64,000 nucleotides of DNA, from NCBI RefSeq assembly GCF_010894455.1, contig NZ_JAAIXY010000015.1, forward strand, positions 1 through 64,000, read 5' to 3'. Of the stretch, positions 1 to 64,000 are shown in pieces. This DNA is from Myxococcus eversor. Its GTDB lineage: Bacteria; Myxococcota; Myxococcia; Myxococcales; Myxococcaceae. Positions within the stretch are counted from its first letter, which is position 1. Each line of letters opens with the position of its first letter. The notes beneath the pieces were generated by a model. It worked only from the letters and a program-made list of their open reading frames with translations. It was not told where the DNA came from and searched no databases. The position numbers were made by a program, and so were the translations under genes.

Positions 1-3000
1 GGCGACGATGAGCTCGACGGAGCGGTCGACGGCGATGGCGACGCGGGAGTCGGTGGTGGCGCCGAGGGAGCGCAGGTGCCAGGCGAGCTGATTGGAGCGC
101 TCGTCGAGCTGGCGGTAGGTGAGGGAGTCGTCACCGAAGAGGATGGCGACGGAGTCAGGAGCGCGAGCGACGACGTCGGCGAAGACGGCGGGAAGGGTGG
201 AGTCGGGCGAGACGAGCGCGGGAGCGATGGCCCAGTCCGTGAGGACGCTTTGCCGCTCCTCGGCGGACAGCATGGAGTGGGACGTGAGCGTGGCATCGGG
301 CCGAGTGACGACGGCTTCGACGAGCAGCTCGAAGTGCCGCGCCATGCGCTCGATGGAGGCACGCTCGAACAGGTCCGTGTTGTACGTCAGCGCGCCGAAG
401 AGTCCGTCCGCTCCCCCGTCCGCGAAGTTCAGCTCCAGCTCGAACTTGATGACGGTGCCTTCCACCTCCACCGGGCTGAGTGACAGCTCCTGCTTCTGGG
501 GAGCCGAATCGGGTGCGGTCTGGAGGGCCGAGCCGGGGGTGTTCTGGAGCGCGAAGAGGACCTGGAACAGCGGGCTGCGGCTCATGTCCCGGCGAATCTG
601 GAGGTCTTCAACCAACCGCTCGAACGGGACGTCCTGGTGCGCATAGGCGCCCAGGGCGTTCTCCTTCACCTGTCGCAGGAGCTGCAGGAACGTCGCGCCC
701 GTGTCGATGCGCGCCCGGAAGACGAGCGTGTTGACGAAGAAGCCGATGAGCCCTTCCAGCTCCGCGCGCTGGCGGCCGGCGATGGGCGAGCCGACGGCGA
801 TGTCGTCCTGTCCGGTGTGGCGGGACAGGAGCAACTGCCACGCGGCGAGCAGCGCCATGAAGGGCGTGGTTCCCTCGCGCTGGCACAGCGTCTTGAGCCG
901 CTTGGACACCTCCGGCCTCAAGTTGATGGGCACCTGGGCGCCAGCGAAGGTCTGCGTCGCGGGCCGAGGTTTGTCGAGCGGCAGGTCCAGCGTGGCGACT
1001 CCGGACAGTCGGCCGCGCCACCAGGCGAGCTGCTGCTCCAGCACGTCGCCCTTCAGCCAGTCGCGCTGCCAGACGGCGTAGTCGGCGTACTGGAGGGACA
1101 GGGGCGGAAGCGGCGACGGTGCCCCCATCGCGAAGGCCGCGTAGAGGGTGGCGACCTCCTGGGTGAGCACCCCCATGGACCAACCGTCGGAGACGATGTG
1201 GTGCATGTTGAGCGCGAGCACGTGCTCGGTGGGGGACGTCTCCACCAGAACGGCGCGAACGAGCGGGCCGGTGGAGAGGTTGAACGGGCGCATGTACTCC
1301 TCGCCCAGCAGTCGCTCCACCTCCGCGCGAGTCGCCTCCGGCGTCTGTCCCTGGACCTTCACCAGCGTCACCGGCACCTCCGCGTGCGGGGCGATGACCT
1401 GGAAGGGCTCGTCGTTCTGCTGGAGGAACGTGGTGCGCAGGGCCTCGTGGCGGCGCACCAGCTCGTCGAAGGCCCGCTGGAGCGCGGACAGGTGGAGCTC
1501 CCCGTCCAGCCGGACGAAGGAGGGCATGTTGTACGTCGCCCCGCCGGGCTGGAGCTGGTCGAGGAACCAGAGGCGCTGCTGCGCGAAGGACAGCGGCAGC
1601 GGTCCCGTGCGAGGCACCGGAACCAGCGCGGGCGGCTGCCGGTTCCGCGACGTCATCAACGTGGTGTCGATGCTCGCCGCCAGGGCCGCCACCGTGGGCG
1701 AAGCGAAGACGGTGCGCAGCGGCAGCTCCACGCCGAGCGCGGACCTCACGCGCGACACGACCTGGGTGGCGAGCAGCGAATGCCCCCCGAGCGCGAAGAA
1801 GTTGTCGGTGACGCTCACGCGCGGCACGTGCAGGACGTCGGCGAAGAGCGCGGCGAGCTTCTCCTCCAGCGGAGTGCGGGGCGCGGCGAAGGCGGCGGCG
1901 CCACGCAGGCTCTGTGCGTCAGGCGCGGGAAGGCGCTTGCGCGCGAGCTTGCCGCTGGGCGTGAGGGGCAGCGCGGGCAGCGCCACGAACGCGGACGGCA
2001 CCATGTACTCGGGCAGGCGCTGGAGCACGAAGGCGCGCAGGGCCTCGGCGTCGAGCGTGGCGTCGGGTGAGAGGACGACGTAGCCCACCAGGCGTTTGTC
2101 GCCCGGCACATCCTCGCGAACGATGGCGGCGGCGTCACTCAGCCCCGGGGCGGAGCGGAGCACGGACTCGACTTCACCCAGCTCCACCCGGAAACCGCGC
2201 AGCTTCACCTGGGAGTCCATCCGTCCCAGGAAGTCGAGCGTGCCGTCCGCGCGCCACCGCGCCGCGTCCCCGGTGCGATAGAGCCGCGCGCCCGGCACCG
2301 TCGAGAACGGGTCCGGAACGAACGCCTTCGCGGTGACGTCCGGCTGCGACAGGTAGCCGTGCGCCAGGTGGGTGCCGCCGATGAACAGCTCTCCCGAGAC
2401 GCCGATGGGCACGGGATGGCCGAGCGCATCCAGGACATAGAGCCGCGTGTGGCCCACCGGCCCGCCGATGGACGGCAGCCGGGGCCAGGATGCGGGAGCC
2501 CCCTGGAGTCGGTGGGCGGAGACGACGTGCGCCTCGGAAGGGCCGTACTGGTTCTCCAGGACGCTGCCCGAGAGCTTCTCGAAGAACGCGGCGACCGTGT
2601 CGCTCACCTGGAGCTGCTCACCCGCGGTGATGACCTCGCGCAGGGAGCCGGGCAGCGTGGCGCCGTGGGAGACGGCGTCGGCGATGGCCTGGAGCGCGAC
2701 GAAGGGCAGGAAGAGCCGCGCGACGCGCTGCTGCTGCATGAAGTCGAGCAGCGCCGGAATGTCCTGGCGCAGTCCCCCGGTGGGGAGCACGAGCGTGCCT
2801 CCGGCCCACCAGGTGGAGAAGAGCTCCTGGACGGAGACGTCGAAGCTGAGCGATGCGAACTGCAGCGTGGTGGCACGCGGCTGGGGCGAGCGCTGGAGCT
2901 GCCAGGTGAGCAGCGCGCTCAGCGCGCGGTGGGGCATGACGATGCCCTTGGGCACCCCCGTGCTCCCGGACGTGTAGATGACGTAGGCGGGGCTCTCCGC

Positions 3001-5727
3001 CGACACTTCGAGACCTGGCGCGCGCGGGGACAGGCCGGCCACGTGGGCCGCGTCGACGTCCACCAGGAGGAAGCGCGCCCCGTGCTCGGAGGGCAGTGAC
3101 GCCGCGAGCTGGGAGTGGGTGAGGACCACGGGCGCGCGCGTGTCCGCGAGCATGAACGCCAGGCGCTCCGTGGGGTAGCTGGGGTCGAGCGCGACGTAGC
3201 TGGCTCCCGCCTTGAGCGTGGCGAGGACGGCGACGGCCATGTCGAGCGACTTGTCCAGGCAGATGCCGACGATGCACCCCGGTGTCACCCCGCGCGCGAG
3301 CAAGTGGTGCGCGAGCTGATTGGCCCGCGCCTCCAGCGCCGCGTACGTGAGGGCGTGGGTGCCATCGGTGACAGCCACGGCGTCGGGCGTGCGGAGCGCC
3401 TGGGCCTCCACGGGCGCGTGAAGCGTGGTGGGACCGAAGGGCTCGCGGGACGTGTCGTTCCAGTCGACGAGGACCTGGCGACGCTCGGGCTCCTCCAGCA
3501 TCGGCAGGCGCCAGACGGGCTGGCTCGGGTCGCTGACGGCGGACTGCAGCAGCCGCACGAACTGGTCCGCCATCCGTTGGACTGTCGCGGTGTCGAAGAG
3601 GTCGGTGTTGTACTCGAACACCGCGTTGAACGCGGTGCCGTCATCGGACGCCAGCAGCGTGAGGTCGAACTTGGCGGTGCCGCTGATGGCGTCCAGCGGG
3701 CGGACCTTGAGCGGCGCGTCGGGGTCTTCGGCCCCCACGGACTTCGGCGTGTTGAGCAGGGCCAGCATCACCTGGAACAGGGGCGTGCGACTCTGGTCTC
3801 GCTCGGGGCGCAGCTCGTCCACCAGCTTCTCGAAGGGGACGTCCTGGTGCGCATAGGCCCCCAGCGTCGTCTCGCGCACCTGGGACAGCAGCTCGCGGAA
3901 CGTCATCCCCGGATGGAACCGGGCCCGCAGCGCCAGCGTGTTGGCGAAGAAGCCGATGAGCCCTTCCAGGTCCGACCGCATCCGGTTGGCGATGGGCGAG
4001 CCGACGATGATGTCGTCCTGCCCGGAGTAGCGCGCGAGCAGCGTCTGGTAGCCGGCCAGCAGCACCATGAAGGGCGTGACGCCCTCCTGGCGGCACAGCT
4101 CGTAGACGCGGGTGGCGAGCGAGGCGGGAAGCTCCACGCGCAGCATGTCCCCGCGCTGCGACTGGATGGGAGGCCGGGGCCTGTCGGTGGGCAGCTCCAG
4201 CGCATGCGGCGCGTCGGCGAGCTGGGTCCTCCAGTACGCGAGCTGTGACTCCAGCACGTCGCCCGTCAGCCAGCCGCGCTGCCAGACGGCGAAGTCCGCG
4301 TACTGCACGGGCAGCTCGGGGAGCGGCGAGGGCCGGCCCATCGCGAAGGACTGATAGAGGGCGGGGACCTCCTGCGTGATGACGCCGATGGACCAGCCGT
4401 CGGAGATGACGTGGTGGATGACGATGAGCAGCACGTGCTCGTGCTCGTCGAGCTTCAGGAGCCGCGCGCGCAAGAGCGGCCCCGTGGCCAGGTCGAACGG
4501 CGTGCGCGCCTCCGCGTCGGCGATTCGCTGCGCCTCCGCGTCGCGGGCCTCCGCGGGCACGGCGCGCAGGTCCTCGACGGGAATGGTGAAGGGCGCGGGC
4601 GGGGAGATGGCCTGGACGGGGCCGTCCTGCAGCGAGCGGAAGCGGGTGCGCAGCGTCTGGTGGCGCCGCGCCAGCTCCGTGAAGGCGCGCTCCAGGAGCG
4701 AGTGTTCCAGTGGGCCGGTGAAGCGCAGGCCGTAGAACATGTTGTACGCGGGACTGCCGGGCTGGAGCTGGTCCAGGAACCAGAGCCGCTGCTGTGCGTA
4801 CGACAGCGGAGCACCGTCGCCATGCCCCGTGAGGATGGGGCCGGTGAGGGACTGCGCGGACTCGAAGAGTCGCGTCGCCAGCTCCTTCGCGTGCGGCTCG
4901 CGCAACAGCGAATACCCGTCTCCGGGCACGTCCTCGACCTGGGCGCCTGCTTCCGCGAGCACCGCCCAGCCCTTGTCCTTCTCCACGTCGGCGGCGTCGA
5001 TGACCTCGGCGGCGCGGACGATGCGCGCGGTGCCGGGAAACGCCTCGGGGACGTAGCGACGCGCGGCGCGCACGTGCGCGGAGAAGACCTTGAAGCGCGC
5101 GCGCAGCACCTCCAGCGTCATGGACTCGGGCAGCAGGCCCTGGCGCGTGCCCTCCGCGTGCAGGTGCAGCAGGAGGGGCTCGGGGTCCTTGCCCGTGGTG
5201 AGCGCGGCGGGCAGCTCCAGCGGGGACAGGCCCGCCCGCAGCGCCAGCTCCTTCGCGAAGAGCGCGGCGTGCGCGGCCAGGGCCGTGGCGGAGACGCTCC
5301 GGTCGGGCGACGGGGGCGGCGGCTCGAGCAGCGTGAGCTTCGCGACATGGCCATCGCGCTGGAGCAGGCGCGCCATCTCCCACGCGATGACCGCGCCCAG
5401 TGCCCAGCCCGCCAGGTGATACGGCCCCTCGGAGCGCTCGGCGCGGAGGGCCTCGACGTAGAAGACGGCCATCGCCTCCAGCGACTCCATGGGCGCGCGC
5501 CCGTCGTCCACGCCGCGCGCCTGGATTCCGAACACGGGCTGGGACGCGGGCGTCTGGCGGAGCAGCTCCGCGTAGCAGTCCAGGCGGCCATCCACCGGAT
5601 GGACCAGGTAGAGCGGGCTCGTCGTGTCGTTCCCCTTGCGCAGGGGCAAGAGCGGCGAGGCGGACAGGCTCGCCTCGGATGGGGTGACGGGGCCGACGGA
5701 CGTCGGGGAGTCGTTGCGCGTGCTCAC
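1..5727 (-). CDS. Non-ribosomal peptide synthetase, 5' part: degenerate TE-C-A-PCP-C-A(partial)
   Basis: Large multimodular NRPS running off the left edge; 1909 residues are visible. Order by residue: a thioesterase-like alpha/beta hydrolase (about 37-285), condensation domain with HHVISDG (about 436), adenylation domain with YTSGSTGVPKG (about 914), carrier domain with GGHSL (about 1314), second condensation domain with HHIVSDG (about 1507), and the start of a second adenylation domain. The adenylation pocket reads D-V-Q-F-I-A-Q-V-V at the usual specificity positions, close to proline-type codes (my alignment by eye). In the N-terminal domain the nucleophile elbow is GWALG instead of GWSxG, the acid position is Glu in LLEP, and the histidine position is Gly in GDGYSLL, so it looks catalytically dead. 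The GTG start is preceded by GGAG and lies 46 bp downstream of the exporter gene, implying one operon. The product is unknown. Confidence 0.93.
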   Translation of the reverse strand, partial: MSTRNDSPTSVGPVTPSEASLSASPLLPLRKGNDTTSPLYLVHPVDGRLDCYAELLRQTPASQPVFGIQARGVDDGRAPMESLEAMAVFYVEALRAERSEGPYHLAGWALGAVIAWEMARLLQRDGHVAKLTLLEPPPPSPDRSVSATALAAHAALFAKELALRAGLSPLELPAALTTGKDPEPLLLHLHAEGTRQGLLPESMTLEVLRARFKVFSAHVRAARRYVPEAFPGTARIVRAAEVIDAADVEKDKGWAVLAEAGAQVEDVPGDGYSLLREPHAKELATRLFESAQSLTGPILTGHGDGAPLSYAQQRLWFLDQLQPGSPAYNMFYGLRFTGPLEHSLLERAFTELARRHQTLRTRFRSLQDGPVQAISPPAPFTIPVEDLRAVPAEARDAEAQRIADAEARTPFDLATGPLLRARLLKLDEHEHVLLIVIHHVISDGWSIGVITQEVPALYQSFAMGRPSPLPELPVQYADFAVWQRGWLTGDVLESQLAYWRTQLADAPHALELPTDRPRPPIQSQRGDMLRVELPASLATRVYELCRQEGVTPFMVLLAGYQTLLARYSGQDDIIVGSPIANRMRSDLEGLIGFFANTLALRARFHPGMTFRELLSQVRETTLGAYAHQDVPFEKLVDELRPERDQSRTPLFQVMLALLNTPKSVGAEDPDAPLKVRPLDAISGTAKFDLTLLASDDGTAFNAVFEYNTDLFDTATVQRMADQFVRLLQSAVSDPSQPVWRLPMLEEPERRQVLVDWNDTSREPFGPTTLHAPVEAQALRTPDAVAVTDGTHALTYAALEARANQLAHHLLARGVTPGCIVGICLDKSLDMAVAVLATLKAGASYVALDPSYPTERLAFMLADTRAPVVLTHSQLAASLPSEHGARFLLVDVDAAHVAGLSPRAPGLEVSAESPAYVIYTSGSTGVPKGIVMPHRALSALLTWQLQRSPQPRATTLQFASLSFDVSVQELFSTWWAGGTLVLPTGGLRQDIPALLDFMQQQRVARLFLPFVALQAIADAVSHGATLPGSLREVITAGEQLQVSDTVAAFFEKLSGSVLENQYGPSEAHVVSAHRLQGAPASWPRLPSIGGPVGHTRLYVLDALGHPVPIGVSGELFIGGTHLAHGYLSQPDVTAKAFVPDPFSTVPGARLYRTGDAARWRADGTLDFLGRMDSQVKLRGFRVELGEVESVLRSAPGLSDAAAIVREDVPGDKRLVGYVVLSPDATLDAEALRAFVLQRLPEYMVPSAFVALPALPLTPSGKLARKRLPAPDAQSLRGAAAFAAPRTPLEEKLAALFADVLHVPRVSVTDNFFALGGHSLLATQVVSRVRSALGVELPLRTVFASPTVAALAASIDTTLMTSRNRQPPALVPVPRTGPLPLSFAQQRLWFLDQLQPGGATYNMPSFVRLDGELHLSALQRAFDELVRRHEALRTTFLQQNDEPFQVIAPHAEVPVTLVKVQGQTPEATRAEVERLLGEEYMRPFNLSTGPLVRAVLVETSPTEHVLALNMHHIVSDGWSMGVLTQEVATLYAAFAMGAPSPLPPLSLQYADYAVWQRDWLKGDVLEQQLAWWRGRLSGVATLDLPLDKPRPATQTFAGAQVPINLRPEVSKRLKTLCQREGTTPFMALLAAWQLLLSRHTGQDDIAVGSPIAGRQRAELEGLIGFFVNTLVFRARIDTGATFLQLLRQVKENALGAYAHQDVPFERLVEDLQIRRDMSRSPLFQVLFALQNTPGSALQTAPDSAPQKQELSLSPVEVEGTVIKFELELNFADGGADGLFGALTYNTDLFERASIERMARHFELLVEAVVTRPDATLTSHSMLSAEERQSVLTDWAIAPALVSPDSTLPAVFADVVARAPDSVAILFGDDSLTYRQLDERSNQLAWHLRSLGATTDSRVAIAVDRSVELIVA

Positions 5728-5773
5728 GAGGTACTCCAGTCAGTTCATTGCGCGGGGCCGGGGCGCTGCGTGC

Positions 5774-7201
5774 TCAGGACGGAGAGTTTCCCGTCGCCGA
5801 GAGCGGACTCTCGGACACGGCGCCTGCCGGTGGCGGTTCAGAGGAAAGAGGAATGGCGAGCGGATGGGAGGGAATCACGTCCGGATGTTCTTCCTGGACG
5901 CGCCGCGCGCGAGGAGACAGCAGAAGCAGGCCGACGGCGCACAGCACCGTGAGCCCCAGGACGACGAAAAGAAAGGCGATGCCACGCCCGGTGCCCGTGC
6001 CCAGCACGCGGCCCACGCTGCCGGCGAATGCGCCGCCTGGCGCCATCCACGGCTCGAAGACCCGGTCCGCCAGCGGACCCGCCATCAGCGTGACGAGCAG
6101 CACCGCGGACTGCCCCACCGTCTTGCGCAGCGCGGACACCCGGCCCTGGATTTCCAGCGGCACCTTGAGCTGCCACAAGACTTGCGAGTTGGCCGTGGTG
6201 AGCGGCATGGAGAACAGGAACAGCGCCGCCGCCGTGGCGAGCAACGGCACGCTGGGCGGCAGCGCGGCCAACAGCAGCATGAGCGAGGCCACGGCCGGGA
6301 AGCCCGCGATGCCGAGGATGCGGTGCTTGGGGCCGCCCCACACGCTGGTGAGGATGCCGCCGGCCAGCATGCCCATGCCGGAGATGGAGCCGATGAGGCC
6401 CAGGTTCTTCAAGTCCGTGAAGGCCAGCACCAGCGGCGTGAAGAGCAGGAGCACCAGCGCGAGGCTCGCGTTGGTGAACGTGGTGAAGGCCAGGATGTAC
6501 GACAGGCCCCGCCGCTCCCGGAGGAAGCGCCACCCCTCCGCCAGCTCCCGGCTCATGGAGCGCGGCCCCGTGCTCCGCGCGGAAGCCCCCGGCGTCGGCG
6601 GGAAGCGCACGGCCACCAGCACGCCCGCGGCGAACAGGAAGCTGAGCACGTCCAGGAAGAGCACACCGTGCAGGCCAATGCTCCCCACCAGCACGCCAGC
6701 GAAGACGGGCGACGCAATCTGACTCAGCGCCGCGCCCAGCTCCGCCATGCCGCTGGCCCGCCCCAGGTGCCGCTTGGGGATGAGCAGCGGCGTCGTGGCC
6801 GTCCACGCGGGCCAGCGGAACGCCGTGCAACAGCCGCCCAACAGGACGATGGGGTACAGGTACCAGGCCTTGAACTCCAGCCGCCCCGTGTCGTCCGCCA
6901 CCAGCAGCAGCCAGATGAGCGCGGTGGTGACGCCGGAGCCCACGTCGCTCCACAACATCGCCTTCCTGCGGTCCCACCGGTCCACCAGCACCCCGGCGAA
7001 CGGGGACAGCACCGCCAACGGCAGCGTGGCGCAGAAGGAGATGAGCACGAAGCGCGTGGTGGAGCCGGTGAGCTGGTAGACGTGCGCGCCCAACGCGAAC
7101 GACGTCAGCCCCGAACCGAACAGGGAGATGAACTGCCCCAGCCACACGAGGCCGAAGGTGAAAAGCGGGCGCGACGGCGAAGCAGGCGACGGGGCGGTCA
7201 T
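5774..7201 (-). CDS. MFS exporter (MFS_3/EntS-like)
   Basis: A 475-residue membrane protein with about twelve hydrophobic segments and a typical MFS loop near residues 63-70 (VDRWDRRK). The layout resembles the MFS_3 group that includes enterobactin exporters and macrolide efflux pumps. It is immediately upstream of the NRPS gene on the same strand, so its probable role is export of, or self-protection against, the NRPS product; that is inference from context. The start at MTAPSP was chosen because the first membrane segment begins about 12 residues later. Longer in-frame starts would add a proline-rich stretch with no membrane segment. No strong ribosome site is visible at this ATG. Confidence 0.88.
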   Translation of the reverse strand: MTAPSPASPSRPLFTFGLVWLGQFISLFGSGLTSFALGAHVYQLTGSTTRFVLISFCATLPLAVLSPFAGVLVDRWDRRKAMLWSDVGSGVTTALIWLLLVADDTGRLEFKAWYLYPIVLLGGCCTAFRWPAWTATTPLLIPKRHLGRASGMAELGAALSQIASPVFAGVLVGSIGLHGVLFLDVLSFLFAAGVLVAVRFPPTPGASARSTGPRSMSRELAEGWRFLRERRGLSYILAFTTFTNASLALVLLLFTPLVLAFTDLKNLGLIGSISGMGMLAGGILTSVWGGPKHRILGIAGFPAVASLMLLLAALPPSVPLLATAAALFLFSMPLTTANSQVLWQLKVPLEIQGRVSALRKTVGQSAVLLVTLMAGPLADRVFEPWMAPGGAFAGSVGRVLGTGTGRGIAFLFVVLGLTVLCAVGLLLLSPRARRVQEEHPDVIPSHPLAIPLSSEPPPAGAVSESPLSATGNSPS

Positions 7202-7469
7202 TCGGCGTGACGATGCGAGCTGGGTTGGCTGGCGAGCTTCCCACTGGCCAGGGGCACGGCACAGGAACTGGGGCACTCCTGGATCAGCTTCACAGCCCTG
7301 ACGCATTCTTGCAAACAGACTACCCGGACAGTCGCGCTGATACCTGCTGAAACACGGACGGAGGGTGTGGCCCAGGGGAGGTGGCGGGGGAGGGGGCCCT
7401 CGTTGCGAGCGGGCGGGCACGCCGCACCTTCTTGCTCAGCAACCCGTTCACCACTTCCAGGAGGCCTTC

Positions 7470-7907
7470 ATGGCGCAAACCGACAAGGACGTCGACACGC
7501 TCAATTCCTTCCTCCGGGGCGAGATTTCCGCGGTGGAGACCTACCGGCAGGCGATGGGGCACATCGAGGACGACGTGCGACGTCGCACGCTGGAGGAGTG
7601 CCGGCTGGACCACGAGGGGCGCGTGGAGAAGCTGCGCGAGCGAATCGAAAAGCTCCACGGCAAACCGGCGGAGGGCTCCGGTGTCTGGGGCGCCTTCGCG
7701 AAGGTCGTCCAGGGAGGCGCGGACGTGCTGGGGGAGAGCGCCGCCATCTCCGCGCTGGAGGAAGGCGAGGACCACGGCCTGCGCGACTACGAGCGAGACG
7801 CGGAGAAGGTCAACGGCGACTTGCGACGCTTCGTGCGCATGGAGCTGTTGCCCGCGCAGAAGAGCACCCACAAGAAGCTCAGTCACCTGAAGCACACCCT
7901 CCACTGA
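7470..7907 (+). CDS. DUF2383 / PA2169-type four-helix-bundle protein
   Basis: A 145-residue charged, wholly helical protein. An E-x6-H-x2-D pattern near the N-terminus (EISAVETYRQAMGHIEDD) and a second L-x3-R-x-DHE-like helix (CRLDHEGRVEKL) resemble the ferritin-like DUF2383 family. The function of that family is poorly known; stress or metal handling is often guessed. AGGAGG sits 6 bases before the ATG, which fixes the start although the reading frame is open further upstream. It is transcribed alone, divergent from the MFS/NRPS operon, and followed by a GC-rich hairpin. Confidence 0.72.
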   Translation: MAQTDKDVDTLNSFLRGEISAVETYRQAMGHIEDDVRRRTLEECRLDHEGRVEKLRERIEKLHGKPAEGSGVWGAFAKVVQGGADVLGESAAISALEEGEDHGLRDYERDAEKVNGDLRRFVRMELLPAQKSTHKKLSHLKHTLH

Positions 7908-7934
7908 GGTGACGTGACAGGTGGGAAACGCCGG

Positions 7935-7966
7935 GGCCCGGGCCGCGTTCAGCGCGGCTTCGGGCC
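7935..7966 (+). terminator. Hairpin downstream of the DUF2383 gene
   Basis: GCCGCG/CGCGGC inner stem with a TTCAG loop, extended outward by GGCCCG/CGGGCC, 28 bases after the stop codon. There is no U-rich tail, so it is a probable but not classical terminator. Confidence 0.5.
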
Positions 7967-8181
7967 GCCCCTGGTGGCACTCTCAACTTCCAGGAATGCG
8001 CTCGGGCCAGGTGAATCGTCGGGCGTTGACCGCGTCACAGCCGGCACGCCTTTCTTCCGAAGATATAGAACGCCAGGGAGGGGTCGGACGTCGGGGGTTT
8101 CACGGCGGACGGATGGGGCCTGGAGGTTGAAGGTGCGGCGTGCGATAACCAGGGGTCCGCCGACGAGGCTGGAGGAGATGC

Positions 8182-8982
8182 ATGTGGCTGGACGACAGCT
8201 CTTCGGAACGCGACGAGGTCTCCGGTGAAGCGCGGCGCGGAGACGAGCGGATCGTGGTGCCAGAGCCAGGAGAATCGGAGCACGAGCAGATGCCCGTGGC
8301 GTCCCCCGCGCTGAAGGAGAACAGCCATGCGGGCGCGCTGAGCGCGAGCTGCGAGGCGCTCTTCCGCTGCACCGAGCAGGCCCTGCCCTGGGCGTGGAAG
8401 CTGCTCCAACTGGCCAAGGGGCCCGGGGCGCTGTCCGCCGAGGCGCGCGGTGCCGCGCTGGAGTTCCTGGACCGCATTCCTCCCCACGTGCGCCGGGGCG
8501 TGAGCGAACTGCTCGCGTTCAGCAACCTGTGGCAGGCCGTCTGCACCCGGCTGGGGCGGCCGGTGGCGCGCTCCACGGAGGAGCTGCTGCGCGAGCTGAA
8601 TGGGGACTTGCAACTGCTGCTGCGCGGCGCGCAGGCCCGGCTGGGGACGACGGCCGCGCTGGAGCACGGGCTGCTCCTGCACCTGGGGCGGTTGCGGGAG
8701 TCGCGAGGCATGGAGCCTGGCGCCGCGCTGGAGCTGCGGGCCGCGCTGGATGCCTTCACGCACTCGGTGACGCAGGTGATGGCCGCGGCGAGCGCGTACC
8801 GCCGCGCCTGGGAGGCCGCGCAGGCGGAGCTGTCCGAGTCCGCCGAGTGGCTGGGCGCGGGAGACCCCGGCTTCTGCGCGTGGCTGGCCGAGCACCTCTC
8901 CGCGTCCGTGCCCGCTTGGCGCGAGGCGCATGCCTCCAGCCGGCTGCTCCAGGAGCTGGGCGCGCTGTCGGGTCCTCCGTAG
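8182..8982 (+). CDS. Hypothetical protein, 266 aa
   Basis: No family recognised. The first 50 residues are acidic and low in complexity (Ser, Glu, Asp rich). The rest is Leu/Ala/Glu-rich and probably helical, with a few tryptophans and cysteines. No signal peptide, membrane segment or catalytic motif is visible, so it is probably cytoplasmic. Codon use matches its neighbours. GGAGGAG lies just upstream of the chosen ATG; another ATG four bases earlier is in a different frame. It converges on the cysteine-rich gene with only 15 bases between the stops. Confidence 0.7.
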   Translation: MWLDDSSSERDEVSGEARRGDERIVVPEPGESEHEQMPVASPALKENSHAGALSASCEALFRCTEQALPWAWKLLQLAKGPGALSAEARGAALEFLDRIPPHVRRGVSELLAFSNLWQAVCTRLGRPVARSTEELLRELNGDLQLLLRGAQARLGTTAALEHGLLLHLGRLRESRGMEPGAALELRAALDAFTHSVTQVMAAASAYRRAWEAAQAELSESAEWLGAGDPGFCAWLAEHLSASVPAWREAHASSRLLQELGALSGPP

Positions 8983-8997
8983 GAGGGGAAGAGGTCC

Positions 8998-10092
8998 TCA
9001 GGCCTCCACGAGGATGCGGTGCCGGTACAGCTCCACCAGGATGTCCTCGGACAGGTCCGCCTGCTTGTTCTCGCGCAGGTGGTGGCGCACGGCCTCCACG
9101 GGCTGCCGGCCGGTGAACTCCACCAGCAGGCCGTAGGCTTCACCGGGCAGGGCAATCGCGTCGAAGTCGCTGTACGCGCCCAGGGCCACGCTGCCGTCGG
9201 GCAGCCACTGCACGGTGGCGTCCGGGTTGAAGCGCAGCGTGCGCGGCAGCTGGGGTGAGATGGACGTCGAGAAGAGCTTCTCCACCGCCTTCAGCTCGAT
9301 GACGCCGTCCAGGCCCAGCAGCTTGTCGAGCCCCTCCGCCGTCAGCCCGCGCACCAACTGGTAGCAGGCGCGGAAGTACTCCGCCTCGCGGCCCACGTGC
9401 TCCTTCCAGAGCTCAGCGTAGGCCTTCGCGGGAGGCGGCGCGTCGTCCAGGTCCTCCACGCCCAGCGGGACGGGGTTCAGCTCGGGGCGGTCCTTGCCGG
9501 ACAGGACGTAGTCGGGCAGCAGTTGAAGCGACGTCCAGCGCGACAGCTGGATTTCCGTCAGCGTCAGGTACGTCTTGAGGGACATCCAGAACTTGCGGCC
9601 GTCGGCGCCCGCGACGTACTTGCAGAAGAAGGTGGAGCAGACGGCCTCGCGGTACGGCCAGATGGTGCAGCCGCCGCTCTCTTCGCCGTAGTAGGGGCAG
9701 CGCAGCGACGCGGCCCGGCCGAAGAACTGGTGCCCGTTCTTGTAGAGGAAGTGGAACTTCGCCGGGGGCTTCACCCACTGCGGCGTCACGCCGATGCGGC
9801 CGGCGATGCGCGCCTCCATGCGACGGCGGCCCTCGGCCAGCTCCGGGCGGTCATCCGACAGGAGCGCTCCGACCAGGTAGTTGGGCAGGCGCGGGAAGTA
9901 GGTGCAGCACTTGGTGTCGGGGCGGAAGAAGCGGCTGACGCCGTCCACGGAGTCGACGGCGCCCTCCGCGTTCTCCTTGCACATGGCGCACTTGGAGCAC
10001 GTGGCCTTGGTCTCCTCGGGGACGTCCTGGCGGAAGAAGTCCGGCAGGAGGTCGCGGTAGAGCTCGGGGAGGCTGTCGAGGAGGCGAGTCAT
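8998..10092 (-). CDS. Cysteine-rich, probably metal-binding protein (YkgJ-like pattern)
   Basis: A 364-residue protein with cysteines grouped in the first half: TCSKCAMC near residue 32, KCCTYFP near 61, and further cysteines near 127-153 in a segment with CTIWPYR and CSTFFCKYV. This spacing suggests zinc or iron-sulfur binding and recalls the YkgJ putative metal-chelating family, but I could not assign it firmly. The C-terminal third lacks cysteines and may be a separate domain. It follows the DUF2378 gene on the same strand with a 36-bp gap, so the two probably share a transcript. No signal peptide is seen. Confidence 0.75.
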   Translation of the reverse strand: MTRLLDSLPELYRDLLPDFFRQDVPEETKATCSKCAMCKENAEGAVDSVDGVSRFFRPDTKCCTYFPRLPNYLVGALLSDDRPELAEGRRRMEARIAGRIGVTPQWVKPPAKFHFLYKNGHQFFGRAASLRCPYYGEESGGCTIWPYREAVCSTFFCKYVAGADGRKFWMSLKTYLTLTEIQLSRWTSLQLLPDYVLSGKDRPELNPVPLGVEDLDDAPPPAKAYAELWKEHVGREAEYFRACYQLVRGLTAEGLDKLLGLDGVIELKAVEKLFSTSISPQLPRTLRFNPDATVQWLPDGSVALGAYSDFDAIALPGEAYGLLVEFTGRQPVEAVRHHLRENKQADLSEDILVELYRHRILVEA

Positions 10093-10128
10093 GGGTTTGG
10101 GGCTCGGGGGCTCTCTGAGGTGGGGTTT

Positions 10129-10689
10129 TCAGCGCGCGGAGGGGTCGTACCACTCGATGCGATAGGTACAGGACTCCGCGTCGTGACGGGTGCGGGAAAT
10201 GGTGAGGCCCCGGACACCGATGCGGTGCAGGCCCTCCTCCAGCACGCCCTCCACGAACCCTTCCGTGACTTCCGGCTCGTTGAACCACAGCTCCGCGGTG
10301 GTGGGGTTCACCACGTTGACGCGCGTCTGGGTGAAGTTGTTGCCGCTGCGGAAGTTGTGCGTCATCCGGCCCAGCGAGCGCATGGGGCCGAGCACGCGCG
10401 CCAGCGTGAGCACCGCCGAGCCCATGACCGTCTGTGCGTAGCCTTCAATCATCCGCCGGGCGAGCCGCCTGCGGGCCTCTTCCAGGGGCTTCTCCGGGTA
10501 GAGGGCACGGCCCACCTCGTCCAGGCACCTCACCCACACGGTATGGGGGTAGGCGGCCTGGAGCGGGGCATCCAGGTCCATGCCCAGCTCCCGGAGCTGG
10601 TTGCGCAGCTCGTAGGGCAAGTCCCTGTCGAGCGTCTTCAGGTAGAGGCTGTCCACCGTGTTGCCGAAGATGACGCGCTCCTGGCTCAT
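10129..10689 (-). CDS. DUF2378 family protein (Myxococcales-restricted, TIGR02265)
   Basis: A 186-residue protein beginning MSQERVIFGNTVDSLYLKTL, typical of DUF2378/TIGR02265, a paralogous family known essentially from myxobacteria whose function is unknown. Length fits the family. It has no signal peptide or membrane segment. The ATG was chosen because the family's conserved N-terminus (VIFG, then V-x-SLYLK) starts right there; an in-frame upstream extension has abnormal composition. It is the first gene of a two-gene unit with the cysteine-rich gene. This is one of the best taxonomic markers in the window. Confidence 0.85.
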   Translation of the reverse strand: MSQERVIFGNTVDSLYLKTLDRDLPYELRNQLRELGMDLDAPLQAAYPHTVWVRCLDEVGRALYPEKPLEEARRRLARRMIEGYAQTVMGSAVLTLARVLGPMRSLGRMTHNFRSGNNFTQTRVNVVNPTTAELWFNEPEVTEGFVEGVLEEGLHRIGVRGLTISRTRHDAESCTYRIEWYDPSAR

Positions 10690-10793
10690 GCGCTCGTGCC
10701 CCCGAGTGTCGCCAGCCTGCCAGGCCGGCGGGCGCGCATTCTCCCCGGAGCCGACCTCCGGAGGCCAGTCCTGTCGACAAGTCGTGGGCCGGG

Positions 10794-11432
10794 TCAGGGG
10801 ATGATGATGCCGGACCCCAAGGCGCTGGAGATGACCTCCTGGGCGTTGTGGATGAGGGTGAGGCCTGGAGGTGGGACGTTGGGATTCAGGGCGCTCCCGG
10901 TCCGGAGCTTGTTGATCATCTTCCACTGCCAGGAGCCGACGGTGAGCTGCGGGTAGGTCCCCGTGCTCCAGGGGCCCGCGCATTGGCTCGAGCTCGGGGT
11001 GCTGTTCTCCGCGCCGCCGGTGAACAACAGGATGTTCTTGATGGCCAAGGTGCTCGGTCGATACGAGACGAGACCGTCCACGGCCGCGCAGACGGCATGG
11101 GCGAGAGGCGTGCCTCCTTGGCCCACCTGCAGGGACGACAACGTCGCGATCGTGCTCGCGGCGCTGGAGGTGAAGGCCTGGTGCTGGATGTAGCTCGTGC
11201 CCTCGAATGACCAGACAGCGTAGTGCTGTGGCAGTGGGCCTCCTATCTCCACACGGTTCTGGGCTTGAATGATGGCCCGCTGGAATCGCGTCAATCCATC
11301 GGCGCCGACCACCGCCATGGAGCCACTTCGCTCGATGAGGATGATGATGTGCCGCTCGGTGAACTGCGCCCGCGCGGATTCGGAGTGCAGCACCAACGAC
11401 AACCCAAGCATCAACAGCAGGCGTTGAAGCAT
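10794..11432 (-). CDS. Secreted von Willebrand A protein, short paralogue
   Basis: A 212-residue protein with a signal peptide (MLQRLLLMLGLSL, cleavage probably after ARA) and a VWA domain. It is clearly paralogous to the VWA genes on either side, sharing YAVWSFEGTSY, GTPLAHAVCAAVD, and GSWQWK-NKLRTG. Two differences stand out. The metal-ion (MIDAS) motif is ERSGS instead of DRSGS, and the protein stops about 125 residues earlier, without the C-terminal domain or dockerin repeats. The start at MLQRLL has GAGGA at proper spacing; an ATG 15 bases upstream lacks one. It may be a decayed copy or a specialised form. Confidence 0.8.
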   Translation of the reverse strand: MLQRLLLMLGLSLVLHSESARAQFTERHIIILIERSGSMAVVGADGLTRFQRAIIQAQNRVEIGGPLPQHYAVWSFEGTSYIQHQAFTSSAASTIATLSSLQVGQGGTPLAHAVCAAVDGLVSYRPSTLAIKNILLFTGGAENSTPSSSQCAGPWSTGTYPQLTVGSWQWKMINKLRTGSALNPNVPPPGLTLIHNAQEVISSALGSGIIIP

Positions 11433-11627
11433 CGTGTTCCTCGTCATGTGAGGTTCTCGGGGCGGCCAGCAGCCGCGTCAGGAGGGGTGGTTGCGCGCTT
11501 TCATGTCACGTCCGGTTTGTTTTCTGAAGAGCCCGGGGTTTCCGGAGGCCGTGACTGGATTGTGGCGGAGCAGGAATGTTGCCCTGGCTTGTATGTGTTT
11601 CCCGCTATTCTTCGTCTCGTAGTCCTG

Positions 11628-11642
11628 TGGCATAAGAATCGC
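11628..11642 (+). promoter_or_regulatory. Candidate sigma-54 promoter
   Basis: TGGCAT-N5-TCGC has the GG-N10-GC core of sigma-54 promoters, with two mismatches to TGGCAC-N5-TTGC. It lies about 100 bases upstream of the VWA gene starting at 11741, in the 308-bp divergent region between two VWA paralogues. Many myxobacterial surface genes use sigma-54, but a chance match is possible. Confidence 0.3.
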
Positions 11643-11740
11643 GGACGCTTTTGTGTCTGATGTTCTGGGTGTCCCGCCCGGAAGCCGTCGACCTGGCGAC
11701 CGCCGTTCAAACGACGTTTCAATTCCGTGAGGATGGACTC

Positions 11741-12757
11741 GTGAAAACATACACCTCGATGGTGCGTCTAGCCTTGTCCCTGGGAGTCTGCTTGATGGCT
11801 GTGCCGCGGGTGGCCAGCGCTCAGCCGGCGCCCCCGTATACCGAGGAGCACGTCATCATCCTCATCGACCGCAGTGGGTCGATGGTGGCCCCGCGGCTCA
11901 ATGGAGAGACTCGTTTTCAGGCGGCTCTCAAGAGGGCCCGGGATTATGTGGAGACGGTGAGCACGCTGCCGCGGCATATCGCGGTGTGGAGTTTCGAGGG
12001 GACTTCGTACATCCGGCATCAGGCGTTCTCGACGTCGGCCACGACGACGCTCAATACCTTGAACTCCCTGGGTGTTGGCCAAGGTGTGACGCCCCTGGCC
12101 TTCTCCGCGTGCGCCGCCGTGGATGAGCTCAAGTCCTACCGCACGACGGTTCTTGGACGAAAGAAGCTCCGTCTGAGCTCTGACGGATTGGAGAACAGCT
12201 CGCCGGTCGGGACGCAGTGCCAAGGGGGAGAGAGCGTGGGGGGCTACCCCAACCTCGACCCCGGCTCGTGGCAGTGGAAGGTCCTCAACAAGCTCCGGAC
12301 GGGAGATGCCACGAATCCCAATCCCGTCCCTACGTTCATCCAGGTCATCGCCGACATCGACTTCTTCACCACCTACATCACTGACTTCAATGGCTCGCAC
12401 TCAGGTGCCTATGAATGGTCGGAGAAGGGCGAGCCGACGTGGTCGCCTGTCGCATTGCCTGTCGAGGGGCCCGCGGTGAGGTACCTGGGAGGGCTGTCGT
12501 CGGCCACGGGTGGGCGATTCTCGCTCGCGCTGGACAACGCCCCGGCGCCTGTGTTCGGCGACACCAATCAGGATGGTTGCGTCAACATCACGGACTACGA
12601 CCTGGTCATGGCGAACTTCGGTCTGACGGTGCCGCCGGGAAATCGCCTGGCGGACGTCAACGGTGACGGCCTGGTCGACTACAGCGACTACACGGTGGTC
12701 GTCGCCAACTGGGGCCTGGGTGGGCGGTGTGCCCTGCCGCAGCCGGTCCGCGAGTAA
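11741..12757 (+). CDS. Secreted VWA protein with C-terminal dockerin-type repeats
   Basis: A 338-residue protein starting at GTG with GAGG about 10 bases upstream. The signal peptide ends near PRVASAQ. The VWA domain spans about residues 35-235 and has an intact MIDAS (DRSGS). The C-terminus carries two F-hand calcium loops, DTNQDGCVN and DVNGDGLVD, each followed by a tyrosine-containing helix ending in NFG/NWG. This is the signature of dockerin type I. In cellulosomes dockerins bind cohesins; here no cohesin gene is seen, so a general calcium-stabilised adhesion role is as likely. It is divergent from the short paralogue and convergent with the third one. Confidence 0.85.
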   Translation: MKTYTSMVRLALSLGVCLMAVPRVASAQPAPPYTEEHVIILIDRSGSMVAPRLNGETRFQAALKRARDYVETVSTLPRHIAVWSFEGTSYIRHQAFSTSATTTLNTLNSLGVGQGVTPLAFSACAAVDELKSYRTTVLGRKKLRLSSDGLENSSPVGTQCQGGESVGGYPNLDPGSWQWKVLNKLRTGDATNPNPVPTFIQVIADIDFFTTYITDFNGSHSGAYEWSEKGEPTWSPVALPVEGPAVRYLGGLSSATGGRFSLALDNAPAPVFGDTNQDGCVNITDYDLVMANFGLTVPPGNRLADVNGDGLVDYSDYTVVVANWGLGGRCALPQPVRE

Positions 12758-12776
12758 CGGCCGCATCCGTCGTCCC

Positions 12777-12812
12777 GCTCCGGCCCAGCGAGAGCACCCG
12801 CTGGGCCGGAGC
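12777..12812. terminator. Bidirectional terminator between convergent VWA genes
   Basis: Perfect 14-bp inverted repeat (GCTCCGGCCCAGCG and its complement) with an 8-base loop, between the stop codons of two convergent VWA-dockerin genes 63 bp apart. No U-tract on either side. Confidence 0.7.
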
Positions 12813-12820
12813 GTGGAGGC

Positions 12821-13786
12821 CTACTCCCGGACTTCGTGGACGGGCACGAAGGGCTGAGGCCCGGTGTTGCAGCCCCGCCCCAGATTCCCCAGGACGATGC
12901 TGTAGTCCGTGAAGTTCACCGCCCGGTCGCCGTTGAGGTCCGCGGCGGGGGCGGCGGGCGGGACGGACAGGCCATAGTTGGCCAGGACGAGGTAGTAGTC
13001 GGTGGAGTTGACGCAGCCGTCCTGGTTGGTGTCGCCCGGCACTGGAATGGGCCGCGTGTCCTCGATGGGGGTGAAGGTGCCCCCGGAGGCCTGGCTCAGT
13101 CCCTTGAGCAGCGCGTGGAAGGCCGGCTCGGGCGGCGCGGCGGCGGCGGGCGCCAGCGTGAGGTGGTTGAAGAAGACATCCGCGTCGAAGACGAGCTGGA
13201 AGGGATTGGGGCTGTCGCGCAGCGGGTCACCCGTCTTGAGCATGTTGCGAATCTTCCACTCCCACGAGCCCTCCGTCAGGTTGGGGTAGCGAGTGATGCT
13301 CGGAGGGCCGTAGCAGAGCGTGTCCTCCGGCGTGCTGTTCTCCTCGCCGTCGGAGATGAGGTGGACGACCTTGCGCGCGTCGATGCCGGGGGCGAACTGG
13401 AGCAGCTCGTCGGCGGCATCACAGACGGCGAGCGCCAGGGGCGTGGCTCCCACCCCCGAGGTCAGCCGGCCGAGGGTCGCCACCGTCTTCGCGCCATCCT
13501 CGAACCCCTGCTCCCGGCGGTAGCTGGCGCCCTCGAAGCTCCAGATGGCGTACAGGCGGGGGAGGGCATTGGGCATCTGGACGAAGTCGCGACCGCGCAC
13601 GAGCGCGTCCGCGAAGCGCGTCTGTCCGGAGGCGCGCGTCGTCATCATGGAGCCGCTGCGGTCAATCAGGATGATGACGTGCTCCTCGGTGAAGGCTTGC
13701 GCGGCGGTGCCGGACAGCGAGGCGAGCGCGAGGGCCGCGCCCGCGACAGCACGCGAGGCCCAACGATTCAGGGTACGGGGGAACAT
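12821..13786 (-). CDS. Secreted VWA protein with dockerin-type repeats, third paralogue
   Basis: A 321-residue protein with a signal peptide ending near GTAAQA, a VWA domain with intact MIDAS (DRSGS) and a C-terminal pair of calcium loops. The first loop, DTNQDGCVN, is canonical. The second, DLNGDRAVN, has Arg where Gly is usual, so binding at that loop may be weaker. AAGGAG before the ATG supports the start. It is the last gene of an apparent four-gene operon, 23 bp after the RCC1 gene, so it is probably made together with the cytochrome and the RCC1 lipoprotein. Confidence 0.87.
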   Translation of the reverse strand: MFPRTLNRWASRAVAGAALALASLSGTAAQAFTEEHVIILIDRSGSMMTTRASGQTRFADALVRGRDFVQMPNALPRLYAIWSFEGASYRREQGFEDGAKTVATLGRLTSGVGATPLALAVCDAADELLQFAPGIDARKVVHLISDGEENSTPEDTLCYGPPSITRYPNLTEGSWEWKIRNMLKTGDPLRDSPNPFQLVFDADVFFNHLTLAPAAAAPPEPAFHALLKGLSQASGGTFTPIEDTRPIPVPGDTNQDGCVNSTDYYLVLANYGLSVPPAAPAADLNGDRAVNFTDYSIVLGNLGRGCNTGPQPFVPVHEVRE

Positions 13787-13809
13787 GGGTGTCTCCTTGT
13801 CGAGTTGCT

Positions 13810-16047
13810 TCAGAACAGCTCCACCTTCACGGGAATCATGCTGTCGTCGCGCGTGCCGTCGCCGAGCTGGCCTTCCGCGTTGGCGCCCCAGGCCCACGTC
13901 GTGCCGTCCGAGCGCAGGGCCATGGAGTGGTGGTCTCCGGCGATGACGGCCACGACGTTCGTCATGCCCGCGACCATCACCGGCACATGGCGGTTCTCCA
14001 GGAAGCCATCCCCAATCTGTCCGTCGAAGTTGAAGCCCCACGCGCGCACCGTGCCGTCCGAGCGCAGCGCCAGTGAGTGGTAGTCCCCGGCGGTGATGGA
14101 GACGATGCCGCTCAGGTTCGACACGAGCACCGGCGCGTTCACGCTCAACGTGGAGTTGTTGCCCAACTGCCCCGAGCCGTTGTAGCCCCAGGACCACACC
14201 GAGCCGTCCGCGCGCAGCGCCATGGAGTGGTAGCCGCCGGCGGTGATGGCCGTCATCGCCGACAGCCCCACCACCTGCACCGGCAGGATGTGCCAGGAGT
14301 TCGTCCCGCTGCCAATCTGGCCATCGAAGTTGTAGCCCCACGCCCACACGGTGCCGTCCGAGCGCAGCGCCAGCGAGTGGCTGTGTCCCGCGGCAATCGC
14401 CGTCACGCCCGCCAGGCCCGTCACCTGGATGGGGTGGTTGCTGTCCACCGTCGTCCCGTCACCCAGTTGCCCGTAGCGGTTGAAGCCCCAGGCCCACACC
14501 GTGCCGTCGCGGTGCAGCGCGAGCGAGTGGTAGGCCCCCGCGGAGATGGAGGTGATGCCCGACAGGCCCGACACCGACACCGGCTGCGAGCGGTTGGTGT
14601 TGGAGCCATCGCCCACCTCGCCCCGCACGTTGACGCCCCAGGACCACACGGTGGTGTCCCCCTTGAGGACCACGGTGTGGCGGTGTCCGGCGGCCACGGC
14701 CACGCTGGACGTCAGGCCCATGCGCGCGGGCACGAGCCGGTCCGCGCCCAGGCCGTTGCCCAGCTGGCCGTCCTCGTTGTCGCCCCAGCTCCAGAGGTTG
14801 CCCGACGAGTCGAGGTAGACGGAGTGCAACTGGCCGGACGTCACCCCGGGATTGCCCAGCGTGGTGTTTCCCACGCGCACCGGCGACATGCGCGGTTGGA
14901 AGGTGCCGTCCCCCAACTGGCCGAAGGCGTTGTCACCCCAGGACCACACGGTGCCGTCCGCGCGCAGCGTCAGCGAATGCTTGAAGCCCGCCACCAGGGT
15001 GATTCCGCCGCTGAGCCCCGCTTGGATGGGCAGGTTGCTGCTCGTCAGCGTGCCGTTGCCCAACTGGCGGTAGCGGTTGTCACCCCAGGCCCACACCGCG
15101 CCGTCCGAGCGCACCGCCAGCGAGTGGTAGTTGCCGGCGACCGCGGCCAGCACGTCCGTCAGCACCGCCTGCACCGGGTACGGCCGGTTGATCTTCGTCC
15201 CGTCGCCGAGCTGGCCCGTGGAGTTGAGCCCCCATGTCCACGCGGTGCCATTCGAGCGCAGCGCCACGCAGTGGGACGCGCCCGCGGAGATGGTCACCAC
15301 GCCGGTCAGCGACTGCACCTGCGCGGGCGTGCCGCGCGTCGTCGTCGTGCCATCGCCGAGCTGGCCGCTGCGGTTGTCACCCCAGGCCCACACGGTGCCG
15401 TCCGCGCGCAGCGCCAGCGAGCTGTTGCCGCCCGCCGCCACGGCGATGACGTTGCTCAGGCCGGGCACCTGCACGGGCAGGGTGCTGGTGGTCGCCGCCA
15501 GCGTGCCGAGCTGCTTGGAGCGGTTGTCGCCCCAGGCCCACACGGTGCCGTCCGAGCGCAGCGCCACCGAGTGCGAGAAGCCCGAGCCGACCGCCAGCAC
15601 GCCGAACAGGTTCTGCACGCGCACCGGCTCGCTGCTGGCCAGCACGGTGCCGTTGCCCAGCTGCCCCGAGTAGTTGTCGCCCCAGGACCAGACGGTGCCG
15701 TCCGAGCGCAGCGCCATGGAGTGGTAGTCACCCGAGGACACCGCCACCGCGTCCTCCAGGTTCCTCACCTTCACCGGCGTGGGGCTGTCGGTGAAGAGGC
15801 CGTTGCCCAACTGGCCCTGCCGGTTGTAGCCCCAGGCCCACACGGTGCCGTCCGAGTGGACGCCCACCGAGTGGTACTGGCCCAGCGACAGCCGGGTGGC
15901 GGAGGCGCGGCCCGCGAGCGCCTGGCGCCGTGCCATGTCCTGGGCGGAGGGGCTCTCGCCGCCGCAGCCCGTCCAAAGCCAGAGGCCGACGAAGAGCGCC
16001 CACGTCCAGCCAATCCTCGACGACAGGTGCGACACATTCAGGCTCAT
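13810..16047 (-). CDS. RCC1-repeat lipoprotein (14 repeats, likely two beta-propellers)
   Basis: A 745-residue protein. The N-terminus has a lipobox (LWTGC, Cys about residue 28), so it is probably anchored in the outer membrane or exposed at the surface. The rest is a run of about 50-residue RCC1/BNR-like repeats, each with GTVWAWG-x-N-x3-GQLGNG. I count 14, which fits two seven-bladed propellers. RCC1-repeat proteins are numerous in myxobacteria and probably mediate binding. Two ATG codons lie close together; the second is chosen because GGAG is 6 bases from it and directly abuts the first. It is 23 bp from the cytochrome gene upstream. Confidence 0.92.
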   Translation of the reverse strand: MSLNVSHLSSRIGWTWALFVGLWLWTGCGGESPSAQDMARRQALAGRASATRLSLGQYHSVGVHSDGTVWAWGYNRQGQLGNGLFTDSPTPVKVRNLEDAVAVSSGDYHSMALRSDGTVWSWGDNYSGQLGNGTVLASSEPVRVQNLFGVLAVGSGFSHSVALRSDGTVWAWGDNRSKQLGTLAATTSTLPVQVPGLSNVIAVAAGGNSSLALRADGTVWAWGDNRSGQLGDGTTTTRGTPAQVQSLTGVVTISAGASHCVALRSNGTAWTWGLNSTGQLGDGTKINRPYPVQAVLTDVLAAVAGNYHSLAVRSDGAVWAWGDNRYRQLGNGTLTSSNLPIQAGLSGGITLVAGFKHSLTLRADGTVWSWGDNAFGQLGDGTFQPRMSPVRVGNTTLGNPGVTSGQLHSVYLDSSGNLWSWGDNEDGQLGNGLGADRLVPARMGLTSSVAVAAGHRHTVVLKGDTTVWSWGVNVRGEVGDGSNTNRSQPVSVSGLSGITSISAGAYHSLALHRDGTVWAWGFNRYGQLGDGTTVDSNHPIQVTGLAGVTAIAAGHSHSLALRSDGTVWAWGYNFDGQIGSGTNSWHILPVQVVGLSAMTAITAGGYHSMALRADGSVWSWGYNGSGQLGNNSTLSVNAPVLVSNLSGIVSITAGDYHSLALRSDGTVRAWGFNFDGQIGDGFLENRHVPVMVAGMTNVVAVIAGDHHSMALRSDGTTWAWGANAEGQLGDGTRDDSMIPVKVELF

Positions 16048-16070
16048 GGACATCTCCTCGGTATGCGCCG

Positions 16071-17219
16071 TCAGCGACGGCACCAGGCCTTGCCTTCGGC
16101 ATCCTTGCAGCCGTCCACCACCCACCGGGCGATGAGCCGCCGCAGCTCCACGGGCAGCTCCAGGCCCGCCATGGGCATGCCGGGCTTCGCGGCGACCAGG
16201 CCGTGCTCGGCCTCCAGCGCGCGCGTCTCCAGCCGGCGCCAGTACTCCTCGCCCGACTTCTTCTGGAGGTACTTCTTCAGGCCCTCCGCGTCCGCGGTGA
16301 AGGCGCTGGCCGCGCGCGGGCTCGTCGCATGGCAGTGCACGCAGGTGGCGTCCCGGAAGAAGGGGCCCCAGAGGTAGGCGAGCATCGCCGGAGGCACCGC
16401 GCCGGGCAGGGCGGCGTCCTTCAGCGCGAGCTTCGTCACGCGCGCGTCCAGCTCGCGCTCCTTCTCCACGCGCAGCTCGTCGAACAGGCGGTGCAGGAGC
16501 TTCGCCTCGTCCAGCGACAGCGGCACCTCCGGCATCCGCCGGTCCGCGCGCGCGTAGGGCATCTGCTCGCGGCAGTACTCATACGTCCACTCGGGCGTGT
16601 AGAGCGAAAGCGAGACGCCGTCCCGTCCCGAGAGGGGTCTTGCACCCGCGTGGCAACTGGCGCAGCGCGCCTTCCAGAGGCCGTCGGCGTCCTTGCGCTC
16701 GGCGACCGACAGCTTCGCGGTGGGAGCCTCCCGCGCGGGGAGCCGCACCGACAGGAGCGCCGCGACGTCCCTCACGTCGCCCGACTGGAGGCTGGGATAG
16801 GCCATCATCCGCGGCGCGCGGCTGCCCTCCTTCTGGGAGAGGTTGCTGGGGCGCTTGAGGAAGGCGGCCAGCCCTCGCGCGGAGATGCGGGGAGTCTTCT
16901 GGCCCGGATGCTCCAGCACCTCCGGGGCATTCATGTAGGCCAGCGGCGTCTTGGCCAGGTGCGCCAGCTTGTCCTCGCGCACGGGGATGGCGAAGTAGCG
17001 CGGGTCCGGCTCTCGCTTCTGGCGCTTCACGGCGACGTCGTTGATTTCGGCGTGGCAGCCATAGCACTGGTTGTCGGTCCACCGGCCCAGGCCGTTGGCG
17101 AAGCGCGTCTGGGGCTCGGTGCGCTTGGACGTGTGGCAGCCCGTGCACTCCTGGGCCACGACGCCCTTGGCGGAGGCGAACCCTCCCAGCACGAGCACGA
17201 GGACGGCGAGCCACCTCAC
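16071..17219 (-). CDS. Periplasmic tetraheme cytochrome c
   Basis: A 382-residue protein with a signal sequence (RWLAVLVLVLGGFASA) and four CxxCH heme-attachment motifs: CTGCH (25-29), CYGCH (52-56), CASCH (about 195) and CVHCH (about 305). The wide spacing suggests two di-heme-like halves and not a compact tetraheme bundle. The protein probably carries electrons in the periplasm; donor and acceptor are unknown. The GTG start overlaps the stop of the preceding lipoprotein gene (GTGA), which strongly suggests translational coupling. RCC1 and VWA-dockerin genes follow closely, an unusual context for a cytochrome. Confidence 0.87.
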   Translation of the reverse strand: MRWLAVLVLVLGGFASAKGVVAQECTGCHTSKRTEPQTRFANGLGRWTDNQCYGCHAEINDVAVKRQKREPDPRYFAIPVREDKLAHLAKTPLAYMNAPEVLEHPGQKTPRISARGLAAFLKRPSNLSQKEGSRAPRMMAYPSLQSGDVRDVAALLSVRLPAREAPTAKLSVAERKDADGLWKARCASCHAGARPLSGRDGVSLSLYTPEWTYEYCREQMPYARADRRMPEVPLSLDEAKLLHRLFDELRVEKERELDARVTKLALKDAALPGAVPPAMLAYLWGPFFRDATCVHCHATSPRAASAFTADAEGLKKYLQKKSGEEYWRRLETRALEAEHGLVAAKPGMPMAGLELPVELRRLIARWVVDGCKDAEGKAWCRR

Positions 17220-17548
17220 GGCGCGCTCCCTCCAGGCTGGGTGAGTCTCACGCGCGAGGGGTCCTCCTCGGGCTCGGCGAGGCCCTGGAGCACGTCGCGG
17301 AAGTCGCCGGACGTCGCGTCCTCCTGCTTCGCCTGACAGGCCCGGTAGGCGCTCACCAGGGCATACCCGGACACCGACCACGAGGCCTCGGCGGAGCCGG
17401 CCGGAGGTGGCACCCGGGTGACGATGCACTCCTGGACCTGCTTCTTGCGCTGCTCCGGTGTCTGGCCTTGCTCGTCCGGGTCACTCCCCGAGCATGAACA
17501 GGCCGTCCATCCCACGAGTCCCGCCAGGACCCAGACCCTTGGTTTCAT
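17216..17548 (-). CDS. Small hypothetical lipoprotein
   Basis: A 110-residue protein with an N-terminus typical of lipoproteins (MKPRVWVLAGLVGWTAC, Cys in TAC or CSC). The mature part is Gln/Glu-rich with a conserved-looking CIVTRVPPP segment. No family recognised. GGGAG precedes the ATG. Its stop overlaps the GTG of the cytochrome gene, so it is the first gene of the cytochrome/RCC1/VWA operon and may be an accessory subunit or anchor for the cytochrome (inference from coupling only). Confidence 0.75.
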   Translation of the reverse strand: MKPRVWVLAGLVGWTACSCSGSDPDEQGQTPEQRKKQVQECIVTRVPPPAGSAEASWSVSGYALVSAYRACQAKQEDATSGDFRDVLQGLAEPEEDPSRVRLTQPGGSAP

Positions 17549-17639
17549 CGTGAAAAACTCCCGAGCCGGGAGCGTCATGGCCGTCGCCACGGGCGCCCCC
17601 GGCTGCTGGTGTGAGGGTTCGGCTTCGTGCGGGTCCGGC

Positions 17640-18467
17640 TCAGCCGAAGGTGATGACCAGCGGCGTGGGCGTGCAGATGGGGGCTGAGTTGCTGGCCGCG
17701 GCGGGGGACATCGTCGCGGTCTGCGCCGTCAGGTTCAGCGTGAAGGACTTGATGTACGTCTCCCAGCCGACCTGCGGGTCGGACGTGACGAACAGGGAGG
17801 GGCTCAACTGGGCGAGCTTGGCGGACTCGAAGAGCACGTTCCAGCTGTTGCCCTCGACGCCCAGGTTGGGCGACGTCTGGAGCACGCCGTCCGTCACCAG
17901 CCGCTGGTTGATGGCGGGGACGTTCAGCAGCGGGCTGTTCGTCGCGCACAGCGGCACCGAGACGCGCAGGGTGATGACGGCGTTGGCGGCGATATAGGCG
18001 CGCACCGCCGCCTCTTCCGCGGGGAAGACGTAGATGCTCAGGCCGCAGACGAACGGATAGTTGCCGCCGACGACGGTCGGCCGGTAGTTGGTCGGCATGG
18101 TCCGCAGCAGGTCCGCGATTCCGGCCGAGGGCTGGCACGAGCCGGCCGAGGGAATCGGGAGCAGCCGCGCGTCGGTGATGCCGTTGCGGGAGATGAAGCC
18201 GTTGTACAAGTCGTTCTGGTGGGCCGTGGGGTACAGGTTGACGAAGAACCGCCTCATGCCAGCCACGGAGGCGGCGGAGTCGGTCGGGACCTGCATGTAC
18301 TGGGTATAGAAGACGGGACCGCGATTCATCCCCATGTAGGGAACGAAGACCATCTCAGACTCGCGGAGGGTGCGCGCATGGTCGAGAGGCGGCGTGTCCG
18401 TCTGGGCCTGGGCGGGAAGAGCGGCGAGACACGACACGACGGCAAGGCAGAGCGAAAGCAATCGCAT
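17640..18467 (-). CDS. Hypothetical secreted protein, 275 aa
   Basis: The signal peptide is clear (MRLLSLCLAVVSCLAALPAQAQ). The mature protein is about 255 residues, rich in Thr/Asn/Pro, with a few cysteines that could pair in the periplasm. No family, catalytic motif or membrane segment was recognised. It lies 87 bp downstream of another secreted unknown on the same strand, separated from it by a hairpin with a pyrimidine tail. The pair may be functionally linked but differently dosed. The start was chosen for the signal peptide; the frame is open upstream without one. Confidence 0.72.
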   Translation of the reverse strand: MRLLSLCLAVVSCLAALPAQAQTDTPPLDHARTLRESEMVFVPYMGMNRGPVFYTQYMQVPTDSAASVAGMRRFFVNLYPTAHQNDLYNGFISRNGITDARLLPIPSAGSCQPSAGIADLLRTMPTNYRPTVVGGNYPFVCGLSIYVFPAEEAAVRAYIAANAVITLRVSVPLCATNSPLLNVPAINQRLVTDGVLQTSPNLGVEGNSWNVLFESAKLAQLSPSLFVTSDPQVGWETYIKSFTLNLTAQTATMSPAAASNSAPICTPTPLVITFG

Positions 18468-18500
18468 GGAGAAAGGGCCTGGTTCGAGAAAGGAAAGGAA

Positions 18501-18533
18501 GGGCGGAAGCCACCCGGAAGATGGCCTCCGCCC
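18501..18533 (-). terminator. Intrinsic terminator or attenuator between two secreted-protein genes
   Basis: On the minus strand GGGCGGAGGCCA pairs with TGGCTTCCGCCC (one mismatch) around a 9-base loop, followed by TTCCTTTCCTTTC. It lies 22 bases after the stop of the upstream gene and within the leader of the next gene, so it either ends the first transcript or reduces read-through. Confidence 0.6.
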
Positions 18534-18554
18534 TGAAATCAAAGCGACGCGGAA

Positions 18555-19820
18555 TTACGGCTGGCCGAGCAGCGCCCTGCAGCCCGCGTCATTCATGTTC
18601 CAGTTGACGCGGCCGAGCTCGAAGCCGTCCATGAGGCACGTGACGTTCAGGTTGGTCTTGACCTGGAAGTCCGTGGGGCCCGGGTTGTACTGGATGTAGG
18701 TGACCTCGTTGCGCTCCAGGATGAGCTTCTCGTAGTTGGCGCGCATGGTGAAGATGGAGTTGGTCTGGTTGGAGACCTGGCCGTTCACCGGCGTCGTGTA
18801 GCGGCGGACCTCGTTGAACAGCTCGTCCTGGAGGCGGGCCTGGACGGCGTTCACGACGTTGATGAAGTTGGAGTCATTGGGCGCGGTGGGGCCCCAGACG
18901 CCGTTGGCGCCGAGGTACTCGATGCGGATGCCGCAGGCGTTCTCGGAGGAACAGGTGACCAGGCGCTCGAAGAAGGCGCGAACTTCGATGTCCACGCAGG
19001 AGCTCAGGTGGAAGGCCGCGAAGGCGCTGGCCTGCTCGAACAGCGAGCGCCAGTTCACCGTGAAGCGCGCCTGACGGGTGAGGTTGTGGGTCTTGATGTC
19101 CCAGTCCACCTGCGCCGTCATGATGCTGTCCCACTGGGCGCCCGTGGCCATCAGGGCGCGAAGCTGGTTGCTCCACGTCGGCAGGGTGGTGGCCTGGAAC
19201 GCGATGTCCTGCGCCACGACGCTGCCACCCAGGGTGGGCATCGTGTTGAACTTGTACATCACGTTCGTGTCGAGGCTGTACGGCGAGGTCGGGTCCAGGT
19301 GCGTGAAGCAGTTGGGGACCTTCACCTCGCGGCCGTTGACGACGAGGATTTCAAACTCGCAGTCGATCTCCACGCGGCCGTTGGTCGGCGCGAAACCGGA
19401 GAGCAGGAACTGGGTGGTGGACCGGGCGGCGGGCGCCGGGGCGATCTGGAAGCCCTTCGCGGCGGCCTCGGTGGACAGCCGGTTGAGCGCGCCCAGGTCG
19501 CTGGTGGTGGAGAACGAGCCACCCAGGTTCGCCAGCTCCAGGCCCGCGAACCATCCGTAGATGGGGACGAAGCCGGAGATCTGGAAGCGGGGGATGGGCT
19601 GGGCCGACTGGGGCGACTGGACGGCGATGCCGCCGCGGCGCGGGACGTAATAGACGAGGTTGTTGTTGTCCGTGTCACCGAGGAGCGTGAAGGCGTCCTG
19701 CACGGTGGGGGAGAAGTGCTGCGCCATGGGCTTGGCGGACGGGGACATCGGCGCGGCGAGGGCCTGCGTCGCGGTGAGCGACAGCGCGGCCGCGGCAGTG
19801 GCAGACAGGAACTTCTTCAT
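18555..19820 (-). CDS. Hypothetical exported protein, 421 aa
   Basis: Starts MKKFLSATAAAALSLTATQALA, a clear Sec signal peptide, with AAGGA about 10 bases before the ATG. The mature protein is about 400 residues, rich in aromatic and Asn residues, with cysteine-containing segments (CEFEILVVNG, CSSENACGIR) that may form disulfides. No known domain was identified. The mean composition suggests a beta-rich secreted or surface protein. A long gene-poor stretch lies upstream and should contain its promoter. Confidence 0.75.
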   Translation of the reverse strand: MKKFLSATAAAALSLTATQALAAPMSPSAKPMAQHFSPTVQDAFTLLGDTDNNNLVYYVPRRGGIAVQSPQSAQPIPRFQISGFVPIYGWFAGLELANLGGSFSTTSDLGALNRLSTEAAAKGFQIAPAPAARSTTQFLLSGFAPTNGRVEIDCEFEILVVNGREVKVPNCFTHLDPTSPYSLDTNVMYKFNTMPTLGGSVVAQDIAFQATTLPTWSNQLRALMATGAQWDSIMTAQVDWDIKTHNLTRQARFTVNWRSLFEQASAFAAFHLSSCVDIEVRAFFERLVTCSSENACGIRIEYLGANGVWGPTAPNDSNFINVVNAVQARLQDELFNEVRRYTTPVNGQVSNQTNSIFTMRANYEKLILERNEVTYIQYNPGPTDFQVKTNLNVTCLMDGFELGRVNWNMNDAGCRALLGQP

Positions 19821-20740
19821 GAGTTGCATTCCTTTGCGTGGCGTGAGGACTACCGGGGGCGCACCCTTCCCGTGCCCGCGAGCCTTTGGCTCACGAACCA
19901 CGTACTGGCGTCGCGGAGACCCACTGGCTGCGCGTGGGTACCGTGGCCGTTCCGAGTGCTGTGTTGCTGGACTCCCCCCCATGTGTCCAAGGGCGATGAT
20001 TGGACTTGGACGGTTGCATCCTACCGATTGCGGGCCGGACTGCCAGTGCGGGTCATGGCAAATCGACCTAGTCTTGAAAGGTTATTCTGTCGGTGAAATC
20101 AGGTTTGATTTGGTCTGTGGTTTCCCGAGGGGTCCGGCGGAGCCACCCATCGCTTCGTGTCGCGCGCGTATCAATGAAAGGGCGCTCGACGCGAGAAAAG
20201 ACAGTCGCGTCACGGCGAGGTCTCCCGTGCTCATTGTCACATCGGCGCCACGGATCGGCGTTGTGTGGCGCGCATGTGAAAGGACTGAAGCCTTGTCACA
20301 GGATGAGCTGCGTGGAAACCGCACGTCTGCCCGCGTCGCGAAGCGCGCGCGAGTGTGAGGCCATTGATAAGGGGTGCGGTCCGCGAAGGGGTGGGGCCGC
20401 GTGGCGCGCCATGCCTCGTCGGCTGCTGACCCGGCACGCTCCAGGAGGTAGGGCCGTTGGGAGTGGAAGTCTGCTGTCCGGCCATCCGAGCCGAGGTGTG
20501 GTCCTGGCGAGACTCTCGCTCCCCGTGCGAGAGCCCGCGACGCGGGTGCGGTGATTCGCGACGCACTCCGTCGGAGCAGGAGGTGTGGGCGTGGGCGTGA
20601 GTCGTTCACCACCCGTATGAGTGCGTGGGGCCCGCCCGACGGAGGACACAACAGCGTCACCGCGACGGGGAAGTGTCCGCTACACTGCACGGCCAATGTT
20701 GTGGGTCACCTCACCGGTGGGCTTGCGCGGGACACGTGCC
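19821..20740. other. About 0.9 kb without a convincing gene
   Basis: Lies between the divergently transcribed exported-protein gene and the acyltransferase-like gene. Open frames exist on both strands, but none has the local codon bias or a ribosome site. Base composition is less GC-rich around 20040-20120, the probable promoter zone for the minus-strand gene. A hairpin (CTCTCGC/GCGAGAG) sits at 20513-20533. No tRNA, repeat array or transposon end was seen; a small RNA cannot be excluded. Confidence 0.55.
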
Positions 20741-22243
20741 ATGGACGGCTCTGGTTCCTTACCTTCCTTCGCTGTGCGTCGCGGCGAGGACGCGCTCTCT
20801 CGCGTGCGGGAGTCGATGGCGCACAAGTTTCCTCACTTCCTGCCGGTGGCGCGCCAGTCGCTGGCCGCGCTGGTGGGCTTCTGCGATGGCTGGCAGCGGA
20901 CCTTCCCGGCGAGCCGGGTCTCGGGCGTGGTGCGGGAGCTGACGACCTGGGAGCGCTTCCTCTCCACCGAGCCCCGCTCGCGCCGCATCATGCTGACGGT
21001 GCAGCCCCTGGGCGTGGACACCACGACGGGGGCCTGGGCGGCCATCCTGCTCGCCCAGGTGGCGCGGTGGCACCGGGACACGCGGGGCCGCCGCTACAAC
21101 CAGCCCACGGACGTCTGGTTGGCGGGGCTGGGTCGCGAGGGGCTGGATGCCCGGCAGCGTGTCTCCGATGACAGCGTGCTCACGGTGGCCATCACCGATG
21201 AGGGAGGGGGCTTGCGAATCTCGCGGCTGCCCCTGGAGGACTCGCACCTGAATCCGGAGGCGGTGGCGAGGCTGCTGGCCGCGTCCGCGCCGTGCACGCC
21301 CTCCGAAGCGCGCAGGGCCGGGCTTCACCCCCAGGTGGTGGTGGACGTGGCGGGGCGGGGGCGCAGCGCGTGGCGTTCGCATCTGTTGACGACGAGCACC
21401 TGGCTGGGGGCGCGGGTGGACCCGGGGACGGGCTCGCTGGAGCTGGCGTTCGACCATCTGGTGATGGATGGCACCGCGATGATGGAGGTGTCGCGCGCCA
21501 TCGCCGCCGCCATGCCCCGCAAGCACCGCGCGTCCTCGGACGAGTGGCTCACGGGGGCCGAGGAGCCCACTCCGCTGTTGCGCGTGGAGCTTCCCGAGCG
21601 GCTGGACTTCCGCAACCTCGCGTGTGCCTCGCTGCTGGCGCTGGAGCGCTCCGGCGCGGGCCTGTTGCGCGGCGACAACCCCACCATGCTGGTGCCCGTG
21701 TTGCCGGATGCGCCCGCGTCCGTGGCGCGGCCCTGGCGGCGCATCCGCATCGCGGTGATTCCCGCGCGCACGAGCCAGGGGCCGGTGACGCCCGAGCTGG
21801 TCTCCACGCTGCTGGAGCACACGCGCCGGGAGGGTGGGGTGTTGGAGGACATCTTCTCCACCTTGTATTCGCCGGCGCTGCCCTGGTGGATGCCGTCGCT
21901 CACCACCCACGGCTTCGCCTTCACGCCGGGGTTGAGACAGGTCGCCACCGCGTTGTGTGGCAATGCGCTCCTGTCGAAAATCACCATCGAAGTGGAGGAC
22001 GAGGCCGCCCTGGAGCGGTACCTCCCCATCTACTTCAACACCATGAGGCCGCTGCCGGCGGTGGGGGGCGGCGTGGCCCTCTGCGTCACGGAAGTGCTGT
22101 GTGCGACGCGCAAGGGCGTGCGCAAGCGCTTCTTCGGAGCTATCGCTGGGAGCGGCCCCTTCACCGCCCGTGAGCGACTCACGGCTTTTCGGATGGAGCT
22201 CGAGCGCGAGGTGTCGCGCCGGGCCCCAGCCCCCGCTTCCTGA
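20741..22243 (+). CDS. Stand-alone CoA-dependent acyltransferase/condensation-like protein
   Basis: About 500 residues. The segment FDHLVMDGTAMMEVSRAI near residue 245 matches the catalytic HxxxDG signature shared by chloramphenicol acetyltransferases, lipoamide E2 acyltransferases (DHRVxDG) and NRPS condensation domains. There is no lipoyl, carrier or adenylation domain, so it is a free enzyme that may move an acyl group between a CoA or carrier thioester and an unknown acceptor. The start is uncertain: ATG codons at 20696, 20741 and 20816 are in frame, and the last has the best ribosome site (GGGAG). It is followed by a metal-dependent hydrolase after 50 bp. Confidence 0.68.
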   Translation: MDGSGSLPSFAVRRGEDALSRVRESMAHKFPHFLPVARQSLAALVGFCDGWQRTFPASRVSGVVRELTTWERFLSTEPRSRRIMLTVQPLGVDTTTGAWAAILLAQVARWHRDTRGRRYNQPTDVWLAGLGREGLDARQRVSDDSVLTVAITDEGGGLRISRLPLEDSHLNPEAVARLLAASAPCTPSEARRAGLHPQVVVDVAGRGRSAWRSHLLTTSTWLGARVDPGTGSLELAFDHLVMDGTAMMEVSRAIAAAMPRKHRASSDEWLTGAEEPTPLLRVELPERLDFRNLACASLLALERSGAGLLRGDNPTMLVPVLPDAPASVARPWRRIRIAVIPARTSQGPVTPELVSTLLEHTRREGGVLEDIFSTLYSPALPWWMPSLTTHGFAFTPGLRQVATALCGNALLSKITIEVEDEAALERYLPIYFNTMRPLPAVGGGVALCVTEVLCATRKGVRKRFFGAIAGSGPFTARERLTAFRMELEREVSRRAPAPAS

Positions 22244-22293
22244 TTTCCCCCTGACCCGCCGTCCCCTCCGGCGAAATCGAGTCCCCCCCACTC

Positions 22294-23136
22294 ATGGTCA
22301 ATCCCGCCGACCCCGGCCGAATCATCCCGCGACCCCACCTGAAGTTTCACTTCGACGCCACGTTCCCCCGGATGTGGAATCACAACGGGCTGGGTTCCAC
22401 GCACCTGTGGAACGGGCTCAACATGCTCTTCCCCCAGGGTGAGCGTTTCTTCGTCCGCAGCGTCAATCACTACCTTCATGACCTGGATGACGCGCCGGTG
22501 TTGCGCGCGCAGGTGAAGGCGTTCTTCGCCCAGGAAGGCCAACACGCGCGGGAGCACCAGGACTACATCGAGCTGCTGGAGTCCCAGGGGTATGTCATCA
22601 CCGGCTTCATGCGCGCCTATCAGCGCCTCGTCTGGGGTTTCATCGACAAGTACTTCCCGCCGCCCCTGAAGCTGGCCATCACCGCCGCGTTGGAGCACTA
22701 CACGGCCCTCATGGGGGAGAACACGCTGACCCTCGGTGTGTTCGCGGACGGCCACCCGGCGATGCGCGCGCTCATCGAGTGGCATGCCGCCGAGGAGATT
22801 GAGCACAAGGCCGTGGCCTTCGATGTGCTGCGCGAGGTGGCGCCTGGCTACCCGCTGCGCGTGACGGGGATGTTCGCGGGCATCATCGCGCTGTATGGCC
22901 TGTGGTTCGCGGCCACCGTGACGCTGCTGCGCCAGGAGCCCGGGCTGGGCTGGAGGGGGATGTGGCGGGAGCTGCGCCGGGCCCACCAGAAGGACCCGGT
23001 GCTGGTGCGGGTGCTGTGGCGGGGCCTCAAGGAGTACCTGCGGCCCTCCTTCCACCCGCTCGACAATGACAACCTGCACCTCGCCCGCGCCCACCTGGCG
23101 ACGCTCGAGGACTCTCCCCGGGCGGAGGCCGCCTGA
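22294..23136 (+). CDS. Predicted metal-dependent hydrolase (COG3687/PF10118)
   Basis: A 280-residue protein matching the COG3687 family. It has helices with metal-ligand patterns: EGQHAREHQDY near residue 80, E/H residues near 130, and EWHAAEEIEHKAVAFD near 160. These fit a ferritin-like di-metal centre. A hydrophobic segment near 190-210 (GMFAGIIALYGLWFAATV) may associate with membrane. The biochemical activity of this family is not established. It follows the acyltransferase-like gene with a 50-bp gap and precedes the zinc phospholipase-like gene, so a lipid-related module is possible but unproven. Confidence 0.82.
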   Translation: MVNPADPGRIIPRPHLKFHFDATFPRMWNHNGLGSTHLWNGLNMLFPQGERFFVRSVNHYLHDLDDAPVLRAQVKAFFAQEGQHAREHQDYIELLESQGYVITGFMRAYQRLVWGFIDKYFPPPLKLAITAALEHYTALMGENTLTLGVFADGHPAMRALIEWHAAEEIEHKAVAFDVLREVAPGYPLRVTGMFAGIIALYGLWFAATVTLLRQEPGLGWRGMWRELRRAHQKDPVLVRVLWRGLKEYLRPSFHPLDNDNLHLARAHLATLEDSPRAEAA

Positions 23137-23207
23137 GACGTGATGTCGTCGTGTTCGCCGCGAGGACTCCTCGATGCAACGGACGTCCTCGCGCGCGGAG
23201 GCCGCTC

Positions 23208-24515
23208 GTGGTGCTGAAGTCGCCGCGCCTGGCGCTCGCCGCCGCATTGATGTCCGTGGCGGCTCCGTCGGGCGCGAGCGCCTTCTGGGTGGATGACCAC
23301 CGCGCGTTGACCCATGCCGCGCTCGAGCGGGCCCTGGCGGCGGGCGCATCCCCCTCCCTGGCCGCGCACCGGGACGCGGTGCTGCACGGCGCCACCGCGG
23401 AGGACCTCAACCTCCACGTGAAGTGGACGGGGTGGCACCACTTCTACCGGCCGGAGGGCGCGCTGGACTCCTCCCTGCGCGCGGGCTCCGACGCGCGGGT
23501 GAGGATGCTGTGGGAAGAGGCCCTCGATGCCGCGCGCGGAGGAGACCTGGGCCGGGCGTGGGACAGGGCCGGGCACCTGGCGCACCACATCCAGGACGTG
23601 GCCTCGCCGCCGCATGTCGTGCCCGTGAATCACAGCTTCGCGGATGGCTTCGAGCGCTGGGGCCTGCGCGACGTGTTGAAGCGGCTGCCCTCGCGGCAGG
23701 TGGAGCCGCTGCCGGGGACCGAGGCGCAGCATGCGCTCGCACGCGAGACGCTGGAGGCGGTGCGCTCCCAGTTCCTGCGCGCGGAGGATGGCGTCGAGCT
23801 TCCGTGGAGCACCTTCTGGACGGAGCCGGATGCGCGGCGTCCTGGCTCCTTCGGTGTCTACGGCAGCGTGGGCAATGCGTTCGGCCAGACCGAGCCTCGC
23901 TGGAAGGACGGTGCGCACCGCGTGTCGCCCGAGGCGTATGACGCCTTCATGGCGGACCGGGCCGCCGGCGCGGTGGCGTATTCCCAGGCGTTCCTGACGT
24001 GGGCGGGCCAGCGCTTCGAGGAGGTCGCCGCACCCGACGCGGCCCCATTCACGGCGCGAGGTTTCATCCCGTCCCCGGAGTTGTCGCTCCAGGGGTTGGG
24101 AGGAATGGCTCGGGACTCGCGAGGCGCGACGCCCATCGCCGGGCTGCGTGCGGGGCTTCCGTTGCCCCATGCGCTGCGCCTGTCGGTGGAGTGGACGCGG
24201 GGCCTGGGGCTGGGGACGCGGCCGCTGCCCGCGGGTGGGTGGAGCCTGGCCGTGCTGTCTCCGCCGCTGTGGGCGTGGCGGCCGGCCTACGCGGTGGGCG
24301 TGGACGTGCGGGCCTCGCTGGGCGTGGGGTTGTTCTCGCAGGAGGGTGGGGCTCGGTTCGGCGTGCCGGTGGGACTGCGCGTGAGTGCGCTGCTCGGGGG
24401 CCCCTTCGTCGCGAGCACGGAGCTGCGCTACCAGGGCGTGCGCCCGTTCACCGAGGAGTGGACCCATGGGTTCGCGTGGACACTCGGCTTCGGTGTCGCG
24501 CTGGGTGACCGCTGA
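23208..24515 (+). CDS. Zinc phospholipase C / S1-P1 nuclease-like exported protein
   Basis: A 435-residue protein with a signal peptide ending in GASA. The mature N-terminus (FWVDDHRALTHAAL) and the internal HLAHHIQDVASPPHV and H-x-D-x-N-x-H segments resemble the three-zinc alpha-helical fold of PLC and S1/P1 nucleases, where an N-terminal Trp helps bind zinc. Here Trp is the second mature residue if cleavage follows ASA, which should be checked. The last about 120 residues, with alternating Gly/hydrophobic strands, look like an outer-membrane or beta-sandwich extension not usual in the family. GGAGG precedes two adjacent GTG codons; the first is taken as start. Confidence 0.72.
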   Translation: MVLKSPRLALAAALMSVAAPSGASAFWVDDHRALTHAALERALAAGASPSLAAHRDAVLHGATAEDLNLHVKWTGWHHFYRPEGALDSSLRAGSDARVRMLWEEALDAARGGDLGRAWDRAGHLAHHIQDVASPPHVVPVNHSFADGFERWGLRDVLKRLPSRQVEPLPGTEAQHALARETLEAVRSQFLRAEDGVELPWSTFWTEPDARRPGSFGVYGSVGNAFGQTEPRWKDGAHRVSPEAYDAFMADRAAGAVAYSQAFLTWAGQRFEEVAAPDAAPFTARGFIPSPELSLQGLGGMARDSRGATPIAGLRAGLPLPHALRLSVEWTRGLGLGTRPLPAGGWSLAVLSPPLWAWRPAYAVGVDVRASLGVGLFSQEGGARFGVPVGLRVSALLGGPFVASTELRYQGVRPFTEEWTHGFAWTLGFGVALGDR

Positions 24516-24603
24516 CGGTTGAGTTGTCTCGGGAATGAAACGCCAGACGCCGGGTTTTCGCGCGCGTCCCCCCGAGTGCACCACGGCCCCTGGAGCCGTT
24601 GTC

Positions 24604-25794
24604 ATGAAGACTTCGCGAAGGAAGTTCCTGCGGTACTCCGCTACCGGTGCGTCGCTGCTGGCGCTCGGACCCGAGGCATTGGCCGCGCCGAAGAAGGGCG
24701 CGAAGAAGCGCATCCTCATCCTGGGCGGCACGGGGTTCCTGGGCCCCGCGGTGGTGGAGGCCGCGCGAGCGCGGGGCCATTCCCTGACGCTCTTCAACCG
24801 GGGCAAGACGCGCCCCGAGCTGTTCCCCGACGTGGAGAAGCTGCGCGGCGATAGAGACCCGGACAAGGACGAGGGCCTCAAGGCGCTGAAGGGCAAGAAG
24901 TGGGACGCCGTCGTCGACACGTCCGGTTACTACCCGCGCATGGTCCGCGCCTCGGCCGCGCTGCTGGCGCCGAACGTGAAACAGTATGTCTTCATCTCCA
25001 GCGTGTCCGCGTACGCCAGCGACAAGACGCCGCGCGAGGACGAGAGCGGCCCCACGGCGACGCTTTCAGACCCCAACGTGGAGACGATGGGCAAGGACTT
25101 CGAGTTCTACGGAGGCCTCAAGCGCGCATGTGAGGAGGCCGCCGAGGCCGCGCTGCCGGGACGCGTGGCCAACATCCGTCCGGGTTACATCGTCGGGCCG
25201 GATGACCGCTCGGACCGCTTCACGTACTGGCCGGTGCGCTTCGACAAGGGCGGGGAGATGCTCGCGCCCGGGACGGCGAAGGACCCGCTGCAGATCATCG
25301 ACGTGAGGGATCTGGCCGAGTGGCTGGTGTTGCTCATCGAGGGCCAGGTGAACGGTGTCTTCAACGCGGTGGGCCCCGCGGAGCCGTGGTCGATGGGCGC
25401 GATGCTGGACACGTGCCGGAAGGTGACGGGGCGGGACACGAAGGTGACGTGGGTGCCGGCGGAGTTCCTGGAGAAGCACGGCGAGACGGGCGACGTCCGC
25501 CTCCCCATCTACATGCCGCCCACCGGCACCAGCCTGGGCACGCACCTGCGCAGCAACGCGAAGGCGGTGAAGGCCGGGCTCAAGTTCCGCCCCGTGGACA
25601 TCACCGTCCGCGACACGCTGGCGTACTTCAAGGGCCTGCCCGAGGAGCGCCGGAACAAGCCGCGCGCGGGTCTGCCCGCCGAGCGCGAGGTGGAGTTGCT
25701 GGCGCTGTGGCAGAAGGCCCAGGCCGAGCCCAAGGCCCCGGAAGAAAAGCCGGCCACGTCCCCGGCTCCAGCCGCCTCGGGGCAGGGCGGGTAG
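24604..25794 (+). CDS. Tat-exported NAD(P)-dependent epimerase/SDR
   Basis: A 396-residue extended SDR. The N-terminus has a twin-arginine signal (SRRKFLRYSATGASLLAL), followed by the Rossmann motif GGTGFLG (about residue 40) and YxxxK in the form YGGLK near 178. The protein should therefore bind NAD(P) before export and be translocated folded. Substrate is unknown; related family members act on nucleotide sugars. The C-terminus is a Pro/Ala/Glu-rich tail. It is separated by 88 bp from the phospholipase-like gene and followed by a strong hairpin. Confidence 0.82.
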   Translation: MKTSRRKFLRYSATGASLLALGPEALAAPKKGAKKRILILGGTGFLGPAVVEAARARGHSLTLFNRGKTRPELFPDVEKLRGDRDPDKDEGLKALKGKKWDAVVDTSGYYPRMVRASAALLAPNVKQYVFISSVSAYASDKTPREDESGPTATLSDPNVETMGKDFEFYGGLKRACEEAAEAALPGRVANIRPGYIVGPDDRSDRFTYWPVRFDKGGEMLAPGTAKDPLQIIDVRDLAEWLVLLIEGQVNGVFNAVGPAEPWSMGAMLDTCRKVTGRDTKVTWVPAEFLEKHGETGDVRLPIYMPPTGTSLGTHLRSNAKAVKAGLKFRPVDITVRDTLAYFKGLPEERRNKPRAGLPAEREVELLALWQKAQAEPKAPEEKPATSPAPAASGQGG

Positions 25795-25806
25795 CGCCGT
25801 TCTTCG

Positions 25807-25854
25807 ATGGCCCAGGCCTGGTGCCTGACACCAAGGCCGCCGTGCCTGGGCCAT
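25807..25854 (+). terminator. Hairpin after the SDR gene
   Basis: Perfect 11-bp inverted repeat (ATGGCCCAGGC / GCCTGGGCCAT) 12 bases after the stop, enclosing a smaller GGTG/CACC hairpin. No U-tract. The remaining 240 bp to purL hold no gene and presumably its promoter. Confidence 0.55.
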
Positions 25855-26094
25855 GACTCCCGCACCCGCCGCGCTGCCCGCGAGCGGGCCCGAGCCGTGG
25901 GCCTCGACCTCTTCATGGTTGCAGCGTTTCCCCACCTGTCACGAGCACCGCGCAAGCGCTGACGTGTGAGGGACTCCCACCGTGGCCCCTGTTCGCCCGG
26001 ACAGCGAGCGGGCCGGGGCGAACTCTGTCCTCGCCCACGCGACGCACGGTGATAAGGACGCCCCGGCTGTTACCCAGGGCCACACCCAATCCCC

Positions 26095-29000
26095 ATGTCC
26101 AGCATGCACTTCCTGCGCGGCGCTCCCGTCCTCTCTGAATTCCGGCTCGCCAAGCTGCTCGCGCAGTGCCGCGAGCAGGTGCCCGCCGTGTCGTCCGTCT
26201 ACGCGGAGCACGTGCACTTCCTCGACGCCCCGGATGCCCTCTCCGAGGACGAGCAGGCGATGCTTGGCCGCCTCCTGGAGTACGGCCCCAAGGTGCCCTC
26301 GGGAGAGCGGGCGGGCAGTCTGCTCCTCGTGGTGCCCCGTCCCGGCACCATCTCCCCGTGGTCCTCGAAGGCGACGGACATCGTCCGGAACTGCGGCCTG
26401 GGTGCGAAAATCAGGCGCCTGGAGCGCGGCCTCGCGTACTACGTGGCGGGCCCCGAGGGCCGCGCGCTGGAGCCCGCGCAGTTGGAGCGCCTGTCGCCGG
26501 TGCTGCATGACCGGATGACGCAGGCGGTGCTCAAGCGCATGGAGGACGCCGCCGTCCTCTTCTCCGAGCACACGCCTCGTCCCCTCACCACCGTGGACAT
26601 CCTGGGTGGTGGGCGCGCGGCGCTGGTGACGGCGAATCGCATGCTGGGCCTGGCGCTGGCGGAGGACGAAATCGACTACCTGGTGGCGCGCTTCCAGGAG
26701 TTGAAGCGCAACCCCACCGACGTCGAGTTGATGATGTTCGCGCAGGCCAACAGCGAGCACTGCCGGCATAAAATCTTCAACGCGAGCTGGACGCTGGACG
26801 GCAAGCCGCAGGAGCGCTCGCTCTTCCAGGCCATCAAGAACACCTACGCCCGGCACAAGGAGGGCGTGCTCTCCGCCTACAAGGACAACGCGGCGGTCAT
26901 CGCGGGCTTCGAGGTGGACCGCTTCTTCCCGGACGCTGACACGGGCGAGTGGGGGACGGTGCGCGAGCCGTCTCACATCATGGTGAAGGTGGAGACGCAC
27001 AATCACCCGACGGCGATTTCGCCGTACCCCGGCGCGGCCACCGGCGCGGGTGGAGAGATTCGCGACGAGGGCGCCACCGGACGTGGCGCGAAGCCCAAGG
27101 CGGGCCTGACGGGGTTCACCGTCAGCCACCTGCGCATCCCCGGCTACGAGCAGCCCTGGGAGCAGCCCTACGGCAAGCCGGACCGCATCGTCTCCGCGCT
27201 GGACATCATGATTGACGGTCCGCTGGGCGGAGCCGCGTTCAACAACGAGTTCGGCCGTCCCAACCTGTGCGGCTACTTCCGCAGCTACGAGTCGCAGGTC
27301 GCCACGCCCGAGGGCGTGGAGGTGCGCGGCTACCACAAGCCCATCATGATCGCCGGCGGGCTGGGCAACATCCGCGCGCCGCACGTGCAGAAGGGCAGGC
27401 TGCAACCGGGTGACAAGCTCATCGTCCTGGGCGGCCCGTCCATGCTCATCGGCCTGGGCGGCGGCGCGGCGTCCTCGATGACGCAGGGCGCGAGCGCGGC
27501 GGACCTCGACTTCGCCTCCGTGCAGCGCGACAACGCGGAGATGGAGCGGCGCTGCCAGCAGGTCATCGACCAGTGCTGCGCGCTGGGCGACAAGAACCCC
27601 ATCCGCTCCATCCACGATGTGGGCGCGGGCGGCCTGTCCAACGCGCTGCCGGAGCTGGCGCACGACAACGAGCTGGGCGGCCGACTGGAGCTGCGCGCGG
27701 TGCCCAACGCGGAGCCGGGCATGTCCCCGCTGGAGATCTGGTGCAACGAGGCCCAGGAACGCTACGTGCTGGGCGTGGCCCCCGAGGACCTGGCGCGCTT
27801 CACCGCCTTCTGCGAGCGCGAGCGCGCGCCCTTCTCCGTGCTGGGCGAGGCGACCGAAGCGCAGGTGCTCAAGCTGTCTGATTCAACCCTGGGCACGCCG
27901 CCCATCGACCTGCCGATGGACGTGCTGTTCGGCAAGGCGCCGCGCATGCACCGCGACGCGACGACGCGCTCGCTGGTCCACGCGCCGCTGGTGCTGCCCG
28001 GTGACGTCAAGGCGCTGGCCGAGCGCGTGCTGAGCCACCCCACGGTGGCGGACAAGTCCTTCCTCATCACCATCGGCGACCGCTCGGTGTCGGGCCAGGT
28101 GGCCAGGGACCAGATGGTGGGCCCGTGGCAGGTGGCGGTGGCCGACTGCGCCGTGACGCTGTCCACGGTGACGAGCACCACGGGCGAGGCCATGTCCATG
28201 GGCGAGCGCACGCCGCTGGCGGTGGTGGACGCCGCGGCCTCCGCGCGGATGGCGGTGGGCGAGGCGCTCACCAACATCGCCTCGGCGCGCATCGACAAGC
28301 TCTCCGACGTGAAGCTGTCGGCGAACTGGATGGCGGCGGCCGGCAGCCCTGGCGAGGACGCGCAGCTCTACGCCGCCGTGCACGCGGTGGGCATGGAGCT
28401 TTGCCCGGCGCTGGGCCTCACCATTCCCGTGGGCAAGGACTCCATGTCCATGCGCACCGTCTGGGAGGAGGGTGGCGCGCGCAAGGCCGTGGCGTCGCCG
28501 GTGTCACTCATCATCTCCGCGTTCGCCCCGGTGCTGGACGTGCGCCAGTCGCTCACGCCGCAGCTCGTGGAGCTCACGCAGGACACGCGCCTGCTCTTCA
28601 TCGACCTGGCGAAGGGCCAGCAGCGGCTGGGCGGCTCCATCGTCGCGCAGACGCACTCGCAGGTGGGCCCCGAGGTCCCCGACGTGGAGGACGCCGCGCT
28701 CTTGGGCGGCTTCTTCGCGGCGGTGCAGGCGCTCAACGCAGAGGGTCGGTTCCTGGCCTACCACGACCGCTCCGACGGCGGCCTGTGGGCCACGCTGTGC
28801 GAGATGGCTTTCGCGGGCCACTGCGGCGTGGACGTGGACGTGGCGGCCCTGGGCGGAGACCCGACGGCGGCCCTCTTCAACGAGGAGCTGGGCGCGGTGG
28901 TGCAGGTGCGCTCGGCGGACGTGGCCCGGGTGCGCGAGGTGCTGGAGAAGCATGGCCTGACGGCGTCCTGTCACGAGCTGGGCCGGCCGACGACCGCGCT

Positions 29001-30006
29001 GGACGTCCGCGTGCGCCACGGCGCCCAGGTGCTGCTGGCCGAGGGCACCATGGACCTGCGGCGCGTCTGGTCCCGCGTGAGCCACGAGCTGCAGAAGCGC
29101 CGCGACAACCCCGTGTGCGCGGAGCAGGAGTACGCGGCCAAGTGCGACGCGACGGACCCGGGCCTCTCGCCCAAGCTCACGTTCGACGTGGGGCTGGACG
29201 TCGCCGCGCCGTTCGTGGCCAAGGGCGCGCGTCCCCGCGTGGCGGTGCTGCGTGAGCAGGGCGTCAACAGCCAGCAGGAGATGGCGGCGGCCTTCACCCG
29301 CGCGGGCTTCCTGGCGGTGGACGTGCACATGAGCGACATCCTCGCCGGGCGCGTGTCGCTGAAGGACTTCCACGGCGTGCTGGCCTGCGGTGGGTTCTCC
29401 TACGGAGACGTGCTGGGCGCGGGCGGAGGCTGGGCGAAGTCCATCCTCTTCAACCCCCGCGCACGCGACGAGTTCGCGGGCTTCTTCGCGCGCTCCGACA
29501 GCTTCGGCCTGGGCATCTGCAACGGCTGCCAGATGATGTCCGGCTTGAAGGACATCATCCCGGGCGCGGAGCACTTCCCGCGCTTCGTGCGCAACGCGTC
29601 CGAGCAGTACGAGGCGCGCCTGGGGACGGTGGAGATTGCCCGCACGCCCTCGCTCTTCTACCAGGGCATGGAGGGCAGCCGGATGCTCATCGCCGTGGCG
29701 CACGGCGAGGGCCGCGCGGAGTTCTCCGACGCCGCCGAGGCCGCGCGCGTCAACGCGCAGGGCTTCATCACCACGCGCTGGGTGGACAACCGGGGTCAGG
29801 TGGCGGCGACGTACCCCGCCAACCCCAACGGCTCGCCCCACGGCATCGCCGGCGTGACGACTCGGGACGGTCGCTTCACCGTGACGATGCCGCATCCCGA
29901 GCGCGTCCACCGCACCGTGCAGCATTCGTGGCGGCCCCGCGAGTGGACCGGCGACGACGGCCCGTGGATGCGGATGTTCCGCAACGCCCGCGCCTGGCTG
30001 GGCTGA
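26095..30006 (+). CDS. purL: Phosphoribosylformylglycinamidine synthase (large single-chain PurL)
   Basis: A 1303-residue enzyme that makes FGAM from FGAR, ATP and glutamine in purine synthesis. The length is that of the single-chain form, with the synthetase and glutaminase fused. The N-terminal domain is followed by two AIRS-like halves; NSEHCRHK near residue 220 and the glycine-rich [14 protein letters not shown] near 325 are typical. The glutaminase at the C-terminus begins near 1040 and has the nucleophile motif GICNGCQ (about 1142) and the late HPER motif. The gene stands alone with a terminator hairpin 14 bases after the stop. Confidence 0.97.
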
Positions 30007-30020
30007 GCGACGCGGGAAGG

Positions 30021-30048
30021 GCCCCGACCTCGAAGCCGAGGCCGGGGC
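30021..30048. terminator. Bidirectional terminator between purL and msrB
   Basis: GCCCCGaCCTCG pairs with CGAGGcCGGGGC (one mismatch) around a 4-base loop, centred between two convergent stop codons. No U-tract. Confidence 0.7.
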
Positions 30049-30063
30049 AACGACACGTGCCGT

Positions 30064-30489
30064 CTACGCGCGGACCAGCTCCAGCGGCTGGCCCTCTTCC
30101 ACGTGCTTCATCGCGACGGAGTTCATGCAGTAGCGCTGCCCGGTGGGCGGCGGTCCATCCGGGAAGACGTGTCCCAGGTGTCCGTCACAGCGGGCGCAGC
30201 GCACCTCGGTGCGCACCATGCCGTACGAGCGGTCGCTGATCTCCGTCACCGAGTCCTCGCCGTGCAGCGGCTGGGTGAAGGAGGGCCAGCCCGTGCCGGA
30301 CTCGAACTTCGTCCCCGCCTTGAAGAGGGGATTGCCACAGCCGGCGCACACGTAGGTGCCCGGCGTCTTGGTTCCCAGGAAACACCCCGTGCCCGCGCGC
30401 TCCGTGCCGTGCTTGCGCAGGACCTCGTACTCCTCCGGAGTCAGGCGCTCGCGCCACTGGGTATCGCTGAGGGTGAGCTTGTCGACCAT
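30064..30489 (-). CDS. msrB: Peptide-methionine (R)-S-oxide reductase
   Basis: A 141-residue protein that repairs oxidised methionine in proteins. Family signatures are present in order: CAGCG (first zinc pair), FESGTGWPSF, CARCDGHLGHVFPDGP (second zinc pair) and RYCMNSVAMKH with the catalytic Cys. Length is typical of a free-standing MsrB without fused MsrA. AAAGGAG precedes the ATG. It is divergent from the CBS-domain gene, with 211 bp between them holding both promoters. Confidence 0.96.
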   Translation of the reverse strand: MVDKLTLSDTQWRERLTPEEYEVLRKHGTERAGTGCFLGTKTPGTYVCAGCGNPLFKAGTKFESGTGWPSFTQPLHGEDSVTEISDRSYGMVRTEVRCARCDGHLGHVFPDGPPPTGQRYCMNSVAMKHVEEGQPLELVRA

Positions 30490-30700
30490 GCCGTCACGCT
30501 CCTTTGCCCGGGTCCACGCCCGGGGTTTCTCTTGGATGCACATCCTGCCCAATCGTCGCGCCTGCTGGCCAACCTGGAATGACACCCCCTGTCCGCTCGC
30601 CCCCTCTTCCTCCGGGCCAGGGCCCCGGCGGGCACGAAGACGCCCCTGACGCCACGTTAGGGCGTAGCCCAGCAGACATCCCCCCATCAGCGGAGGCGCC

Positions 30701-31117
30701 ATGAAGATTTTCGAGCTGATGACGAAGAATGTGGAGACCATCGAGGCCGACGAGTCGCTGCGCGTCGCGGCCCTGCGGATGCGCACGTGCAACATCGGCT
30801 CGCTTCCCGTCACCGAGAACGGGCAGCTCGTGGGCATGTTGACGGACCGGGACATCACCGTCCGCTCCACGGCCATGGGACAGGACCCCAATGAGACGCG
30901 GGTGCGCGAGGCCATGACGACCGCGCTCATCACCTGCGAGCCGGACGCGACGCTGAGCGCGGCCGAGCAGCTCATGGAGGACAAGATGGTGCGGCGGCTC
31001 GTCATCGTGGACGAGGCCCGAAGGCCCCTGGGCATCCTCAGCCTGGATGACCTGGCCACCGTGCCCGCGGAGGTGGTGCGTGCCGGCGCGGTGCTGGAGC
31101 ACCTGATGCACGCGTAG
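30701..31117 (+). CDS. CBS-domain protein
   Basis: A 138-residue protein made of a pair of CBS domains (each with a GSLPV/RRLVIVD-like core and the GMLTDRDI or GILSLDDL motif). Such stand-alone pairs bind adenosine nucleotides and may sense energy state. There is no effector domain here. GGAGG lies 5 bases before the ATG. It is a single-gene unit closed by a hairpin and not obviously linked to its neighbours. Confidence 0.92.
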   Translation: MKIFELMTKNVETIEADESLRVAALRMRTCNIGSLPVTENGQLVGMLTDRDITVRSTAMGQDPNETRVREAMTTALITCEPDATLSAAEQLMEDKMVRRLVIVDEARRPLGILSLDDLATVPAEVVRAGAVLEHLMHA

Positions 31118-31122
31118 ACACT

Positions 31123-31165
31123 CCCGAGAGGCGGGATGCCGGGAAGTCCGGCCCCGCCCCTCGGG
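31123..31165. terminator. Terminator between the CBS gene and the convergent ThrRS gene
   Basis: 13-bp arms (CCCGAGAGGCGGG / CCCGCCCCTCGGG, one mismatch) with a small inner hairpin (CCGG), followed by CTTTC on the plus strand. Placed between two convergent stop codons. Confidence 0.7.
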
Positions 31166-31171
31166 CTTTCA

Positions 31172-32374
31172 TCAGGCGTCCGCCACCGGCCCGCACGCGG
31201 CCACCAGCTCCGCGAGCCCCGCGTCCCACGACACGTCCCGCTGCGCTCCGCCCCGCTGGCGCAGACTGACGGCGTTCGCCCGCACCTCACGCCCACCCAC
31301 GACGACGAGCCACGGGACGCCCGCCTGGTGCGAGTCCAGCACCTTGCGCGACAGCGACTCGCCGCGCGAGTCCACCCGTGCCCGGCAGCCCGCGCGTCGC
31401 AGGCTGGCGGCGAAGCGCTCCGCGTACTCCACGGCCGCCTCGCCCACGGGCGCCACCACCACCTGCTCCGGCGCGAGCCACGCGGGCAGCGCGCCCCCGT
31501 GGTGCTCCAGCAACACCCCGATGAAGCGCTCCAGGCTGCCCAGCAGCGCGCGGTGAAGCATCACCGGGCGGACCCGCGCACCCGAGGCATCCTGGTAGCG
31601 CAGGTCGAAGCGCTCGGGCAGGACGAGGTCGAGCTGAATCGTCCCGCACTGCCACTCGCGCCCCAGCCTGTCCTTCAACACGAACTCCAGCTTGGGCCCG
31701 TAGAAGGCGCCCTGGCCCGGTTGGAGTTTGCAGTCGAGGCCCGCCTGTTTCGCGGCGGCGGCCAGCCAGGACTCGGCCTGGTCCCATACCTCGTCGCTTC
31801 CAGCCCGGGACGCGGGCCGGCCGGAGAAGGCCACCTGGACCTCGTCGAAGCCGAAGCTCGCGTAGAACTCCTTCAAGGAGCGCGCGAAGGCCACGACTTC
31901 GTCCACCACCTGCTCCGGGGCACAGAAGATGTGCCCGTCGTCCTGCGTGAACTGACGCAGCCGGAACAGGCCATGCAACGCGCCCCCCGGCTCACTGCGG
32001 TGCACCAGCCCGAACTCGCACAGCCGCAGGGGCAAGTCCCTGTAGCTGGGGGCCATGCGTTGCACGAGCTCGATGTGGCCCGGGCAGCTCACCGGCTTCA
32101 CGGCGAGGTGGCGGTCGCCGTCCTCGAGCAGGAACATGTTCTCGCGGAAGTTCTCCCAGTGGCCGCTGCGCTCCCAGAGGGGCTGCGCGTAGATTTGCGG
32201 CGTACGGACCTCGAGGTAGCCCTCGCGTTTCATCCGCTGGCGGACGCGCTCCTCCAGCAGTTGGTACAGCTTCCAGCCGCGCGGGTGCCAGAAGACCATT
32301 CCCGGTGCCTCTTCCTGCAAATGGAAGAGGTCCAGGCGATGGCCCAGGGAGCGGTGGTCTTGTTCGTCGAGCAT
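31172..32374 (-). CDS. Short threonyl-tRNA synthetase without TGS and editing domains
   Basis: A 400-residue protein that starts directly at the class II catalytic core (residues 1-290) and ends with an anticodon-binding domain. The full enzyme is about 640 residues with TGS and editing domains in front, which are absent here. The three zinc ligands are kept: Cys in VSCPGH, His in DDGHIF and His in MLHRALLGSLER. It should therefore activate threonine but not clear Ser-tRNA(Thr). A full-length ThrRS gene is presumably elsewhere. Such paralogues can serve as resistant or stress forms. The start has GGAG about 10 bases upstream; the leader contains hairpins (see 32434-32475). Confidence 0.9.
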   Translation of the reverse strand: MLDEQDHRSLGHRLDLFHLQEEAPGMVFWHPRGWKLYQLLEERVRQRMKREGYLEVRTPQIYAQPLWERSGHWENFRENMFLLEDGDRHLAVKPVSCPGHIELVQRMAPSYRDLPLRLCEFGLVHRSEPGGALHGLFRLRQFTQDDGHIFCAPEQVVDEVVAFARSLKEFYASFGFDEVQVAFSGRPASRAGSDEVWDQAESWLAAAAKQAGLDCKLQPGQGAFYGPKLEFVLKDRLGREWQCGTIQLDLVLPERFDLRYQDASGARVRPVMLHRALLGSLERFIGVLLEHHGGALPAWLAPEQVVVAPVGEAAVEYAERFAASLRRAGCRARVDSRGESLSRKVLDSHQAGVPWLVVVGGREVRANAVSLRQRGGAQRDVSWDAGLAELVAACGPVADA

Positions 32375-32433
32375 TGCAGTGACTCCAGAGACGGAAGGGT
32401 TGAATGCCTTGCCGGACGGAGCACTGAGTGAGT

Positions 32434-32475
32434 GCACGGCTGCCCCGGCCGAGAAGGCGGGGCGGAAAGCCGTGC
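32434..32475 (-). promoter_or_regulatory. Structured leader hairpin upstream of the short ThrRS
   Basis: GCACGGCT pairs with AGCCGTGC, and inside it GCCCCG pairs with CGGGGC with a 4-base bulge, 60-100 bases before the ThrRS ATG. There is no U-tract, so it is not a terminator. It could be a leader or operator structure; no T-box specific sequence was seen. Confidence 0.35.
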
Positions 32476-32581
32476 GGTCGTCAGCCTACTTCGCGACGCG
32501 CACCGCTCCACACCCGCCGTAGCGAGTCGTGGTGCCGGTGGTCGTGGAGAAGATGACGAAGCTCACGGAAGATAAAATGCA

Positions 32582-32613
32582 GGCGGGTCCGATAAATGTC
32601 AACCGGACCCGCC
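32582..32613 (-). terminator. Intrinsic terminator of the small lipoprotein gene
   Basis: Perfect 10-bp stem (GGCGGGTCCG/CGGACCCGCC) with a 12-base loop, then TGCATTTTATCTT on the minus strand, 30 bases after the lipoprotein stop. The loop contains TTGACA, but no good -10 box follows. Confidence 0.7.
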
Positions 32614-32643
32614 GGACAGTCCCTGGCTTGGTGCCAGGGTGGC

Positions 32644-32919
32644 TCAGCAGGTCAGCCGGCCGTCGCGGCACAGGCAGGACGACACGACCGAGCCCCGACA
32701 GCAGGGCTCGTGCTGGGTGCAGCGCCAACCTTGGAGCGAGAAGCAGGCACGGTAGTCCCCGGGGCACACCGCCAAGGGACTGTCGAGCTCCTGGGACACG
32801 TCCTGGACCGCGTCGGACGACACCGCTTCATCGGTCGACGCAGCGAGGTCTTCCGCTCCGCCACAGCCCAGCAACGAGACACCGAGGACCGCGACCATCA
32901 CCACGAATGCGCGCTTCAT
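32644..32919 (-). CDS. Small cysteine-rich lipoprotein
   Basis: A 91-residue protein with a lipobox (VSLLGC). After an acidic Ser/Asp linker, the last 45 residues carry eight cysteines (CPGDYRACF, CTQHEPCC, SCLCRDGRLTC), a small disulfide-rich knob that may sit on the cell surface. No family identified. AGGGG precedes the ATG. It is followed by a clear terminator, so it is a one-gene unit. The downstream 200 bp to ThrRS hold no gene. Confidence 0.75.
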   Translation of the reverse strand: MKRAFVVMVAVLGVSLLGCGGAEDLAASTDEAVSSDAVQDVSQELDSPLAVCPGDYRACFSLQGWRCTQHEPCCRGSVVSSCLCRDGRLTC

Positions 32920-33038
32920 GGGAACCCCTGGAGTGCCCTGCGTGGACCGCCCACGAGCAGGGATTGCGCACCGGTTGTCCCATGAAGGCGGGGATACGTG
33001 TCGAGTCCTCCCACGCCCTTCTGTCCGCGAATGTCTAC

Positions 33039-34901
33039 TCACGCCAGCAGGCTGGCCAATCCAATCAAGCCGGCGATGAGGAAGAAGAGGGACTCGCCCG
33101 CGATGAGGCCACCGCCCACCAGGGACATGGTGCTCATGTCCTCGGGGAGCGCCTCACCCTGTCCGGGACTGCCCGCGGCGGCGGGGGCGCGCTTCTGCGT
33201 CAGGGTGTTGAACACCGAGGCCACCACGCCACCCGCGCCGAACCACAGCGAGACGGGGAAGGACACGAAGCCGCCGAACGACGACGCGTAGGGACTGGCC
33301 AGCACCAGCGAGTCCATGGTCCAGCCCACCGCGAAGCCCGCGCGCGAGCTCTTGATGTAGCGCTGGTAGCCCTGGTGGCGCAGGAGCAGCTTGCGCAGCA
33401 CCTGGATGCCGAAGCCGAGCGCCAGGCCGAAGTACATCGCCCGCACCTTCGCGTCCGACAGCGAGCCCAAATCCCGGATGGCGCCCACCAGCTTGTATGT
33501 CATGGCGGAGCCCCACTGGCCCACCGGGACATTGGGATTGTCGAGCTGGTTGACGGTCAGCGCCGGGTAGGCCGTCATGAAGACCTTCGCCAATCCCACA
33601 CACAAGAGCGCGCCCATGATGACGCCCATCACCTGATAGCGGAACTGGATGATGCGATTGGTGCCCAGGCGCCAGCCGGTGGAGCGGTCCTGCTGCATGT
33701 CGCAGCCCACGGACGTGGAGATGAGCAGGATGGTCGCCGCCATCAACCCCACCAGCGGGTTCTTCAGGCCCATCAGCGACATCAACATGATGGAGATGAC
33801 GAACGCGCTGGAGATGGGGTTCTGGTCGGTGATGCCGTAGGAGATGCCGTTGATGAGCACGAACAGGAGCGCCAGCGCGAGGCCGAACGCGAGCCACGTC
33901 AGGGGCTGCCCCAGCACGAGCGTACCCACCAACAGCGTCGCCGCGCCCCAGCCCACCACCCACGCCAGCAGCCGGGGCATGTTGACCTTCTTCCACGCCG
34001 GCTCCTCGCCCTGCTCGACGTCGGCCCGGGCGCGGATGCGCGCGGCGGCCTGGATTGCGAGCAGCGAGAGGTCCACCGCCGCCGCGCCGCAAATCATGGC
34101 CAGACCGATGAGGAAGCCCACCTTGCGGAACGGGTCCGCCGCGCCCAGCCAGCCGATTTCACGCAGGTAGGGCAGTTGCCACGCGCCGATGACGGCCATC
34201 AGCACCGCGGGCACGGTGATGCGACTGCCGACAATCATGCCCGCGCCCAGCGTGGCGGCGCTCGTTCCGATTGCGCCGACAATGGCTATCTTCTCCGTCA
34301 TCCACGCGGCGATGGCGCCCAGCAGCGTGCCGCCACCCAGCTTGGAGATGGACGCCTTGAGCAGACGCTTGTCCGTCAGCGCGCGCAGGATGTTGGCCAC
34401 CGCGAAGCCGGACGGGTAGTCGAGCTGGAGCCGGTCCACGAGCAGCGGCGTGTAGAGCATCCCCACGCCCACCGCGAACATGCCCACGCAGCCCACGAAG
34501 AGCATCAGGTGCCAGGCGGGAGGCAGCTCCATGCCCAACCACACCATGGCCTGGATGAGCACGGACATGGCGCACAGCGAGGCCACCGACGCGGCCATCG
34601 TCTGCATGTAGTTGGCGCCGTGCTTGCCCTCCGCGCCGTAGCCGTACGTGACGGCGCTGCCGAGGATGCCCGCCAGCACCTGCCCGCCGACGAAGAAACC
34701 CACGCTGAAGTTCATGTACGACGCGGCGATGCCACCCAGGGGCCCGAGGATGAAGAGGGCCACGGCGCTCAAGAGCAGGTGGTACTTCCACGTCCCCACC
34801 GGCGGCAGCCAGCCGAAGCGCTGCTGGACCTGCTCGGGGGCGTCGGACATCGAGGACGGGGTGGGCTCCGGAGAGGGGAGCGGCGGGGCGGAGGGGACCA
34901 T
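33039..34901 (-). CDS. OPT family oligopeptide transporter
   Basis: A 620-residue integral membrane protein with about 14-16 hydrophobic segments and OPT-family features: NFSVGFFVGGQVLAGILGSA near the N-terminus, a conserved LLVDRLQLDYPSG loop and a C-terminal GGGLIAGES segment. OPT members import oligopeptides or metal-siderophore complexes by proton symport; the substrate is unknown here. For a predator feeding on proteins peptide uptake is plausible. It is downstream of an M50-like protease gene on the same strand with a 54-bp gap, so they may be co-transcribed. Confidence 0.93.
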   Translation of the reverse strand: MVPSAPPLPSPEPTPSSMSDAPEQVQQRFGWLPPVGTWKYHLLLSAVALFILGPLGGIAASYMNFSVGFFVGGQVLAGILGSAVTYGYGAEGKHGANYMQTMAASVASLCAMSVLIQAMVWLGMELPPAWHLMLFVGCVGMFAVGVGMLYTPLLVDRLQLDYPSGFAVANILRALTDKRLLKASISKLGGGTLLGAIAAWMTEKIAIVGAIGTSAATLGAGMIVGSRITVPAVLMAVIGAWQLPYLREIGWLGAADPFRKVGFLIGLAMICGAAAVDLSLLAIQAAARIRARADVEQGEEPAWKKVNMPRLLAWVVGWGAATLLVGTLVLGQPLTWLAFGLALALLFVLINGISYGITDQNPISSAFVISIMLMSLMGLKNPLVGLMAATILLISTSVGCDMQQDRSTGWRLGTNRIIQFRYQVMGVIMGALLCVGLAKVFMTAYPALTVNQLDNPNVPVGQWGSAMTYKLVGAIRDLGSLSDAKVRAMYFGLALGFGIQVLRKLLLRHQGYQRYIKSSRAGFAVGWTMDSLVLASPYASSFGGFVSFPVSLWFGAGGVVASVFNTLTQKRAPAAAGSPGQGEALPEDMSTMSLVGGGLIAGESLFFLIAGLIGLASLLA

Positions 34902-34955
34902 GTGCCGCGAAGGGTACCGGCGTTCTCCACCGCTGTCACAACCCGCGACGTCGCC

Positions 34956-35972
34956 TCACGGGTCCTGGTAGCGCCGCGCTCGCACGGCGTCTCGGAGGCG
35001 GCTGCGTCCCCGGTAGAGATGCAGGCCGTGGAACACCGCCAGTGCCACCAGGCAGACCACGCCCAGCATCACATAGCGGCGGATGAGGTCGCCCTCCTGC
35101 CAGCCATGCTCCTCCACCAGGCGGCTCGGGTCGCTCAGGCCCACGCCCTCCATGCGGCCGAAGGGAATCTCCTCCGTGTTCGTCCTCGCGGCCCACCAGG
35201 TGGAGAAGCAGTCCCAGAAGGACAGCGCCCCAATGGGCACCAGGCCCCAGCGCAGTCCCCGCACGTGGAGGTAGCTGCCGGGCCTCACGTAGAAGCACCC
35301 CATCAGCACCGTGCCCAGCACCAGCATCCCCGCGTCGCCGCCGAAGATGATGAGCGCCGTCGTGCTCGCCATGGGCAGGAGCAGCGTGCAGAAGAGCTGC
35401 GCGGTGAGCAGCACCACGCCCCACGTCACCCACGCCGGGCGATGCAGCTTCCAGCCCACCCACGTGAGCGCCCCCAGTCCGCCCGCGAGCACCAGCGCCA
35501 GCGAATACCAGCGCTCCGAGCCCATGGAGGTCACCCAGAGCGACGGCACGGCGGGGATGCCGCACAGCCACGCGGTGATGGCGTGCCCCGCCTCGTGCAC
35601 GAGCATGGTGAACAGCCGGACGATGAAGCGCAGCGAGCCGGTGGCCCCCAGGTAGCCCAGGAACAGCGCCACGGGGACGACGGTGAGGCGCAGCCGCAGC
35701 TCGTGCACGGCCTGCTCGTCGGCGGCGTCGAACGCGGCGGTCTCCAGCGGGTGCGCGTCCGAGCGCAGGTCCGGCGGCGGCACGAGCCAGGCGGGGTCCA
35801 CCTCGAAGGGCGCGGGTTCCGGGGGCGCCGCCGCGGCCGCGCGTTCCTGCTCGGCCTTGCGCGCCGCACGGGCCTCCGCGCGGGCGTAGATGACGCCGCA
35901 GCGGGGACACTCCAGCCCCTCCACGCGGGGCGCCTGACAGCCGGGGCAGGTGAGGGCGGACGCGGGGCGCAC
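34956..35972 (-). CDS. M50-like membrane metallopeptidase with N-terminal zinc ribbon
   Basis: A 338-residue protein starting at GTG. Residues 8-26 hold two CPxC motifs typical of a zinc ribbon, followed by an Ala/Glu-rich linker. About six membrane segments follow, the first containing HEAGH (HExxH zinc motif, about residue 126) in an LVHEAGHAITAW context as in M50/site-2-type proteases. The usual second M50 motif (LDG-type Asp) is not obvious, so the call is family level only. Role could be membrane protein cleavage or, if inactive, scaffolding. Confidence 0.72.
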   Translation of the reverse strand: MRPASALTCPGCQAPRVEGLECPRCGVIYARAEARAARKAEQERAAAAAPPEPAPFEVDPAWLVPPPDLRSDAHPLETAAFDAADEQAVHELRLRLTVVPVALFLGYLGATGSLRFIVRLFTMLVHEAGHAITAWLCGIPAVPSLWVTSMGSERWYSLALVLAGGLGALTWVGWKLHRPAWVTWGVVLLTAQLFCTLLLPMASTTALIIFGGDAGMLVLGTVLMGCFYVRPGSYLHVRGLRWGLVPIGALSFWDCFSTWWAARTNTEEIPFGRMEGVGLSDPSRLVEEHGWQEGDLIRRYVMLGVVCLVALAVFHGLHLYRGRSRLRDAVRARRYQDP

Positions 35973-36056
35973 GAGGGGAGCCTACCGGCCCGCGCGGGCT
36001 GGGGGAAACCGGGGGGAGGCTTGACGCGCGCGGCGGGCCTCGACGAAGTGGGAGCC

Positions 36057-36875
36057 ATGTCCACGCTGGATGCGAAGACCCGGGGACGCACCGCGCCAGG
36101 GAGGCTGCGCGCGCTCGATGCCTGGCTGTGCCGCTTCGAGCGCGAGCTGCTGACGCGCGTGGACGGTGCCTGGGCCCGCGCCGTCTTCGTGGACGTGGGC
36201 TTCGGCGAGCACCCGTGGACGACGCTGGAGAGCGCGGAGGCGTTTCGAGCGCTCCAGCCGGAGCTCACCGTCATCGGCGTGGAGCTGGAGGAGGCGCGCG
36301 CCCTGGCGGCCCAGGCCCATGCGGGGCCCCGCACGCACTTCCGGCAGGGGGGCTTCGAGCTGCCCCTCTCGGAGGACGAGCCCGTCCGCCTCGTGCGGGC
36401 CATGAACCTGCTGCGTCAGGGACCCGTCGAACGCGTCTCCGAGGTGCACCGCGCCCTGGGTCGCTTCCTGCTCCCGTCGGGGCTGCTCGTGGAGGGGAGC
36501 TCGGACCCGGAGGGTTCGGTGCTCACCGCGCACCTGCTGCGTCGGACTTCAGCGGACCCGGAGGCTCCGCCCGCGCGCGAGGCGCTCCTGTTCCACACCG
36601 ACTTTCGCAACGGCTTCGCGCCCCTGCTGTTTCGCGACTGGCTGCCCCGGGACTTGCGCCGACGCGTCCGTCCCGGCGAGGCCATGCACCACTTCTTCCA
36701 GGAGTGGACAGATGCCTGGAGACAATCGCGCGAGGCGGGACACACCTCGCCCGCCGACGCATTTCGCGAGTCCGTCACGCGCCTGGGGGCGCGCGTTGGC
36801 GGCGTGTCCAACGAGCCGTGGCTGCTCGACTCGGGCTACCTCGTGTGGCGGCCGGAGGGTGGCGTGAGCCCCTGA
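36057..36875 (+). CDS. Putative SAM-dependent methyltransferase
   Basis: A 272-residue protein. VFVDVGFGEHPWTTLE near residue 44 fits SAM-binding motif I, and later segments (IGVELE with the acidic motif II residue, ARALA, and VRAMNLLRQG) follow the class I order. The substrate cannot be predicted. GGGAG lies just before the ATG. It is divergent from the M50 gene and precedes the ATP-grasp gene on the same strand by about 180 bp. Confidence 0.72.
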   Translation: MSTLDAKTRGRTAPGRLRALDAWLCRFERELLTRVDGAWARAVFVDVGFGEHPWTTLESAEAFRALQPELTVIGVELEEARALAAQAHAGPRTHFRQGGFELPLSEDEPVRLVRAMNLLRQGPVERVSEVHRALGRFLLPSGLLVEGSSDPEGSVLTAHLLRRTSADPEAPPAREALLFHTDFRNGFAPLLFRDWLPRDLRRRVRPGEAMHHFFQEWTDAWRQSREAGHTSPADAFRESVTRLGARVGGVSNEPWLLDSGYLVWRPEGGVSP

Positions 36876-37052
36876 CGCGCGGGGCCAGCTGCTCGTGCCA
36901 TGGCCCGAGGAGGCTTCCCGGCCCCATGGGTCGCCGCGAGCCAACGGGTCGTCGCATCCGACCCGGACCGGGTTCCATGGCCCTCCAACCACATGAGGCG
37001 AAGTGGACAGGGGCAAATGGTGGGGGGGGCGGCTATGTTGAGTCCCCAAGGC

Positions 37053-38537
37053 ATGAAACGACACATCCTCTCACTCCTCACCGCCGGGCTCGCCGCGGGT
37101 CTCTCGATTCCCGCTCCGACGCAGGCTTCAGGTGTCGGCGCGCAAGCCCAGGCAACAGCCCGCAGGACGCCCCCGCGTCCTCGCAGGCTGGAGGACGTGG
37201 AGAGACTGGAGACGGCTCAGGTGGAGGCAGAAGACGTAAAGGTGGAGCAGGCGGCGCGCCCGCGAGTGGAGGGGCGACCGTCCGCGTTGCTGTTCTCCGC
37301 GAGCTTCTACGGCACGCTCGCCGCCGCGCGCTGCTTCGGGCGCAATGGCATTGACGTCACGGTGGCGGACCCCGGCCGCCTGGGGCCCGCGAGCTGGTCC
37401 CGCTTCGTCGGGCGGCGCGTGCAGTGTCCCCCCGAGTCCCAGCCCGAGGCGTTCATGGAGTGGCTGCTGGACTTCGGCCGGAGGGAGCCGGGCCGGCACG
37501 TGCTGTACCCGACGAGCGACGAGCTGGCGTGGCTGGTGTCGGTCCACGCCAGCGAGCTGTCGAAGTACTTCCACCTCTATGACCCGGGCGTGGAGTCCGT
37601 GTACGGGCTGCTCAACAAGCGCAAGCTCTTCGAGGCGGGCCAGGCGGTGGGGCTGACGCTGCCGCGGACGTGGTTCCCCGAGTCCGAGGCGGACCTGGAG
37701 GCCATCTCCCGCGAGGCGCGCTTCCCGGTCCTCATCAAGCCGACGACGCAGATTCTCTACTCCACCCACGTCAAGGGCCTGCCGGTGGCGGAGCCGTCGC
37801 AGCTGGTGGCGGAGTACCGGGCCTTCGCGCGCGACGGGTACGCGGACATGCTGGTGAAGTTCGACCCGGCGGTGGCGCGGCCCATGGTGCAGGAGTTCCA
37901 TCCGGAGGCGGCGGAGGGCATCTACAGCCTGTCGGGCTTCGTGGACGAGTCCGGCGAGCTGTTCGAGGTGCGGGGCGCCATGAAGGTGCTCCAGCGTCCG
38001 CGCCGGCTGGGCGTGGGCGTGTGCTTCGAGTCCGCGCCGGTGCGCCAGGACCTGGCGGACGGCCTCAAGCGGCTGTGCCAGCGGCTGGGCTACCACGGCG
38101 TCTTCGAGGTGGAGTTCATCCAGACGAAGGACGAGTTCCTGCTCATCGACTTCAACCCGCGCTACTACGGGCAGATGGGCTTCGACATCGCCCGGGGCCT
38201 GCCGCTGCCGCTGATGGCCTACCACGCGGCGCTGGGCGACACGCCCGCGCTGGAGCGCGTGGTTCAGGCGGCGCGCGAGTGGACGGGCAAGGGCGAGGTG
38301 TTCTGCAACCGGATTGCGTTGGAGATGTTGCTCAACCTCCAGCGCCTGTCGGGCGCGCTCCCCGTCGACGAGGCCCGTCAGTGGCGACGCTGGCTGGGCG
38401 AGCACCGGGACGTGGCGGTGGACCCGCTCATCGACTCGGATGACATGATGCCCACGGCGGTGGAGGTCGCCCAGATTCTCTACGGCTCCGCGCGCCACCC
38501 CCGCGCCTTCCTCCGGATGATGGTGCTCAACCGGTAG
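37053..38537 (+). CDS. ATP-grasp enzyme (carboxylate-amine ligase type)
   Basis: About 494 residues. From residue 77 on the sequence is ATP-grasp-like: a Rossmann-type start (PSALLFSASFYGTLAAARCFGRNGIDV), FPVLIKPTT with the ATP-binding Lys near 230, and a Mg-binding site with EVEFIQTKDEFLLIDFNPR near 365. Such enzymes join a carboxylate to an amine or other nucleophile via acyl phosphate. The first 27 residues look like a Sec signal peptide, which is odd for an ATP-dependent enzyme; a later start (GTG codons at 37198 or 37220) may be correct. It converges on the PLP decarboxylase gene 20 bp away. Confidence 0.8.
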   Translation: MKRHILSLLTAGLAAGLSIPAPTQASGVGAQAQATARRTPPRPRRLEDVERLETAQVEAEDVKVEQAARPRVEGRPSALLFSASFYGTLAAARCFGRNGIDVTVADPGRLGPASWSRFVGRRVQCPPESQPEAFMEWLLDFGRREPGRHVLYPTSDELAWLVSVHASELSKYFHLYDPGVESVYGLLNKRKLFEAGQAVGLTLPRTWFPESEADLEAISREARFPVLIKPTTQILYSTHVKGLPVAEPSQLVAEYRAFARDGYADMLVKFDPAVARPMVQEFHPEAAEGIYSLSGFVDESGELFEVRGAMKVLQRPRRLGVGVCFESAPVRQDLADGLKRLCQRLGYHGVFEVEFIQTKDEFLLIDFNPRYYGQMGFDIARGLPLPLMAYHAALGDTPALERVVQAAREWTGKGEVFCNRIALEMLLNLQRLSGALPVDEARQWRRWLGEHRDVAVDPLIDSDDMMPTAVEVAQILYGSARHPRAFLRMMVLNR

Positions 38538-38556
38538 GCGCGGGAGGGGAGCGGGC

Positions 38557-40005
38557 TCAGGCGGCTTCGGGCTTGCCCGGAGTCGCCGTCACGGTGTCGA
38601 GGGCCAACTGGTCCTCGAACGTCTCCGCCCGGCGCAGGAGCCGCTCCTGCCCGTTGTCCAACGCGATGATGGCGGGCTGGGGATACGAGAAGGACGTGGC
38701 GAACGGCACGAAGTAGGCGCCCGCGTCCATGATGGCCAGTGTGTCGCCCGCGGCCAGCTCCGGCAGTCGCTTCGCGTGGTACAGCGTGTCGCCCGGCGTG
38801 CAGATGGGCCCCACCACCGTGTACACGCGCGACGCGGGCGCGTCCGGCCGGTCCACGTGGAAGAGCTGGTGGTACTCGTTGCGCACGCACTCGGCATGGT
38901 TCACGCCCGCGTCCAGCACCGCCCACGTCCGGTCATCGCCTTCCTTGAGCGTGTGCACGCGGCCCAGCAAAAGCTGCGTGTCGCCCGTCATGGCGCGGCC
39001 CGGCTCCAGGAAGATGCGCGGACGCTTGCGGCCCCGGCGCGTGTAGTGCGACTCCACCAGCTCCACCGCGAGCGCCACGTAGCGGGAGATGCCCAGCGCG
39101 CTTTCCGGGTCCGGCGCGGGCACGTCGCGGAAGAACGTGAGGTTGAGCCGCCAGTCGCGCTCGGCGATGTGCTCCACCGACGGGGTGCAGAGGCTGCCGC
39201 CCAAATCCAGCACCTCCAGGTCCAACCCCAGCTCCTGGTGCAGCGTGTCCGTGAAGGCGAGCACCGCCTCCACGAAGCCGGTGAACTCGCCCTCGGTGCG
39301 GATGGTGGCGCCCCGGTGCGCGTGCAGGCCCACCACGTCCAGATGGGACGACGCGCGCGCCTGCGCATACGCCCGCAGCGCCGCGCCCCCGGCGATGGGC
39401 GTGCCGAACTGCGCCGCCCAGCCACTGTCCGTCGTCACCCGCACCGCCACACGCGGGCGCTTGCCGACCTCCGCGGCGATGCGCGCGAAGGTGCCCAGCT
39501 CCTCCGCGTGATTCGCGGCCAGCAGTTGGATGCCCCGGGAGATGGCCTCGCGCACCGAGGCGTCCGACTTCACCGGGCCGTTGTAGACGATGCGCTCGGG
39601 CGCGACGCCCAGCTTCAGCGCGAGCCACAGCTCATAGGCGGAGATGATTTCGGCGCCCACGCCCAGCCCGTGCAGCACCTCCAGCACGCCGGGAATCGGG
39701 TTCGTCTTGTACGAGTAGAACACCTCGCAGCCGCCCGCCCGTCCCTGCGGCACGGCCAGGAAGCGCTCCACGTTGCGCCGCAGCGCCGCCAGGTGCACCA
39801 CATGCAACGGCGAGCCCCATCGCTTCACCAGCTCCTTGAGCGGCACGCCCTCCAGACACAGGCCCTGGCTGGCGCGATGCTCCAGCCCCCAATACGACGC
39901 GGGAATCTCCGTGCGCGCGGGCGCCATGGCCCGCTGCAACACCGGCCGCAGCGTCTGCTTCACCTGGCGCTTGGCTGTCCCGACGAGGCGACTCTTCAGG
40001 CTCAT
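38557..40005 (-). CDS. PLP-dependent fold-III decarboxylase (LysA/ornithine-decarboxylase family)
   Basis: A 482-residue enzyme of the alanine-racemase fold. YSYKTNPIPG gives the PLP lysine (about residue 100), LHAHRG and LDLGGSL the phosphate/PLP contacts, EPGRA the distal motif, and GPICTPGD carries the catalytic Cys. It should decarboxylate a basic or diamino acid; the exact substrate is open. It is not certain to be the housekeeping LysA, because it is coupled to a glycosyltransferase gene: its ATG overlaps the stop of that gene (ATGA). The N-terminal about 40 residues are basic. Confidence 0.88.
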   Translation of the reverse strand: MSLKSRLVGTAKRQVKQTLRPVLQRAMAPARTEIPASYWGLEHRASQGLCLEGVPLKELVKRWGSPLHVVHLAALRRNVERFLAVPQGRAGGCEVFYSYKTNPIPGVLEVLHGLGVGAEIISAYELWLALKLGVAPERIVYNGPVKSDASVREAISRGIQLLAANHAEELGTFARIAAEVGKRPRVAVRVTTDSGWAAQFGTPIAGGAALRAYAQARASSHLDVVGLHAHRGATIRTEGEFTGFVEAVLAFTDTLHQELGLDLEVLDLGGSLCTPSVEHIAERDWRLNLTFFRDVPAPDPESALGISRYVALAVELVESHYTRRGRKRPRIFLEPGRAMTGDTQLLLGRVHTLKEGDDRTWAVLDAGVNHAECVRNEYHQLFHVDRPDAPASRVYTVVGPICTPGDTLYHAKRLPELAAGDTLAIMDAGAYFVPFATSFSYPQPAIIALDNGQERLLRRAETFEDQLALDTVTATPGKPEAA

Positions 40006-40853
40006 GAGACCCGGCCCTGCTTCGGCAACCGCAGCGGCAGCCGCTTGGCGACATCAAAGGGCAGCGCCCGCATCAACAGCTGCAGCGCGCGGTACTCCAG
40101 CACGCCGTTCGTCTGGCGATACTTGCCGTGAATCATCTCGTTGGACTGCATCACCAGCGTGCCGTCCTTGCCCAGGTTGTGCATCAGCGAGGGCCGGCCG
40201 GTGCGGTAGTGCAGGATGGGCCGGTTGACGTAGACGTGGCCGAAGGCGCGGATGCCGCGCAGGTAGAAGTCCACGTCCTCGTAGACGGGAATGGACGCGT
40301 CGAAGCCGCCCAGCGCGGCGAAGTGCTCCCGGCGCACCATGCAGGCGGAGTTCACGTACAGCGTGCCGCGGAAGAGGATGTGCGCCACCGTCCACGCGCT
40401 GTTGGGCGTGGAGGCGCCCACCTTGGCGGCCCACTCGAAGTACTCGCTCTTGTCCTTGAGCCAGTCCGCGTCGTCGCCGAAGGGCACCACCCAGCCCACC
40501 GCCACGCCCGCGTCGGGGCGCGCGTCCAGCGCGCTCACCATGGCGTGCAGCGCGCCGTCCGCCAGCATGTCGTCGTCGTCCAGGAAGTGCAGGTAGCGAC
40601 CGCGCGCCAGCGTCACGCCGTGGTTGCGCACCACCGCCGGACGGCCCTTGGAGGGCGGGTCGTTCACCACGTAGCGCACGCGCTCATCGCCCAACCCCTC
40701 CACCGTCGCCCGAGCCGTGCCCTCCGGCGTGTCATCCAACACGATGACCTCGACGTGGACCCCCTCCTGGCGGAGCACCGAACGGATGGCCTCCACCACT
40801 TCCTTCTCTCGTCGGTGGGTGGGCATCACCACCGAGACATCGATTGCGGACAT
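40002..40853 (-). CDS. GT2 glycosyltransferase
   Basis: A 283-residue family 2 enzyme. VSVVMPTHRREKEV opens the GT-A fold, LDDTPEG and the DxD-like HFLDDDD (about residue 97) bind the nucleotide sugar and metal, and YEDVDFYLR near 210 is in the usual acceptor/base region. It likely adds a sugar to a surface polysaccharide or secondary metabolite. Its stop overlaps the start of the PLP decarboxylase gene. The start at MSAIDVS lacks a strong ribosome site; another in-frame ATG lies 54 bases upstream. Confidence 0.9.
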   Translation of the reverse strand: MSAIDVSVVMPTHRREKEVVEAIRSVLRQEGVHVEVIVLDDTPEGTARATVEGLGDERVRYVVNDPPSKGRPAVVRNHGVTLARGRYLHFLDDDDMLADGALHAMVSALDARPDAGVAVGWVVPFGDDADWLKDKSEYFEWAAKVGASTPNSAWTVAHILFRGTLYVNSACMVRREHFAALGGFDASIPVYEDVDFYLRGIRAFGHVYVNRPILHYRTGRPSLMHNLGKDGTLVMQSNEMIHGKYRQTNGVLEYRALQLLMRALPFDVAKRLPLRLPKQGRVS

Positions 40854-41038
40854 GTCAGACTTATACGCGCTGGCGCCGGGGGCCGGGAAGACGCCTTGGC
40901 GTTCCATCCATCGCGCGCGGCTTGCGCGGCCGCCTGCCCGCCGCGCAAGGTGTGCGCGGGGAACGTGTTCTCAAAATGGATGAGGTTGAGAAGCTGTGTC
41001 TCCGGATGACGCCGCGTCGTCGGGACCTGACGCGTCCT

Positions 41039-41287
41039 TCAATAGCTCGCCACACCGGACTCGAAGTCGTCCGGCTCCCACCGGGGGTCCTCGACGACCT
41101 GCCAGGAAGGTCGTGAGGGCAGGACACGTCTGTCCGGGTTCGAGCGAAGCGCTTCCAGCATCCGGGCTCCCAGCCGCTGCTCGTCCCACGTCTCTCCCTC
41201 GAAGGAGGCGGGGCGCTCGAGTGCCTCGGCCTCCCATCGGGCATGGGCGAGCCGGTCCATCCAGGGATGCAGGCAGTCTCGGGCCAT
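41039..41287 (-). CDS. Small hypothetical protein, 82 aa
   Basis: Starts MARDCLHPWMDRLAHARWEA after a purine-rich GGCGGAAGCAC leader. It is charged, with three tryptophans and two Trp-Glu pairs, no membrane segment and no recognised family. Third-position GC is high throughout the chosen frame and falls upstream of the start, which supports both coding and the start. It is divergent from the bpt gene, separated by about 190 bp. Confidence 0.55.
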   Translation of the reverse strand: MARDCLHPWMDRLAHARWEAEALERPASFEGETWDEQRLGARMLEALRSNPDRRVLPSRPSWQVVEDPRWEPDDFESGVASY

Positions 41288-41477
41288 GTGCTTCCGCCTT
41301 TTGCGTGGGAGTCGGGGAAAAATGGTTGCAGTCGCCATGCCATGCCCTCGCGTCTGGAGACGCGTCAGGGGCTCGACATGAGACACTGAAGGAGCGTGGC
41401 TCCCTGGCCGCGGGGCATGCTGACACCCGCGGCCGACTTGACGCCGGGCGGGCCTCCGGAGAGGAACGTGGACGGAC

Positions 41478-42251
41478 ATGGCTCTCCTCCTGGCACATGA
41501 AGTCGAAGCCCCTCGCCAGTGCAGCTATCTGCCGGAGCGGCAGGCGTCACTGGAAAACCTGGTGATGCAGGAAGTGTCACCGGAGGAGTACGAACATCTG
41601 CTGGTGCGCGGGTGGCGCCGGTTCGGACCGCTGTATTTCCGGCCCGCGTGCGCCTCGTGTGGCGAGTGTGTCTCGCTGCGGCTGCCGGTGGAGTCCTTCC
41701 GCCCCAACCGCAGCCAGCGCCGCGCTCGGGCGGCCTGCGCGCACCTGCGCGTGGAGGTGGGCGTGCCCCGCGTGGACGACGAGCGGCTGGCGCTCTACCG
41801 GGCGTGGCACGCGGAGCGCGAGTCCTCGCGGGAGTGGGACCCCTCGCCGCTCACCCCGCGCGAGTACTCGCTCCAGTTCTCGTTCCCGCATCCGTCCGCG
41901 CGCGAAGTCGCGTACTACGACGACGGCGCGGAGGGGGGCCCCCGGCTGGTGGCGCTGGGCATCTGCGACGAGACGCCGCGAGCGTGGAGCGCGGTGTATT
42001 TCTTCTACGACCCGGCCTGTGCGGCCCTGTCCCCGGGCACGGCGAACGTGGTGTTCCAGGTGGAGCTGGCGCGGGCGCGGGGAATCCCCCACGTGTACCT
42101 GGGCTACCGCGTCCAGGCCTGCGCGTCGCTGCGCTACAAGGGCGGCTTCCGTCCGCACGAGCTGCTCGTGGGGCGGCCCGCGCTGAACGCGCTGCCCGCG
42201 TGGGAGCCTCCGGCGGCGCCCGAGACCGCCGAGCCGTCGGGAACCCCGTAG
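41478..42251 (+). CDS. bpt: Aspartate/glutamate leucyltransferase (arginyl-tRNA-protein transferase family)
   Basis: A 257-residue member of the Ate/Bpt family that transfers Leu from Leu-tRNA to proteins with N-terminal Asp or Glu, marking them for ClpAP degradation (N-end rule). CSYLPERQASLE near residue 15, RRFGPLYFRPAC with CASCGEC near 60, F-x-PNRSQRR near 76 and YLGYRV near the C-terminus are family motifs. Whether it uses Leu (Bpt) or Arg (Ate) cannot be decided by eye. The gene stands alone and converges on an alpha/beta hydrolase gene 10 bp away. Confidence 0.9.
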   Translation: MALLLAHEVEAPRQCSYLPERQASLENLVMQEVSPEEYEHLLVRGWRRFGPLYFRPACASCGECVSLRLPVESFRPNRSQRRARAACAHLRVEVGVPRVDDERLALYRAWHAERESSREWDPSPLTPREYSLQFSFPHPSAREVAYYDDGAEGGPRLVALGICDETPRAWSAVYFFYDPACAALSPGTANVVFQVELARARGIPHVYLGYRVQACASLRYKGGFRPHELLVGRPALNALPAWEPPAAPETAEPSGTP

Positions 42252-42261
42252 CTCCCGCGTG

Positions 42262-43161
42262 TCAGCCCGCGCTCAGGAGTGCCCGGTCGAAGTGCTCGCG
42301 CAGCCGGCGCGCGTACTCCTCGGGCGCGACGCGCGCGTACTCGCCATGGCCCGCGCCTTCCACGACCCACAGGGCCTTGGGCTCGCAGGCGGCGCGGAAG
42401 AGGCTGGCCTGGAGCTTGGCGGGCGCGTCCGGGTCCACGTCTCCGTTGACGAGCAGCAGGGGCCGGCCCTGGAGCTGGCACATGCCGTCGATGGGGCGCA
42501 CCGCGTTCACGTCCACGCCCGCGTGCCGCAGCGTCCACAGCACCGGCTCCGCGCTGAGGGCCCCCCACCGGCCGTAGCCCGAGTACACGTCCGCCTCCAG
42601 CGCGGGGTACGCGCCCGCCGCGGCCACCGCCTTCACGCGGGCGTCCGTCTCCGCCACCAGCAGCGCGGTGGTGCCGCCCATGGAGAAGCCGAAGAGGCCC
42701 AGCCGCGCGGGGTCCACGTCGCGCCGCATGGAGACGAAGTCCAGCGCGGCCGTCACGTCGCGCCGCTCGCTGTCTCCCCACGTCACGCGGTCTCCACCGC
42801 TCTCGCCATGCGCGCGCAAATCGAACAGCAACACGCCGAAGCCGGCCCGGGCCAGGGCGCGCGCCTCGAAGAGCAACTGCGCGCGGTTGTCCGCGAAGCC
42901 ATGCACCAGCACCACGGCCGCCCGGTTGCGCGACGGCACATACCAGCCGCGCAGCGTCAGCCCGTCCGCGCTGGAGAACGTCACGTCCTCCAGGCCCGTG
43001 AACTCCAGAGAGGCCTCCGGCCGCTCCACCGGCACATGTGGGGGGTGCAGCAGCCCCAGTCCGATGCGGTGGCCGCGCACCGCCAGCGCGCCGGCGACGG
43101 CGACGAGGACGAGCAGGGACAGCGGGAGGAGGACACGGCTCGGGCGGAGTGGGATTTTCAC
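42262..43161 (-). CDS. Membrane-anchored alpha/beta hydrolase
   Basis: A 299-residue protein. Residues 9-28 form a hydrophobic N-terminal anchor. The hydrolase fold follows: VVLVHGFADNR (oxyanion region), GLFGFSMGG with the nucleophile Ser (about 157), NGDVDPDAP with the acid (about 243) and GAGHGEY with the His (about 270). All triad parts are present, so it should be an active esterase/lipase-like enzyme facing the periplasm. The start is GTG. The promoter region is shared with the GT4 gene. Confidence 0.87.
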   Translation of the reverse strand: MKIPLRPSRVLLPLSLLVLVAVAGALAVRGHRIGLGLLHPPHVPVERPEASLEFTGLEDVTFSSADGLTLRGWYVPSRNRAAVVLVHGFADNRAQLLFEARALARAGFGVLLFDLRAHGESGGDRVTWGDSERRDVTAALDFVSMRRDVDPARLGLFGFSMGGTTALLVAETDARVKAVAAAGAYPALEADVYSGYGRWGALSAEPVLWTLRHAGVDVNAVRPIDGMCQLQGRPLLLVNGDVDPDAPAKLQASLFRAACEPKALWVVEGAGHGEYARVAPEEYARRLREHFDRALLSAG

Positions 43162-43324
43162 GGGGGGGTAGGAAGGCGTGGGCCGGAGCCAGTCTAGTCG
43201 AGCTCCCTGTCGGCCCGCGTCAGGCTGGTGGCTCGGCTCTCTAGAGAACAGGCCCGGCGTGCCTTCTGTTGGCGGGTATGGCTGCTTGGACTACGGTGCA
43301 CCCGCCTTCTGGGAGTGGGGGCTG

Positions 43325-44479
43325 ATGCTGCAACCGGTGCCACGAGACGCCTCGAAAGACCCCATCCGGAAGCGAGTGCTCTTCACGCTCGTGTTCCTGG
43401 GCGGGGGCGGTATCGAGCGCTCCGTGTGCAACATCCTGGAGGGGTTGGACCCGCGCCGCTTCGCCACCCGGCTGTTCTTCCACCACCGGCCCCCACCAGG
43501 GCGCGAGGACCGGCTGCCCAAGAACACCGAGGTCGTCTGGGCCACGGACTCCTACGACTACCATCGGCAGAGCCTGCCGGTGTACCTCTGGCACCTGCTG
43601 CGCCACGCGCGCGAGGCCGACGTCATCGTCGCGGGGCAGGAGGGCCGCGCCGCGCTGCTGGCCTGCCTGGCGGGCAAGCTGCTCGACAAGCCCGTGGTGG
43701 GGATGATCCACTTCGACTGGGGCGCGTTCCACCACGAGCAGCCGCGCCGGCAGCTCTGGGGGCTGCGCCTCTTGTACCCGCGGATGAATCGCATCGTCGC
43801 CTGCGGCCATGACACCGCGCGCTCCTTCCGGTCGCTGGTTCCCGTGCCGGAGGACCGGCTCCAGGTCATCCCCAACTTCGTGGACGGCGACACCGTGCGC
43901 GCCGCCGCGGAAGGGCCGCTGCCGGACTGGGCTCCGGCCGTCTTCGCGAAGCCCGTGGTCATCGCCGTGGGCCGGCTGGAGCCCCAGAAGGGCTTCGACG
44001 TGCTCATCCGGAGCCATGCCCTGGCGCGTCAGCGGGGCGTGGACCAGCACCTGCTCATCCTCGGGGTGGGCTCGCTGGAGGCCGAATTGAAGGCCCTGGC
44101 GCGCTCGCTGGGCGTGGAGTCCACCGTCTTCATGCCGGGGTTCGCCTCCAATCCGCACGCGCTGATGAAGCGGGCCACCGTGTTCGCCCTGTCCTCGCGC
44201 TTCGAGGGCCTGCCCATGGTGCTCCTGGAGGCGCTCGCCCTGGGGTGCCCGGTGGTCAGCACCGACTGCCCCTCCGGGCCGGGGGAGGTCCTCGAGCATG
44301 GCCGCCACGGCGTCCTGGTGCCCGTGGAGGACGCCCAGGCGCTGTCGGAGGCGCTGGAGCGCGTCGTCACCGACGAGGTGCACCGCAAGGATTTGTCCCG
44401 CAAGGCGCGGGCCCGGGCCGACGAGCTGTCCGCGTCCAGGGCCCTGGGGGCCTGGGAAGCGCTGCTGGCGTCCCTCTAG
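43325..44479 (+). CDS. GT4 glycosyltransferase
   Basis: A 384-residue GT-B enzyme. The N-terminal domain starts with a glycine-rich [11 protein letters not shown] loop. The C-terminal nucleotide-binding domain has [15 protein letters not shown] near 220, the [23 protein letters not shown] signature near 300 (EX7E-like) and GPGE. It transfers a sugar in polysaccharide or glycolipid synthesis; the acceptor is unknown. GGGAG and GGGGG precede the ATG. It stands upstream of glnS on the same strand, 152 bp apart, with no sign of functional connection. Confidence 0.9.
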
Positions 44480-44631
44480 AGGGGCCTTCGGAGGCTCCCG
44501 GCCGCCCGTTGCTTCGGGGGCGGAAGGAGTCCCACGGCCCGGATGTTCTGGTTCGAGGCCCGCTGGGAACGGCGAGGGTGCAAGGAATCGCTTGCCGGCC
44601 CCGGGCGGCTTCACGAGGATTCGCCCCCATC

Positions 44632-46320
<1,689 letters not shown>

Positions 46321-46332
46321 TCCCCGCGTCGC

Positions 46333-46734
46333 TCAGGGTGTCGCCTTGCCTTTGGCGGGCGGCACCCTGCACGCGGCATGGCCCAGGATGACGTCTCCGT
46401 CGACGGTGCCGGTGGGCGTGGGCGTCCAGCCCGCGGCGAGCCGGGTGTCGAGCAGGTCATCAGCACTGGGGCGACGGTCCCACACGGAGACCGCGTTGAC
46501 TCCGCCGAGTCAGGTGGTGTCGAAGACGAGGTAGCCGCCGTCCTTCCAGGGCAGCACCACGTCGTGGGTGAACTCGTCCTGCACCACCACCTCCGTCACG
46601 TCGCGCGGAGGCGTGCTGGCGAAGCCCCAGCGCACCACGTCCTGGAGCATCGTGAGGGGCGCGAGCTCCCGCTCCAGCGCCTCTCGCTGCTCGGGAGGCA
46701 GGGCGGCTCGGGTTCGGTCGGTCAACGGCACCAT
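46333..46734 (-). pseudogene. Small gene interrupted by an in-frame TGA
   Basis: From the ATG the frame codes 74 residues ending YLVFDTT, then meets TGA at 46512-46510. After it the same frame continues for 58 codons (LGGVNAVSVWDRRPSADDL and onward) to TGA at 46333, with 49 of 58 codons ending in G or C, as expected for real coding sequence here. The most economical reading is a nonsense mutation or sequencing error in a 133-residue protein. The TGA is part of a perfect TGACTC-GGCG-GAGTCA palindrome. No family recognised. It follows the large kinase gene on the opposite flank, unlinked in function as far as can be seen. Confidence 0.6.
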
Positions 46735-46774
46735 GCCCGGCAGTCTAGCAGGGTGTGTGCCTCACGGACGACCG

Positions 46775-49700
46775 TCAGCCCTCCGGCGCTGTCAGCGGCA
46801 ACTCGGCGGTGAAGGTGGCGCCGCCGCCCTCCGTGGGCGTCAGGTGGATGCCTCCCTCGTGGCCCTCGGCGATGTGGAGCGCCATCCACAGGCCCAGTCC
46901 GAAGCCTCCGTGATTGCGCGTGGAGACGGCGCGCTCGAAGCGGCCGAAGATTCGCTCGCCGTCTTCGGAGGCGACGCCGGGGCCATGGTCCACCACGGCG
47001 ATGCGGACGCTGTCCCCGGAGGCGGCCACGCTGACCTCGATGGGCCTGCCCGCGCCGAACTTGATGGCGTTGTCGACCAGGCTCTCCACGAGCTGACGAA
47101 GCCGCTCCGGGTCGAACCGGCCCACCACGGCGGGTGGGGTGGTCCACGTGAGGGAGGACTCCGCGCGCGCGGCCTTCTCCCGTGCCCCTTCGATGACGTC
47201 CTTCACGACGGCCGTCACATCCACGTCCTGGCGCACCAGCGCCAGGCGGCCGGTGACGAACTCGGACACGTCCAGCAGGTGCTCCACCAGCCGCGTCAGT
47301 CGCTGGAGCTGCTTCTGCGTCGTCTGCGCCCGGCTCCGCACCAGCTCCTCTGGAGAGAGCCGGGTGTCCTCGCGGTCCAGGTTGCGCAACAGGTTCTGGA
47401 TGTTGAGCGTCAGCACGCTCACCGGGGTGCGCAGCTCGTGGCTGACCAGGCTGAGGAACTCGTCACGCAGGTGCACGGAGTCCAGCAGCGCCTCCTTCTC
47501 CAGCTCCTTGCGCGTCACCGCCCGCCGCACGCTGACCATCTCCAGCTGCGTGCGCACCCGGGCCATCAGCTCCCGCGCGGAGAAGGGCTTGACCAGGTAG
47601 TCGTCGGCTCCGCTCGACAGGCCCTCCACCGTGGACTCGTCGCCCGCGCGCGCGGAGAGCAGGATGATGGGGATGGCCCGCGTGCGCGGGTCCGCGCGCA
47701 GCTCGCGCACGAGGCCGAAGCCGTCCAGCACCGGCATCATCACGTCGGAGAGGATGAGGTCGGGCGGCTGGCGGCGCGCCCGCTCCAGGGCCTCACGGCC
47801 GTTCATCGCCGTCTCGACGTGGGTGAAGCGGCGGCCCAGCAACCCCGAGACGTAGCTGCGCAGGTCGGCGTTGTCGTCGACGAGGAGGATGCGCGAGGAC
47901 GTCAGCGACTCGGGAATGTCCAACTGCGCGTCGTCCGCGCGCTCCACCGCCACGGGCTGGAGCAGGGGCGCGTCCGAAGCCGACCACCGCTGCGCCTCCT
48001 GGACGAAGGGCGCGGCCCAGGCCGCCGACGAGCGCGAGCGGGGCTTGTGGTCGATTCGCTCCTCGGGCAGGTGGGCCGAGCCGCCCGGCAACCGCACCGT
48101 GAAGGTGGTGCCCTCGCCCAGCCGGCTCGTCACGGAGACGGTGCCCCCGTGCAGCTTGACGAGCTCCTCCACCATGGCGAGGCCAATGCCCGTCCCTTCG
48201 TGACTCCGGCCCTGGGTGGCGCGCACGCGGTAGAACCGCTCGAAGACGCGCGGGAGGTCCTCCTCGGGAATCCCCACGCCGGTGTCCCGCACCGTGAGGA
48301 CCGCGCCCCCGTCCCTCCAGTGCTGGCCCACATGAATCTCGCCCTGGTAGGTGTACTTCACCGCGTTGGAGAGCAGGTTGAGGACAACCTTCTCCCACAT
48401 CTCCGGGTCCACGTAGACGGCCTCGGGTAGCGGGGGGCAGTCCACCCGCAGCCGCAGCCCGGCGCTGCCCACCGCGGACTCGAAGGTGCTCGCCAGGTTG
48501 CGCGTGAAGGTCGCCAGGTCCGTGGGGACGTAGGTGGCCTGCGTCCGTCCGGCCTCCATGCGCGAGAAGTCGAGCAGCGTGTTGACCATCTTGTAGAGCC
48601 GCTGCGCGCTGCGGCGCACCAGGTCCAACTGCTCTCCCTCCAGGACCCTGGGCTCCCGGTTCATGGCGTCTTCGATGGGCCCGAGAATCAGCGTGAGCGG
48701 CGTGCGGAACTCGTGGCTCACGTTGCTGAAGAAGGCCGTCTTGGCCTGGTCGAGCTGGGCGAGCTGCTCGGCGCGCTGCCGCTCCTGCTCGTAGGCGCGG
48801 GCGCTGGCGAAGCTGGCGGCGAGCTGCCGCGCGAGCAACTGCAGGAAGCTCCGGTACTCGTCATCCAGCGCGCGCAGCGGACTGATGCCGGCGACGAACA
48901 CGCCCATCAGCTCCGCGTCCGCGCCCATGGGCACCGGAAGCAGCAGCGCGCGAGTCGTGGGCTCGGGCCAGGGGCCACCGGGGAGGGGACCGAACCTCGT
49001 CGCGAGGTCGTCGACCAGCACCTCCTGTCCCTCGTGGACGACGCTGGCGAGCGGCCACGCGCTCGTCTCATCCAGGTGCAGCTCGGTGGGCGCCGAGGCC
49101 GAGCCTCGGGGCAGGTTGGCGCAGGTGACGAGTTGCGCCTGTTCGCCCCGGACGACGTAGAGCAGGCCGAAGGGCAAATCGTGTCCGGCGGGTGTGAGGA
49201 CCTCTTCCAATGCGACGAAGAGCGCCTCGACCTTGGCGCTGAGCGCCGCCCGGATGGACAGCTCCCGGAGGATGGCCAGGCGCCTGTCTCCGACGACCTG
49301 CCGCGTCGTCTCGCTCGCGATGGCGAAGAGGCCGGCGATCTCCCCCGACTCGCCAATGGTGGGGTTGTAGGACCAGGTGAAGTAGGCCTCTTCCCGAAGG
49401 CCCCCGGGCCGCCGCGCGAAGTTGACGTTGCCGTTCTCGATGAAGAGCGGCTCTCCCGTCGCGTGCACGCGCTGCATCAAGGGGCCCAGCAGCTTCCACT
49501 CCTCCGCCAGCGCCTCGGAGCCGCGCGCGCCCAGCGTCAGCGGATGCTTGGTCCCGAGGATGGGCCGGAAGGGGTCGTTGTAGAGCATGTTCAGCTCCGG
49601 ACCCCAGAACAGGATGATGGGGTACGGAGAGCGCAGCATCGTGCTGACCGAGGTCCGTAGCGATTGGGGCCAGCGCTCCATCGGCCCCAGCGCAGTGGTC

Positions 49701-52700
49701 CGCCAGTCGAAGGCGCGCATCAGGGCGCCCATCTCGCCACCGCTCTGGATGAAGTGCTCTTGTGAGGCGTCGCGCGCGAGCACCGGGCGCGGAACCACCG
49801 AGCGCTCTCCGGAGGGAGGCTCGGTGGGGAGCCAGAAGGAGAACGTGCTGCCGGTGTCGGAGGTGGCCTCCAGGAGGAGCTGCCCGCCGTGGCTCTCCAC
49901 GATGCCCTTGGTGATGGAGAGCCCCAGTCCATGGCTGTCGCGCCGCTTCTGGGCCGCGTGCCAGTGGCGGTCGAAGAGGTGCCGCTGCGCCTCGGGCGAA
50001 AGGCCCGGGCCGCTGTCTGTCACGCTGAAGCGGATGCCAGGCGTCCCAGGCGTGTGTCCGGCCCTCAGGTGGATGCGGCCTCCCGGCCCGGGCGGAGTGA
50101 ACTTGATGGCATTGGAGACGAGGTTGCCGAACGCCTGGAGGAAGCGCTCCCTGTCACATCGCAGGACGAGCCCGGGCGTCACGTCGCTGTCGAGCGTCAG
50201 GCCCTTCTCCGCCGCCTGGGGCTCGAACTGCTCCTGGGCCTCGCGCACCAGGTCTTCCACGCGTTGCGGCCGCGCGTCGACGGAGAGCGTCCCGGTGTCG
50301 ATGCTCGCCAGGTCGAGCAGGTCGTCGATGAGCCGGTTCATCCGGGTGGCGGCGCGGTGAATCGACTCCGCCTGCTTGTGCACGCGCGTGCCCGTGTCGC
50401 CCTCCCGGGGGAGTCGCTGCAGCAGCTCGGCGGCGGTGCGGATGGTGGTGAGGGGCGAGCGCAAGTCATGGCTGACCACCGCGAGCGTCTCTTCTCGCGA
50501 GCGGGTGGCGCGCTGGGCCTCCTCGAGCAGGCGTCGGGCCTCCTCCGCGTGGATGCGCTCGGCGAGGAGCGCCTCCTGCCGGAGCTGGGACACGGTGAGC
50601 AGGGCGTTGACGCGGGCCCGGAGCTCGTTGGCGGAGAAGGGCTTGACCAGGTACTCGTCCGCGCCGCTGCGCAGCCCCTCGATGGTGGCCTCTTCTCCGG
50701 CCCGCGCGGACAGCAGCAGGATGGGGATGAAGCGGGTGCGCTCGTCGGCGCGCAGGGCCCGCACCAGCTCCAGGCCGCCCACGCCCGGCATCATCACGTC
50801 GGAGAGGATGAGGTCGGGAGGGTTCTCCCGCGCGGAGGCGAGCGCCTGGGCGCCATGGCTCGCCATCTCCACGCGCCAGTGGGGTGACAGCAGGCGCAGC
50901 AGGTAGCCGCGCATGTCGACGTTGTCGTCCGCCACGAGGATGCGCGCCTCGGAGTGGGAGAGGGGAGGACCCGCGCTGGGGAGCCCCGGCTCGTTCCACT
51001 GGGAGACCTCGGCGAGGAACTCGCGGGCGCCAATCCCGGTGGAGGCCAGCGTCCGGGCCGCTCCGACCTTCTCCGGGTCCAGGTGCGCGAAGCCCGTGGG
51101 GAGGCGCACCGTGAAGGTGGTGCCCCGCTGGACGGCGCTCGTCACCGTCACGGTGCCACCGTGCAGTTTGACGAGCTCCCGCACCAGCGACAGCCCGATG
51201 CCCGTGCCTTCGTGGCTGCGCCCCCGCGCGCCTTCGACGCGGTGGAAGCGGTCGAAGATGCGCGGCAGCTCCTCCTCCGGCATGCCGATGCCCGTGTCCT
51301 TCACCGTCAGCTCCACGCTGTCGTCCAGCCATGTCAGCGCGATGTGGACATGGCCCTCGAAGGTGAACTTCAGGGCGTTGGAGAGCAGGTTGAGGACAAC
51401 CTTCTCCCACATCTCCGGGTCCACATAGACGGAGTCGGGCAGCGGCGGGCAGGCGACGACCAGCTCCAGCCCCGCGGTGGTCATCGCCGAATCGAAGCTG
51501 CTGACCAGATCTCGAGTGAGGGCGGAGAGGTCCGTGGGGATGAACGAAGCCTGGACACGGCCCGCCTCCAGCCGGGCGAAGTCGAGCAGGGTGTTGACCA
51601 GCTTCTGCAGCCGCAACCCGTTGCGGCGCACCATCTCCTGGCGCTCCCGTTGCGGCGGAGGGAGGGGATGCTCGACATCCGTCAGGGAGTCCTCGACGGG
51701 GCCGAGCATCAAGGTGAGGGGCGTGCGGAACTCGTGGCTGACGTTGCTGAAGAAGGCGGTCTTCGAGCGGTCGAGCTCCGCGAGGGCCTCCGCCCGCCGC
51801 TTCTCCTCTTCGTAGGCGCGAGCGCTGCTGACGGCCGTGGCGAGGTGGTCCGCCACCAGCGCCAGGAACCCCCGGTAGTCCTCATCCAGGGCGCGCCGCG
51901 CGCTCACTCCCGCGACGAGGAAGCCATGAGGGCGCCTGGCCCCAGGGCGGGTGATGGGCAGCACCAGGACGGAGTGGGGAGAATCGGGCCAGGGGCCGCC
52001 CGGGAGCTCGCCGAAGCGGGTGTGCGCGTCGGAGATGAGGTGTCCTCCCCGGGCCTCCCACGCTTCGGAGAAGGACCAGGTGGCGCTGGCGGGAAGGTCG
52101 CCGAACCGCGAGGCGGCCTGGGCCTTTGTCTCCCAGCCCGTCGCCTCCATCAGGTCGGAGGACAGCTCGCCGCTGGGACCCAGGCGATGGAGCAGGGCGA
52201 AGGGAAGGTCGTAGGCATTGCCCGCCAGGGCTCGCGCGGCCTCACGCCAGGCGTCCTCCTCTCGCTTGACGGTCCCCGCGCGCGCCGCGAGGTCCCGGAG
52301 GGTTCGCAGCCGTCGTTCGCCGAGCACCCGGCCCGTGGTCTCCGTCAGGGTGACGAGGATTCCTCCGACGCCCCCGCTCTCGTCCCGGATGGGGCTGTAG
52401 GAGTACGTGAAGTAGCACTCCTCGAGGTAGCCGTTCCGGTCCAGCGGCAGCATCCAATCCACCGAGCCGACCGCCGCGCCCCGCCACACCCCGTCGAACA
52501 GCGGGCCGATGATGTGCCAGCTCTCGGCGAACGTCGTCTGGGCGCTGGTGCCCATGGCCGAGGGGTGCTTCGTGGAGCCGAGCACGGGCCTGTATCCGTC
52601 ATTGTAGAACTGGACGAGCTGTCGTCCCCACGCGATGTACATGGGGAAGTGGGATTCGAGCACGATGCTGACCGCCGTGCGCAGCGACTGCGGCCAGGTC

Positions 52701-52840
52701 TCCGGCGGGCCCACGGGCGTCTTCGACCAGTCGGTGGCGCGCATGAGCGCGCCCATCTCGCCGCCGCCGGCGAGCACCGCCGCGGCCACGGGATGAAGGT
52801 CGGAACGAGATGTCCCAGGACGTTGGGTCGAGTGGCTCAT
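46775..52840 (-). CDS. Giant hybrid histidine kinase with duplicated sensor-kinase-receiver-kinase layout
   Basis: A 2021-residue signalling protein. In order: PAS-like (30-175), GAF-like (190-350), HisKA with SHEFRTPL (His about 369), ATPase domain, receiver (about 633-750, phosphoacceptor Asp in LSDVMMP near 681), a second HisKA with SHDLRSPL (about 790) and ATPase. The same set then recurs: PAS-like (from about 1028), GAF, HisKA SHEFRTPL (about 1376), ATPase, receiver (about 1649-1760, Asp near 1699), HisKA SHELRTP (about 1797) and ATPase. All four His and both Asp sites look intact. No membrane segment is seen, so it is cytoplasmic. It may have arisen by internal duplication and could run an intramolecular phosphorelay. 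The start has no clear ribosome site. Confidence 0.93.
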   Translation of the reverse strand: MSHSTQRPGTSRSDLHPVAAAVLAGGGEMGALMRATDWSKTPVGPPETWPQSLRTAVSIVLESHFPMYIAWGRQLVQFYNDGYRPVLGSTKHPSAMGTSAQTTFAESWHIIGPLFDGVWRGAAVGSVDWMLPLDRNGYLEECYFTYSYSPIRDESGGVGGILVTLTETTGRVLGERRLRTLRDLAARAGTVKREEDAWREAARALAGNAYDLPFALLHRLGPSGELSSDLMEATGWETKAQAASRFGDLPASATWSFSEAWEARGGHLISDAHTRFGELPGGPWPDSPHSVLVLPITRPGARRPHGFLVAGVSARRALDEDYRGFLALVADHLATAVSSARAYEEEKRRAEALAELDRSKTAFFSNVSHEFRTPLTLMLGPVEDSLTDVEHPLPPPQRERQEMVRRNGLRLQKLVNTLLDFARLEAGRVQASFIPTDLSALTRDLVSSFDSAMTTAGLELVVACPPLPDSVYVDPEMWEKVVLNLLSNALKFTFEGHVHIALTWLDDSVELTVKDTGIGMPEEELPRIFDRFHRVEGARGRSHEGTGIGLSLVRELVKLHGGTVTVTSAVQRGTTFTVRLPTGFAHLDPEKVGAARTLASTGIGAREFLAEVSQWNEPGLPSAGPPLSHSEARILVADDNVDMRGYLLRLLSPHWRVEMASHGAQALASARENPPDLILSDVMMPGVGGLELVRALRADERTRFIPILLLSARAGEEATIEGLRSGADEYLVKPFSANELRARVNALLTVSQLRQEALLAERIHAEEARRLLEEAQRATRSREETLAVVSHDLRSPLTTIRTAAELLQRLPREGDTGTRVHKQAESIHRAATRMNRLIDDLLDLASIDTGTLSVDARPQRVEDLVREAQEQFEPQAAEKGLTLDSDVTPGLVLRCDRERFLQAFGNLVSNAIKFTPPGPGGRIHLRAGHTPGTPGIRFSVTDSGPGLSPEAQRHLFDRHWHAAQKRRDSHGLGLSITKGIVESHGGQLLLEATSDTGSTFSFWLPTEPPSGERSVVPRPVLARDASQEHFIQSGGEMGALMRAFDWRTTALGPMERWPQSLRTSVSTMLRSPYPIILFWGPELNMLYNDPFRPILGTKHPLTLGARGSEALAEEWKLLGPLMQRVHATGEPLFIENGNVNFARRPGGLREEAYFTWSYNPTIGESGEIAGLFAIASETTRQVVGDRRLAILRELSIRAALSAKVEALFVALEEVLTPAGHDLPFGLLYVVRGEQAQLVTCANLPRGSASAPTELHLDETSAWPLASVVHEGQEVLVDDLATRFGPLPGGPWPEPTTRALLLPVPMGADAELMGVFVAGISPLRALDDEYRSFLQLLARQLAASFASARAYEQERQRAEQLAQLDQAKTAFFSNVSHEFRTPLTLILGPIEDAMNREPRVLEGEQLDLVRRSAQRLYKMVNTLLDFSRMEAGRTQATYVPTDLATFTRNLASTFESAVGSAGLRLRVDCPPLPEAVYVDPEMWEKVVLNLLSNAVKYTYQGEIHVGQHWRDGGAVLTVRDTGVGIPEEDLPRVFERFYRVRATQGRSHEGTGIGLAMVEELVKLHGGTVSVTSRLGEGTTFTVRLPGGSAHLPEERIDHKPRSRSSAAWAAPFVQEAQRWSASDAPLLQPVAVERADDAQLDIPESLTSSRILLVDDNADLRSYVSGLLGRRFTHVETAMNGREALERARRQPPDLILSDVMMPVLDGFGLVRELRADPRTRAIPIILLSARAGDESTVEGLSSGADDYLVKPFSARELMARVRTQLEMVSVRRAVTRKELEKEALLDSVHLRDEFLSLVSHELRTPVSVLTLNIQNLLRNLDREDTRLSPEELVRSRAQTTQKQLQRLTRLVEHLLDVSEFVTGRLALVRQDVDVTAVVKDVIEGAREKAARAESSLTWTTPPAVVGRFDPERLRQLVESLVDNAIKFGAGRPIEVSVAASGDSVRIAVVDHGPGVASEDGERIFGRFERAVSTRNHGGFGLGLWMALHIAEGHEGGIHLTPTEGGGATFTAELPLTAPEG

Positions 52841-53238
52841 CGAATTCGGTCATCGCCCCACACTTCGTTGCTTGCAGGACGTAGCAGGGAGGATGGGTGA
52901 GGCCTCAACGCCCAGGATGAAGGCCTGTATCGGCGACAATATTCTGGCGCAACCTTGGAAATGCACGGGGTTGGAGTGCAGCCGCGACACATCGAGACAG
53001 GAGACATGTGTCGCCTGCGGCACGGTGTGCACGCTCGCCCGGGTAGGCAAGAGGCGCTGCCTGGAAGGCTGGGAGGCGGGCTCGGGAACGAGCAACGGAG
53101 GACGCGTCCACCAGGGGCGACAGGGTCCACTCGTGCGAGGTGGCGGCGAGGGGCTGTTCCCGGGGCCCACGCTCCGCGCGCCCACCCGAGTGGAAGGGGG
53201 GCGCACGTGCGGCCTCACGGGGGCAGCGGGGACTGCGA
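52841..53238. other. Intergenic region between kinase and M4 peptidase genes
   Basis: About 400 bases without a gene that has supporting codon bias. It should hold the promoter of the kinase gene (minus strand); an AT-rich patch (ACAATATT) lies near 52938-52945. No convincing operator or repeat was identified. Confidence 0.5.
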
Positions 53239-53281
53239 CGGCCCACCCGTCGAGGCGTCATGCCTCGGGTCGGGTGGGCCG
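53239..53281 (-). terminator. Terminator of M4 peptidase copy A
   Basis: On the minus strand CGGCCCACCCG pairs with CGGGTGGGCCG, enclosing a CCGAGGC/GCCTCG inner stem with a 5-base loop, 17 bases after the stop. Nearly the same hairpin follows copy B (55755-55797). Confidence 0.75.
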
Positions 53282-53298
53282 CCTCACATCTTCACAGG

Positions 53299-55515
53299 TC
53301 AGCGATAGGTGACGACGAGCGACGCGTTCTGATAGCCGCCCTTCGCGCCGTAGAGCCACACGTAGTACTTGCCGCCCTCGACGTACTTGAGGTCGCAGCG
53401 CTCCACGTTGGTCTCCTTCATGCCGCGGCAGTCGTAGTCGCTGTGGGTGGGGAAGGCGCCGCGACGGACGTAGAGGTCCGCGTTGCCCGTTCCACCCTCG
53501 ACCTTCACGGTGACGTTGCGGTAGCCGCCCTCCGGGGCCTCCGGAATCTGGACGAAGAAGCCGCTGGTGCCGTTCGTGGCGCCGGACAGGCCCCCCACCG
53601 GCACGTTGGGCTCGAGCGGGAAGAAGCCGCCCTGGAACGTAATCACCAGCGAAGCGTTGGCGTAGTCGGTGAAGCCATTGAGCATCACCCACCAGGTGCC
53701 GGGCGTGGGAGTGGCGAAGGCGCACGCCTCGTTGTTGCCGGAGGTGTAGGGGCGGCAGTCATAGAGGGAGGTCGTGGGGGGGGTGCCGAAGCGGACATAC
53801 AGGTCCGCGTCGCCCGTTCCACCCGACAGGGCGAAGCGCAGGTTCGTCGCGCCCTCGGGCACCTCACCGCGGAAATACTTCTTCGCGCCACGGGTGCCGG
53901 AGGTGACCACGGGGGCGTTGCGCTCCAGGGGGGGGGCGTCCGGGGGAAGGATGACGACACCCACCTGTACGGCCTTCCAAGCGGCGGTGACGGAGGCGAC
54001 GGTCGCCGCGTCATAGCCGAGCTGGATGGCGGCCTGCTCCGTGGCGACCTTCGCCGCCTCGAAGCTGGAGGAAGCAGTCAGGAGGTCCGCGTTCGCCTTG
54101 TAGACGATACGGGCGGCCTTCTCGATGCCGATGCCCGTCACCGCGGGACGCGTTGGGAAGCGTGGATGCGTTCCGCCCTGCGAGAGCAGATAGAAGGCGA
54201 GGTTGGCGATGCCCGAGCTGTAGTGGACGTCGACGCCCGAGCTGTAGTCGGCGTAGTCATCCAGCGAGCTGCCATCCAGTCGGGGGTTGTACAGGTAGCG
54301 AAGCGCGTCCCCGGGGATGTGTGGCGTCCAGACGTCCTCGCCCATCATGAACGTCCCCTCGTTGATGACCTTGCCCTCCGAGTGCCACTCGCACACGGCG
54401 CCGAAGATGTCGGAGATGGCTTCGTTCAGGCCGCCGGACTCACCGGAGTAGATGAGGTTCGACTCGTACTCCGTCACCGCGTGCGTCAGCTCGTGGGCCG
54501 TGATGTCGATGGCGTAGGGCAGGATGGAGGCGGTGGTTCCATCGCCGTCGCCGAACACCATCTGCGTGCCATCCCAGAACGCATTCACGTAGTTCACCCG
54601 GTGGTGAACGGTGGTGATGAGCGCGGCGCCCGCGTTGTCGTAGGAGTCGCGGTTGAACAGCTCCTTGTAGCAACGCCAGACGGCCCCCGTGTTGTCATAG
54701 GCCGCGTTGACGACGGGGTCGAGGACCGGAGGGTCTCCCTCCATGCGACTCATGGTGCCCGGAAGGCCAGGGCCCTGGTTGCCATCGTAGACCCGGCGGT
54801 TCAGCGCGTTGTGGATATGGGTGAAGCGCTCGAAGACGTCACCCGAGCGCGCGTTGACGAGCACGGTGTCGTCCACGGGCTCGCCCTTCTGGGACTCGCC
54901 CTTCATGCGGAGGCTGTAGGCGAGCAGGAGCTGTCCACCGTCGCGCCAGTAGACGAGCTCCGGCTTGCCCACGAGGGTGGCGTCGGCCGGCGAGGCCTTG
55001 TCCTTCAGGGCCTGCTCCACCGCGAGTTCCGAGGAGACGGTGGTGCCCTCGAGCGCGGGCAGGTCACCGCGCGCATCGCCGTTGGCCGCGAAGACCTGGC
55101 CATCACGCGCATGCAGCCGCAGCTCCGCGCCCATGACCTCCACGCCGTTGATTCGCACGCCGTAGCGGAAGTGCGCATCCCCGTCGAAGCCGACGTAGGC
55201 CTTCTTCAGGAAGAGCTGCTCGGGCTTCACCTTGAACAGCGGGGCCACCCGCGCCAGGACGGGTGCCAGCGTCGCCGGCTGGAGCCCTCGGAGGGCGGCC
55301 TCGGTGGTCGGCGCGGCGCCGAAGGGCCCGTTGACGAAGGTGGGCACGGAGTCCTTGTCGGCCGCGAGGACCTGGTGCGCACCCGTGAGTGCCTCCGAGG
55401 TCTTCGCGTTCACCGCTTCCTTGCTGTCTTTCGGAGGGCTCGCCTCGGTGCAGGCCCCCATGGTCAGGCATAGCAGCGTGGCACCGACGACTCCGCGTCC
55501 TCGTTTCAAGAGCAT
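53299..55515 (-). CDS. M4 (thermolysin-like) metallopeptidase, lipoprotein form, with two PPC domains
   Basis: A 738-residue preproenzyme. The signal ends in a lipobox (LTMGAC), so this copy is predicted to be lipid-anchored. A long propeptide (FTP/PepSY type, about 60-240) precedes the catalytic domain, which has HELTHAVTE (about 360), the third ligand in GGLNEAISDIFG and the late His in DVHYSSGIANLAFYLL. Two C-terminal PPC domains with a CRPYTSGNNEAC-type cysteine pair end the protein. The ATG in front of LLKRGRG has GGGGGAAG at good spacing; a longer start does not. It is a tandem duplicate of the next gene. Confidence 0.92.
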   Translation of the reverse strand: MLLKRGRGVVGATLLCLTMGACTEASPPKDSKEAVNAKTSEALTGAHQVLAADKDSVPTFVNGPFGAAPTTEAALRGLQPATLAPVLARVAPLFKVKPEQLFLKKAYVGFDGDAHFRYGVRINGVEVMGAELRLHARDGQVFAANGDARGDLPALEGTTVSSELAVEQALKDKASPADATLVGKPELVYWRDGGQLLLAYSLRMKGESQKGEPVDDTVLVNARSGDVFERFTHIHNALNRRVYDGNQGPGLPGTMSRMEGDPPVLDPVVNAAYDNTGAVWRCYKELFNRDSYDNAGAALITTVHHRVNYVNAFWDGTQMVFGDGDGTTASILPYAIDITAHELTHAVTEYESNLIYSGESGGLNEAISDIFGAVCEWHSEGKVINEGTFMMGEDVWTPHIPGDALRYLYNPRLDGSSLDDYADYSSGVDVHYSSGIANLAFYLLSQGGTHPRFPTRPAVTGIGIEKAARIVYKANADLLTASSSFEAAKVATEQAAIQLGYDAATVASVTAAWKAVQVGVVILPPDAPPLERNAPVVTSGTRGAKKYFRGEVPEGATNLRFALSGGTGDADLYVRFGTPPTTSLYDCRPYTSGNNEACAFATPTPGTWWVMLNGFTDYANASLVITFQGGFFPLEPNVPVGGLSGATNGTSGFFVQIPEAPEGGYRNVTVKVEGGTGNADLYVRRGAFPTHSDYDCRGMKETNVERCDLKYVEGGKYYVWLYGAKGGYQNASLVVTYR

Positions 55516-55685
55516 GCACTTCCCCCGGATGAATGATGAGGTCGCCATGGTGGAGCCAAACGCAGTTCAATGACAAGTCACCAGCCACGACTTCATTGCG
55601 TTTCATTCATCGGACAGGTCTGGAATCACCCGTGGGAAGTTCCCGGTGTTGTAAGTCTTTCGTTCTCGAGGGGCGGCGGCGCGGT

Positions 55686-55708
55686 GCGTGAGACATTCCA
55701 GGTCACGC
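55686..55708. promoter_or_regulatory. Inverted repeat upstream of M4 copy A
   Basis: GCGTGA-N11-TCACGC, with GACATT and AATGTC overlapping it, about 170 bases upstream of the copy A start. A related GCGTGAG/GACATT/TCAC arrangement occurs upstream of copy B. Candidate operator; low certainty. Confidence 0.3.
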
Positions 55709-55754
55709 AATGTCAGGAGTTGAGACAGGCGGCCAGGCCTCGCCGGAAATGCGA

Positions 55755-55797
55755 CGGCCCACCCGCCGAGGCGTCATGCCTCGGGTCGGGTGGGCCG
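55755..55797 (-). terminator. Terminator of M4 peptidase copy B
   Basis: Same nested hairpin as after copy A (CGGCCCACCCG/CGGGTGGGCCG with inner GAGGC/GCCTC), 17 bases after the stop. It was evidently duplicated with the gene. Confidence 0.75.
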
Positions 55798-55814
55798 CTT
55801 CACATCTTCACAGG

Positions 55815-57965
55815 TCAGCGATAGGTGACGACGAGCGACGCGTTCTGGTAGCCGCCCTTCGCGCCGTAGAGCCACACGTAGTACTTGCCGCCCTCGACGT
55901 ACTTGAGGTCGCAGCGCTCCGCGTTGGTCTCCTTCATGCCGCGGCAGTCGTAATCACTGTGGGTGGGGATGGCGCCGCGACGGACGTAGAGGTCCGCGTT
56001 GCCCGTTCCGCCTTCCACCTTCACGGTGACGTTGCGGTAGCCGCCCTCCGGGGCCTCCGGAATCTGGACGAAGAAGCCGCTCGAGTCGTTCGTGGCGCCA
56101 GACAGGCCCCCCACCGGCACGTTGGGCTCGAGCGGGAAGAAGCCGCCCTGGTACGTCATCACCAGCGACGCATTGGCGTAGTCGGTGAAGCCATTGACCA
56201 TGAAGTACCACTTGCCGGGCGCCGGAGTGGCGAAGGTGCACGTCTCGTTGTTGCTGGAGGTGTAGGGGCGGCAGTCGTAGGAGGCGGTCGTCGGGTAGTT
56301 GCCGAAGCGGACATGCAGGTCCGCGTCGCCCGTTCCGCCCGACTGGGTGAAGCGCAGGTTCGTCGCGCCTTCGGGCACCTCACCGAAGCCATACTCCTTG
56401 GAGGCCCGGGCGCCGGAGAGGACGATGGGGACGTTGCGCTGCAGGGTGTGCGGGTTCGGGGGCTCGAAGACGACGCCCACCTGGACGGCCTTCCATGCGG
56501 CGGTGACGGAGGCGACGGTCGCCGCGTTGTAGCCCAACTGCACGGCGGCCTGCTCCGTCAGGGCCTTGGCCGCGTCGAAGCTGGTGCCGGGGAGGAAGTA
56601 GTCCCGGTTCGCCTTGTAGAAGATGCGGCCGGCCGTCTCGATGCCGATGCCCGTCACCGCGGGGCGCGCGGGGAACCGCGGATGCGCGCCACCCTGCGCG
56701 AGCAGATAGAAGGCGAGGTTGGCGATGCCCGAGCTGTAGTGGACGTCGACGCCCGAGGTGTAGTCGCCGTAGTCGTCCAGCGAGTCCCCATCCTGCGTGG
56801 GGTTGGGCATGTAGCGGAGGGCATCTCCCTCGATGCCAGGCGTCCAGATGTCCTCGCCCACCAGGTACGTCCCGGCGTTGAGGGTCTTGTTCTCCGCGTG
56901 CCATTCACACACGGCGCCGAAGATGTCGGACAGCGCCTCGTTCAGGCCGCCCGACTCGCCGGAGTAGATGAGGCCCGAGTCGATCTCCGTCACGGCGTGC
57001 GTCAGCTCGTGCGCCGTCACGTCCAGGCCGAGGGCCAGGTTGATGGAATTGACGCCGTCGCCGTCGCCGAACACCATCTGCTCGCCGTCCCAAAACGCGT
57101 TCACATAGTTCACCCGGTGGTGAACGGTGGCGATGAGCGGGGCGCCCGCGCCGTCGATGGAGTCGCGGCCGAAGAGCTCGTTGTAGCAATTGTAGACGGA
57201 GCCCAGGTTGTCATAGGAGGCGTTGACGATGGGGTCCGCGACGGGCGCGTCGCCTTCCTGGCGGCGCAGGGGGCCCGGCAGGGTGGTGCCGTTCAGTCCG
57301 TCATGGACCCGGCGGACCAGCGCCGAGTGGATGTTGGTGTAGCGCTCGAACAAATCTCCGTTGCGCGCGTTGACGAGCACGGTGTCGTCCACCGCGGTGC
57401 CGTCCGCCTGCACACCCGTCACCCGCATCCGGTAGGCCAGCAGGTACTGGTCGCTGTCGCGCCAGTAGACCAGCTCCGGCTTGCCGGCGATGACGGACTT
57501 GGGCGGGGTGGCGCGGTCCTTGTGGACAGACTCCATCGCCAGCTCGGCGGAGACGGCGGCGCCCACCGGCGCGGGCAGGTCGGTGCGTGCCATGGCGTTG
57601 GCGAGGCGGACCTGGCCATCGCGGCCGTGCAGCCGCAGCTCCGCGCCCATGACTTCCACGCCGTTGAGGCGCACGCCGTAGCGGAAGTGGGCCTCCCCGT
57701 CGGAGCTGACGTAGGCCTTCTTCAGGAAGAGCTGCTCGGGCTTCACCTTGAACAGCGGGGCCACTCGCTCGATGACGGGCGCCAGCGTCGCCGGCTGGAG
57801 CCCTCGGAGGGCGGCGGCGCTGGTGGGCGCGGCGCCAAACTGCCCGCTGACGAAGAGGGGAACCGAATCCTTGCCGTCCTTGGGTGTACTTGCCTCGGCG
57901 CTGGCCCCCAATGTCAGGCATAGCACCGTGGCGCCTACGACTCCGCGACCTCGCTTCAAGAGCAT
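55815..57965 (-). CDS. M4 (thermolysin-like) metallopeptidase, secreted form, with two PPC domains
   Basis: A 716-residue preproenzyme closely similar to copy A along its whole length, including HELTHAVTE, GGLNEALSDIFG, DVHYSSGIANLAFYLL and both PPC domains. Differences: the lipobox Cys is replaced (LTLGAS followed by AEAS), so it should be cut by signal peptidase I and released, and the region after the signal is about 20 residues shorter. GGGGGAAG precedes the ATG. Likely role is extracellular protein digestion, with the propeptide and possibly the PPC domains removed on maturation. Confidence 0.92.
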   Translation of the reverse strand: MLLKRGRGVVGATVLCLTLGASAEASTPKDGKDSVPLFVSGQFGAAPTSAAALRGLQPATLAPVIERVAPLFKVKPEQLFLKKAYVSSDGEAHFRYGVRLNGVEVMGAELRLHGRDGQVRLANAMARTDLPAPVGAAVSAELAMESVHKDRATPPKSVIAGKPELVYWRDSDQYLLAYRMRVTGVQADGTAVDDTVLVNARNGDLFERYTNIHSALVRRVHDGLNGTTLPGPLRRQEGDAPVADPIVNASYDNLGSVYNCYNELFGRDSIDGAGAPLIATVHHRVNYVNAFWDGEQMVFGDGDGVNSINLALGLDVTAHELTHAVTEIDSGLIYSGESGGLNEALSDIFGAVCEWHAENKTLNAGTYLVGEDIWTPGIEGDALRYMPNPTQDGDSLDDYGDYTSGVDVHYSSGIANLAFYLLAQGGAHPRFPARPAVTGIGIETAGRIFYKANRDYFLPGTSFDAAKALTEQAAVQLGYNAATVASVTAAWKAVQVGVVFEPPNPHTLQRNVPIVLSGARASKEYGFGEVPEGATNLRFTQSGGTGDADLHVRFGNYPTTASYDCRPYTSSNNETCTFATPAPGKWYFMVNGFTDYANASLVMTYQGGFFPLEPNVPVGGLSGATNDSSGFFVQIPEAPEGGYRNVTVKVEGGTGNADLYVRRGAIPTHSDYDCRGMKETNAERCDLKYVEGGKYYVWLYGAKGGYQNASLVVTYR

Positions 57966-58071
57966 GCGCTTCCCCCAGACCAATGATGAGGTCGCCATGG
58001 TGAAGTCAAACGCAGCTCAGGAACAAGTCGACAGGAGCAACTTCATTGCATTTCCCGCAATGCGTGAGGGG

Positions 58072-58090
58072 TGTGACATTTTCTGTCACA
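58072..58090. promoter_or_regulatory. Perfect inverted repeat TGTGACA-TTTTC-TGTCACA
   Basis: 7-bp arms in the divergent region between M4 copy B and the DUF4291 gene, 107 bases upstream of the former. It looks like a dimeric-regulator operator. Half-sites resemble CRP/FNR sites but the spacing is wider than for Crp. Confidence 0.4.
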
Positions 58091-58230
58091 GTGTTCCAGG
58101 TGGTGAGAGTTTCTTGGGTGTGGTCATCCTGGGACTACCCAGGGGCGCGGGGCGATGAAGACCCCTGTGTTAATGTGCGAGACATGACGACGGGTGGCAA
58201 CAGGCTTCTTGCCCCGGCGAGCACCTGGCG

Positions 58231-58821
58231 GTGAGTTCCGCTCGGGAGATTCGCGCCGACTTCGACCGGGCGTCCCTGGTGGTGTACCAGGCCTACCCGG
58301 ACGCCATCGCGGACGTGGCGGTGAGGCAGCAGAAGTTCGGTCCGCCGTTCTCCGTGGGGCGGATGACGTGGATCAAACCCAGCTTCCTGTGGCTCATGCA
58401 TCGCTCCAACTGGGGCCGCAAGAGCGGGCAGGAGCGGACGCTGGCGGTGTGCATCCGGCGCAGCGGCTGGGAGGCGGCGCTCGGCGAGGCGGTGCTCACG
58501 GGCTACGAGCCCAGGGCCCACGGCTCCCCAGAGGTCTGGCGGCAGGCCTTCGAGCACGCATCCGTCCATGTCCAGTGGGACCCGGAGCGCACGGTGCGGG
58601 GTGCGGGCCTGCCCCATGACAGCATCCAGGTGGGCCTGGGACGAGGCATCATCCAGCGCTTCGTGGACGACTGGGTGGTCTCCATCACCGACCTGACGCC
58701 CCTGGTGCGGAAGCTGCGCAAGCACCTGGACGACGGTCGCGCGGACCAGGCCACGCGCCTGCTGCCCACGGAGGCTGTCTATCCGGTGCCGGCGGAGCTG
58801 GTGCGCCGGCTGGGCATGTGA
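58231..58821 (+). CDS. DUF4291 family protein
   Basis: A 196-residue protein matching DUF4291: IRADFD, LVVYQAYPDAIADVAV near residue 17 and GRMTWIKPSFLWLMHRSNWGRKSGQE near 43 are family hallmarks. Function is unknown, and no catalytic residues have been defined by me. Probably cytoplasmic. The GTG start overlaps the TGA of a preceding short open frame (GTGA), which may be chance; no good ribosome site is seen. It is divergent from the M4 genes. Confidence 0.85.
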   Translation: MSSAREIRADFDRASLVVYQAYPDAIADVAVRQQKFGPPFSVGRMTWIKPSFLWLMHRSNWGRKSGQERTLAVCIRRSGWEAALGEAVLTGYEPRAHGSPEVWRQAFEHASVHVQWDPERTVRGAGLPHDSIQVGLGRGIIQRFVDDWVVSITDLTPLVRKLRKHLDDGRADQATRLLPTEAVYPVPAELVRRLGM

Positions 58822-58991
58822 CGAAAGGGGCACGCCGCCGGAATCACTGGCGGCCCGCCCTCTTCGTCTCGATGGCCGCTCAAGCTCCCCCGCACCCAGA
58901 CCGGTGCTCCGCGCCCGAAGCGGCGATACGCTGGTTCCCATCCCAGCGCGGGGCACTGGGACTGGCATCTCAACAGAAGCAGGGGGCTGAT

Positions 58992-59747
58992 ATGGGAATC
59001 ACGATGTCGCCGCAGGAATACGCCACGGCTTTTCGTCTGCTGGCCGCCACCGCGCGCCACCCCGAGAACATCGCGCGCGTCGTCGAGGAGCGGATGCTCC
59101 CAGGGCTTCCGCTCCAGCGCGCGCTGCTGGACGTGGGCGCCGGGTCCGGCAAGGTGGCCGAGCGACTCGCGCGGCACTTCGGCTCACTCACGTTGCTCGA
59201 ACCCAACCGTGAACAGATTTCAGGACTCAAGCTCGACAATGCCAAGGTCCTCGTCGAGCCCCTGGAGCGCTTCGACTCCGCCGAGCAGTACGAGCTCGTC
59301 CTGTGCTCACACGTCCTGTACCACGTGCCCCTCGCCGACTGGGGCGCCTTCATGGACAGACTGCTCTCGTTCGTCCGTCCCGGAGGCTACTGTCTGCTCA
59401 TCATGGCCGCCGCGCGAGGGCCCACCTACGAGCTGTGCCGTGACTTCGCGGAGACGCTGAACTTCGGCGAACTCATGCTGGACACCGTGCGCGGCAAACA
59501 TCTGCCGCACGAGGTGCTCCCGACGATGAGCGGCTTCGTCGCGCAGACCTTCGAGGAGATGTACACGCTCTGCCGCTTCTTCGTGCTCGAGGGCTGCTTC
59601 ACCGCGGAGCAGCTCGCGGCCATGAGCCCTGAGCAGGCCCGCGAACTCGACCGGAAGCTGCGCCTTCATACCGAGCGCTGCCGGGGCGTGGATGGGGTGT
59701 ATCGCCTGGAGCAGGACGAGGACGTGGTCCTCATCCCCAAGCTCTGA
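58992..59747 (+). CDS. Class I SAM-dependent methyltransferase
   Basis: A 251-residue protein. ALLDVGAGSGKVAERLARHF (motif I, about residue 45), LLEPNREQI with the acidic motif II, and YELVLCSHVLYHVPLADW (motif IV) followed by FVRPGGYCLLIM are typical. The substrate is not predictable; a small-molecule or lipid acceptor is as likely as any. AGGGGG precedes the ATG. It is co-oriented with the DUF4291 gene 170 bp upstream, without evidence of coupling. Confidence 0.85.
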   Translation: MGITMSPQEYATAFRLLAATARHPENIARVVEERMLPGLPLQRALLDVGAGSGKVAERLARHFGSLTLLEPNREQISGLKLDNAKVLVEPLERFDSAEQYELVLCSHVLYHVPLADWGAFMDRLLSFVRPGGYCLLIMAAARGPTYELCRDFAETLNFGELMLDTVRGKHLPHEVLPTMSGFVAQTFEEMYTLCRFFVLEGCFTAEQLAAMSPEQARELDRKLRLHTERCRGVDGVYRLEQDEDVVLIPKL

Positions 59748-59900
59748 CGCCCACCGCGGCGCGGGCGCACCCCACCAGCGGCAGCAGGCGTGGAGACCGC
59801 GAAGAACGTACCGACGAAGCTCTCGATGAAGGGCCGCACGCACGGGGCGAGGGTGGGCGTGTGGCGGGGCATCTTCATCTTCGACATCTGAGCGGAGGCG

Positions 59901-60404
59901 TCAGGGTTTCTTGGGGGCGTCGGGCGTGGAGGTCGCCTCGCGCGTCATCTCCACCATGGTGGGGCGCCACCCGAGGCGCGCGAACATCCGCTGGGCGGGC
60001 TCGTTCTTGGCGGCGGTGTGGAGGACGACGCGCGGCACGCCCAGGGCCGTCAGCCGGCGCATCAGCTCCTCTGCGAGCAGGGGGCCCACGCCCGCGCGGC
60101 GCGCCTTCGCGTCCACCCAGAGGTCGTGGAAGCCTCCGGAGCGGTCCAGCAGGGCGTTCCAGTCCACGTCCTCCACGCGGCCGTAGGCATAGCCGACGAC
60201 TTCACCGTCCAACTCGGCGACGAGGACGACGGCGTCGGCCTTGCGGGCCTCGCGTCCCAGCCACCAGCGGTAGCCGGACTCCACGTCGTCCGGGAGCATG
60301 AATCGCTGAGGGTCGAACTCGTGGTGGAGCCGGGCGAGCGCCGCGCCCATGCGGCCCAGGGCGGGCTCGTCCGAGGGCTGGGCGGGGCGGAGGGTGACGG
60401 ACAT
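59901..60404 (-). CDS. GNAT family N-acetyltransferase
   Basis: A 167-residue acetyl-CoA-dependent acetyltransferase. Motif order is typical: VVLVAELDGEVVGYAYG (beta4-5, about residue 72), then HDLWVDAKARRAGVGPLLAEEL (pyrophosphate loop, variant RRAGVG) and HTAAKNEPAQRMFARLGW near the end. Substrate (small amine, protein N-terminus or antibiotic) is unknown. AAGGAG lies 8 bases before the ATG, which decides the start although the frame is open far upstream. Single gene. Confidence 0.87.
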   Translation of the reverse strand: MSVTLRPAQPSDEPALGRMGAALARLHHEFDPQRFMLPDDVESGYRWWLGREARKADAVVLVAELDGEVVGYAYGRVEDVDWNALLDRSGGFHDLWVDAKARRAGVGPLLAEELMRRLTALGVPRVVLHTAAKNEPAQRMFARLGWRPTMVEMTREATSTPDAPKKP

Positions 60405-60589
60405 TCGGGGTCTCCTTCGAGAGGCAAGGAGCCTCACACAGGGGACTCGAGGCCGCACGGTGTTCCGCTCCGAGGTATGTGGAGTGCAGGACGTGGGTGG
60501 GCGGCGTCCAGGGTCGTCTCCCGTTCTCTGTGTCGTTGGCGAGCAGGGGCGAGAGGGGATGTGGCGGCTATTCGACAGGCCCCCGCGAC

Positions 60590-60940
60590 CTACTCCGCGT
60601 CGAGAGCCCAGGTCCCTTCCTCCCAGCGTTTCAGCGCCTGCGCTGCCTTGAAGGGGACGAAGCCCTCCTCCTTGGTGGCTTCCGTCAAGACGGCTGTTGC
60701 TTCCTGAGTTCGATAACGCAGCAGGTATGCGGCGGCCATGACACGGACATCCATGCGCGGGTGCTTGAAGAGCGTCGTCAGTGCCTCGCGCCCTGTATCT
60801 CCATGCTCGCGAAGTGTGTCGACTGCGGAGATATACTTTCTCGCGTGCTTGTTGCCGGTCCTGGCATCGCCTCGCCAGATTGCGTCCGTTTGGGCGGCCA
60901 CGTTGTCCGCGAACTGCTCTACAAGCTCGTCCACGCTCAT
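60590..60940 (-). CDS. DUF2019 protein, possible immunity factor
   Basis: A 116-residue helical protein with DUF2019/HEAT-like character (REALTTLFKHPRMDVRVMAAAYLLRY near residue 50). Proteins of this type often occur next to polymorphic-toxin genes, and an immunity role has been inferred. Here it follows a short relic-like frame (ATGA overlap) that may be the end of a lost toxin gene. AAAGGG precedes the ATG. If it has a partner, none intact is visible on the minus strand. Confidence 0.7.
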   Translation of the reverse strand: MSVDELVEQFADNVAAQTDAIWRGDARTGNKHARKYISAVDTLREHGDTGREALTTLFKHPRMDVRVMAAAYLLRYRTQEATAVLTEATKEEGFVPFKAAQALKRWEEGTWALDAE

Positions 60941-61062
60941 CGCCAGATGCCCTTTCGAATGGTCTCAATCGCCAGCAGGCCGAAGTCGCGCCGGGCTTGA
61001 AAGGAGGGCGGCAGCCACCGCAGCCGCATCCAGCACCCCAGGTCCCAAGTTCCCGCCGCATC
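60937..61062 (-). pseudogene. Possible 3' relic of a gene coupled to DUF2019
   Basis: A 41-codon open frame ending FQARRDFGLLAIETIRKGIWR, whose TGA overlaps the DUF2019 ATG. The ATGA junction and GC-rich third positions near its end suggest it was coding. It begins after an in-frame TAG and has no good start, so it looks like the C-terminal remnant of a truncated upstream gene. Low certainty. Confidence 0.35.
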
Positions 61063-61253
61063 CTATTCACTCTCGTGCACGCGTGGCTCTGCTGCGAGCG
61101 AGCACCGGGCTGATTCGCGTGCCTCGCGGACGCGGGCGCGTGCGGTCCGGACGCGCTGGCGAGGCACCGGGCCGTGGAGGTCCTTGTCTTTACTGAGAGT
61201 TCCTCCCGGGTACACGGCTTGCTCTGAGGGGGCCCACCTGACTGGGAGACTTC

Positions 61254-62363
61254 ATGCTGTGCAGCTTCTGCAAGCGCGAGGACATGGAAGTCCGCCTCGA
61301 GTGTGACAAGTGCGGCAAGAAGTTCTTCATCTGCTTGAGGTGCTGGAATGGCTGGCGCGGCAAGGTCACCCACTGCGGGAAGGCACTCGACGTCAAGCGC
61401 TACATCCAGAGCTCGGATGCGCATCCGCCGCTCGACGAGTTGCTCGGACGTGCCGCCGCCGACGGGAAGAAGTTCCAGTCGCGGCTCTCGCTCTCCACCA
61501 TCGAGATGTTCGTGGGCGAGCCCTTCGCCACCTATGCGAGCTCCACGACGAGCGACCTCGAGGAGGTCGTCGAGAAGTTCGACCTGAAGGTCTCCGTGGC
61601 CTCCCTGCGTGCCATGACGCTCGCCCAATACGTGGAGTTCACCGCCAAGAACGGCCTGGAGTCGGGCTCCTGTGGCGCCACGTCCTCCTGGATGGATGAC
61701 GTCACCACGACGGGGGGAAACGCGCCGGCCGTGACGGACATCGGCACCCTCGCGCTGCTGGCCCTGCTCACGAACACGCCCAGCCCCTACTACTGTCGCA
61801 TCTCGCGCAAGCCTCACTCATTCATGGTCGAGCGTCTGGGTGACGAGGTGCGCGTGTATCAGAGCTACGCGGGCAAGTATTCGCTCGGCCATTGTCTGGA
61901 GGCGATGCGGTCCATGTCTCATGCGCAGTTCTGCGCGGACATCACCCTCTCGCTGAATGAAAACGGCACGCCCGACAATGTCCGCCAGGCCAAGAAGCGG
62001 CTGTTCCTCCTCGAGGCACACTGGAGCGAGACCCGCATCCAGCACCGGATGAACCCCAACCCCGCCCGGGGCTCCGTCGTGTTCCAGAACCTCAAGACGC
62101 GCATCCAGTCCCACCGGGACGAGTGGGCGGTCAGCCTGACCAAGACGATAGAAGAGCTGGCCCCCGACCCGGTGCCGCAGGTGTTCGCGACGGCTCCCTT
62201 GGGACCCCTGGAGTTGATCGACACTCGCGACAAGCTCCTCATCTTCTTCGACGAAGCCACGTTCCCAAATCCGCTCCAGCTTGGCCAGAACGTGGACGGT
62301 GACCTGGGCGGGTACACCGTCGTCGCCCAGAATGGCCCGGTCTTCACCTTGCGACGGCGCTGA
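61254..62363 (+). CDS. Zinc-finger protein with papain-like candidate core
   Basis: A 369-residue protein. The N-terminal 41 residues carry C-x2-C (3,6), C-x2-C (17,20), C-x2-C (27,30) and HC (40,41), enough for two zinc ions. Further on, SGSCGATSSWMDD has a candidate nucleophile Cys140, and KPHSFMVERLGD a candidate His188 followed by VYQSYAGKYS; this order and context resemble papain-like (Cys-His) folds of some bacterial effectors. No family could be named. The last about 130 residues have no motif. GGGAG before the ATG fixes the start. It is divergent from DUF2019. Confidence 0.7.
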   Translation: MLCSFCKREDMEVRLECDKCGKKFFICLRCWNGWRGKVTHCGKALDVKRYIQSSDAHPPLDELLGRAAADGKKFQSRLSLSTIEMFVGEPFATYASSTTSDLEEVVEKFDLKVSVASLRAMTLAQYVEFTAKNGLESGSCGATSSWMDDVTTTGGNAPAVTDIGTLALLALLTNTPSPYYCRISRKPHSFMVERLGDEVRVYQSYAGKYSLGHCLEAMRSMSHAQFCADITLSLNENGTPDNVRQAKKRLFLLEAHWSETRIQHRMNPNPARGSVVFQNLKTRIQSHRDEWAVSLTKTIEELAPDPVPQVFATAPLGPLELIDTRDKLLIFFDEATFPNPLQLGQNVDGDLGGYTVVAQNGPVFTLRRR

Positions 62364-62366
62364 AGG

Positions 62367-62864
62367 CTACCGCGCGAGCCGCTGTCCCTTGAGGCGGCGC
62401 TTCTCGCGCACGTCCGCGCGCGCCATGTCCACCATGCCCGCGCCCGCGATTCCGGCGACGGCGAGGCCTCCCAGCATCACCACGTAGCTGGACGTCCCCG
62501 CGCCGCCGCACTCCACGCACGCCACCGCCGGGTCGTCCGGCTCGTAGTGCACGGGCAGCTTCGTGCCGGAGGCATACCGGTGCGTCAGGCGCTGGGCATC
62601 CGGCAGCGCGCCCGTGTCATTGCCCCCGAAGGAAATGGTGTCCGCCGAGTAGGTGTGGCCGCCCACCGCGTACTCGTAGCGCACCTCCGGATGGAAGCGG
62701 GTGCTGCGCCGGTTGCGCACCGTCTCCACGCCCGATGCCACCACGGTGCCCTCCGTGGTGGGCCAGCGCTCGCTCGCATGGGCCCGGTACAGCATGCGTC
62801 CGCCCCCGAAGGCGAGCATCGCTCCAAACAGCATGATCAACCCCGCCAGCAGCGCTTTCATCAT
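62367..62864 (-). CDS. DUF3592 membrane protein
   Basis: A 165-residue protein with an N-terminal membrane helix (ALLAGLIMLFGAMLAFGGGRM), a middle domain with WPTTEGTVV and HPEVRYEYAVGGHTYSADTI typical of DUF3592, YEPDDPAVA, and a second membrane segment near 130. Topology therefore places the middle domain on one face of the membrane. Function unknown. It converges on the zinc-finger gene with 3 bases between stops. Two adjacent ATG codons are possible starts. Confidence 0.82.
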   Translation of the reverse strand: MMKALLAGLIMLFGAMLAFGGGRMLYRAHASERWPTTEGTVVASGVETVRNRRSTRFHPEVRYEYAVGGHTYSADTISFGGNDTGALPDAQRLTHRYASGTKLPVHYEPDDPAVACVECGGAGTSSYVVMLGGLAVAGIAGAGMVDMARADVREKRRLKGQRLAR

Positions 62865-63082
62865 CTCGGCCTGTCCTCACGGTGTCTCGGGGGCCTGGGC
62901 GCGGGCCCGCTCCCCGAGCGCTCACGGTTCGCTTCGTGCAGTGCAGAAGCCGCGCCACCAACTTCCCTCGCGAGCACACCGAATCCCGTGGGGCAATTCG
63001 CCCCGCGTGGGGCGGTTCGCCCCAGGCTTGCCCGACGTTCGACTTCCCACCCAGGCCCCATTCGAGGGCAGACTGTCCGCCC

Positions 63083-63916
63083 ATGCCATCACTCGACACC
63101 GAGCTCGACACCGCCCGCCGCGTCGCCCGTGAAGCGGGCGCCCTCTTGCTGGAGGTCTACGCCACCGCCTTCTCCGTCGAGGACAAGGCGGGCGGCCAGG
63201 GGCCCGTCACGGAGGCGGATACCCGGGCCAACGCCCTCATCGTGGACGCGCTGCGCCGGGCCTTCCCCGGTGACGGCGTGGTGGCCGAGGAGTCCGACAA
63301 CAGCGCCGTCGCCGGCCGCTTCGAGCGCTGCTGGTTCGTGGACCCGCTCGACGGCACGCAGGAGTTCGTCAACCGCAACGGCGAGTTCGCCATCCACATC
63401 GGCCTGGCCATCGGCACCGAGGCCGTGCTGGGCGTGGTGTACCGGCCGGTGGGCGACACGCTCTACTCGGGCGTGGTGGGGCAGGGAGGCTTCGTGGAAT
63501 CCGCGGGCACGCGCCGTGCCCTGCGCGTGTCGGACGAGGCGGAGCCCGCGTCGCTGCGGCTGGTGGTGTCGCGCTCGCATCGCTCCAAGCTGACGAACCA
63601 GGTGGTGGCGCGGCTGGGCATCACCCGGGAGCAGGAGTCCGGCTCGGTGGGCGTCAAGTGCGGCCTGCTCGCGGAGTCCAAGGCGGACCTCTATCTGCAC
63701 GTCAGCGACAAGAGCTACCGCTGGGACAACTGCGCGCCGGAGGCGGTGCTGCGCTCGGCCGGGGGCATCCTCACGGACCTGGGCGGCACGCCTTACCGCT
63801 ATGACGGCTCCGAGCTCCAGAACCTGCGCGGCCTGCTGGCCTGCAACGCCGCCGCGTTCCCCAAGGTGCAGCCCGTCGTCACCCGCTTCGCGCGCGAGGC
63901 GAAGCTCATCGTTTGA
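63083..63916 (+). CDS. cysQ: Inositol monophosphatase / CysQ family phosphatase
   Basis: A 277-residue Mg-dependent phosphatase. GPVTEADTRAN, VVAEES and FVDPLDGTQEFVNRNGEF (metal-binding DPLDGT, about residue 89) and RWDNCAPEAVLRSAGG (about 217) are the family signatures. The DGTQEF form is typical of 3'(2'),5'-bisphosphate nucleotidase (CysQ), which removes PAP formed in sulfate assimilation; inositol phosphatase activity cannot be excluded. It is transcribed alone toward the right edge. Confidence 0.85.
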   Translation: MPSLDTELDTARRVAREAGALLLEVYATAFSVEDKAGGQGPVTEADTRANALIVDALRRAFPGDGVVAEESDNSAVAGRFERCWFVDPLDGTQEFVNRNGEFAIHIGLAIGTEAVLGVVYRPVGDTLYSGVVGQGGFVESAGTRRALRVSDEAEPASLRLVVSRSHRSKLTNQVVARLGITREQESGSVGVKCGLLAESKADLYLHVSDKSYRWDNCAPEAVLRSAGGILTDLGGTPYRYDGSELQNLRGLLACNAAAFPKVQPVVTRFAREAKLIV

Positions 63917-63928
63917 CGTGGACGGGCA

Positions 63929-64000
63929 TCAGCCCTCGTCGGAGGCCTTGCGCAGCTCCGCGTAGAGGCGGGCCAGGTCCTGGAGCTGGTAGTGGGCATT
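63929..64000 (-). CDS. C-terminus of an unidentified gene
   Basis: The last 23 codons of a minus-strand gene that enters from the right edge, ending LARLYAELRKASDEG before TGA. Codon use fits a real gene and it converges on the CysQ gene. Too little is visible to name it. Confidence 0.6.
   Translation of the reverse strand, partial: NAHYQLQDLARLYAELRKASDEG

Follow-up and report, generated by a model that had tools for sequence, protein, structure and literature searches.

A catalytically dead thioesterase domain at the start of a myxobacterial NRPS and its counterpart at the end of a second NRPS

An NRPS of Myxococcus eversor begins with a thioesterase-like domain that has kept its fold and lost its catalytic residues (psiTE, dead thioesterase domain), and a sister domain in the same condition stands at the end of another NRPS. 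Both proteins occur in the same nine genomes of the family. In fused relatives, a single dead thioesterase (TE) joins the corresponding parts within one protein. From this comparison we infer that the two NRPSs are very probably the halves of one assembly line; with less assurance, the psiTE can be regarded as the probable docking or hand-off element of this split line. The best reading is that the protein starts at the psiTE and that the assembly line does not.

The dead thioesterase domain and its family

The window, i.e., the entire stretch of 64,000 nucleotides that was analysed (G000:C31:1-64000, where G000 is the genome), carries the 5' part of the NRPS gene on its minus strand (1..5727; 1,909 codons; psiTE-C-A-T-C-A...). 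The gene starts with a GTG at position 5727 and is cut at the contig edge, its frame running past the first base of the contig. Because only four codons (LEYL) separate the GTG from the upstream in-frame stop, the psiTE is truly N-terminal. The claim of the preliminary description that a TE stands first therefore holds for the protein, whereas the comparison of split and fused forms argues against it for the assembly line.

The psiTE comprises residues 38-285 (4873..5616, minus strand) and matches the TE profile PF00975 over the whole domain (E 5.2e-22; 79.6 bits; profile positions 2-220 of 226). Its AlphaFold model (pLDDT 89, pTM 0.89) has the TE of PDB entry 4zxh as top structural match (Z 31.7, rmsd 2.2, 260 aligned; Foldseek E 5.9e-21), so that both profile and structure prediction bear out the initial reading of the domain. 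In a phmmer alignment to 4zxh, the positions of the Ser-Asp-His triad, which had been read from the sequence as Ala, Glu, and Gly, are indeed occupied by Ala109 (GWALG; 5401..5403), Glu135 (LLEP; 5323..5325), and Gly271 (GDGYSLL; 4915..4917; all minus strand), opposite GWCFG, a strand-end Asp, and GDH, respectively. With its fold kept and its catalytic residues absent, the domain is not classed as a thioesterase. Its position also differs from that of a release TE, being N-terminal in the window and internal in five other copies.

All neighboring features lie on the same strand. The psiTE is preceded by a short N-terminal motif, PTSVG (5692..5706), and by SPLLPLR (5638..5658), the counterpart of the T-TE linker. 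It is followed by the first C domain (3448..4809), which has an intact HHVISDG motif and clusters with the C domain next to the psiTE of fused proteins, the first A domain (1945..3408), whose code DVQFIAQVV we take from code tables to be proline-like, the first carrier (T) domain (1669..1866), and the second C domain (229..1596). The 3' end of the gene is likely located on another contig (G000:C45:148643-150799), which encodes A-T-intact TE adjoining an FMN_dh gene; the assignment is based on the TE (76% identical) and on the FMN_dh neighbor, which is the same in G019, G011, and G008. Contig G000:C35, also considered as the 3' end, was ruled out, as its last A domain motif differs.

Homologs of the psiTE were sought in 27 genomes of the genus and then in 96 genomes of the family, and 23 psiTEs were compared: nine at the N-terminus (N-type), nine at the C-terminus (C-type), and five in the middle of fused NRPSs (internal). 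The eight N-type copies besides that of the window (G011, G008, G018, G005, G004, G019, G007, and G016) are 74-93% identical to it. The internal copies (G015, G014, G010, and two in G003) are almost equidistant from the window psiTE (60-65%) and from the C-type psiTE of G000 (61-65%). The C-type psiTEs share 50-53% identity with the window psiTE, and N-type and C-type overall 50-57%; the intact TEs nearest to the psiTE are C-terminal TEs of the same genus (42-45%).

The triad columns hold Ala, Glu, and Gly in all 14 N-terminal or internal copies, which stem from 13 genomes. The C-type psiTEs have a GPG.G elbow (Gly) and EP (Glu), followed by Ala, Ser, Val, Pro, or Gln at the His column. Hence, the nucleophile position holds Ala or Gly, never Ser or Cys, and the His column lacks His in 23/23 psiTEs, whereas Ser and His are present in 24/24 comparison TEs. 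Glu occupies the acid column in every psiTE, but it is not diagnostic by itself, because it occurs also in 5 of the 24 comparison TEs. In five of the nine N-types, a His is found one residue later (GDGH), which in the absence of a nucleophile restores nothing. The C-type psiTE of G000 (contig C50) yields an AlphaFold model of similar quality (pLDDT 91) and again 4zxh as top match (Z 29.1).

About 20 residues are near-invariant in psiTEs and rare in intact TEs, many of them in the lid and the long helix; this count leaves out L001 and L002, two of the 24 comparison TEs with only 17-20% identity. A DNA pattern of the Ala elbow, sought in 195 genomes of the phylum, occurs at 14 sites in 13 genomes, and the reversed pattern used as control nowhere; the C-type was sought in the 96 family genomes. 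A wider contig scan, which relied on two short peptide patterns that further relatives could escape, found 25 loci, of which 7 belong to the psiTE family. The proteins at the other 18 end no more than 33 residues after the match; their elbow residue is Ser in 17 cases and Cys in 1, and a simple His pattern can be read in 15.

Architecture of split and fused NRPSs

According to the domain maps, the C-type NRPS ends with ...A-T-psiTE and the N-type NRPS starts with psiTE-C-A-T. Unbroken C-type proteins are present in G018 (a frame of 14,623 aa across contig ends) and G019 (14,599 aa); they have 13 modules and carriers, lie behind PKS modules, and follow the layout C-A-T-E-like-C-A-T... with a terminal T-psiTE. 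The N-type NRPSs have no loading module. Those of G007, G018, and G019 comprise 9 or 10 carriers and end with an intact TE; the G016 frame is interrupted and falls into two parts. An intact TE is found at the end of all four N-type genes whose end lies on the same contig (G007, G016, G018, and G019), and in the remaining five split genomes such a TE is located elsewhere (76-77% identical). The A codes of these NRPSs presumably represent proline-, valine-, and glutamine-like repeats.

Four genomes are of the fused type, with a single dead TE in the middle of the protein (T-TE*-C). The fused proteins of G015 (15,973 aa) and G010 (15,944 aa) begin with C-A-T-E-like-C... and comprise five carriers, the psiTE, nine carriers, and an intact TE. 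Myxovalargin was considered as the product of this fused 14-module NRPS and is unlikely, since the myxovalargin line, as described in PMC9853869, has no type I TE.

An A-domain code, C-domain trees, and a related exporter show that each half matches one side of the fused proteins. The A-domain code DLESIG..V[VL] marks the penultimate module before the psiTE in 9/9 C-type and 4/4 readable fused proteins, and is absent from all other modules read (9 of 159 codes, and 4 of 18 further codes). In a tree of 106 C domains, from which C domains shorter than 300 residues were left out, the C domains following the psiTE cluster together (three N-type and four fused proteins; support 94), as do those of the DLES module (6/6; 100), the E-like domains, and the C domains next to them (4/4 each; 100). 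The last C domain before the psiTE matches in four of six proteins, the exceptions being G015 and G010. The C domains at the start of the C-type proteins do not cluster with those at the start of the fused ones, and there are 13 modules before the psiTE in the C-type vs five in G015 and G010. The C-type NRPS corresponds to the upstream side of the fused protein, and the start of the assembly line at the psiTE that the initial description had implied is not supported.

The cut itself seems to have left traces. The linker reads WSPLVPLR in fused and WSPLVTLR in C-type proteins; the N-type has kept this motif (SPLV.LR), and the psiTE of the C-type is followed by about 12 residues before the protein ends. 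Taken together, the two genes resemble a single T-psiTE-C gene that was severed on both sides of the psiTE. SPLLPLR in the window would accordingly place the cut of the N-type gene within the T-TE linker. By eye, the N-terminus of the N-type begins with a Ser/Pro-rich stretch.

G007, G016, and G019 have retained the psiTE but lost the module next to it, so that another C domain follows. The loss is evident from the number of carriers (9 vs 10 in G018) and from the C domain behind the psiTE, which groups with the second C domain of the others; between G018 and G019, the psiTEs are 87% identical and the first C domains 51%.

The N-type locus consists of an MFS exporter and the NRPS. In the window, the exporter gene lies just upstream of the NRPS (5774..7420, minus strand), and its product is 53-55% identical to the MFS protein encoded immediately after the fused NRPS in G010, G015, and G003. 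In G018 and G019, the C-type locus contains an NRPS gene with an insert encoding a luciferase-like monooxygenase, PKS genes, and a glycosyltransferase gene, besides the gene of the giant NRPS and those of an MbtH protein and a LuxR-type regulator. Local models detected no further NRPS near the N-type genes in the flanks fetched; in the C-type flanks, they detected no TE besides the psiTE and no NRPS besides the C-type itself and the upstream NRPS/PKS genes.

Co-occurrence, descent, and selection

Of the 96 family genomes, 9 carry the N-type, and precisely these also carry the C-type, which is absent from the other 87. No genome among the 96 has one split half alone, and the internal form is the only one in four other genomes (five copies). 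In the four near-closed assemblies (G007, G016, G018, and G019), the two loci lie 1.0-1.1 Mb apart.

In a tree of 39 TEs, the psiTEs form one group (100/100), which documents their shared origin, and N-type and C-type each form one group within it (100/100). Four internal copies adjoin the N-type (99/96), and the internal copy on contig C52 of G003 branches first; as the support of this branch is weak (85/78), an order in which the internal form precedes the split is insecure. The nine split genomes probably go back to one split event. The trees of N-type and C-type psiTEs are mirrored (distance correlation 0.90, a value reached in 2 of 20,000 label permutations), although both the mirrored trees and the co-occurrence may come from shared descent alone.

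Pairwise dN/dS ratios (Nei-Gojobori) are 0.11-0.30 for the N-type psiTE (8 pairs), 0.17-0.37 for the C-type psiTE (7 pairs), and 0.16-0.26 for the intact terminal TEs (4 pairs). The psiTEs are therefore under purifying selection in a range like that of intact TEs, albeit with values that, in many pairs, exceed those of the neighboring C, A, or T domains. Together with the kept fold and the loss of the triad in every member, the ratios of the N-type support the suggestion made from the window alone that the domain has been selected for a non-catalytic role.

Docking and alternative roles of the psiTE

The preliminary description had named docking, gating of the first C domain, and binding of an intermediate as possible roles. 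Docking is the best of the three: the nine genomes with the N-type also have a second NRPS that terminates in a sister dead TE, and in the fused relatives the equivalent parts are linked by a single dead TE. As expected of a docking pair, homologous psiTEs are found at the end of the putative donor and at the start of the putative acceptor in 9/9 genomes. The C-type NRPS, ending with T-psiTE, would be the donor, and the N-type NRPS, with psiTE-C at its start and an intact TE at its end, the acceptor; the former would pass the peptide from its last carrier to the first C domain of the latter. The two psiTEs, descended from one dead TE, would form a non-catalytic docking pair that unites carrier and C domain, as one such domain between T and C would do in the fused relatives. 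Contact might be made between the two psiTEs, or by an N-terminal psiTE that retains the affinity of a TE for the carrier domain. A more specific scenario, in which a dead TE was first caught between T and C and then duplicated at the split into a matched docking pair joining loci about 1 Mb apart, is tentative and somewhat more doubtful than not.

The strongest alternative retains the two halves of one line and sees in the psiTE a folded leftover that acts as cap or spacer, docking being accomplished by another element, for instance PTSVG or direct contact between T and C. The psiTE has already lost its function once, it is somewhat more variable than neighboring domains in many pairs, and PTSVG is kept in 9/9 N-type proteins. 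Nevertheless, a mere remnant is unlikely: both copies are kept in all nine genomes with dN/dS ratios (0.11-0.37) like those of intact TEs, the residues peculiar to psiTEs do not vary between N-type, C-type, and internal copies, and the psiTE was retained after the module behind it was lost. The conserved PTSVG at the N-terminus of the N-type could itself be a real docking element.

Less probable still is a role in cis, with the pocket of the psiTE holding a long peptide or the domain regulating the C domain behind it. The models of an intact fold and the strong conservation of lid and helix residues (K151, P155, H161, R182, K184, and H189; model numbering) would agree with such a function, but it leaves the copy on both sides of the split unexplained, and the psiTE persists in genomes where the C domain behind it has changed. 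Gating thus fits less well than docking, since the psiTE stays where the first module was lost.

That the C-type and the N-type belong to two unrelated lines with different products, the N-type psiTE taking its starter from elsewhere, is improbable. The distance between the loci in the four near-closed assemblies and the difference in the first C domain between C-type and fused proteins would be in keeping with separate lines, but the corresponding parts are joined in fused relatives, no terminal TE was found for the C-type in its flanks, the N-type is without a loading module, and the co-occurrence across the 96 genomes is perfect. A sequencing error or a decaying pseudogene has a negligible probability: nothing in its favor was found, the contig edge is the only interruption of the window NRPS, and the same residue states recur in 13 genomes (14 concordant copies) with long open frames and purifying selection. 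An intact triad elsewhere in the domain was likewise rejected, as the aligned columns are devoid of Ser and His in all 23 psiTEs.

The psiTEs can be compared with several known systems. They resemble the type I TEs of NRPSs (PF00975; AB3403 [4zxh], EntF, SrfA-C) in profile, alpha/beta-hydrolase fold, and T-TE linker, but differ in the lack of a Ser/Cys nucleophile and of the His and in their N-terminal or internal position. The assembly lines of lysobactin and teixobactin have tandem TEs at the C-terminus; they likewise possess more than one TE per line, but both are located at one C-terminus and are catalytic. The docking elements of NRPSs described in a review of docking domains (PMC9113145) are the COM, PAX, and beta-hairpin types, each a short helix or hairpin. 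Like the psiTE pair, they come as matching elements at a T/C junction, one at the end of a subunit and one at the start of the subunit that follows, whereas the psiTE is a whole dead enzyme domain of 250 residues on both sides; the word "thioesterase" has no occurrence in the text of that review. An uncharacterized N-terminal TE has been mentioned for other megasynthases, in the context of a bimodular hybrid (PMC12858407); it shares the N-terminal place on a megasynthase with the psiTE, and the passage in question does not include residue states. The tri-TE of enduracidin, as described in PMC13320435, consists of one terminal TE and two type II TEs, unlike the psiTE pair. No paper on a dead TE or thioesterase-type docking element, or on a "pseudothioesterase", was found in searches of open-access papers.

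Partner finding by huge NRPS proteins limits the engineering of peptide antibiotics. If the psiTE pair docks, it would offer a large, foldable, and transplantable interface, with the fused relatives as a built-in control. Two clusters that are usually annotated separately would then make one long lipopeptide-like molecule, and a cluster prediction based on one locus can be half a pathway. If the origin of the pair from a duplicated dead TE is true, it would represent a new origin of docking interfaces and a natural recipe for splitting megasynthases.

N-terminus and modules of the N-type NRPS

The motif PTSVG is present at the N-terminus of all nine N-type proteins, i.e., the giant NRPSs that begin with a degenerate thioesterase domain (window 5692-5706 and eight others); the stretch around it is rich in Ser and Pro and variable apart from the motif. 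In the N-type NRPS of one genome (G008:C150), C domain 4 is nearly identical to C domain 7, as is C domain 3 to C domain 6, which suggests a recent duplication of a module block. The thioesterase of the four-domain NRPS AB3403 (4zxh), to which the window's domain was aligned, carries Cys at its nucleophile elbow (GWCFG). Elsewhere in the window, a gene on the reverse strand (46775-52840) encodes a hybrid sensor kinase of 2021 residues, in which four HisKA/HATPase units are combined with two receivers.

Fused and C-type NRPS loci

Two of the fused NRPSs, which carry the degenerate thioesterase internally, are preceded by a separate NRPS with an intact terminal thioesterase (G015:C1:1960002-1970195; G010:C1:6913001-6923071), located 25-46 bases upstream of the fused frame. 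The gene of the C-type NRPS, which ends with the degenerate domain, is split over several frames in two genomes (G007:C1:2361587-2384408; G016:C1:4542248-4557684), reflecting either assembly error or genuine damage. The region upstream of the C-type NRPS in G018 (L100:4-19877) contains an NRPS whose A domain has a luciferase-like monooxygenase inserted in it, together with a glycosyltransferase and three PKS genes; the product is therefore probably a glycosylated polyketide-peptide hybrid.
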